A DNA stretch of 32,879 nt, from positions 1 through 32,879 of the forward strand of contig JAFSAH010000003.1 in the NCBI GenBank assembly GCA_017441125.1. The letters are read 5' to 3'. The stretch is from Clostridia bacterium. Its GTDB lineage: Bacteria; Bacillota; Clostridia; Oscillospirales; UBA644. The number at the start of each line of letters is the position of its first letter. Positions within the stretch are counted from its first letter, which is position 1. The position numbers and the translations under genes were made by a program. Shown in pieces: positions 1-32,879 of this stretch. The notes under the pieces were generated by a model. The model had not been told where the DNA came from and did not search any database. It saw nothing but the letters and a program-made list of their open reading frames with translations.

Positions 1-41
1 AATTAAATAATCTTCTTTATAAGAACTTTATATCAAAAAAT

Positions 42-90
42 AAAAAAGGCACTTATCAGCTCATATAAAGCGGTAAGTACCTTTTATTTC
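42..90 (-). terminator. Terminator after the SGNH hydrolase gene
   Basis: An imperfect hairpin of about 13 pairs (44-57 with 72-85, one A.C mismatch) is followed on the minus strand by a long T-rich tract. It lies just downstream of the stop at 106, so it probably ends the minus-strand cdd/membrane protein/esterase transcript. The AT-rich outer stem could also work in the other direction. Confidence 0.75.
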
Positions 91-105
91 AGATATACTT
101 ATTTC

Positions 106-720
106 TTACATTTTAATGAGAGGCGCAACGTATTGGCAATATAGTTTACCGATAAATTCCGCTCCCATATCTGTGGGATGTACACCGTCAGAAGCGAACT
201 CCGTGGGTTCTTTGCCGATATACGCAGAAGCAAGAAGTCCGTCTGTCGGAAGATATACGTCTGCGTATTCTCTTGCAAGTCTTCTGATAATCTGAATCTT
301 CGGGTCAAGGTCTTCACGGAAGACTTCATTGTCCGCAACCGGAATCAGAAAAGGTTCAAGAATCATAATTTTTGCTTTTGTCTGAGTTTTGATTTTTTCA
401 AGAACCGTTCTGTATCTTGCCTCAAAAATTTCTGAAGGAATCCAACTCTTATCATCTGCATGATGCCAGGTGTCGTTTATACCTATCATTATAGACACGA
501 TATCAGGTTGAACGTCGATAAAATCACTTTCAAGTCTATCAACGAGATCCATTGTCTGATCTCCGCTGATACCCAGATCTACAAATTCAAACTCCACATC
601 AGGGAAAGTTTTTCTCATCAATTCCGCAGCATATTTAGGATAGCCCGCGCCGAGATCATGTATATCATCACGGTCGCGACCCGCATCTGTAATACTGTCA
701 CCCTGAAAAAGAATTTTCAT
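106..720 (-). CDS. SGNH/GDSL-type esterase or lipase
   Basis: This 204-residue protein has all four SGNH blocks: GDSIT with the nucleophile Ser9 at the very N-terminus, ISGDQT (Gly53), GIND (Asn82) and DGVHPTDMG with Asp178 and His181. Known members are serine esterases acting on acyl or acetyl esters of lipids, carbohydrates or peptidoglycan. No signal peptide is visible because the catalytic Ser is only nine residues in, so the enzyme is probably cytoplasmic. It is the last of three same-strand genes after cdd and a small membrane protein. The substrate cannot be deduced; the closest shape is the TesA/rhamnogalacturonan-acetylesterase-like family. Confidence 0.9.
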   Translation of the reverse strand: MKILFQGDSITDAGRDRDDIHDLGAGYPKYAAELMRKTFPDVEFEFVDLGISGDQTMDLVDRLESDFIDVQPDIVSIMIGINDTWHHADDKSWIPSEIFEARYRTVLEKIKTQTKAKIMILEPFLIPVADNEVFREDLDPKIQIIRRLAREYADVYLPTDGLLASAYIGKEPTEFASDGVHPTDMGAEFIGKLYCQYVAPLIKM

Positions 721-744
721 ACTTCTGTTTCTCCTTGAAGTTAA

Positions 745-987
745 TTATTTGATAACCTTAAAGAAAACGAGAAGAGCAACAACGATACCTACGAAGCAAT
801 AAATGCCAAGAAGGCCGGAAATAATGCCAAGCACCCAAACCAAGATTCCACCGAGAAGGGGAATAATTGAAACGATGCTGGACACAACACCGAGTAATGC
901 GGGAAGAATAATGTAAAGAACTATGTAGAGAACGAGTGAGCCAACACTATTGGCCTTGTAACTGAACGGGAAAAGTTTTGCAAGCAT
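745..987 (-). CDS. Small hydrophobic membrane protein
   Basis: This 80-residue protein is almost wholly hydrophobic after a short KLFPFSYKAN head. Two or three membrane segments can be drawn (about residues 15-36, 38-60 and 60-78), rich in Ile, Val, Leu and Gly and ending in a basic FFKVIK. An AGGAG ribosome binding site lies about nine bases before the ATG. It sits between cdd (29-base gap) and the esterase (24-base gap), so all three are probably co-transcribed. I do not recognise a function; a small membrane-shaping or stress protein is possible but is only a guess. Confidence 0.75.
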   Translation of the reverse strand: MLAKLFPFSYKANSVGSLVLYIVLYIILPALLGVVSSIVSIIPLLGGILVWVLGIISGLLGIYCFVGIVVALLVFFKVIK

Positions 988-1016
988 TTTTAAAATCTCC
1001 TTTTATAAAATAATTT

Positions 1017-1394
1017 TTAATATATAAAGGAATCCGGCAATAACTCATTAAGTTTTTTGGAAACAAGAGTTCCGTCGGGTTCTTTATAGACGACTGTAAT
1101 ATCGGGGGAAAATTCCATTAAAAACTGACGGCATATTCCGCATGGAGTACAGCTTTTCATAGTTCCGGAAATTGCGATTTTTACAAAATCACGGAAACCG
1201 CCGCTTACAGCAGAAACGACAGCGCTTCGTTCCGCACAGATAGTTGCACCGAAGGAAGAATTTTCCACGTTTACACCGGTAAAAACGTTACCGTCAGACG
1301 TAAGCAACGCCGCACCGACTTTTATGTTGGAATAAGGAGAATATGCATTATCTTTTATTTCGTCGGCTATCTGCCAAAGTTGGGAGTCCGTCAT
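1017..1394 (-). CDS. cdd: Cytidine deaminase (homotetrameric type)
   Basis: This enzyme deaminates cytidine and deoxycytidine to uridine and deoxyuridine in pyrimidine salvage. The 125-residue length fits the short tetrameric class. The zinc site is intact: Cys53-Ala-Glu55 with Glu55 as proton shuttle, and P-C85-G-I-C88. The N-terminal YSPYSNIKVGAAL and the VNVENSSFG substrate motif are typical of the family. It is probably the first gene of a minus-strand operon with the small membrane protein and the esterase, driven by the promoter at 1426-1454. The assignment is secure. Confidence 0.97.
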   Translation of the reverse strand: MTDSQLWQIADEIKDNAYSPYSNIKVGAALLTSDGNVFTGVNVENSSFGATICAERSAVVSAVSGGFRDFVKIAISGTMKSCTPCGICRQFLMEFSPDITVVYKEPDGTLVSKKLNELLPDSFIY

Positions 1395-1425
1395 AAATTT
1401 TACCTCAATTTATTTCTATACTTAT

Positions 1426-1454
1426 AGTTTACCATAAATATCAAAATTTGTCAA
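1426..1454 (-). promoter_or_regulatory. Sigma-A promoter of cdd
   Basis: On the minus strand there is TTGACA (1449-1454), a 17-base spacer and TAAACT (1426-1431). The expected start of transcription is near 1420, about 25 bases before the cdd start codon. Confidence 0.8.
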
Positions 1455-1545
1455 GTACAAATTTTAATTCTATTTATATCCTACATATATTATATGCAAA
1501 AGTTCAAAATATACATATGAAACAAATTGAAAGGACAAGAATTAA

Positions 1546-1770
1546 ATGAGCAAAAAGAAAAATAAGAAACCAATTTTACCTGAAGGTGAAAACTTTTTTG
1601 GTTTTTCCAAAAACTGCGAAGATGCAATGTTTTACAATCCTGTCGCTTCCGTAAACGACTGCACAGGATATGCGGTAAAACCGCCAATAACAAAAGAAGA
1701 AGCGAAAAATAGGGCAAGACTTGTAAACTCCCCTGCTACAGGCAATATAATAGAGGAAAAATTCAGATAA
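1546..1770 (+). CDS. Small hypothetical protein of unknown function
   Basis: This 74-residue reading frame has a credible AAAGGA ribosome binding site about ten bases before the ATG. It starts with a very basic head (MSKKKNKKP), followed by an acidic/aromatic stretch (GENFFGFSKNCEDAMFYNP), a TGYAVKPPITKEEA segment and a short helical tail. It has no signal peptide, membrane segment or recognised motif. The layout is faintly like short clostridial DUF3787-type proteins, but I would not name it so. It is the only plus-strand gene in the first 6.9 kb, lying between cdd and the fumarase gene. No clear promoter is visible upstream. Confidence 0.6.
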   Translation: MSKKKNKKPILPEGENFFGFSKNCEDAMFYNPVASVNDCTGYAVKPPITKEEAKNRARLVNSPATGNIIEEKFR

Positions 1771-1817
1771 AGATTTGTGGATATCACCCATTAAATATAA
1801 ATTCAACTTTTCAATAT

Positions 1818-2666
1818 TTAAATATTAACACTCTTATGTCTCGTCACATGGCAACCCATATTGAGAGCAACAGGAAGACCTGCGATATGAGTGGGGTATT
1901 CTTCAATATTTACCGCAAGGGCAGTTACATCTCCGCCGAAGCCTTGCGCACCGATACCCGTCTTGTTAACTTCCGCAAGAATTCGAGCTTCAAGGTCAGC
2001 ATATCTCTTTTTGGGATTTCTGATATTTGAATTTCTGATAAGCGCTTTTTTAGCGAGCAACGCGGAATATTCAAAATCGCCACCGATACCTATTCCTATA
2101 ACAACGGGCGGACAAGGTTTGCTGCCTGCTTTTTTCACAGAATCCACAATAAAATTCACAATATCATCATCTGTTGCTGAAGGATTGAACATTTTCAACG
2201 CACTCATGTTTTCACTTCCGAAGCCTTTGGGTGCGGCAGTAATTTTCACGCTGTCTCCCTCAACTATTTCGGTATACAAAATCGCAGGAGTATTATCACC
2301 GGTGTTTTTGCGTTCAAGAGGGTCTCCAACAACAGAGCAACGCATAAATCCCTCAATATACGCCTCGGAAACGCCTTTATTTACAGCATCACGGAGAAGT
2401 CCGCCTGTAAAATGAACGTCCTGACCGATTTCCATAAAAACAACGGCCATTCCGGTATCCTGACATATAGGCACGTTCAATTCCTTTGCGGCAACTTCAT
2501 TTTCAAGACAGCATTTCAACGCATAAGCACACCCCGACGAAGTCTCCTTATCGGCAGCACATCTCATTAACGATGAAATATCTTCGGGTAAAAAATAATT
2601 TGCTTCAATAAAAAGATTTTTCACGGTTTCCCGCACTTTATCGACACTGATTTCTCTCATTTTCAT
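1818..2666 (-). CDS. Class I fumarate hydratase, alpha subunit (TtdA/FumA N-terminal type)
   Basis: Class I fumarases are oxygen-sensitive [4Fe-4S] hydro-lyases that interconvert fumarate and malate; relatives act on L-tartrate. The 282-residue length fits the separate alpha subunit of two-subunit enzymes. The three iron-sulfur cysteines expected of the alpha part are present in VPICQDTG, SKPCPPVV(IG repeat) and NMGCHVTRH. The beta subunit, usually the next gene downstream, is absent: the neighbour is the converging small gene at 1546-1770. The start could be the ATG at 2666 (AAGGA only four bases away) or the one at 2660. Fumarate versus tartrate specificity cannot be decided from sequence alone. 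Confidence 0.92.
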   Translation of the reverse strand: MKMREISVDKVRETVKNLFIEANYFLPEDISSLMRCAADKETSSGCAYALKCCLENEVAAKELNVPICQDTGMAVVFMEIGQDVHFTGGLLRDAVNKGVSEAYIEGFMRCSVVGDPLERKNTGDNTPAILYTEIVEGDSVKITAAPKGFGSENMSALKMFNPSATDDDIVNFIVDSVKKAGSKPCPPVVIGIGIGGDFEYSALLAKKALIRNSNIRNPKKRYADLEARILAEVNKTGIGAQGFGGDVTALAVNIEEYPTHIAGLPVALNMGCHVTRHKSVNI

Positions 2667-2784
2667 TTATTCCTTTGCAAAAAATAAACACTTGGGGCAA
2701 TTCAATGCAAAAACAGAAAAACATATTGGAACTTTGTCGTTTTCGTCACGACAGTTTTCTCGTTTTTTCACACATATCTTCTGA

Positions 2785-2885
2785 TATAATATAGTAGATG
2801 TTTTACTCCCTTCATTGACCCCATATTTTTTACTTTCTTCATTTTTCTTTATCTTTGCCGCCCTGAGAATATCAGGGCGGTCTTT
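2785..2885 (+). ncRNA. Candidate short plus-strand transcript ending in a terminator
   Basis: Between the fumarase and isomerase genes is a strong hairpin, CCGCCCTGA/TCAGGGCGG (about 2859-2881), followed by TCTTTCTTTT on the plus strand. The flank read in the minus direction is A-rich, so as a terminator it faces the plus strand, where no gene precedes it. A TATAAT lies at 2785-2790 but has no convincing -35 box. A small RNA of roughly 90 bases is possible. The hairpin may instead simply protect or separate the minus-strand transcripts. Confidence 0.25.
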
Positions 2886-2888
2886 CTT

Positions 2889-3689
2889 TTAACTCAAAAG
2901 CACACGGTAGTTTTCAGCGATATCTTTATAAGAAACGCCGCTTTGCTTGACCTCATAAAGAAAACGTCCCGTATAACCCACAGATTCCAGAGTTTCGATT
3001 ATCTTTCCCCAATCATTTATTCCATTTCCTGGAAGCCAATGACGTTCATTTACAAAATCATAGTCGGAAACGTGTAAAGTTACAATTTTATTCCCAACGG
3101 CTTTTATATAATCAATATTACTTTCGGAAAGATTATGGTTCATATCAAAACAAACCCGAAGATCGGGAATTCTTTCAAGGAAGTAAAGCATTTCATCATG
3201 AGTTCTGCAAAGACAGGTTCTCGGAAGATTTTCCAAAGCCAACTGCATACCGAGTTTCTTTGCGTTTTCCGAAAGGGCAGAAATAACGGTACAAGCCATT
3301 TCAAGACGCTCCGCTCTTTCCTCTTCCGTATACGGCTCGCCGCTTGGATGAAGCACCGCAATTTTTATGCCTGCCCTTGCCGCCGCTTCCATAATCATCG
3401 TATTGACTTTTATCGCAAACAGGTCATTTCGAGGATCAGTAATGTCAATCACTGAAAAAGGCGCAAACGGAAGATGCACAGATGAAATATTAACACCGTG
3501 CGATTTTGCAAATTCAGAAATCTCAACGGATTTTTCAAAATAATCATTTTCGAAAAAAGGTCTCATATCTCCCGATGCAAGTTCAACGTGGGAAATTCCT
3601 GCCGAACGGAGCTTTTCCAACTCTTCAGTGCTCAAAACCACATTAAACCCAACGGACACAGCCACGGGCCAGTTTTTCCTTGATGACAT
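2889..3689 (-). CDS. Sugar phosphate isomerase/epimerase-family TIM-barrel protein
   Basis: This 266-residue protein has the AP-endonuclease-2/xylose-isomerase-like TIM-barrel pattern, with metal-ligand motifs on successive strands: VLHPSGEP, LALENLP (Glu), VCFDMNHN (Asp and His), VTLHVSDYD (His), LPGNG and FLYEVK (Glu). Relatives isomerise or epimerise sugars or inositols using a divalent metal. There is no signal peptide, so it should be cytoplasmic. The start has AAGGAG about ten bases upstream. It stands alone, separated from thrB by 156 bases. Substrate unknown; a distant paralogue lies at 9163-9972. Confidence 0.85.
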   Translation of the reverse strand: MSSRKNWPVAVSVGFNVVLSTEELEKLRSAGISHVELASGDMRPFFENDYFEKSVEISEFAKSHGVNISSVHLPFAPFSVIDITDPRNDLFAIKVNTMIMEAAARAGIKIAVLHPSGEPYTEEERAERLEMACTVISALSENAKKLGMQLALENLPRTCLCRTHDEMLYFLERIPDLRVCFDMNHNLSESNIDYIKAVGNKIVTLHVSDYDFVNERHWLPGNGINDWGKIIETLESVGYTGRFLYEVKQSGVSYKDIAENYRVLLS

Positions 3690-3720
3690 ACTTTTCTCTC
3701 CTTATTATAATATAATTTTC

Positions 3721-3757
3721 GCGGGAGTATTTTTTCATGAGAAAAGAACACCCCCGC
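3721..3757. repeat. Long imperfect palindrome between thrB and the isomerase gene
   Basis: The 37-base segment is nearly its own reverse complement: GCGGG at one end pairs with CCCGC at the other, and the arms continue through GT/AC, TT/AA and TT/AA with regularly spaced A.C mismatches to a centre near CATGAG. A second small hairpin (CCCCAA/TTGGGG) follows at about 3760-3780. Neither has a good T-tract for the minus strand, so the region may be a weak terminator, a processing site or an operator. Confidence 0.4.
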
Positions 3758-3845
3758 ACCCCCAAGAAAGAAGATTGGGGTAAAATATAAAATTTGATTT
3801 TTTAACAGTTTCCTTCCGTCAGGAAGTCCAATTCAATTTAGTTGC

Positions 3846-4772
3846 TTACGGCTTTATAATTACAGCGCCTTCGTTATCAACCTTTACAGGCTGAACCAGC
3901 CAAAAATGTTCAAACTGACTTACGAAGCCTCTGATTTTTTCTTCAACGTTTGATCCTGCAGGATTGACGAGCATAAGTGTGGGACCTGCGCCGCTGAGAT
4001 ATCCGCCGTAACTGCCGAAATCAACCGCCGCCTTAAGAATTGCTTCCATTCCCGGAATGAGGATTTTTCTGTAAGGCTGATGAATCTCGTCCTGCATCGC
4101 AATCGAAAGAGCCTTAAAATTCCCACTCATCATCGAGGAAACCAAAAGTGCTACTCTTGAGCAGTTAAAAACTGCCTGTTCTTTAGTGTAAGCCCTTGGA
4201 AGAACTGCTCTTGCATCAGCTGTTGACAAAGGGAAATCAGGAACAAGAGCCAAAAACTCAAGTTTTTCACTAACGTCAATTTTCACATATTCAAAACGTT
4301 TTCCTTCAGAAGCTCCAACGACCATGCCGCCTTTAAATGCAGGAGCAACGTTATCGGGGTGTCCCTCACACTCAACAGCCATATTCATAAGATAATCACG
4401 GGAAACCTTATTTCCGGTAAGTTCATTTGCAGCTAAAAGTCCGGCTACAATACAAGCCGCACTGCTGCCCAAACCTCTGGTAAGCGGAATTCTATCGTAT
4501 TGCTTAAGGGCAAATTTAGGCAATGTTGCACCTGTAACCTTGGCGAAATGTCTCATAGTCCAAACTATGAGATTGTCTTCACCTAAAGGAATATGCTGTT
4601 TTGCGCTGACACGAGGATCGACCAAACAGTCGCTGGTGACAAGAGGCATGTCTGCAATACCGTCTTCTTCCGTATAGACCTCGACCTCGTTATAAATATT
4701 GACAGCCAAACCTGCCGTATCAAAACACGGCCCCATATTTGCACTGGTTGCGGGAACTTTGATCTTAAACAT
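3846..4772 (-). CDS. thrB: Homoserine kinase
   Basis: This GHMP-family kinase phosphorylates L-homoserine to O-phosphohomoserine, the substrate of threonine synthase. The 308-residue protein opens with the family motif VPATSANMGPCFDTAG and has the ATP-binding loop PLTRGLGSSAACIVAG around residues 90-110. Near the C-terminus is YGGYLSGAGPTLM, the third GHMP motif. It lies 16 bases after thrC on the same strand, so the last two steps of threonine synthesis are encoded together in the order acetyltransferase-thrC-thrB. Confidence 0.97.
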   Translation of the reverse strand: MFKIKVPATSANMGPCFDTAGLAVNIYNEVEVYTEEDGIADMPLVTSDCLVDPRVSAKQHIPLGEDNLIVWTMRHFAKVTGATLPKFALKQYDRIPLTRGLGSSAACIVAGLLAANELTGNKVSRDYLMNMAVECEGHPDNVAPAFKGGMVVGASEGKRFEYVKIDVSEKLEFLALVPDFPLSTADARAVLPRAYTKEQAVFNCSRVALLVSSMMSGNFKALSIAMQDEIHQPYRKILIPGMEAILKAAVDFGSYGGYLSGAGPTLMLVNPAGSNVEEKIRGFVSQFEHFWLVQPVKVDNEGAVIIKP

Positions 4773-4788
4773 TTTTATTTCCTCTTAT

Positions 4789-5847
4789 TTATTTGAAAAG
4801 TTTTGAGAGTTCGTTAAGGTCAGGCTTGAATTTCTGAATTTCCATATTGTCGTTAACAACAACACTCGTATCTTTAAGACCGTTACCTGTAAGAATACAA
4901 GCAATATCTATCTGTCTGTCCTTTTCAAGTTTGCCTTCTTTAACCTTTTTAATAAGACCTGCGATTGAAGCACAGCTTGCAGGTTCAGCAAAAATACCGT
5001 CTTCTGCAGCAAGAAGTTTCTGAGCTTCAAGGATTTCTTCATCGCTTACTTTATCTATTGTACCGTTACTTTCATCTCTTGCCGCGGTTGCGAGCTTCCA
5101 GCTTGCGGGATTACCTATTCTGATAGCTGTTGCAATGGTTTCGGGGTTGGGGAATACTCTGTTTTCAACAATGGGAGCAGCTCCTTCAGCCTGGAAACCT
5201 GTCATTTTGGGAAGATTTGTAACTTCTTTATTTGCATAATATTCTTTAAAGCCCATCCAATATGCGGAAATATTACCTGCATTACCAACAGGAAGCATAA
5301 GATAGTCGGGAGCTCTGCCGAGAGCGTCACAAATTTCAAATGCGCCTGTTTTCTGACCCTGAAGTCTCCAGGGGTTAATGGAGTTAACAAGTGTTACGGG
5401 CTGTGTTTTGGAAAGTTCAACAACCATGTTGAGAGCGTCATCAAAGTTACCGTCGATAGCAATAACTTCAGCGCCGTAAATAATAGCCTGAGCAAGTTTG
5501 CCGAGAGCAATTTTCTTATCGGGAATAAGAACGTATGCCTTCATACCTGCAACTGCGGCATATGCAGCGGCGGAAGCGGAAGTATTTCCTGTTGAAGCAC
5601 AAATAACAGCCTTTGAACCTGCTTCGTTTGCCTTTGTAACAGCCATGGTCATGCCTCTGTCCTTGAAAGAACCCGTAGGGTTAAGACCTTCAAACTTAAC
5701 ATATACGTTTGCATTTGTCAAACCGATTGCTTTGGGGAGATTTTTAAGCTTAAGAAAAAGTGTGTTACCTTCATTAAGGGTAACGATTTTACTTTTATCT
5801 TCTACAGGAAGATATTTACTGTATTTGTTAATTAATCCTTCGTACAT
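4789..5847 (-). CDS. thrC: Threonine synthase
   Basis: This PLP enzyme converts O-phosphohomoserine to threonine. The Schiff-base lysine is Lys62 in GSFKDRGM, preceded by KFEGLNPT; the phosphate-binding [14 protein letters not shown] loop and the C-terminal ILTGNGLKD are typical. I place the start at the ATG at 5847, because GAAGG lies eight bases upstream. This gives 352 residues, the usual length for the short bacterial form; a TTG at 5862 would add five residues but has no proper ribosome binding site. It is 18 bases after the acetyltransferase gene and 16 bases before thrB. Confidence 0.96.
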
Positions 5848-5865
5848 TTTATATACCTTCAATCT

Positions 5866-6645
5866 TTATAAAATTATATTATTTAAACCGAAAAGTTCGG
5901 CTATAAGTTGCTGTTCTTCTGCTTTATCTTTAGGAGTAATGTTTCTCATTACATTACCTTTGGAAGATACTCTGAAATTTTTACCGTCATAAGAATTCAA
6001 TCCCACATTTGTTTTAAGAGCAAGCATGGGTTCTTTATTAAAGACAGATTCAGGACTTTTTTCACAGTAAAAAGAGGGCTGAAGAAAATCCACGGAAAGC
6101 TGAACTTCATCGGTAAACGAATAAAGCTTTTTCCATTCGCCCAAAAGTTTTTTCTGCCAAAGGACCCAGCCGAGAAAAGGTTCGTTTTCAAAGCGATATT
6201 CAGCGAACCCATCATTCTGAATCACGTTCTCCACGATCCTCAACGGAATACGGGGAGCTTCAACCCCTACACCTACATCACAGGCATATGCTCCGTCAGA
6301 AAGCTGAACCTTAAGAACTCTGTGTCGTCTCATTGGAATATCGGGCTCGTCAAGAAGAAATCGAGCCAAATGCTCCGTAACATCGTAATTCATTGAACGC
6401 AAAAGTGCGCCGAAAAGGCCGTTTATTTCAAAGCAGTATCCCCCACGTTTTTGATTTACGATCTTATCGTAAAGCGCCTCTATTGAGAGATCAAGAGGCA
6501 AACCATGAATTATATCAAGATTCTCATAAGGAACCGACATATAATGCGCTTTATGTATTATCATTAAAAGCTCTAAATCAGGTTCTTTGACTGTAGTCGT
6601 TACCCCGATTCGCTGAAGATACTTATCAATATCAAAATCAAACAT
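5866..6645 (-). CDS. Arylamine N-acetyltransferase (NAT family)
   Basis: This 259-residue protein has the Cys-His-Asp triad of arylamine N-acetyltransferases: Cys71 in KRGGYCFEIN, His108 in MRRHRVLKV and Asp123 in ACDVGVG. The N-terminal HKAHYMSVPYENLDI is also typical. Family members move an acetyl or acyl group from CoA to arylamines, hydrazines or, in biosynthetic versions, amide-forming acceptors. The usual DVGFG reads DVGVG here. It is first in the operon with thrC and thrB, behind the consensus promoter at 6748-6776. Whether the link with threonine synthesis is functional or fortuitous is unknown. Confidence 0.92.
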   Translation of the reverse strand: MFDFDIDKYLQRIGVTTTVKEPDLELLMIIHKAHYMSVPYENLDIIHGLPLDLSIEALYDKIVNQKRGGYCFEINGLFGALLRSMNYDVTEHLARFLLDEPDIPMRRHRVLKVQLSDGAYACDVGVGVEAPRIPLRIVENVIQNDGFAEYRFENEPFLGWVLWQKKLLGEWKKLYSFTDEVQLSVDFLQPSFYCEKSPESVFNKEPMLALKTNVGLNSYDGKNFRVSSKGNVMRNITPKDKAEEQQLIAELFGLNNIIL

Positions 6646-6747
6646 CCGTTATGTTCCCCCATATGGACACGTCGGAATAAGGGAAATGTGCCCACACTTC
6701 TGAAAATTTACATACAGTCAAAAGTTTTCGACGAATATGTACTTATC

Positions 6748-6776
6748 ATTATATCATTTCCTGCCTATAGTGTCAA
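6748..6776 (-). promoter_or_regulatory. Consensus sigma-A promoter of the acetyltransferase-thrC-thrB operon
   Basis: On the minus strand there is a perfect TTGACA (6771-6776), a 17-base spacer and a perfect TATAAT (6748-6753). Transcription should start near 6741, leaving a leader of about 95 bases. I see no T-box, leader peptide or terminator hairpin in that leader. The remainder of the 330-base gap up to mscL (6777-6922) is AT-rich, with nothing else I can identify. Confidence 0.9.
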
Positions 6777-6922
6777 GCAAAAAACTGCTTTTGTTATAAA
6801 TATTTCATGAAGCAAAGAGATGAAGTGCTCCAATATTAAACTTTAGAGGTACGGAAAAACAATTCATTGGCATTTTTGTTGCAAAAATGTTGTTTTAATC
6901 TATAGAACTTTGGCGCTATTTA

Positions 6923-6931
6923 TGCTATAAT
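6923..6931 (+). promoter_or_regulatory. Extended -10 promoter of mscL
   Basis: TGC-TATAAT forms an extended -10 element (TATAAT at 6926-6931). The -35 region 17 bases upstream (TAGAAC, 6903-6908) is poor, which is usual for extended -10 promoters. The start would be near 6938, about 38 bases before the mscL ATG, and an AAGGAG ribosome binding site lies between. Confidence 0.7.
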
Positions 6932-6975
6932 AATTTAGGAACAACTTAAAAAAAGAAAAAAGGAGATAAACCATC

Positions 6976-7479
6976 ATGAAAAAGAGTAAATTTATGGGTG
7001 AATTCAAAAAATTCATTACAAAAGGTAACGTAGCTGATATGGCTGTCGGCATTATCATCGGCGGCGCTTTCCAGAAGATCGTTACATCCTTTGTAAATGA
7101 TCTTGTAATGCCTCTCGTAGGTCTTTTCACAGGAGGAGTAAACTTCAACGATCAGTTTGCAATTCTCAGATTGCCTGAAGGAGTTACAGCAGATCAGGTA
7201 ACAACTCTTGATATCGCAAAAGAGCTCGGCGTTACAACCTTGAATTACGGTTCATTCATTACAATAGTTCTCGACTTCCTTATCATCGCTCTCACAGTAT
7301 TCTTCCTTATCAGAGGTATCAACAAGATTAAAGAATCTGCAGAAAAGATGAAGAAAGAAGAAGAGACAGCTCCTGCCGCTCCCGCAGCACCAACAACAAA
7401 AAAATGTCCTTTCTGCTGCACAGAGATTGCAATCGAAGCTACAAGATGTCCCCATTGTACATCTGAATTGGAAAAATAA
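6976..7479 (+). CDS. mscL: Large-conductance mechanosensitive channel with C-terminal zinc ribbon
   Basis: MscL is a homopentameric membrane channel that opens under membrane tension to release osmolytes during hypo-osmotic shock. The core is typical: FKKFITKGNVADMAVGIIIGGAF leads into TM1 (about residues 18-45), with a periplasmic loop and TM2 at about 93-114. After the cytoplasmic helix and an Ala/Pro-rich linker (132-140) comes an extra zinc-ribbon-like module with CPFC (Cys144, Cys147) and CPHC (Cys158, Cys161). At 167 residues it is longer than the roughly 130-150 usual for MscL. The tail could bind zinc or provide a redox-sensitive oligomerisation cap. It has its own promoter and terminator. 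Confidence 0.96.
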   Translation: MKKSKFMGEFKKFITKGNVADMAVGIIIGGAFQKIVTSFVNDLVMPLVGLFTGGVNFNDQFAILRLPEGVTADQVTTLDIAKELGVTTLNYGSFITIVLDFLIIALTVFFLIRGINKIKESAEKMKKEEETAPAAPAAPTTKKCPFCCTEIAIEATRCPHCTSELEK

Positions 7480-7504
7480 AATTTCAATTTATACTTATTT
7501 TAAA

Positions 7505-7536
7505 ATGGAAGCTCTTATGGGGCTTCCATATTTTTT
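7505..7536 (+). terminator. Rho-independent terminator of mscL
   Basis: The hairpin ATGGAAGC/GCTTCCAT (7505-7512 with 7522-7529) is followed by ATTTTTT, 25 bases after the mscL stop. Confidence 0.9.
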
Positions 7537-7630
7537 CGCTTATACAGAGGTAAATAATGTCAAAACATTGGCAAAAAAGTGACGTTTGAAACCTTAAATC
7601 GAAAAAACAGCCTTAAAATGGGCCAAACTC

Positions 7631-7659
7631 TTGACAAAAAGACTTTTTTATGGTAGAAT
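7631..7659 (+). promoter_or_regulatory. Sigma-A promoter of the 3D-domain protein leader
   Basis: TTGACA (7631-7636), a 17-base spacer and TAGAAT (7654-7659) predict a start near 7666, about 350 bases before the next gene's start codon. A second, weaker candidate lies inside the leader: TTACAT (7866-7871), 18 bases, TATAAT (7890-7895). The 94 bases between the mscL terminator and this promoter show nothing else. Confidence 0.8.
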
Positions 7660-7665
7660 GACACC

Positions 7666-7953
7666 GACCATACGGTTTTAGTGTTTTATAAAAAACGCAT
7701 TTTACTCGGAACACAGCACCTGTTTTCACGAAAAATAAAATGGCCGTCTGTTGACGGATTGACATAGATTAAAAGATCGATTTCCGAAATTCAGAATCGG
7801 AAAGAGATGCGGCGAAACCGTTTTTATAAAAAAATAACGGAAACAACGGCAAAATTTTCAGTTCCTTACATATTTTTACTTTTGCCGTGTATAATATGAG
7901 AAATGACTCTCAAAAAGAAGGCTTTGACAGTCTCTCACTCAACTGTCTTTTTT
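7666..7953 (+). promoter_or_regulatory. Long structured leader with attenuator-like hairpin (unassigned cis-regulatory RNA)
   Basis: After the promoter come several local hairpins: ACAC..GTGT with GACC/GGTT inside (about 7661-7683), CCGTC/GACGG (about 7744-7757), TTTCCGA/TCGGAAA (about 7781-7803) and ACGGCAAAA/TTTTGCCGT (about 7846-7888). The last element, GACAGT/ACTGTC (7926-7931 with 7942-7947) followed by six Ts, is a weak intrinsic terminator 66 bases before the start codon. TGAG and GACT at about 7897-7908 could pair with its 5' arm and loop as an anti-terminator. It does not match the ydaO, GEMM, T-box, SAM or cobalamin consensus sequences I know. Confidence 0.4.
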
Positions 7954-8019
7954 CCTCAACAACATCTTCAGTTCTTCTTTTGAGAAAATTCTCAGCATAA
8001 AATATTCCGGTGGTGCAAA

Positions 8020-9063
8020 ATGAATAAAAAACATAAAAAACGCAGTCGTGATTCAAAGATTTTCGGTCGCGTTTCGCTTGTCATTACGGTCGTGCTTATT
8101 ACTCTTTCATTATTTTTCTTATATGATATAGTATTGATTGCAATGGCAGACGACAATTCGGATATCCCCGCAAGCTCGGAAGGTACAGACATAACGGAGC
8201 CTCCTGTCTCCGACCCTGTACAGGTAGTTACGGAAGAACCGATAAAAATGTACATTTCAGATAAAACTGTTTATCTGGCACATTTGAGAGCAGACGGAAA
8301 GAGCTATACCTTCCCCTTCAAGGTGGACGAAGAAGCTACGGTTCAGACACTCTTGGACAGAGCAGGTATTGAAATCTCTGAAAATGATTACATTAACCTC
8401 TACGAAGTCACGACACCCCTATTTGAAGACATTTACGTTGAAATAGGAAGAATAACTTACGAAGAAGTCACGGAAACAGTATCCATTCCCTACAGCACAG
8501 AATATGTGGATGTAATTTACTCTGTCTGGGCTGAAAATAATATTTGGGAAGGAAATCCTTATTGGGATAAATACAAGCCTAAGGATATTGCAGGCGAAGA
8601 CGGTACGAAAACCATTACAAAGCGTATCAAATACGTTAACGGCAAAGAAGATACCGTGACAATACTCAGCGAAAAAATTACCAAACAGCCAACTACCGCT
8701 GTTATACACAGAGACATGTCCCATTTACTTGATTTGGGTGATGGAGCTCCAACTAAATACGTTGCGAAATTAGACGTCAGCCTCACAGCATACGCTTACG
8801 AGGAAGTAGGCGGTCAGGTAACTTATACAGGAGATCCAACCCAGGTAGGATACGTTGCGGTAGACAGAAACGTAATTCCCATGCATTCTTATTTGTATAT
8901 AGTTACAGATGATGGATTTGTTTACGGCTACTGTTACGCGAAGGATACGGGCGGAGCCATTAAAGGAAATAAGATCGACTTATTCCTTCCGTCAATGACC
9001 GATATGAATAATTTCGGAAGAGTTAACGGAACCGTTTACATCATTACCTACGGCGCTGAATAG
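8020..9063 (+). CDS. Secreted or membrane-anchored G5 and 3D-domain cell-wall protein (YabE-like)
   Basis: This 347-residue protein has a basic head and one membrane segment (about residues 17-41), then an acidic Pro/Thr-rich linker. A DUF348-like ubiquitin-type domain follows (about 82-135), then a G5-like region (about 138-230) and a C-terminal 3D domain (about 248-345). The three aspartates that name the 3D domain are visible in YVAVDRN, AKDTGG and KIDLF. 3D domains share the double-psi barrel of MltA-type lytic transglycosylases; YabE and related proteins are thought to remodel peptidoglycan. It is transcribed alone behind a long structured leader and ends at a strong terminator. Confidence 0.88.
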   Translation: MNKKHKKRSRDSKIFGRVSLVITVVLITLSLFFLYDIVLIAMADDNSDIPASSEGTDITEPPVSDPVQVVTEEPIKMYISDKTVYLAHLRADGKSYTFPFKVDEEATVQTLLDRAGIEISENDYINLYEVTTPLFEDIYVEIGRITYEEVTETVSIPYSTEYVDVIYSVWAENNIWEGNPYWDKYKPKDIAGEDGTKTITKRIKYVNGKEDTVTILSEKITKQPTTAVIHRDMSHLLDLGDGAPTKYVAKLDVSLTAYAYEEVGGQVTYTGDPTQVGYVAVDRNVIPMHSYLYIVTDDGFVYGYCYAKDTGGAIKGNKIDLFLPSMTDMNNFGRVNGTVYIITYGAE

Positions 9064-9081
9064 GAAGTAATTTCTTAAATG

Positions 9082-9131
9082 CGGAATTGAGATGCAGAAT
9101 TCTAAAATTCAGCATTTCGATTCCGTTTTTG
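9082..9131 (+). terminator. Rho-independent terminator of the 3D-domain gene
   Basis: A long hairpin of about 20 pairs (CGGAAT...GAATT with AATTC...ATTCCG, three imperfect positions, loop near 9102-9105) is followed by TTTTTG. It begins 18 bases after the stop codon. Confidence 0.9.
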
Positions 9132-9162
9132 TTATATTTAAACATCAAGGAGAAGAACCGTA

Positions 9163-9972
9163 ATGAAAATAGGATTACAAGCTTATACCGTAAGAGATGT
9201 CGCAGAAGTCGATTTCAAAGGCACAATGATGAAAATCAAAGAAATGGGATACGACGGAGTTGAACTTGCAGGTCTTTGCGGAAAAACCTTTGATGAAATC
9301 AATGAAATAATGAAAGAGGTCGGTTTGCTCGTTGAATCTGCGCACGTACCTTACCGGGAGCTCATTGAAAACACTGCCGAAGTAATCGCAAATTATAGAT
9401 CTCTCGGTTGCAAATATATAGCCGTTCCTTATCTGGTTGAAGAATACAGACCCGGAAAGCCCGCATTTAATGAAGTGGTTGAAAATATCAGAAAGATTGG
9501 CGAAGAGTGCAAAAAACAAGGCGTGATTCTTCTTTACCATAATCACGACTTTGAATTTACCCGTGTTGAAAACGGTCAGTACGGTCTTGACTATCTTTAC
9601 TCAGAGATTCCCTCCGATATTCTTCAGACGGAAATTGATACATGCTGGGTAAATGTTGCAGGAGAAAACCCCTCGGAATACATAAAGAAATATACGGGAA
9701 GATGTCCCATTGTTCATCTCAAAGACTTTGTGGGCGAAAAATCCGAGAATATGTACGAGCTCATCGGCATTGAATCCGAAAAAGAAGTTTCAAAATCAAG
9801 CTTTGAATTTAAGCCTATAGGTCAGGGAGTTCAAAATATTGAATCGATCATAGCAGCCGCCGTTGAAGGAGGCGCTGAATGGCTAATAGTTGAACAGGAT
9901 GACACTTATGATATCTCCTCTGTTGAAATAGCCAAAATGAGCAGGGACTATCTTAAGTCAATTGGATTTTAA
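9163..9972 (+). CDS. Sugar phosphate isomerase/epimerase-family protein (IolE-like TIM barrel)
   Basis: This 269-residue TIM-barrel protein resembles the inosose dehydratase/sugar phosphate isomerase family. The start MKIGLQAYTVRD is very typical. Metal-site motifs appear in order: LLYHNHDFEF (His and Glu region), QTEIDTCWV (Glu and Asp), IVHLKDF (His) and WLIVEQDD (Glu). It is cytoplasmic and probably acts on a keto-sugar or inositol derivative with a divalent metal. AAGGAG lies about nine bases upstream. It follows the 3D-gene terminator directly with no clear promoter, so it may depend on read-through. Substrate unknown. Confidence 0.88.
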   Translation: MKIGLQAYTVRDVAEVDFKGTMMKIKEMGYDGVELAGLCGKTFDEINEIMKEVGLLVESAHVPYRELIENTAEVIANYRSLGCKYIAVPYLVEEYRPGKPAFNEVVENIRKIGEECKKQGVILLYHNHDFEFTRVENGQYGLDYLYSEIPSDILQTEIDTCWVNVAGENPSEYIKKYTGRCPIVHLKDFVGEKSENMYELIGIESEKEVSKSSFEFKPIGQGVQNIESIIAAAVEGGAEWLIVEQDDTYDISSVEIAKMSRDYLKSIGF

Positions 9973-10027
9973 TTTCAGAAATAACGCTGCATATACTGCG
10001 TAAACAGAAGAATAGAAGGGATAAATA

Positions 10028-10531
10028 ATGTACAAACAGAAATATACAACAAAAGCAAAAAATTTACCGATGATACTCGGAACAGTAGTTTTGGGACTTT
10101 TGTTGCTTTGTATTCCGTCAATTTTTAAAATAACTCAATTTGTTTGGATATACGAGCTTGCAGTAATCGTTTTCACTTCATATGCAGTATATCAAATAAT
10201 AAAGAAAAGCAGTTACGTATATACCTATCACATAATTGATGATGAAATAGCGGTTCAGCTTTCAGTGGGGCATAAAGAAAACGTTCTTTGTACATTTGAG
10301 ATACGGGACATAATTTCCGTAAATAACGGAAAAATAAAAGAGCTGAAGGAAGCTAACGGCTGTCAGTTGGTATATAAATGTATCGGAAGCGGAGATTCTG
10401 CAAGGTCCACCCAGATAATTTTCAGAGAAGAAGCCGACCGTAATAAAATAAGTATGCTCATATTTATGCCTGACACAGAATTTTTAAAAATATTAAACCA
10501 AAAAAGGCTTGACATTCAGACAAAAGTATGA
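10028..10531 (+). CDS. Hypothetical membrane protein with cytoplasmic PH-like region
   Basis: This 167-residue protein has two membrane segments (about residues 14-33 and 39-58) joined by a very short loop. A soluble beta-rich tail follows, with YTYHIIDDEIAVQLSVG and TFEIRDIISVNN, the look of a bacterial PH-like (bPH2/YcxB-like) domain; I infer this from shape only. An AGAAGGGA ribosome binding site precedes the ATG. Its last codons contain the -35 box of the infC promoter, and its stop abuts the -10 box, so the reading frame and the promoter constrain each other. No function is known to me. Confidence 0.75.
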   Translation: MYKQKYTTKAKNLPMILGTVVLGLLLLCIPSIFKITQFVWIYELAVIVFTSYAVYQIIKKSSYVYTYHIIDDEIAVQLSVGHKENVLCTFEIRDIISVNNGKIKELKEANGCQLVYKCIGSGDSARSTQIIFREEADRNKISMLIFMPDTEFLKILNQKRLDIQTKV

Positions 10532-10537
10532 TATAAT
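10509..10537 (+). promoter_or_regulatory. Perfect consensus promoter of infC-rpmI-rplT
   Basis: TTGACA (10509-10514), a 17-base spacer and TATAAT (10532-10537) exactly match the sigma-A consensus. The -35 box lies inside the end of the preceding membrane protein gene. The start of transcription should be near 10544. Confidence 0.93.
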
Positions 10538-10544
10538 ACCCAAG

Positions 10545-10737
10545 AATAAAGTAGAACCTGTTCTCACCTTGGCGGCTACAGTTGCCGGGTCAATATTTTC
10601 GAACAAACCTTTAGATAATTTTTAAGGGATTGTCGTTATGAGATGAACAGATTCGGTTCATCTTTTTTTATTGCAAAAAAGGGACTCGCAGGTTCATTCG
10701 TATAATTTCAAGACGATATTTTCGGAGGTGCTTAACT
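10545..10737 (+). promoter_or_regulatory. L20-type leader RNA of the infC operon
   Basis: The roughly 190-base leader contains AGAACCTGTTCTCACC and a GGCGGC-TAC-AGTTGCC hairpin, which I recognise as the conserved core of the Firmicutes L20 leader upstream of infC-rpmI-rplT. In that family, excess ribosomal protein L20 binds the leader and favours premature termination. A matching attenuator hairpin lies at 10641-10669. Identification is from memory of the family, not a covariance search. Confidence 0.8.
10641..10669 (+). terminator. Attenuator terminator in the infC leader
   Basis: The perfect 8-pair hairpin AGATGAAC/GTTCATCT (10641-10648 with 10656-10663, loop of seven) runs into seven Ts. 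It lies about 70 bases before the infC start, so full expression of infC-rpmI-rplT needs read-through. This matches feedback control by L20. Confidence 0.88.
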
Positions 10738-11256
10738 ATTAAAGCTAAGGCAATGCAGGTCAATGAAGAAATCAGAGACACTCAAATAAGACTGGTAGGC
10801 GGCGACGGCGAACAGTTGGGAATTATGTCTTCAAAGGACGCCCAGAAGTTAGCTACACAGCAGGGTCTCGACCTTGTAAAGATCGCTCCCACAGCTACTC
10901 CCCCCGTTTGCAAACTGATGGATTACAGCAAGTACTGTTTTGAACAGTCCAAACGCGAAAAAGAAGCAAGAAAAAATCAGAAAACAGCAGACGTTAAGGA
11001 AGTTCAGCTTTCAGTCAAAATTGAAACTCATGACTTCAACACAAAACTTAACCACGGTATCAGGTTCCTTACGAGCGGTGACAAAGTAAAGGTTGCCCTC
11101 AGATTCAAAAGCAGAGAAATTCTTCATCCCGAAATGGGTACTGCACTCATGGAAAGATTCAGTGAGGGATGCAAAGAAGTCGGTGTTATTGAAAAACCCG
11201 CAAAATTAGACGGCAGGAACATGATTATGGTGCTTGCGCCAAAAAATTCCAAGTAG
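10738..11256 (+). CDS. infC: Translation initiation factor IF-3, starting at AUU
   Basis: IF-3 binds the 30S subunit, keeps it free of 50S and enforces correct start-codon and initiator-tRNA choice. The sequence shows VNEEIRDTQIRLVGGDGEQLGIM, DLVKIAPTATPPVCKLMDY and a C-terminal RNA-binding domain with KEVQLSVKIETHDFN. I place the start at ATT 10738-10740: GGAGGTG (10724-10730) lies exactly seven bases upstream, whereas the first ATG (10753) is 22 bases away. This adds five residues, giving 172. AUU starts in infC are known in E. coli, where IF-3 represses its own translation by rejecting AUU. Confidence 0.96.
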   Translation: MKAKAMQVNEEIRDTQIRLVGGDGEQLGIMSSKDAQKLATQQGLDLVKIAPTATPPVCKLMDYSKYCFEQSKREKEARKNQKTADVKEVQLSVKIETHDFNTKLNHGIRFLTSGDKVKVALRFKSREILHPEMGTALMERFSEGCKEVGVIEKPAKLDGRNMIMVLAPKNSK

Positions 11257-11296
11257 CACAAAGAACTATCGTTAAATATTAAAGGAGTTGTAAACC

Positions 11297-11503
11297 ATGG
11301 CAGCTAAAATCAAGCTGAAATCCCACAGAGGTGCCGCAAAACGTTTCAAGGTGCTCAAAAGCGGTAAAGTAAAGATGAGCAGAGCAAACAGAAGACACAT
11401 CCTTACAAAGAAAACAACAAAGTATAAGAGAAGCATGCGTAAAGCTGTTTACGCAACAAGCGCTAATGCTCCCACCGTTAAAAAGTTATTGCCCTATTCT
11501 TAA
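11297..11503 (+). CDS. rpmI: Ribosomal protein L35 (bL35)
   Basis: A small, very basic 50S protein of 68 residues, starting [18 protein letters not shown] and containing [13 protein letters not shown], both characteristic of bL35. It follows infC by 40 bases and precedes rplT by 39, the canonical order. AGGAG lies just upstream of the ATG. bL35 is in the large subunit near the peptidyl-tRNA region; here its expression would be controlled through the shared leader attenuator. The identification is secure. Confidence 0.98.
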
Positions 11504-11542
11504 GGCGTAACAGGGAACAAAATTATTTGGAGGAATTGAACA

Positions 11543-11896
11543 ATGGCAAGAGTTAAAGGCGCTATGATGACGCGCAAAAGACATAAGAAAGTATTAAAGC
11601 TTGCGAAGGGTTACTTTGGTGCTAAATCCAAGCTTTTCAGAACAGCTAACGAAGCTGTTATGAAGTCCCTTACTTACGCATACGTAGGAAGAAAACTTAA
11701 GAAGAGAGATTTCCGTTCTCTTTGGATCACAAGAATCTCCGCTGAAGCTAAAATGAATGGCATGAACTATTCCAGATTCATGTACGGTCTCAAGAAGGCA
11801 GGCATCAACCTCAACAGAAAAATGCTCGCTGAACTTGCAGTTTCCGACAAGGCTGCTTTCGCTGCTCTCGTAGAAAAAGCAAAGGCTGCTCTTTAA
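11543..11896 (+). CDS. rplT: Ribosomal protein L20 (bL20)
   Basis: bL20 is an early 23S rRNA-binding protein needed for 50S assembly and is the feedback regulator of this operon in Firmicutes. The 117-residue length and [24 protein letters not shown] start, the [16 protein letters not shown] segment and [13 protein letters not shown] are all typical. GGAGGA lies about nine bases before the ATG. It is the last gene of infC-rpmI-rplT, followed by a hairpin terminator. Its likely target is the leader at 10545-10737. Confidence 0.98.
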
Positions 11897-11919
11897 TAGA
11901 ATACTTTAACTTACAAATG

Positions 11920-11952
11920 AACGGAGACTTGTTTACACAAATCTCCGTTTAT
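11920..11952 (+). terminator. Terminator after rplT
   Basis: The hairpin AACGGAGA-C-TTGT/ACAA-A-TCTCCGTT starts 23 bases after the rplT stop. The T-tract is short (TTTAT), so some read-through into the next gene is plausible. Confidence 0.65.
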
Positions 11953-11965
11953 GCGTATAACCCGC

Positions 11966-12012
11966 TTCGGAAGCTTCAAATGCTTTTTAACGGGAAGACA
12001 AATGCTTCCGAA
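11966..12012 (+). repeat. 9-bp perfect inverted repeat upstream of the beta-lactamase-fold gene
   Basis: TTCGGAAGC (11966-11974) and its exact reverse complement GCTTCCGAA (12004-12012) are 29 bases apart. The left arm can also fold locally (GCTT-CGG-AAGC), so alternative structures are possible. No T-tract follows. It may be an operator or leader structure; no promoter is clear nearby. Confidence 0.4.
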
Positions 12013-12074
12013 ATTTATAACGAAGAGGCCTCGAAGATATTTGCAGCGCAATTCAAATAAAAATGGAGTTAAAA

Positions 12075-13433
12075 ATGGATACACGAAAAATCAAACGAAT
12101 AGCAGCAGTTTTCGTATTGGCGCTTTTCGCAACTATCCTTATACTGCTGGCTACGATTGACACAGGTAACAATAATACCTACGACCCCGATATCAATGCG
12201 GATGACAACGTGCATATAGTAAAATCTCCTTCAGAAAACGATCCCGTTATTGACCCGAATCTCAATGAAGGATCAGGCGATGATCCCACAGACCCTACTA
12301 CTGATAAAGAAACTATCGACAAAGTGACTGTTACGGAAGAAATATGCCCCGAGTCTCTTCGTGCGATTGCAGAAAAATACAATGTTATAGGAATGTCCGC
12401 TGTCGTAATCGAGAACGGACAAATTTCTCATGTTTACTCTTACGGAACACGTAATACCGAAACGGGAGAGCCATTCAATTCAAGTTCGGTATTACGAACT
12501 GCTTCTGTTTCAGGACTTATTTCCGCAATCGGTGTTATGAAACTCTCCGATGAGGGTATAATTGATATTGATGAGCCCATTGGCAACTATTTGGGATATA
12601 CGGTTGTAAACCCTTACAATAACAATCAAATTACCTTGCGCCAGATTTTAACACATACGGCCTCAATTTCAGACTACGGCGCATACGATAAAGTAACAAA
12701 TAACGAACTTGAATATCAAACGCTTAAAGAAATGCTGAACGGCACATATGCGGAAAGCAATTTTTTCAATCATTCCCCCGGTTACAAATACGCTTATTCA
12801 AATTTCGGAGGAGCAATAATTTCCGCAGTTGCTTCAGCGGCTACACAAAAGTCATTTAATGACTACATGACGGAAGAAATATTTGAGCCGCTTAATATTG
12901 ACGCCTCATATCTCTCAACGGGAATCAAGGCAAGAGAGAATATTTCAAATATATACAGACAGGGCAAAATAAGCTATTCCCTTGAAAGCATGGACCAATT
13001 TTCCGCAAAGCTTATGACAATTGCGCCCGTTGATAATTACAGATATTCCCATGCAAATTTATTTATAAACGCAAAGGACCTCTCAAGAATCGCAAGAATG
13101 CTGATGAACGGCGGAGAGGTTGACAGAGTCCGTATTTTGAGCCAAGAAGCAGTTGATGAAATGCTCAGCACGGAAGCAAACGGTTCCTTATACAAGGACG
13201 TGGGATACGGACTTTATATTTCAAAATATGATGACCTCGTGGAGGGAAGAACCCTTTACGGTCAGCAGGGCGGCGCTTACGGGGCAACCACCGAAATATT
13301 CTTTGACCTTGAAGATAAAAGCGGTATTGTTCTTCTTGTGAACGGAAGCAGTAACGCAGTTCTTGACAACGGTATTTCCGCAATGGGAAGCGCCGTTATA
13401 AATGAACTGTATTCAAGCGTGATCGGAAAATAA
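12075..13433 (+). CDS. Membrane-anchored serine beta-lactamase/penicillin-binding-fold protein, probably inactive
   Basis: The start is the ATG at 12075, with GGAG six bases upstream; an in-frame ATG at 12063 would place that site inside the gene. The 452-residue protein has one N-terminal membrane segment (about 8-27), an Asp/Pro/Asn-rich linker to about residue 85, then a class C beta-lactamase-like domain. Landmarks align: ILTHTASISDY, Tyr241-Ser-Asn243 (YxN motif) and GQQGGAYG at the KTG/HxG position. The SxxK motif reads Ser144-Val-Ser-Gly147, so the catalytic lysine is missing, and the HxG histidine is Gln. It may bind peptidoglycan or act as a scaffold. It heads the run ending at 18946. 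Confidence 0.85.
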   Translation: MDTRKIKRIAAVFVLALFATILILLATIDTGNNNTYDPDINADDNVHIVKSPSENDPVIDPNLNEGSGDDPTDPTTDKETIDKVTVTEEICPESLRAIAEKYNVIGMSAVVIENGQISHVYSYGTRNTETGEPFNSSSVLRTASVSGLISAIGVMKLSDEGIIDIDEPIGNYLGYTVVNPYNNNQITLRQILTHTASISDYGAYDKVTNNELEYQTLKEMLNGTYAESNFFNHSPGYKYAYSNFGGAIISAVASAATQKSFNDYMTEEIFEPLNIDASYLSTGIKARENISNIYRQGKISYSLESMDQFSAKLMTIAPVDNYRYSHANLFINAKDLSRIARMLMNGGEVDRVRILSQEAVDEMLSTEANGSLYKDVGYGLYISKYDDLVEGRTLYGQQGGAYGATTEIFFDLEDKSGIVLLVNGSSNAVLDNGISAMGSAVINELYSSVIGK

Positions 13434-13464
13434 AAGCACAAACGCGAAATGGAGTTTTGCAAAA

Positions 13465-14208
13465 ATGAAAAAAATACTTAGCCTCATGCGTCGTGCCGTT
13501 GAAGATTACGACATGATCCGGGACGGAGATAAAATTGCAGTGGGATGTTCCGGAGGTAAAGATTCAACACTGATGCTGTTGGCTCTCCACAGACTTTCCA
13601 AATTCTACCCCAAAAAGTTTTCTGTTATAGGAATAACCATTGATCCCGGCTCCGGAATGGATTTTACACCGCTGAAAGATATCTGCGAAAAAGAAGGCAT
13701 TGAATATATCATAAAGCAAACCCAAATTTACGACATAGTATTTAACGTAACAAAGCAGGAAAACCCATGTTCCCTTTGCGCAAGAATGAGAAGAGGCGCA
13801 TTAAACGATGCCGCCAAGGAAGCAGGATGCAATAAAATCGCTCTGGGACACCATAATGATGACGTTTTGGAAACATTTATGCTCAATCTTATTCACGAAG
13901 GAAGAATCGGATGCTTTCAGCCTGTCACTTATCTGTCAAGAATAGATCTTACGGTTCTGCGACCGATGGTATACATAGAAGAACGTGAAGTAAAAAGCTC
14001 CGTAAGAAGGACGCGAATTCCGGTAATCACAAATCCATGCATCGCAGACGGATACACTCAAAGAGAAGAAATGAAAAAGCTCCTCAAAAATATGGACACG
14101 GAATATAAAGGCTTCAAGGTAAGACTTTTCGGAGCGATTAAACGGTCTGAAATTGACGGCTGGGGAACTCATAAAAACAAACCAAACGAGGGACAAAACG
14201 ATGAATAA
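13465..14208 (+). CDS. ttcA: tRNA 2-thiocytidine synthetase-type ATPase (TtcA family)
   Basis: TtcA adenylates C32 of certain tRNAs and inserts sulfur with the help of an iron-sulfur cluster. The 247-residue protein has the PP-loop CSGGKDST near residues 28-35, Cys102-x-x-Cys105 in NPCSLCARMRRG, a GHHNDDVLETFMLN motif and the third cluster cysteine Cys192 in NPCIADG. These fit TtcA rather than TilS. It starts 31 bases after the preceding gene and overlaps tmk by eight bases, so translation may be coupled. A related but different PP-loop thiolase cannot be fully excluded. Confidence 0.9.
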   Translation: MKKILSLMRRAVEDYDMIRDGDKIAVGCSGGKDSTLMLLALHRLSKFYPKKFSVIGITIDPGSGMDFTPLKDICEKEGIEYIIKQTQIYDIVFNVTKQENPCSLCARMRRGALNDAAKEAGCNKIALGHHNDDVLETFMLNLIHEGRIGCFQPVTYLSRIDLTVLRPMVYIEEREVKSSVRRTRIPVITNPCIADGYTQREEMKKLLKNMDTEYKGFKVRLFGAIKRSEIDGWGTHKNKPNEGQNDE

Positions 14209-14869
14209 ACATATTTTCATAATTGAAGGAATTGACGGTTCGGGAAAAACAACTCAAGTTGAGCTTTTGGGTAAAAGACTTGCTGAAAGCGGGAAAAAAG
14301 TTAAAAGAATAAAATTCCCCGACTACGAATCCGATTCGTCTGCGCTTGTAAAAATGTACCTCAAAGGAGACTTCGGAACACATCCCGAAGATGTTTCCGC
14401 ATATGCCGCTTCGACCTTTTACGCAGTTGACAGATACTCTTCATACAAAACGGGTTGGGGTAAGGATTATAACGAGGGAACAGTCATAATTTCAGACAGA
14501 TACGTTTCCTCAAATATCATTCACCAATCGTCAAAGCTCAAAAATGAAGAGAAAAAGGATTATTATAATTGGCTTTTTGATCTGGAATACAACAAATTGG
14601 CTCTGCCTGTTCCCACGGCGGTATTTTTCCTTGATGTTCCACCTGAAATTTCAATAAAAAACGTTGAAAACAGATATCAGGGAGATGAATCAAAAAAGGA
14701 CATTCACGAAAAAGACAGAATGTACCTCCAAACCTGTTATGATTCCGCAATCAACGCTTGCGAGGATGCAGGATTTATAAGGATCCCCTGCGTAAAAGAC
14801 GGAAAAATGAAAAGCATTGAAGAAATAAATAATTTAATTTTTGAAGAAGTACAAAAGCTTATTGACTAA
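14201..14869 (+). CDS. tmk: Thymidylate kinase
   Basis: This P-loop kinase phosphorylates dTMP to dTDP. The 222-residue protein starts MNKHIFIIEGIDGSGKTTQ with the Walker A loop. The DRY motif is in ISDRYVSSN, followed by HQSSK where most bacterial enzymes have a YQG-like sequence, and the LID region (NRYQGDESKKDIHEKDRMYL) is Lys/Asp-rich rather than a standard RxxGR. It is therefore a divergent, slightly long Tmk of the kind seen in Clostridia. GAGGGA lies seven bases before this ATG, and the gene overlaps ttcA by eight bases. Confidence 0.9.
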   Translation: MNKHIFIIEGIDGSGKTTQVELLGKRLAESGKKVKRIKFPDYESDSSALVKMYLKGDFGTHPEDVSAYAASTFYAVDRYSSYKTGWGKDYNEGTVIISDRYVSSNIIHQSSKLKNEEKKDYYNWLFDLEYNKLALPVPTAVFFLDVPPEISIKNVENRYQGDESKKDIHEKDRMYLQTCYDSAINACEDAGFIRIPCVKDGKMKSIEEINNLIFEEVQKLID

Positions 14870-14891
14870 TTTACAGAAAGGACGAATTCAT

Positions 14892-15434
14892 ATGGTTTAT
14901 TTTTTATTGGCAAACGGTTTTGAAGAAACTGAAGCAATAGCGCCATTCGATATGGTTAAAAGAGCCGGAGAAGAGGCTTCTTTCGTAAGCGTGACCGATT
15001 CACTCACAGTAATGGGAGCTCACGGAATAAAAATAGTTGCAGATATGTTTTTAAGTGAAGTTTCTGCGGAAACCGGAAAAATGATCGTCCTTCCCGGAGG
15101 ACTTCCCGGAGTAACGAACCTTGATCTTGCGGAGGGTTTTGATGAAGTCATTAAAGATTTTGCAGATAACGACCGTTTCATTTGTGCTATATGCGCTGCT
15201 CCTTCCCTCTTGGGAAAAAGAGGATATCTTGACGGTTTAAAGGCCGTCTGCTATCCTGAACCCCAATTTGAAAAACATCTTGCAAACGCAAAAATTCAGA
15301 AATACAGAGTTGTAAGAGACGGAAAATTCATAACAGCAGTCGGCGCAGGCGCCGCTATTGAATTTGGGCTCGAGCTTGTAACGGCCCTTACAGACAGGAA
15401 CACTGCAGAAAGAATAAGAAACGGGATAAAATAA
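14892..15434 (+). CDS. DJ-1/PfpI-family protein (ThiJ/YajL-like)
   Basis: The start MVYFLLANGFEETEA is typical of DJ-1 family proteins; AAAGGA lies about nine bases upstream. The 180-residue protein has the nucleophile-elbow Cys101 in ICAICAAPSLL and the partner glutamate at residue 12 in GFEETEA. Bacterial relatives are described as chaperones, oxidative-stress sensors, glyoxalases or deglycases; the exact activity remains debated. It lies in the plus-strand run between tmk and the folate enzyme, with gaps of 22 and 25 bases. The cellular role is unresolved, but the family assignment is solid. Confidence 0.92.
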   Translation: MVYFLLANGFEETEAIAPFDMVKRAGEEASFVSVTDSLTVMGAHGIKIVADMFLSEVSAETGKMIVLPGGLPGVTNLDLAEGFDEVIKDFADNDRFICAICAAPSLLGKRGYLDGLKAVCYPEPQFEKHLANAKIQKYRVVRDGKFITAVGAGAAIEFGLELVTALTDRNTAERIRNGIK

Positions 15435-15459
15435 AGCTCCCAAGAAAGGCAGACAAATC

Positions 15460-16032
15460 ATGTATAACGATATAAGAATTCTTAAAAATGAATTAAGAGC
15501 CGAATTTCGTCAAAAAAGACAAGATATGGACCCCCAAGTAAAGGCAGAATTGGACAAGAAGATAGCAAACAGATTTTTATCTTCGATTTCATATAGATAT
15601 GCATCTCAAATTCTCTTGTATGCATCTACAGACGATGAAATATCAACTAAAGTAATTTTTGAAAAAGCGAGAAAAGACGGTAAAAAATGCTTTTTTCCAC
15701 ACTGCTTTGAAAACTCAAAAATGAATTACTACAGAGCCGATTCGGAAGAAGAGCTTTTAGAAGATAAATTCAATATAAAAGCCCCTGCCGAAACAGCGGA
15801 GATATACACGCCTCAACCCTCGGATATTTGCATAGTTCCCGCTATGGCTTATGATAAAAAGGGATTCAGACTTGGCTACGGCAAAGGATTCTATGACAGA
15901 TTTCTCCCCGGTTTTCTCGGAATCAAAACAGGTTTTTGTTACAGTGATTTCATCAGAGAAAAATTGCCAAGGGGCAGATTTGATATTTCCGTAGATATGA
16001 TAATTACCGAAAAAGGAGTTATTCTGCTGTGA
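15460..16032 (+). CDS. 5-formyltetrahydrofolate cyclo-ligase
   Basis: This enzyme (5,10-methenyl-THF synthetase) uses ATP to return 5-formyl-THF to the active folate pool. The 190-residue protein has the N-terminal KNELRAEFRQKRQDM helix, a central ILLYASTDDEISTKVIF and the signature RLGYGKGFYDRFLPG with a C-terminal ISVDMIITEKGV. All are standard. AAGGCA precedes the ATG. Its stop overlaps the GTG start of the next gene by four bases (GTGA at 16029-16032), so translation is probably coupled to that of the CPBP protease. Confidence 0.95.
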   Translation: MYNDIRILKNELRAEFRQKRQDMDPQVKAELDKKIANRFLSSISYRYASQILLYASTDDEISTKVIFEKARKDGKKCFFPHCFENSKMNYYRADSEEELLEDKFNIKAPAETAEIYTPQPSDICIVPAMAYDKKGFRLGYGKGFYDRFLPGFLGIKTGFCYSDFIREKLPRGRFDISVDMIITEKGVILL

Positions 16033-16859
16033 GAAAAATATTACCACCGCTTATCCTTTCGGTAATTATAGTGGTAACCCTGAGAGTTCTTTCCATTTTT
16101 AATTTTGAATATTCCCAACTGGTATATTCCGCTATAAGCATAGTTCTGCTTTTGGGCGGCGGCTTGATACTGAGACTGTTTGCGGAGAAAAAAACAAAAA
16201 CTATCCGTTTTTTCAAATTAAGATTCATAAAAAGAAAAGACTTACCCATAGTTTTTTGGATGGCAGTCACGGTAATTTCGGGAAGCTTTCTTTTAAATAT
16301 ATTAAGCCTGGATATGTTCTCGGCAATAGGTCTTGACGTTGAGGGAAATATGCTCGCCGCTTATGACATGAATAATATGTGGCTGTCACTTCTGATAGTA
16401 GCCGTTATTCCTGCCATATTCGAAGAGTTGTTTTTCAGAGGCGCGACTATGTCCGTTCTTTCAAAAGAAAAAACAGCGGCGGCAATTTTCATCTCTGCTG
16501 CGCTTTTCGCCCTCGTACACGGCTCAATGTATTTGATTTTCAGCAGCTTCTTTGCAGGCGTGGTTTTCGGAATAACCGTATATCTTACAGATTCCATTTA
16601 CGCCTCAATGCTGACTCATTTCATTAACAACATAATGGCATATATTTTGTTTACATACAGCAGTATGTTATCTGATGCGGGCTTTGATGACACGATAATG
16701 TTTGTTACGGTTCTTGTTTTTCTCGTTTCCGTATACGCAACCATTGCGGTTACAGCAAAAAGATACAAAAAGCAACTCAATGAAAAGAAACCTATTATCA
16801 ATGAAGGAGAAATAATATGGGAAAAAAGAAAAGAAAAAAGATCATCAAAAAAGCAATAA
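16029..16859 (+). CDS. CPBP-family intramembrane metalloprotease (CAAX protease-like)
   Basis: This 276-residue polytopic membrane protein, with GTG start and AAGGAG 11 bases upstream, has the three CPBP motifs: Glu132-Glu133-LFF-Arg137, FALVHG with His164, and THFINN with His197 and Asn201. About seven or eight hydrophobic segments can be drawn. The family includes CAAX prenyl proteases and bacteriocin-processing or immunity proteins; the bacterial substrates are mostly unknown. No bacteriocin gene is nearby, so a housekeeping role is likelier. Its 3' end overlaps mltG by 43 bases and encodes a Lys/Arg-rich tail. Confidence 0.9.
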   Translation: MRKILPPLILSVIIVVTLRVLSIFNFEYSQLVYSAISIVLLLGGGLILRLFAEKKTKTIRFFKLRFIKRKDLPIVFWMAVTVISGSFLLNILSLDMFSAIGLDVEGNMLAAYDMNNMWLSLLIVAVIPAIFEELFFRGATMSVLSKEKTAAAIFISAALFALVHGSMYLIFSSFFAGVVFGITVYLTDSIYASMLTHFINNIMAYILFTYSSMLSDAGFDDTIMFVTVLVFLVSVYATIAVTAKRYKKQLNEKKPIINEGEIIWEKRKEKRSSKKQ

Positions 16860-17866
16860 GGCTTACGTTTTGCTTGATTCTCATCATATTACTCGGTATT
16901 TCAATATACTATATAATTGATATTAGTAATGATATCAGAGGTACGGATATTAAAGGCGAAGAAGTCACTCTTGAAATCATCAGCGGAGACACAGCCTCAA
17001 GTGTAACAGAAAAATTAAAAGAACTCGGTCTGATAAAATACGAAGACATTTTCAAGTTCCTCTCAAGAATGGAAAGCCTTGAAAGAAATATTCAGATAGG
17101 AACGTACGTTATAAATGAGGGAAGCTCCTATCAGGAAATTTTCGATCTGCTTAAATCAAACACAACATACCGTGAGTCCATAAGAATAACCTTTACCGAA
17201 GGCTGTGAGGTTCAGGATATTTTCAACACTCTCGTAGCAAACGGAATAGGAAATTTAGACAGATACGAGCAGGTCGCAAAGGGTTGGGACTTCGGTTACG
17301 ACTTCCTTCCGGAGATCGGTTCCGAAAACAGACTTGAAGGCTTCCTCTACCCTGATACTTACGACTTTTTCCTTGACGAAAAAGAAGAAAGTGTTATAAA
17401 AAGATTTTTAGATAACTTCAATAAAAAAATGACAGAGGCAGGTCTTTGGGAAAAGATCTCTCAAAAAGGCGAAACAGTTTACGATACGCTTATTTTGGCT
17501 TCAATAATTGAAAAAGAGAGCCAATATACACCTGAGCTTGCAAGGATATCTTCCGTATTCCATAACAGACTTGAAAAGAGAATGATGCTTCAGAGTGACG
17601 CGACCGTAAACTATATCCTTGACAAGGAAGACCGTTACAGCAGTATCTCATCCTCTACAATGGCAATAGACAGCCCCTATAACACTTATAAGTATTACGG
17701 TCTTACACCTACTCCCATATGCAATCCGTCAATACAGTCAATCACAGCGGCTATTGAACCAGAAGACACCAACTACCTTTACTTCTGCGCAAAAGGTGAC
17801 GGTTCTCACGTTTTTGCTTTCACTTATGAAGAGCATTTGAAAAACGTAAAAGCTTATTTGGGTTAA
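16817..17866 (+). CDS. mltG: Endolytic peptidoglycan transglycosylase MltG (YceG-like)
   Basis: MltG cuts nascent glycan strands near the membrane and is thought to set glycan length. The 349-residue protein has a basic head, one membrane segment (about residues 14-35), a LysM-like region (VTLEIISGDTASSVTEKL, about 47-70) and the catalytic domain with EGFLYPDTY and the active-site Glu232 in ASIIEKESQ. VFHNRL and MLQSDATVNY are also typical. A GGAG site precedes the ATG inside the CPBP gene. The mltG-trmR order matches yrrL-yrrM of Bacillus. Confidence 0.95.
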   Translation: MGKKKRKKIIKKAIRLTFCLILIILLGISIYYIIDISNDIRGTDIKGEEVTLEIISGDTASSVTEKLKELGLIKYEDIFKFLSRMESLERNIQIGTYVINEGSSYQEIFDLLKSNTTYRESIRITFTEGCEVQDIFNTLVANGIGNLDRYEQVAKGWDFGYDFLPEIGSENRLEGFLYPDTYDFFLDEKEESVIKRFLDNFNKKMTEAGLWEKISQKGETVYDTLILASIIEKESQYTPELARISSVFHNRLEKRMMLQSDATVNYILDKEDRYSSISSSTMAIDSPYNTYKYYGLTPTPICNPSIQSITAAIEPEDTNYLYFCAKGDGSHVFAFTYEEHLKNVKAYLG

Positions 17867-17876
17867 GGTGAGATAA

Positions 17877-18536
17877 ATGGAAAAGGACGGACTTGTATTT
17901 GCGCATATTACTGAATATATGCGTAAAGTCAGAAGAGAAAAAGACAGTCAACTCGGAGAATTGGAACGCCGCGCAAGAAATGAAAAATATCCTATAGCGG
18001 AACCCGAAACGGCAGACTTACTTGAGATACTCTGCATGATGAAACAGCCGAAAAATATTCTTGAAATAGGAACATGTATCGGGTTCTCTTCACTTCTTAT
18101 GCTTTCTGCGGCACCAAATGCAAAGATAACAACAATTGAACGCAACCCGGTAATGATACCGCCCGCAAGAGAAAACTTCAAAAAGTTCAATGCGGAAGAA
18201 CGCATCACAATGCTTGAGGGGGACGCTGTTGATATTTTAAAAACATTACCGAATGACAGCTACGATTTAATATTTTTAGATGCCGCAAAGGGTCAATACC
18301 CCACCTTTTATAAGGAATGTCAACGCCTTTTGCAGAAAAACGGTGTTATAATAACCGATAACGTACTTTTCAACGGTATGGTTGCAACGGGTATCCCCGA
18401 TATACGAAGAAATAAAACCATTATAAACCGTTTGGACGAGTTTTTAAACACATTGGAGCAGGATACTGATATGAAAACCGTAATCTTGCCCATAAGTGAC
18501 GGAGTTACGGTTTCGTACAGAACCGATAGGAGTTAA
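17877..18536 (+). CDS. trmR: Class I O-methyltransferase, probably tRNA 5-hydroxyuridine methyltransferase TrmR
   Basis: This 219-residue SAM-dependent methyltransferase has the COMT-like fold: motif I LEIGTCIGFSSLLML, an acidic ribose-binding IERNP, the metal and catalytic DLIFLDAAKGQY and ITDNVLFNG. Position directly after mltG, as with B. subtilis yrrL-yrrM, supports TrmR, which methylates 5-hydroxyuridine at tRNA position 34 to 5-methoxyuridine. The fold alone does not prove the substrate; small-molecule O-methyltransferases look similar. It starts ten bases after mltG with an AAGGTGAG ribosome binding site and is followed two bases later by the RseC-like gene. Confidence 0.85.
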   Translation: MEKDGLVFAHITEYMRKVRREKDSQLGELERRARNEKYPIAEPETADLLEILCMMKQPKNILEIGTCIGFSSLLMLSAAPNAKITTIERNPVMIPPARENFKKFNAEERITMLEGDAVDILKTLPNDSYDLIFLDAAKGQYPTFYKECQRLLQKNGVIITDNVLFNGMVATGIPDIRRNKTIINRLDEFLNTLEQDTDMKTVILPISDGVTVSYRTDRS

Positions 18537-18538
18537 AA

Positions 18539-18946
18539 ATGATCGTAAAAGGAAACGTATATAAAATCAGCGGAAATTACGCGCACGTAAAAACACCGCG
18601 TCCGAAGGCTTGCGAAAGCTGCTCTAACTATGCCATATGCAGCGGCAAAGACGTAGATATGAAAGTACTCAACAGCATCGGCGCAAAAATAGGAGATACT
18701 GTAGAGGTTGAAATCAGTGAAGACAAACGTGTCATGTACATAATGGCATATATTTTCCTCATACCGATAGCACTGATCTTTATCGGCTACGGGCTCTACA
18801 CAATATCCGTTTTGGGGCTTTTGGCATTGATGCCGATGATTGCGGCTTATATTATTGGTTTATATCTCCTTAACAAGAAATTTAATCTGAAATCCGAAAT
18901 CATCAGAATTACCGACGACGATTCCGTTGAATGCAATAAAGATTAA
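18539..18946 (+). CDS. RseC/MucC-like membrane protein (SoxR-reducing system family)
   Basis: This 135-residue protein has an N-terminal soluble part with a cysteine cluster (Cys25-x-x-Cys28...Cys34, in KACESCSNYAIC), then two membrane segments (about 63-82 and 86-108) and a short acidic tail. This is the RseC/MucC architecture; proteobacterial RseC is part of the SoxR-reducing system, and clostridial homologues often sit near Rnf or other loci, with unclear function. The cysteines may hold an iron-sulfur cluster or be redox active. AGGAG within the end of trmR gives the ribosome binding site. It is the last gene of the run. Confidence 0.85.
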   Translation: MIVKGNVYKISGNYAHVKTPRPKACESCSNYAICSGKDVDMKVLNSIGAKIGDTVEVEISEDKRVMYIMAYIFLIPIALIFIGYGLYTISVLGLLALMPMIAAYIIGLYLLNKKFNLKSEIIRITDDDSVECNKD

Positions 18947-18962
18947 ATCATTATAAAATTTG

Positions 18963-19003
18963 AAGAGGAAGCTCCGTTGAAAACGTAACCTCCTCTTTTT
19001 TTT
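18963..19003 (+). terminator. Terminator of the 12075-18946 gene run
   Basis: The hairpin GAGGA...CGTT/AACG...TCCTC is followed by eight Ts, 17 bases after the last stop. Confidence 0.88.
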
Positions 19004-19023
19004 CAATCAATGTATTCAGACTT

Positions 19024-19056
19024 AAAAACAGACGGGTATTTCTCCCGTCTGTTTCT
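19024..19056 (-). terminator. Terminator of the parvulin gene (probably bidirectional)
   Basis: The perfect 11-pair hairpin AAACAGACGGG/CCCGTCTGTTT (19026-19036 with 19044-19054) lies just after the minus-strand stop at 19064. Its A/T outer arms give T-tracts in both directions, so it can also back up the plus-strand terminator. Confidence 0.85.
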
Positions 19057-19063
19057 GTTTAAT

Positions 19064-20557
19064 TTAGTCTACGCGATTCATAACATCGTCGTATGTAATA
19101 ACGTCATACTTGACTTTCAACTCAGAAATATATTCGTTGTATTCTTCTTCTTGTATATTTTCTATAACTTCGAGATGCCATGCAGGAACATCTGTGCCGC
19201 AGTAGTACATGATATGATATCCGTAGCTATCTGTTTTAACGATTTCGTAATCTCCTGCTTTTCTGGATTCGTCAAAGATCCATTTATCAAATTCAGAAGC
19301 CATCATACCCTTTGTTACCTGAGTATAAAGACCGCCTTCTGCAGTATCTTCAGACTTTTCATTTGCAAGAGCTGCGAAAGATTCTTCAGTCTTATCACCT
19401 GCGAGCCATTCGTTCAACACTGCTTCTGCCTTAGCATATACTTCAGCATCTGCTGCTTCCTGAGCTTCTGCTGTAGCATCTGTATCAAACACACCGTCTT
19501 CGGTATAAATATTTTCAACATCAGAAGTTCTCAAAAGAATATGTCTTACGTTTACAGTTTCGTAATCGTCCTGCGCTCTGTCTACAAAGTAAAGAACAAA
19601 GAAACCGCCGTTTGCTTCTATAACAGTTTTATCTCCTTCTTTTCTGGAGCTGTCAAAGAGCCAATTTGCGATATCCGTACTTACACTTGCTTTGTATACA
19701 TCTTCGCTGTAAGTTTCAAAATCTTCTTCGATCTGAGTAATTTCGTCATCTGTAAGCTGTGCGAAAATAGCATCTTTAATGGACTCTTCATCAGTGATAG
19801 CTGCAAGAGCTGCTTCTGCTTTGGCTTTAGCTGCATCCTTGTAAGATTCATCGCCCTCTTCAACATTAGAGGGAACTGTGTAAGCGAACTGATAAGAATG
19901 GAAAGCTACCGTTTCAAGATCATCCTTGTTAACTTCATAATACTCGTTGATCATATCTTCATCGATATTGATAGAATCAATATAATTATTAAAATAATTA
20001 TATGCAAGAGCATTTTTTATAGAATATTCTTTAAGATCGGCAAATTTTGCATTTTTACCGTATGTGGATTGAATATAGGATTCAAGTCCGATACCGTAAG
20101 CATTAAGAATACTTTTAAGACTTTCCATTTCTGCAACTGCAGAGTCTTTTTGAGCTTCAGTAAGTTCAAAGCCTGCTTCATTAGCGGCGCTTATGAGAAA
20201 ATACTGCTCGGAAAGCGCATTTACTGCAGAATTAATGAAATAATCTTTCCATGACATATCATCAGTATACATCTGAGTACCCAGGTCTTTATCAAAATCA
20301 ACCCCAAGGTAAGGAAGTATATCTTCGTAATCCTGCCGGAATGTCAATATAGCATTATTATACTGATATTCAAATTCAGCACCTGAAATTTCGTATTCGC
20401 CGACTTTCATTGCGATTACATTTCTCATGGAGTTAGCGGACTTTGTTACAGCTGCCCAAGCAATAACGCCTATAAGAAGAGCACCGCAAATGATCAATGT
20501 TAAAATAACTGATAAAGAGCCTGCAACAGAGGCTGTTTTTTTCTGTGTTTTTGCCAA
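19064..20557 (-). CDS. Membrane-anchored parvulin-type peptidyl-prolyl isomerase / foldase (PrsA/SurA-like)
   Basis: Such proteins help secreted proteins fold outside the membrane. The start is taken as TTG 20557, nine bases after AAGGA; a TTG at 20566 touches that site directly. The 497-residue protein has one N-terminal membrane anchor (about 14-37) with no lipobox, a SurA-like helical region (about 45-215), a degenerate first parvulin-like unit (about 218-327) and a better preserved second (about 337-455) with NVRHILL, EDTAEGGLY and YGYHIMYY. Both units share a tail of the form WxFDxSRKxGD. It has its own promoter and terminator. Confidence 0.88.
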   Translation of the reverse strand: MAKTQKKTASVAGSLSVILTLIICGALLIGVIAWAAVTKSANSMRNVIAMKVGEYEISGAEFEYQYNNAILTFRQDYEDILPYLGVDFDKDLGTQMYTDDMSWKDYFINSAVNALSEQYFLISAANEAGFELTEAQKDSAVAEMESLKSILNAYGIGLESYIQSTYGKNAKFADLKEYSIKNALAYNYFNNYIDSINIDEDMINEYYEVNKDDLETVAFHSYQFAYTVPSNVEEGDESYKDAAKAKAEAALAAITDEESIKDAIFAQLTDDEITQIEEDFETYSEDVYKASVSTDIANWLFDSSRKEGDKTVIEANGGFFVLYFVDRAQDDYETVNVRHILLRTSDVENIYTEDGVFDTDATAEAQEAADAEVYAKAEAVLNEWLAGDKTEESFAALANEKSEDTAEGGLYTQVTKGMMASEFDKWIFDESRKAGDYEIVKTDSYGYHIMYYCGTDVPAWHLEVIENIQEEEYNEYISELKVKYDVITYDDVMNRVD

Positions 20558-20605
20558 ATTAATCAATCCTTACTTTTAAATTTGTAACGTCCATACATAA
20601 ACAAT

Positions 20606-20633
20606 ATTATAGCATTTTTATGTGTATAAGTAA
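20606..20633 (-). promoter_or_regulatory. Extended -10 promoter of the parvulin gene
   Basis: On the minus strand TGC-TATAAT (TATAAT complement at 20606-20611) forms an extended -10, with a partial -35 TTACTT (20628-20633) 16 bases upstream. Transcription should start near 20600. Confidence 0.7.
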
Positions 20634-20749
20634 TGCATATTTTATGAACTTTATTAGTCCTTTTTGAATTTCACGTATTATGTGCTTTAAAAATATAAAA
20701 CTATACTTTTGTTTTGTAAAATTATATAATTTATTTTTATAATTTACAG

Positions 20750-21337
20750 TCAGATAATACCCTTTTCTTTCATTTTTTCTCTGAAAGATTGGAGAGCGTG
20801 AGCCCTGTGGCTTATTTTATTTTTTATTTCGCCGTCAAGCTCGGCAAAGGTCTTATTGTATTCCTCAACAAGAAAAAGCGGATCGTATCCAAAGCCGTTG
20901 TTTCCTCTGTATTCGTAAATCATAACACCGGGACATTCGCCTTCCGCAGTGATAACCTTACCGTCAGGAAAAACCATTGCAATGGCGCTCTTGAAACAAG
21001 CCCTTCTGTCCGTAACGTCAGCCATATTTTTCAGCAAAAGCTCATTATTTTTTTCATCCGTAGCATTTTCTCCCGAATATCTCGCAGAATAAACTCCGGG
21101 CGCTCCGTTAAGAGCGTAAACACAGAGCCCGCTATCGTCGGCAATACAGGGCAATCCGGAAACCTCCATTCCCGAACGAGCCTTTATTATTGCATTTTCA
21201 AGAAATGTGGAGCCCGTTTCTTCGGGATCAGATTCAACACCTGCTTCGGAAAGAGATATGGGTTCAAAAATATCCCCCAATATCTGTTTTATTTCGCGTA
21301 TCTTGTTTTTATTGTTCGATGCAACAAGAATCTTCAT
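20750..21337 (-). CDS. rdgB: XTP/dITP diphosphatase (RdgB/HAM1 family)
   Basis: This house-cleaning enzyme hydrolyses non-canonical purine triphosphates (XTP, ITP, dITP) to monophosphates. The protein has the family start MKILVASNNKNKIREI, the substrate-pocket ADDSGLCVYALNGAPGVYSARY and the C-terminal GFGYDPLF with ISHRAHA. I use the ATG at 21337 (195 residues), which fits the conserved N-terminus; an upstream TTG at 21349 lies against the AAAGG site. It is the last gene after smc and ftsY, 61 bases behind ftsY. No clear terminator follows, only an AT-rich weak hairpin. Confidence 0.95.
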   Translation of the reverse strand: MKILVASNNKNKIREIKQILGDIFEPISLSEAGVESDPEETGSTFLENAIIKARSGMEVSGLPCIADDSGLCVYALNGAPGVYSARYSGENATDEKNNELLLKNMADVTDRRACFKSAIAMVFPDGKVITAEGECPGVMIYEYRGNNGFGYDPLFLVEEYNKTFAELDGEIKNKISHRAHALQSFREKMKEKGII

Positions 21338-21398
21338 CGGTAATACCAACCTTTATATAAAATTTCGCAAACCCGTATAAATAAAAATTATATGAAAA

Positions 21399-22304
21399 TC
21401 AGTCTAAAAGAGCAGCTGCAAAATCTACGGGGTCAAAAATTTTCAGATCGTCCACCTGTTCACCAAGCCCTACAAGCTTAACGGGAACGCCTGTAACCTC
21501 TTTAACCGCAATAGTTACGCCGCCTTTAGCGGTACTGTCAAGCTTTGTAAGAACAACACCCGTAATACTTGTTGCTTCCTTGAAGTTCTTCGCCTGCTCA
21601 ACCGCATTCTGACCGGTGGTTGCATCAACAACAAGGAGCGTTTCTCTGTCACAGCCGGGGAGCTCTCTTTCAGCGATACGGGCAATTTTTGCAAGCTCGT
21701 CCATAAGATTTTTCTTATTATGAAGTCGACCTGCAGTATCGCAGATAACGACGTCTGCGCCTCTTGCCTTTGCCGCCTGAATGGCATCAAAAACCACAGC
21801 CGCAGGGTCTGAACCGTCGCGGTGTTTTACGAGGTCAATACCTGAACGTTGCGCCCAAATTTCAACCTGCTCTATAGCAGCAGCTCTGAAGGTGTCTGCC
21901 GCAGCGATAATAACCTTTTTACCCTCGTTTTTAAGCATATTTGCAAGCTTGCCGATAGTGGTGGTCTTTCCTACCCCATTGACACCAACGACGATTATGA
22001 CAGATGGTTTCGTATTTATTTTTAATTCATTTCCGCCCGACATCATATCCGTTATAATATCCGCCAAACGCTTTTTTAGAATTTCCGCTTCTTCTATTTT
22101 TTCAAGCTTTGCAACACGACGAAGTTCCTCGATTATCTTTTCCGTTGTTTCAAAACCAACGTCAGCAAGAAGAAGTATCTCTTCGAGCTCCTCTAAAAAT
22201 TCCTCGTCAACCTTACGGAAATTAGCAAAGAGTTCGTTTAAGCCTTCGCTGATATTTTGTTTTGTCTTTGAAAGACTTTCTTTGATTTTACTGAAAAATC
22301 CCAT
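21399..22304 (-). CDS. ftsY: Signal recognition particle receptor FtsY
   Basis: FtsY is the membrane-associated GTPase that docks SRP-ribosome complexes. The 301-residue protein has a short N-terminal A region, a four-helix N domain and the G domain with VVGVNGVGKTTTIGKLA (G1), DTFRAAAIEQ, DTAGRLHNK and TKLDSTAKGG, ending in the usual GEQVDDLKIFDPVDFAAALL. I place the start at the ATG 22304 (MGFFSKIKE), nine bases after AAAGGA; an upstream GTG at 22322 would put that site inside the gene. It lies 27 bases behind smc, as in many Firmicutes. Confidence 0.97.
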   Translation of the reverse strand: MGFFSKIKESLSKTKQNISEGLNELFANFRKVDEEFLEELEEILLLADVGFETTEKIIEELRRVAKLEKIEEAEILKKRLADIITDMMSGGNELKINTKPSVIIVVGVNGVGKTTTIGKLANMLKNEGKKVIIAAADTFRAAAIEQVEIWAQRSGIDLVKHRDGSDPAAVVFDAIQAAKARGADVVICDTAGRLHNKKNLMDELAKIARIAERELPGCDRETLLVVDATTGQNAVEQAKNFKEATSITGVVLTKLDSTAKGGVTIAVKEVTGVPVKLVGLGEQVDDLKIFDPVDFAAALLD

Positions 22305-22331
22305 TTTGGAAAATCCTTTCACTAATAATTT

Positions 22332-25300
22332 TTAACCCAACATATTATTTTCGATCTCATTTACGTTGATCGTGATTATTCTTGAAACGCCCTTTTCTCT
22401 CATTGTTACACCGTAAAGTCTGTCGGCAATTTCCATAGTGCCTCGACGGTGAGTAATAACGAGAAATTGAGTATTTCTTGTAAGGTTATGCAGATAATTT
22501 GCATATCTGACTACGTTGACGTCGTCCAATGCGGACTCAATTTCGTCAAGCAAACAGAAAGGCGCAGGACGAATCTTCAAAAGCGCAAAATAAAGAGCGA
22601 TAGCAGTAAGAGCCTGTTCACCACCGGAAAGAGATGAAAGATGCTTAATGATTTTTCCCGGAGGTGCAACGAAAATCTCGACACCTGAGTCAAGAACGTT
22701 TTCAGGGTCCGTAAGCGAAAGCTTTGCGGAACCGCCGTTGAAAAGTTCCTTGAAGACCTCTTCAAACGCCGCGTTTATTGTCTTGAATTTCTCGGAGAAT
22801 ATCTGTGTCATTTCCGCTTCAAGGTCAAGAATTATCTTTTCCAAAGACTCTTTTGCGGATTCAAGATCTTTAAGCTGCGCGGAAAGCTCCTCATAGCGCT
22901 TGCTGACGTCGGCAAATTCCTCAATCGCATCAACGTTTACGGAACCGAGACCTCGAATAGAGTTCTTAAGAGTTGTAACCTGGGCTTTGGCTTCAGCCTT
23001 ATCCTTAAATTCATAACCCAATTCAGCGGCTTCCGAAACAGAAAGCTCATATTCGTCCCAGATCCTGGAAACAAGGCTGTCCTTATCGTTTTTCAAGGTA
23101 CCGCATTTTATGGAAGTTCTCTCAAGCTCTCTGCCCAATTTATCCTTCTGCTCAAACAAACTCTTTTCTTCGTCGAATATCTTCGTTTTATGAGCCTCTA
23201 AAGATTCACGTTCAATGTTTTTCTTTGCAATAAGCTGTGTACGGCTTTCATTCTGTTTTTCAAGTTCTTTAATTTCAGCGGAAGCCTCTTCGATACGTTT
23301 TGCAAAGTCTGAAATTTTCACACGTATTTCTTCGATCTGCTGTTGAGAAATCACATCAGCCTCATCAGCCTCTCGAATAATTCTGCGAAGATTTTCAGTT
23401 TCGTTAAGTATAATCTCTCTGTTTTTAATAAGCTCGGTTTTTACAAGCTCAATATGGTGGAGCTTTTCAATAACCTGTTCTCTGTCTGCAGAAAGCTCTG
23501 CTGAAAGCTTTGAAACCTCTTCGCTTTCATTTTCGGTCAATTCAACCTTTTTGCGCAACTCTACAAGCATTTTTTCCGAATCGGCCAAAGCATTACGCAA
23601 TCCGTCCTGTTTTTCAATTTCGGAAAGAACGGACTTTTCCAATGCTTCGACCTGCGCGGTAACGTTTGCTATATAAGCCTCGCCGTTTTTCAGTTCGGCT
23701 TCTTTTTTGATATATTCCTCGTCGGCAACCTTTATTTCAGCATTAAGGCCGTCAAGAGATGCGCTGACGGATTTGAATTCATTCGTTGTGTTTTTTGCCG
23801 TTTCAGCCGCTGCGGAAAGCTTTTCTTCAATAAAGGAGATCTCTTCTTTAAGAGATTCAACCTCGTTTGAACGGCTGAGAATTCCGATGCCCTTGCTTAC
23901 GGAGCCGCCCGTAAGGGAACCGCCGGGATTTACGACCTGACCGTCAAGGGTCACTATTCTGAATGCATATTTATTGCGACGAGCCATTCGGGTTGCATTA
24001 TCAATGGTATCTGCAATTACGATTCTACCCAAAAGCTGATCTATAATTCCCTTAAATTTCGGTTCATATTCAAGCAATTCAGCGGCAATACCGATATAGC
24101 CCTCGCATGATGCGGCACCGTGATTCTGCAAGCGGGATCCGACAACCGTATCTACGGGAAGGAAAGTTGCACGGCCGTAATTGCGTGATTTTAAATAATA
24201 AATGCAATCCTTCGCGCTTTTTTCATTTTCGGTGATAATATTCTGAATAGCAGAGCCCAGAGCCGTTTCAATAGCCACCGCATACTGATCCTCCGTTTTG
24301 ATAACGGAAGCAACCGTACCGATAACGCCCTTAAGAACGCCCTTTGATGCCTCGTTCATGACATTTCTGACGCTTCCGTTAAATCCCTCGTAATGCTTTG
24401 CAAGATCTTCAAGCATACGTTTGCGAGAAGTTTTCTCGTCAAAAAGACGCTTTAATTCATTATATTTCTCGACCGCTTTTTCAGCCTGATTCCGTTTACT
24501 GCTGATTTTCAAGACGTAACCGTCATAAATATTCTTGCGGTTTTGGCGTTCAGCATCCAATTTATTAAGCTCGGCAAGATACTCGTCACGGGAAGTATTC
24601 AATGTATGCAATCTGTCTTTACTGTCCGAAATTTCAGTTTCAAGCTGATTCTTACGTTCTTCGGAAGCGGCTAATTGCTCGGAAAGTCTTCCCTGCTCTA
24701 TTTGAAGCTCCGTAAGCTTAGCCATTACAGAGGTAATCTCCTCATGTAATGCTTTGGCTTTTTCGGCAGACGCTTCTTCTTGCTTCATTTTTTCACGGGA
24801 TTCGGCTACAACCAAAGCCTGTTCTCTGTCATTTGAAGCGATTTCAACAGAAATACTGTCCGCTTCCGCAAGCTTTTCGGAAAGCTTCTTCTCGGTTTCT
24901 TCTCTTTGACCTGAAAGGATCTTCTGCTGCTCTTCAAAGCGCTCGATATCTTTATTCGCGTGTTCCGTATCGTTGCCCAAAAGCAAAATTTCAGAATTCA
25001 GTTCTCTTATTCTGTCGTGAACAACTGAATTTTCATTGCGAATATCTTCTATTTCAACTGTAATTCTGCGAATATTTTCAGATTCTCTTTCAATACGGTC
25101 TTCACAGTCCGCGATCTGATTTTCGCATTTTTCAACGCTTCTTTTTAATGAAGCGAGAGCTTCTTCAGCCTTTACGGATTCGGCTTCGGTAACTTTTATA
25201 TCGTCAAGCCAAAGGGCGATTTCCAAAGTCTTTTTCTTTTCGTAAAGCTCAAGATATTTACGTGCCTTTTTCGCCTGATTTTCCAAAGGACCGAGACGGT

Positions 25301-25898
25301 CCTCTATTTCGGTTTTTATGTCGTTAAGGCGTATCAGATTATCCTTCGTAAGATTCAGCTTGCGTTCGCTTTCCTCTTTTTTATAGCGGAACTTGGAAAT
25401 ACCGGAGGCCTCTTCAAAAAGATAACGTCTGTCGCTGCTTTTTGCGTTTATTATTTCAGTAGCGGAGCCTTGTCCGATAATAGAATAACCCGATTTACCG
25501 AGACCAGTATCTCGGAGAAGGTCATGAACGTCTCTCATTCTGACCTGACTTTTGTTTATGTAGTACTCACTGTCTCCCGACCTGTAATATCTTCGCGATA
25601 TTGCCACCTCGTCGAAGTCAATGGGCAGACGCTTGTCGGAATTATCGAGAGTCAAAGTGACTTCCGCAAAACCGAGCGCTTTTCGGGATTGAGTCCCGTC
25701 GAAAATAACGTCCTCCATTTTGGTGCCTCTGAGGCTTTTGGTGGAGGTCTCCCCCATAACCCAACGTATAGCATCGGAAATATTACTCTTACCGCTGCCG
25801 TTAGGTCCGATAATGGCAGTAATGCCTTCGCTGAAATTGATCAGCGTTTTTTCGGGGAATGATTTAAAGCCCGTGAGTTCAAGACTTTTCAGCTGCAA
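22332..25898 (-). CDS. smc: Chromosome segregation and condensation ATPase SMC
   Basis: SMC dimers with ScpA and ScpB extrude DNA loops and organise the chromosome. The start is TTG 25898, eight bases after GGAGG; this gives QLKSLELTGFKSF directly after the start, matching the family, whereas a TTG at 25913 would place the ribosome binding site inside the gene. The 1188-residue protein has Walker A (GPNGSGKS, about 31-38), a long coiled coil, a hinge (about 520-640), a returning coil, the LSSLSGGEQ signature near 1090 and Walker B FCLLDEIESALDD. It is complete. The rnc gene often found upstream is not here. Confidence 0.98.
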   Translation of the reverse strand: MQLKSLELTGFKSFPEKTLINFSEGITAIIGPNGSGKSNISDAIRWVMGETSTKSLRGTKMEDVIFDGTQSRKALGFAEVTLTLDNSDKRLPIDFDEVAISRRYYRSGDSEYYINKSQVRMRDVHDLLRDTGLGKSGYSIIGQGSATEIINAKSSDRRYLFEEASGISKFRYKKEESERKLNLTKDNLIRLNDIKTEIEDRLGPLENQAKKARKYLELYEKKKTLEIALWLDDIKVTEAESVKAEEALASLKRSVEKCENQIADCEDRIERESENIRRITVEIEDIRNENSVVHDRIRELNSEILLLGNDTEHANKDIERFEEQQKILSGQREETEKKLSEKLAEADSISVEIASNDREQALVVAESREKMKQEEASAEKAKALHEEITSVMAKLTELQIEQGRLSEQLAASEERKNQLETEISDSKDRLHTLNTSRDEYLAELNKLDAERQNRKNIYDGYVLKISSKRNQAEKAVEKYNELKRLFDEKTSRKRMLEDLAKHYEGFNGSVRNVMNEASKGVLKGVIGTVASVIKTEDQYAVAIETALGSAIQNIITENEKSAKDCIYYLKSRNYGRATFLPVDTVVGSRLQNHGAASCEGYIGIAAELLEYEPKFKGIIDQLLGRIVIADTIDNATRMARRNKYAFRIVTLDGQVVNPGGSLTGGSVSKGIGILSRSNEVESLKEEISFIEEKLSAAAETAKNTTNEFKSVSASLDGLNAEIKVADEEYIKKEAELKNGEAYIANVTAQVEALEKSVLSEIEKQDGLRNALADSEKMLVELRKKVELTENESEEVSKLSAELSADREQVIEKLHHIELVKTELIKNREIILNETENLRRIIREADEADVISQQQIEEIRVKISDFAKRIEEASAEIKELEKQNESRTQLIAKKNIERESLEAHKTKIFDEEKSLFEQKDKLGRELERTSIKCGTLKNDKDSLVSRIWDEYELSVSEAAELGYEFKDKAEAKAQVTTLKNSIRGLGSVNVDAIEEFADVSKRYEELSAQLKDLESAKESLEKIILDLEAEMTQIFSEKFKTINAAFEEVFKELFNGGSAKLSLTDPENVLDSGVEIFVAPPGKIIKHLSSLSGGEQALTAIALYFALLKIRPAPFCLLDEIESALDDVNVVRYANYLHNLTRNTQFLVITHRRGTMEIADRLYGVTMREKGVSRIITINVNEIENNMLG

Positions 25899-25934
25899 TC
25901 GGCTGTCCTCCAATTCTAAATATAATTACATTTT

Positions 25935-25963
25935 ATTTTATCATATTTTTCCACATAATGCAA
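25935..25963 (-). promoter_or_regulatory. Sigma-A promoter of smc-ftsY-rdgB
   Basis: On the minus strand TTGCAT (25958-25963), a 17-base spacer and TAAAAT (25935-25940) predict a start near 25928, about 30 bases before the TTG start codon. Confidence 0.7.
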
Positions 25964-26068
25964 GGTGTTTTCAGTAAAATTCAAGCATTTTTAACCTATA
26001 ATGCACTTTTGCGCAAAAAACGGGGAAATATCAATGCTATGTATACCGTAAAGCCTTCAATAACGCAT

Positions 26069-26114
26069 ATAAAAAGACTGCTTCGGAAGTTTTATCTTCA
26101 AAGCAGTCTTTAAA
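26069..26114 (-). terminator. Terminator of the sortase pair
   Basis: The hairpin AAAGACTGCTT/AAGCAGTCTTT (26073-26083 with 26101-26111), with a GAAG/CTTC inner pair, is followed on the minus strand by TTTTTAT. It begins about 20 bases after the stop at 26135. Confidence 0.88.
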
Positions 26115-26134
26115 AATACAATCAACTTATCAGT

Positions 26135-27247
26135 TCAGGGCTTTCTTGCCACGAGAACCGCATGAACCGCAACTCTGTTTGCGGGATTTGAGCCCTTACA
26201 GGTGGAGAGAGTCAGGATTCTGCTGTTTTCATTAAATTCAAACGTAGAGAAATAACCCTTCAACTCATTTTTATCCTGAAGCTCTGTCGCAAAAGCAATG
26301 AATTCCTCCGGACTTGAAAATGAGGTTCGAATATAATTGTAATAAATGTCGGTTTCGTACCAAGAGAATATCTGCCAGATCGTTTCGTCATTCGGCGTTG
26401 TAATCTTAATAAAATGGTTATAACCGTTCTTATACCACTCTGGAGTAGCATTAAGATTTTTAAGACCGCCGAACATACGATAGCTTCTTGCATGACCGTA
26501 AATTATAGTATTATAATTCGCAGTGATTTTTTCCATATTGTTACGGTAATCGGCAAATATCCAACCGTTTACGTTTTCGGTCTTATCAAAGCTGTGATCA
26601 AGGTAAAATTCATTGTCGGTGGTCTGAACTACTGCCGTATCAATGGGAAGACCTGTTATGGAATCATTGCCGGGTATGCATATCCAAGCAACAACGTCAC
26701 TGTTTCTCTCTTTAAGACTTTCAAAATCAACATTGCTTACATACGCAATATCTTCAAGGCTGATATCATTGGGATGAATGACAGAAAGGTCTGTCTTGTC
26801 AAGAGATGCGTTGGGTCTTGTTACGACGACGATCTGATTCTGAGTTTGATCCTTTGAAGCTTCTTCAGCATTTTGGTCGTCATAAATATCAGAGGGCTCT
26901 GTCGGTTCAACAGCAGGAGGATCAGTATTATCCTCCGAGCTGTTATCGGTATTTTCCTTGCCGTTATTTTCAGGATCCTTCACTTCGGGATCAACTGTTT
27001 CATCCCCGGGATCTGTGGGATTGCGCCCAATTTCCAGAAGCTCATTATATTCATCGCCGGTAGAGGAATCGTCAAAAAGATCACTGCATATCTTAAACAC
27101 GGAAAAACCGAATACTCCGATACATAAAACAAGAACAACTGTCCTGATAATATCCCCCGCACTTACCTTTTTCTTGTGTGAGGCTTTGGAAGAACCCGTT
27201 TCGGATTGCTGAAATTTCGATTCTTTCATATTTTTGTTTTCTGCCAT
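26135..27247 (-). CDS. Class B sortase with N-terminal membrane anchor
   Basis: Sortases are extracellular cysteine transpeptidases that attach proteins to the cell wall. This 370-residue protein has a basic cytoplasmic head, a membrane segment (about 33-54), an acidic Pro/Asp/Glu/Asn-rich spacer (about 58-135) and a sortase B domain (about 160-370). The catalytic residues are His252 in YGHARS, Cys350 in ILTLSTC and Arg358 in NPANRVAVHAVLV. GGAG lies seven bases before the ATG. It starts 20 bases after the lipoprotein sortase gene, so both are probably on one transcript. No substrate with a C-terminal sorting signal is seen in the window. Confidence 0.93.
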   Translation of the reverse strand: MAENKNMKESKFQQSETGSSKASHKKKVSAGDIIRTVVLVLCIGVFGFSVFKICSDLFDDSSTGDEYNELLEIGRNPTDPGDETVDPEVKDPENNGKENTDNSSEDNTDPPAVEPTEPSDIYDDQNAEEASKDQTQNQIVVVTRPNASLDKTDLSVIHPNDISLEDIAYVSNVDFESLKERNSDVVAWICIPGNDSITGLPIDTAVVQTTDNEFYLDHSFDKTENVNGWIFADYRNNMEKITANYNTIIYGHARSYRMFGGLKNLNATPEWYKNGYNHFIKITTPNDETIWQIFSWYETDIYYNYIRTSFSSPEEFIAFATELQDKNELKGYFSTFEFNENSRILTLSTCKGSNPANRVAVHAVLVARKP

Positions 27248-27267
27248 TGGGCTACTCCGTTCTTAAC

Positions 27268-28830
27268 TCAGTCTCTGTCTGTTCTTGGTCTGGATTCTAC
27301 GAGAACTGCATGGAGAACGTATCTCATGCTGCCTACGTCAGAAGAACAGGTTGAAAGTGTAAGAATTTTATCATCGGGACCTACTGTTACGCCGTAATCT
27401 CTGTTTCTGAGAATGGGCTCATAGGGCTTATATGTTGTGGCATACTCTTTATCGCCTTCGGGAGTGCTGATTCTTGATCTCCAGCCGTTTGCAAATTCAA
27501 CAAGTGCGGCAGTATCTTTATAAAGCTCTTTCATTTTATTTTCATCATGAATGTATTCAAGCTGTTCGCTTGTAGACATTGTTGCAAGCTTAGCGAAAAC
27601 TTCAGCTTCAGAAAGAGTAAAGTTTCTTGTTAAGTAATAGTTGTCATCAGAGTCTGTGTAGTAGCAAGCGAAGACCTTCCATACCGTTTCTTCAGTAAGA
27701 GTGTTCAAATACACATATCTGTTGCTTTCATTACTGAACCATTCATCGGATCTTGTTGCAAATTCAAGTCTGTCAAATGTAGTTTCACCCTTTGCATGAC
27801 CGTAGAAAATAGTGTTCTGGTCGGTAATTTCGCCTGTTAATCCAATAGAACTTCTGTAGTCAAGAACTACGGAGCCTTCATTTTTATATTTATGGTCAAG
27901 ACCTACGCCAAGGTAGTACTCATTATTTGTACCCTGCGCTGCGGGGAAGTTGATTTCACCGAGACCTGTGGTTTTGTTCTTTGTATTGGGAATATAGAGC
28001 CAAGCAACACAGTCGGGGTTATGTTTATTGAAATATTCAAGGTTATCACTTACAAGGAATCCGTCAGCGTCAAGCTTTGCGGCAGGAATATTGTCTCTGT
28101 TGAAGCCTGTTGTAGTAGAGCCCTGCTGGTTTCCGCTCTGCTGATTACCGTTCTGATTGCCCTGACTTCCGTTATTGGGATTGGAAGGAACCTTTACAGT
28201 AATAACGCAAGATGCTGTAAAGCCTCCGTCATTTGTAGTTACGGTAATTGTTGCTGTACCTTCCTTAACGGCAGTTACAAGACCTGTCTGATCTACTTTA
28301 GCAACAGCCTCATCGGAAGTTGTCCAGGTTACGGAAGGATCTGTGGCACCGTAAGGAATAATGTCTTTGCTGAGTCTTACAGATGCGCCGATTTCTTCGA
28401 TCGTATATGTTTCATTACTGATTTTTACGCTTTCAACAGGAACATTGGGGATCTCAATGATCTCTTCTTCAACGTTAACCGTAATATTACACATTGCGAT
28501 TACAGAACCGTCTTCGGTAGCAACCGTAATAACTGTTTTACCGTTCATTGCAGGAATAACTTCATGCTCTTGTGTAAGAGTTGCAACTCCGGGATTTGCA
28601 TTTGTCCAAACCAAAGATGAATTTACGGCATCTGCGGGAGAAACAGTTGCATCAAGCTTTACTCTTGTATCAAAACTTGTAAACGTGTATTCTGTCAAAT
28701 TCAATGTAATTGCCTTTACAAGCTTATCATCAGATTGAGAATCATCGCCACAGGCTGTAATAAGACCCAAGGCCATGACCAAACAGAGAAATACTGTTAC
28801 GAACCTCATTTTTCTTGAAATTGTTTGCAT
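27268..28830 (-). CDS. Lipoprotein with two BIG2 domains fused to a class B sortase domain
   Basis: The start is the ATG at 28830, eight bases after GGAGG. The 520-residue protein has a lipoprotein signal peptide with LITAC and the lipid-modified Cys27, two bacterial Ig-like (BIG2) domains (about 37-120 and 132-215), a Gln/Asn/Ser/Gly-rich linker (about 216-242) and a sortase B domain (about 250-520). The triad is intact: His345 in FYGHAKG, Cys495 in TLSTC and Arg503 in SMRYVLHAVLV. A roughly 70-residue insertion (about 408-478) precedes the cysteine strand. Sortases normally have an uncleaved membrane helix, so this architecture is unusual. It is first of a two-gene operon. Confidence 0.9.
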   Translation of the reverse strand: MQTISRKMRFVTVFLCLVMALGLITACGDDSQSDDKLVKAITLNLTEYTFTSFDTRVKLDATVSPADAVNSSLVWTNANPGVATLTQEHEVIPAMNGKTVITVATEDGSVIAMCNITVNVEEEIIEIPNVPVESVKISNETYTIEEIGASVRLSKDIIPYGATDPSVTWTTSDEAVAKVDQTGLVTAVKEGTATITVTTNDGGFTASCVITVKVPSNPNNGSQGNQNGNQQSGNQQGSTTTGFNRDNIPAAKLDADGFLVSDNLEYFNKHNPDCVAWLYIPNTKNKTTGLGEINFPAAQGTNNEYYLGVGLDHKYKNEGSVVLDYRSSIGLTGEITDQNTIFYGHAKGETTFDRLEFATRSDEWFSNESNRYVYLNTLTEETVWKVFACYYTDSDDNYYLTRNFTLSEAEVFAKLATMSTSEQLEYIHDENKMKELYKDTAALVEFANGWRSRISTPEGDKEYATTYKPYEPILRNRDYGVTVGPDDKILTLSTCSSDVGSMRYVLHAVLVESRPRTDRD

Positions 28831-28848
28831 TAAAAAAGCCTCCGTTAA

Positions 28849-28921
28849 TGTAAATTTCCACATAAGCACACGCATAATACCCATATTTACATATAATAAT
28901 ACACGTGCCTTTAGTGTAAAT
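28849..28921. repeat. Three copies of TGTAAAT/ATTTACA in the sortase leader
   Basis: TGTAAAT occurs at 28849-28855 and 28915-28921 and its complement ATTTACA at 28885-28891, all between the promoter at 28938-28966 and the start codon at 28830. They could be operator half-sites, but in such AT-rich DNA chance is a real alternative. Confidence 0.3.
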
Positions 28922-28937
28922 GATTGAATCATTCATA

Positions 28938-28966
28938 ATTGTATCACAAAACCGCGAAAAAATCAA
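28938..28966 (-). promoter_or_regulatory. Promoter of the sortase operon
   Basis: On the minus strand TTGATT (28961-28966), a 17-base spacer and TACAAT (28938-28943), with TGA just before the -10 as an extended element, predict a start near 28931 and a leader of about 100 bases. The remainder of the gap towards 29112 shows nothing else apart from the next terminator. Confidence 0.72.
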
Positions 28967-29111
28967 GAGATTAAATAAGGGAATTTTCCAACAATATCGT
29001 GAAAACAAACGATTCAAGCATATTCTGATTATTAGACGGCTAAAACAGAAAAAAGTTCCATGATTTTTTTGTATCATAAAAACCGCAAAAATCGGAACTG
29101 ATTCAAAAAGC

Positions 29112-29158
29112 AAAAAAAGAGAAAACCTTTCCTTTTTATTTAAAAAGGAAGGGTTTTC
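29112..29158 (-). terminator. Terminator of the DUF4430/ECF S component operon
   Basis: A long hairpin (GAAAACC-TTCCTTTTT with AAAAAGGAA-GGTTTTC, one mismatch) is followed on the minus strand by TCTTTTTTT. It lies 15 bases after the stop at 29173. Confidence 0.92.
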
Positions 29159-29172
29159 CCGAACACGTTGAT

Positions 29173-29724
29173 TTAAAGATTTTCTTTTTGACCTTTTTTG
29201 TTTTTATTTTTTTGGAACATGGACATTATTATTATCATGGGAGTTATAACCACAAACCCCAGGATGAAATTACTTACTCCATGAACAGCATCCCACGGAA
29301 GTCCGGCAATTATCCAGGCTATCATTTTTTCAAAATTCAAGCCAAACAGTAATGCCTGCGCAGGAGCATACAGGGTTCCGTAAAGAAAGCCGTGCAAGCC
29401 GCATACCAAAGCGTATACTATAGGCTTAAACCTCGTCGGCAATTTTTTGGGAATAAGCATCGCCATAGCCCAAAGGATAGTCCATATATATAAATATGGG
29501 ATCCACCAAAGGATACCGCCCGTCGTAAACAGATAGAAAAAGCCTGTTATAAAAACAAAAACATACAGCGGTATCAGGGCTTTTACGCGAAACACCATTG
29601 TAATCGCAACGATAAAAACACCTACGATATGAACGTTCGGAAGAAACTCAAGCGCCAATTTTGAAACAAACATTAATGCGCCCAGCATTCCAAAAAGGCA
29701 GATTTCCAATACGGTCAGCTTCAT
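29173..29724 (-). CDS. ECF transporter S component, probably for a cobalamin-type substrate
   Basis: S components are the small substrate-binding membrane subunits of energy-coupling-factor vitamin transporters; they use an EcfA-EcfA'-EcfT module that can be encoded elsewhere. This 183-residue protein has five or six hydrophobic segments and a basic tail (QKNKNKKGQKENL). Its motifs (MLGALMFVSKLALEFLPNVHIVG near the N-terminus, LVCGLHGFLYGTLYAPAQALLFG in the middle) are typical of the family. It overlaps the DUF4430 lipoprotein gene by four bases (ATGA), and the shared leader is a cobalamin riboswitch, so B12, a precursor or a related corrinoid is the likely cargo. No EcfA/EcfT genes are nearby. 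Confidence 0.85.
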   Translation of the reverse strand: MKLTVLEICLFGMLGALMFVSKLALEFLPNVHIVGVFIVAITMVFRVKALIPLYVFVFITGFFYLFTTGGILWWIPYLYIWTILWAMAMLIPKKLPTRFKPIVYALVCGLHGFLYGTLYAPAQALLFGLNFEKMIAWIIAGLPWDAVHGVSNFILGFVVITPMIIIMSMFQKNKNKKGQKENL

Positions 29725-30173
29725 TTTTCAACCTTGAGCATATAAACAGCACCGTCAGTAATATCTGTGGTATCAACACCCGACATTGCATATTCGCCGT
29801 CGATGTAGAACGCCCAATATGAGCCGTCAACATCATAATCAGCGGTAATTCCGTTTACAGTCTTAACGTAAAGACCGTAAGCACCGGCTTCTCCTGCAAT
29901 AAGACCAAGTTCAAGAAGCGCATCGCCCACAACGGTTTTGTCTGTTTTGACCTCGCAGGAGACCTCATTTCCCTCACCGTCAACAACCGTGAAAGTAAAT
30001 GATTTTTCGCCCTCGCCGAGAACAGAATCGTTTTCGATGAGATTTGTTGTTCCTTGATAATCAAGGTTTTCATTCTGATTGTCGTTACATCCAACCGCAA
30101 AAAGTGCCATAGCCGCAACAAGCACAACGGAAAGGACGAGTGACAATGATCTTGTAAATTTGCTGTTTTTCAT
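29721..30173 (-). CDS. DUF4430 (transcobalamin-like) lipoprotein
   Basis: This 150-residue protein has a lipoprotein signal peptide ending in FAVGC (Cys29), a short Asn/Asp-rich spacer and a DUF4430 domain: an FTFTVVDGEGNEVSCEVKT strand pair, TVVGDALLELGLI and GSYWAFYIDGEYAMSGVDT(T), ending in DGAVYMLKVEK. DUF4430 resembles the C-terminal beta domain of eukaryotic transcobalamin/intrinsic factor. With the riboswitch upstream and an S component overlapping downstream, it is probably the surface binding protein of a B12 uptake system. The start is the ATG at 30173, nine bases after AAAGGA. Confidence 0.9.
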   Translation of the reverse strand: MKNSKFTRSLSLVLSVVLVAAMALFAVGCNDNQNENLDYQGTTNLIENDSVLGEGEKSFTFTVVDGEGNEVSCEVKTDKTVVGDALLELGLIAGEAGAYGLYVKTVNGITADYDVDGSYWAFYIDGEYAMSGVDTTDITDGAVYMLKVEK

Positions 30174-30209
30174 TGTTATCATTTCCTTTTTAATTTGATT
30201 TACCTCGAA

Positions 30210-30240
30210 GAAAAAAACTTTGGCAGGCGCTCGCTGCTTT
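30210..30240 (-). terminator. Possible riboswitch expression-platform terminator
   Basis: On the minus strand a GC-rich element (GCAG...CTGC with a GCG/CGC core) is followed by CAAAG and seven Ts. The stem is short and imperfect. It lies between the riboswitch core and the DUF4430 start, where a B12-dependent terminator would be expected; translational control remains possible. Confidence 0.5.
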
Positions 30241-30241
30241 C

Positions 30242-30418
30242 CGTTAAAACGAGGTTTATTTTGCTTGAAAAATATTTCGACTTGACGCATCAACCTCTCA
30301 CCTTCTCAGGAATTTCCCAATGGCATGTCTCCGATTTGCGGCATCGGATAGAAAGATCAATATTAAACGGTCTCACGGCGACGGGCTCGTACAGGATTTG
30401 CACCTGTTTCCTTTTCAA
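30242..30418 (-). promoter_or_regulatory. Cobalamin riboswitch
   Basis: Read on the minus strand, the 5' core GGAAACAGGTGCAAATCC, then TGTACGAGCCCGTCGCCGTGA (plus 30371-30412), matches the cobalamin riboswitch core pattern GGAA..GGTGNAANTCC..CNGNCCCGCNRCTGT. Further on, TCGGAGACATGCCA (plus 30321-30334) matches the B12 box, and TTCCTGAGAAGG follows in place. It lies directly downstream of the promoter at 30427-30455 and upstream of the DUF4430 and S-component genes. Binding of adenosylcobalamin or another corrinoid should switch the operon off. Confidence 0.9.
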
Positions 30419-30426
30419 GCAAAGGT

Positions 30427-30455
30427 ATTATAGCACAAATCTTTCCTTTTATCAA
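30427..30455 (-). promoter_or_regulatory. Promoter of the B12-riboswitch operon
   Basis: On the minus strand TTGATA (30450-30455), a 17-base spacer and TATAAT (30427-30432) predict a start near 30420, right at the 5' edge of the riboswitch. Confidence 0.85.
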
Positions 30456-30539
30456 CATATACGGACTTTATTTTCGGAAAAATTCATTTTAATTATTTTT
30501 TACAGAGCAATGGAAAGACACAGTTACGACTTATTTTCA

Positions 30540-30548
30540 TGATATACT
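30540..30548 (+). promoter_or_regulatory. Weak extended -10 promoter candidate for the kinase fusion gene
   Basis: TGA-TATACT (TATACT 30543-30548) could be an extended -10 element without a clear -35 box, about 55 bases before the ATG at 30602. The rest of 30456-30601 is AT-rich with no other feature I can support. Confidence 0.35.
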
Positions 30549-30601
30549 GACTTTAATTTAACCTATGAACCGAAAACCGTAAATATGGAGAACCTTAATT
30601 T

Positions 30602-31651
30602 ATGATAAAAGAAATCATACTTGAACACCTGCGAAAATATCCGTTTATGGAAATTACGGATTTAATAAAGCTTGTTTTTCAAAATGAATTCGGCGGCGGG
30701 CATTTAATCAAAGATGAAAATATAAGTCTGCGCAGAATTCAGGAGGAGCTTAAAAGCATAGAGCCCAACAAATCGCTTCCCCTTACGGAGGATATAGGAA
30801 ACGGACTCGTAAGATTAAATCTTGCGGCTTTAGATGAAAAAATCTCCCCGGAAGCAATAAATTTATGTTTTATTGCAAGCGCAAACGAAATAAAAGGTTC
30901 CGTTGAGAGCTTTGAAAGCAAAATATCCGTAATTGCAAAGCTATGCAAAGAGGGTTCTGTTCCTTTCAGCGAAAAACAGTTTGCCGAATACATGAATGAC
31001 TATAAAAATACGGGATATGCGCCCGTAAGTCACAGCGAAGCCTACAGAAAAGAATACAAGCCCGCATACAGAATCATAAAAAAGGAATACGCCGAAATTC
31101 TCGAAGCCGTATCAATTATTGAAAAAACGGCAGAAAACAAACGAACTGCAGTTGCCATTGACGGCAGATGCGCTTCGGGAAAAACGGCTTTGGCAGAGAA
31201 ATTAAAAAGGATTTTCCACTGCGAAATAATACATATGGATGATTTTTTCCTTCCCTTTGAAAAACGCACTTCGGAAAGATTGGCTGAACCCGGCGGAAAC
31301 ATTGACTACGAACGGTTTGAAGATGAGGTCCTGAATAATTTGAGCTCCGAAAAGAGTTTTTCCTACGGCATTTTCAACTGCGAAACGGGAAAAATCGAAA
31401 AGCTCCGTGAAATTAAGCCTTCAAAAATCATAATCATTGAAGGTTCATACAGTCATCACCCAAGATTTTCCGATAATTATGACGTAAAAATATTCCTTTC
31501 CACAGATTCCGAAGCTCAATTAGAAAGGATCAAAGAAAGAAACGGAGAGGCATGGCTGAAAATGTTCAAGGAAAAATGGATTCCAATGGAAGAAAAATAT
31601 TTCAGCGCTTTCAACATTGAAAGCCTTGCGGACATAAAATTAAAAACATAA
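30602..31651 (+). CDS. Fusion of an uncharacterised N-terminal domain to a uridine-kinase-like P-loop domain
   Basis: Residues 1 to about 170 form a mostly helical domain I do not recognise, with conserved-looking FQNEFGGGHLIKD near residue 26 and IGNGLVRLNL near 65. Residues about 180-345 are a uridine/pantothenate-kinase-like domain: Walker A GRCASGKT (188-195), a catalytic-type DDFF at 213-216, IIIIEGSYSHHP near 280 and a LID-like ERIKERNG. Enzymes of this fold phosphorylate uridine, nicotinamide riboside or pantothenate. The start follows GGAGAACC by about ten bases. It stands alone, converging on the Xaa-Pro peptidase gene. The substrate of the kinase domain is not predictable here. Confidence 0.82.
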   Translation: MIKEIILEHLRKYPFMEITDLIKLVFQNEFGGGHLIKDENISLRRIQEELKSIEPNKSLPLTEDIGNGLVRLNLAALDEKISPEAINLCFIASANEIKGSVESFESKISVIAKLCKEGSVPFSEKQFAEYMNDYKNTGYAPVSHSEAYRKEYKPAYRIIKKEYAEILEAVSIIEKTAENKRTAVAIDGRCASGKTALAEKLKRIFHCEIIHMDDFFLPFEKRTSERLAEPGGNIDYERFEDEVLNNLSSEKSFSYGIFNCETGKIEKLREIKPSKIIIIEGSYSHHPRFSDNYDVKIFLSTDSEAQLERIKERNGEAWLKMFKEKWIPMEEKYFSAFNIESLADIKLKT

Positions 31652-31657
31652 ATGAAC

Positions 31658-31690
31658 TGCACCCCATAAGCGTAACACTTTTGGGGTGCA
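31658..31690. terminator. Shared hairpin between converging genes
   Basis: The perfect TGCACCCCA/TGGGGTGCA stem (31658-31666 with 31682-31690) plus an AAG/CTT inner pair lies between two converging stops. Tracts of T are poor on both sides, but position suggests a bidirectional terminator. Confidence 0.65.
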
Positions 31691-31702
31691 TAAATTATGC
31701 AA

Positions 31703-32782
31703 TTATAAAATTATAAGCTTTTTATCAGAAGCGGTAATATCGATTACTCCGTCGTTTTTCACCACAACAAGGTCTTCGATTCTTACGCCGAACTTTCCTT
31801 CCATGTAGATACCCGGCTCAACGCTCATGATTGAATTTTCACAAATATTCTTTTCAAACATCTGGCTGAAGTTGGGAGCCTCATGGACCTCAACCCCGAC
31901 GCCGTGACCGAGAGAATGTCCGAAATATTCACCGTAGCCTGCTTCAGTTATGACTTCTCTTGCTATGGAATCAGCCTCTTTACCCGTAATACCTGCTTTG
32001 ATTCCCGCAATAGCCTTCATCTGCGCTTCAAGAACGATATTATAAACCTTTTCCTGCTCTTCCGAAACATGACCCACGGCAACCGTTCGTGTCATATCGC
32101 TTACATAGCCGTTAAAGGAAGAGCCGTAGTCTATTGTGATAAAATCCCCTGCTTCAATAACCTTATCCGAGGGTACCGCATGGGGTAACGCGCCGTTTGC
32201 GCCCGAAGCGACGATAATTGAAAAAGGCATTTCTCCCGAACCGTTGCGTCTCATGTCAAACTCAAGCTCAAAGGCTATCTGCTTTTCAGTAATGCCCTTC
32301 TTCCAATTTGAAGCTATAAAGTCCTGAATATAAAGGAATGATTTATCGGTAATCTTTTGAGCCTCAATAACATATTGAATTTCCTTCTCGTCTTTTGTCT
32401 GACGAAGGCTTGAAATTGCGCTGTCTCCGTTAAGGAATTCCTTTTCAGGCATAGCGTCAATATATGCCTTTGCCTGAAGATAAGAAAGTCTTCCCGATTC
32501 AAAATATACTGTTTTAATATCAAGACGTTTTTCTTCAAAGAACTTTTTAACAGACTCGGAATGAGACCCCGAAAGAAGAACCACATCCGTAGGCTTTTTA
32601 ATATTAGTCTTGGCAGCGGTAATGTATCTGAAGTCCGTCATGAAAACAGAAAGCTCTTTGGTAACAACCAAAACCCCGTTGGAGGTTTCCATGCCCGTAA
32701 AATATCTTCTGTTTTTACTGTCCACAATAATAAACGCGGACTTTTCGTTAAGAAGGGCCTGAAGCTTTTCTATTCTGCTCAT
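31703..32782 (-). CDS. Xaa-Pro aminopeptidase, M24 family
   Basis: This two-metal peptidase removes N-terminal residues before proline (or splits Xaa-Pro dipeptides). The 359-residue protein has a creatinase-type N-terminal domain (about 1-125) and a pita-bread catalytic domain with the five metal ligands: ITIDYGSSFNGYVSDMTRT (two Asp), GHSLGHGVGVEVHEAP (His), SVEPGIY (Glu) and GVRIEDL (Glu). The start is the ATG at 32782, seven bases after AAAGGTG; a TTG at 32788 is less well placed. PepP and PepQ types cannot be separated by eye. It is single, with about 97 unassigned upstream bases to the window edge. Confidence 0.95.
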   Translation of the reverse strand: MSRIEKLQALLNEKSAFIIVDSKNRRYFTGMETSNGVLVVTKELSVFMTDFRYITAAKTNIKKPTDVVLLSGSHSESVKKFFEEKRLDIKTVYFESGRLSYLQAKAYIDAMPEKEFLNGDSAISSLRQTKDEKEIQYVIEAQKITDKSFLYIQDFIASNWKKGITEKQIAFELEFDMRRNGSGEMPFSIIVASGANGALPHAVPSDKVIEAGDFITIDYGSSFNGYVSDMTRTVAVGHVSEEQEKVYNIVLEAQMKAIAGIKAGITGKEADSIAREVITEAGYGEYFGHSLGHGVGVEVHEAPNFSQMFEKNICENSIMSVEPGIYMEGKFGVRIEDLVVVKNDGVIDITASDKKLIIL

Positions 32783-32879
32783 AATCAATCACCTTTCCTG
32801 TTCCTTTTTTCCAAACACCTTTTGAATTTTATAAATAAAGTAGCCTTATTTCCTATTGGGTCAACGAGAAACGACTTAA

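Follow-up and report, generated by a model that had tools for sequence, protein, structure and literature searches.

Sortases are described as enzymes that are anchored by a transmembrane (TM) helix and that act at the membrane, where their substrates emerge. The original prediction from this DNA likewise took an uncleaved helix to be the usual sortase anchor, and we found such a helix in nearly all the sortases sampled here. Known relatives of the protein described below, P0001, include the class B sortases (SrtB) of Staphylococcus aureus, Bacillus anthracis, Clostridioides difficile, and Clostridium perfringens. P0001 resembles these enzymes in its fold, its His-Cys-Arg triad, and its TLSTC motif, and its genus has class B sorting signals of the xPxTx type. 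However, the known enzymes carry a TM helix, which in C. difficile SrtB is N-terminal and covers residues 2 to 25 (PMC4155245), whereas P0001 carries a lipobox, a pair of Ig-like (Big_2) domains, and a linker. The catalytic domain of P0001 also matches the fold of two pilus-type class B sortases, Spy0129 of Streptococcus pyogenes (Z of 18.4) and SrtB of the pneumococcal type II pilus (Z of 17.9), but no pilin gene cluster lies beside the P0001 gene. To our knowledge, neither a lipoprotein anchor nor Ig-like domains have been described for pilus-type class B sortases. In the titles, abstracts, and passages covered from the open-access literature, we found no description of lipoprotein sortases or of Big_2-sortase fusions.

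The window, the whole stretch of 32,879 nucleotides analyzed here, encodes P0001 in a single open reading frame at the coordinates originally given (27268..28830), to which the strand has to be added: it is the minus strand, on which all features of P0001 and its neighbor listed below also lie. The product is a protein of 520 amino acids with the order lipoprotein signal peptide, Big_2, Big_2, class B sortase. We chose the ATG at 28830 as the start because a Shine-Dalgarno sequence (GGAGG, 28839..28843) stands 8 nucleotides upstream and because the resulting protein aligns with all orthologs; GGAG-type purine-rich sites precede all nine orthologs of the genus. An alternative ATG at 28932 (554 amino acids) was rejected, as it would put 34 residues ahead of the signal peptide. 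Promoter-like sites near the gene were fewer than in shuffled sequence, and we therefore make no claim for a promoter or terminator. A search of 99 related genomes recovered full-length orthologs in eight further genomes of the genus. Each of them combines a lipobox and two Big_2 domains with a low-complexity linker and a sortase domain, and on account of this shared architecture we rejected an assembly artifact or chimera as the source of P0001. The sole genome of the genus in which no ortholog was found is 61% complete (G003).

We propose that with P0001 the organism has a second class B sortase, this one lipid anchored, whose use of substrates or acceptors is probably altered relative to the TM-anchored SrtB, and we give this explanation as a whole a probability of about two in three. 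Its class B sortase domain covers residues 246 to 515 (27286..28095) according to Pfam, NCBIfam, and a structural model. The catalytic residues His345 (27796..27798), Cys495 in the TLSTC motif (27346..27348), and Arg503 (27322..27324) are invariant in all 10 rows of the alignment, the sister protein of genome G013 included. P0001 scored 32.9 bits against the Pfam Sortase model (cut-off, 26.6) and 79 bits, in two stretches, against the NCBIfam SrtB model TIGR03064, which is below the equivalog cut-off of 153.75. Since the neighboring sortase P0002 also falls under this cut-off (124 bits), it appears to delimit a narrower group than class B. A comparison by sequence alone also links P0001 to class B sortases whose structures are known. 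In an AlphaFold model of the whole protein, built with ten orthologs as input, the catalytic part matched S. aureus SrtB with a Z of 19.4 and an rmsd of 2.7 over 195 residues; class B sortases headed the search with this model (Z of 16.4 to 19.4), and other sortase classes reached at most 12.5. Modeled alone, the sortase domain (pTM, 0.82) gave Z values of 15.8 to 18.8 for class B and no more than 13.4 for other classes. Confidence in the models is moderate (mean pLDDT of 74 for the whole protein and 80 for the domain). The sortase B domain with these three catalytic residues, as originally read from the DNA, is thus borne out by the Pfam match, the class B fold, and the invariant triad, and the C-terminal region does form a sortase fold in the model. 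P0001 lacks the N-terminal TM anchor of class B sortases and has a lipobox signal peptide in its place, which sets it apart from ordinary members. By analogy with the family, P0001 would act as a transpeptidase.

In class B sortases, the connection that precedes the strand bearing the catalytic cysteine contains an extra helix and lies along the substrate groove. In P0001 this connection is expanded (residues ~395 to 487, 27370..27648), and the model is helical from the end of a strand near residue 393 up to the Cys strand (489 to 494). The spacing between the catalytic His and Cys is 142 to 150 residues in the lipoprotein sortases of the genus and exactly 98 in every TM-anchored partner. An insertion had been foreseen at this place, but its size of roughly 70 residues was an overestimate: relative to the neighboring SrtB, it amounts to 44 to 52 residues. 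Most likely, this helical expansion would change the substrates or acceptors that the enzyme uses.

The original prediction missed that a second sortase gene lies directly downstream of P0001, after a gap of about 20 nucleotides, which turns the question into why a second, lipid-anchored sortase is kept. This neighbor, P0002 (26135..27247), is a conventional class B sortase of 370 amino acids by Pfam and NCBIfam, with a TM helix at residues 33 to 51, a linker of about 122 residues, His252, and Cys350. Its catalytic domain is 29% identical to that of P0001 and has the same triad, and the two genes share a locus. However, P0002 and its orthologs have a TM anchor with a cytoplasmic tail, a disordered linker with no Ig-like domain, and a shorter His-Cys segment. 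The order of lipoprotein sortase followed by TM sortase is kept at all nine loci found in the genus, and searches with TIGR03064 and PF04203 detected no further sortase in the genus beyond this pair. In most of these genomes, transketolase genes precede the pair, and we saw no sign of a mobile-element origin. The window itself shows a break in this synteny, with a small membrane protein and a DUF4430 lipoprotein (28831-30293) where the transketolase genes usually stand. A lipoprotein sortase beside a TM sortase, in a genus with no other detected, allows one to ask whether the type and position of the anchor decide function, and the two enzymes may divide the labor between them.

The original proposal that the stalk lifts the catalytic domain off the membrane stands insofar as a spacer does separate the anchor from the catalytic domain, but the arrangement is not distinctive, as the linkers of the TM partners measure 122 to 186 residues. 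It is possible that P0001 is lifted from the membrane, and it may, as first suggested, work deeper in the wall or on other surfaces; because the partner's linker is long enough for the same lift, reach alone cannot account for the lipid anchor. The same long linker fits a rival account, in which P0001 is an ordinary SrtB and the lipid and Ig-like domains merely take the place of the TM helix and linker, leaving a redundant copy with the same substrates. We regard this account as rather unlikely, although it agrees with candidate sorting signals in the genus that look like a single motif type and with a TM-anchored sister protein (see below). Both genes are retained in 9/9 genomes of the genus in which the locus was found, which speaks against redundancy. 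A tree of 63 sortase domains also counts against it: the lipoprotein sortases and the G013 protein form one strongly supported group (support, 99), apart from the TM clade of the family (support, 97), and the longer His-Cys segment is found throughout the lipoprotein clade, unlike what would be expected of a recent copy. The tree likewise does not support P0001 as a recent local duplicate of P0002.

The G013 member of the lipoprotein clade has a TM helix, no lipobox, and one Big_2-like domain that falls below the Pfam cut-offs. Its position indicates that the anchor changed inside the clade and that lipid anchoring is not needed for the function of the clade. This genome encodes three consecutive sortases (L040:6920-10004), one of which is TM anchored with a Big_2-like domain.

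Lipid anchoring also occurs in a second group of class B sortases, from one genus (g10) of another family, f4 (G022, G046, G064, and G081; L202 to L205). Like P0001, these sortases have a lipobox signal peptide and stand in tandem with another sortase; for example, the one at L205:3194-4087 (minus strand) is in tandem with a CinA-sortase fusion. In contrast to P0001, they have neither the Big_2 stalk nor the expansion, and they belong to another clade, nesting with CinA-sortases (support, 98). Because the two clades are distinct, lipid anchoring would have arisen at least twice, with separate origins. In our sample from the family and order, which held 165 distinct sortase reading frames, a convincing lipobox was seen only in the orthologs of the genus and in the f4 protein, and 76 sortases sampled from the phylum included one doubtful case and no convincing one; these counts come from a simple home-made rule applied to subsets of the family, order, and phylum rather than to exhaustive sets. 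Four lipobox-like sortases (L130, L198, L178, and L224) were rejected, as the Cys lay within a longer hydrophobic stretch or away from any plausible start. Named records of the genus come from metagenomes; they are assigned to Clostridia or Oscillospiraceae, and several derive from ruminant gut. Judged from its sequence, the putative lipoprotein class B sortase on an Ig-like stalk is real and rare, and its bearer, an uncultured gut bacterium, is known from metagenome-assembled genomes alone.

The sister protein with a TM helix, the independent arrival of another family at a lipid anchor, and a stalk held in common with a wall amidase (see below) portray the sortase anchor as an evolvable module. 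A bolder generalization is that lipid anchoring marks a recurrent second kind of sortase, in which one class B enzyme of a pair exchanges its TM helix for a lipid, twice independently, and differs from its partner in its place of action (outer wall, new wall, or vesicles) or in its acceptor. This idea is speculative, and we consider it doubtful.

Other unusual sortase architectures were seen in the same survey. Several families of the order have class B sortases fused behind a complete CinA (MoCF, KH, and CinA domains; e.g., L149:925-4044 and L205:4084-6318), fusions in which an enzyme of the cytoplasm is linked through the membrane to a sortase. Two secreted-looking proteins of 1640 to 1653 amino acids (L145:3629-8551 and L155:1226-6187) have an ordinary signal peptide, and their extreme C terminus is a sortase domain.

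The two BIG2 domains of the original prediction were recovered as two stretches matching Pfam Big_2 (PF02368; 81.6 bits against a cut-off of 22.8, E value of 3.9e-23). The first (residues ~38 to 118, 28477..28719) is a beta-sandwich in the model, with pLDDT mostly between 84 and 94. For the second (residues 131 to 209, 28204..28440), the structural match is to the Big_2 domain in 7quz (Z of 16.4, rmsd of 1.0 over 88 residues). A low-complexity Gln/Asn/Ser/Gly linker of about 30 residues follows (residues 214 to 245, 28096..28191), with pLDDT below 50 at residues 217 to 245; in the orthologs it is rich in Ser, Gly, and Asn and variable in length. The Ig-like part therefore spans about 175 residues (38 to 213), and a stalk of about 220 residues, as first proposed, has to include the disordered linker.

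The closest non-sortase relative of the N-terminal half of P0001 is a putative wall amidase from the same genome, a predicted lipoprotein of 1,422 amino acids (G000:C18; L041:1188-5456, minus strand). It is 35% identical to P0001 over 204 residues (E value of 3e-34), from within the signal peptide through both Big_2 domains, but differs in having five Big_2 domains together with GHL10 and Amidase_3 hydrolase domains and no sortase. Its counterparts are the top non-sortase matches to P0001 in three other genomes of the genus. On the simplest reading, a "lipid anchor plus Big_2" module would be common to wall enzymes, and the alignment suggests that a stalk in prior use on such enzymes may have become joined to a sortase. 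The module on the amidase would also suit an account in which the Big_2 pair binds wall glycans or another surface polymer and so positions the sortase, with the lipid as a first tether only. In 7quz, the structure closest to the second Big_2, the matching domain stands beside a carbohydrate-binding module, which points the same way, but Big_2-like domains also turn up in S-layer and phage proteins, where they serve as spacers or decorations, and we consider this account improbable.

The lipid anchor itself is predicted from the signal peptide (residues 1 to 26, 28753..28830), which ends in the originally noted lipobox LITA|C27. Across the nine orthologs of the genus, Met1 and Cys27 are the only invariant columns of the signal peptide, and the other positions vary freely. 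Cys27 (28750..28752), the predicted lipid-modified N terminus of the mature protein, closes a stretch of 18 to 20 uncharged residues, is preceded by [T/A][A/S], and is followed by Gly, Ser, or Asn and acidic residues, so that a lipobox with an invariant Cys closes a short signal peptide in 9/9 cases. At the genus level, the enzymes for lipidation are encoded as well: Lgt in 10/10 genomes, including that of the window (G000), and LspA in 7/10. The five genomes with a completeness of 90% or more all have LspA; it was not found in the window's own genome, which is 57% complete. We consider it very improbable that P0001 is no lipoprotein, with Cys27 incidental and the signal sequence either retained as an uncleaved anchor or of type I, since, even though the lipobox call is a sequence-only prediction and the G013 sister has a plain TM helix, the invariance of Cys27 in a lipobox-like context and the presence of both Lgt and LspA in the genus argue against it.

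For P0001 as a second, lipid-anchored sortase, these features suggest the following course. The precursor would be exported by Sec, Lgt would add diacylglycerol to Cys27, and LspA would cut before it, so that, given the conserved lipobox, the lipidated protein would sit at the outer face of the cytoplasmic membrane. The two Ig-like domains and the disordered linker would place the catalytic domain within the peptidoglycan. There, if the chemistry of the family holds, Cys495 with His345 and Arg503 would cleave after the Thr of NPxT[A/S/G/D]D-type signals, and the cleaved protein would be joined to a peptidoglycan amine; the expanded helical segment would most likely shift the substrates or acceptors relative to those of the TM SrtB. 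S. aureus SrtB, which cleaves NPQTN, appears to draw on amino groups of the assembled wall (PMC3297441); such a habit would fit an enzyme placed inside the wall.

Candidate sorting signals in the genus are C-terminal tails that combine xPxT[A/S/G/D]D with a hydrophobic segment and Lys/Arg residues at the end; their motifs include NPKTSD, NPHTAD, NPDTSD, NPETGD, IPGTSD, and APETGD. We read these tails directly, because short-motif profiles performed near noise; the NCBIfam srtB_target model gave no match above its cut-off, and at the loci of the genus no gene with a sorting signal adjoins the sortase pair. Genera of the same family that have the TM sortase and no P0001-type gene show the same kind of signals (xPxT[AS]D). 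This does not support two sortases serving two motif classes, and it identifies the lipoprotein sortase as an addition rather than the basic sorting enzyme. The genome of the window encodes two tandem candidate substrates (G000:C9, L209:4582-6582), secreted proteins without Pfam matches whose ends carry NPHTAD and NPDTSD.
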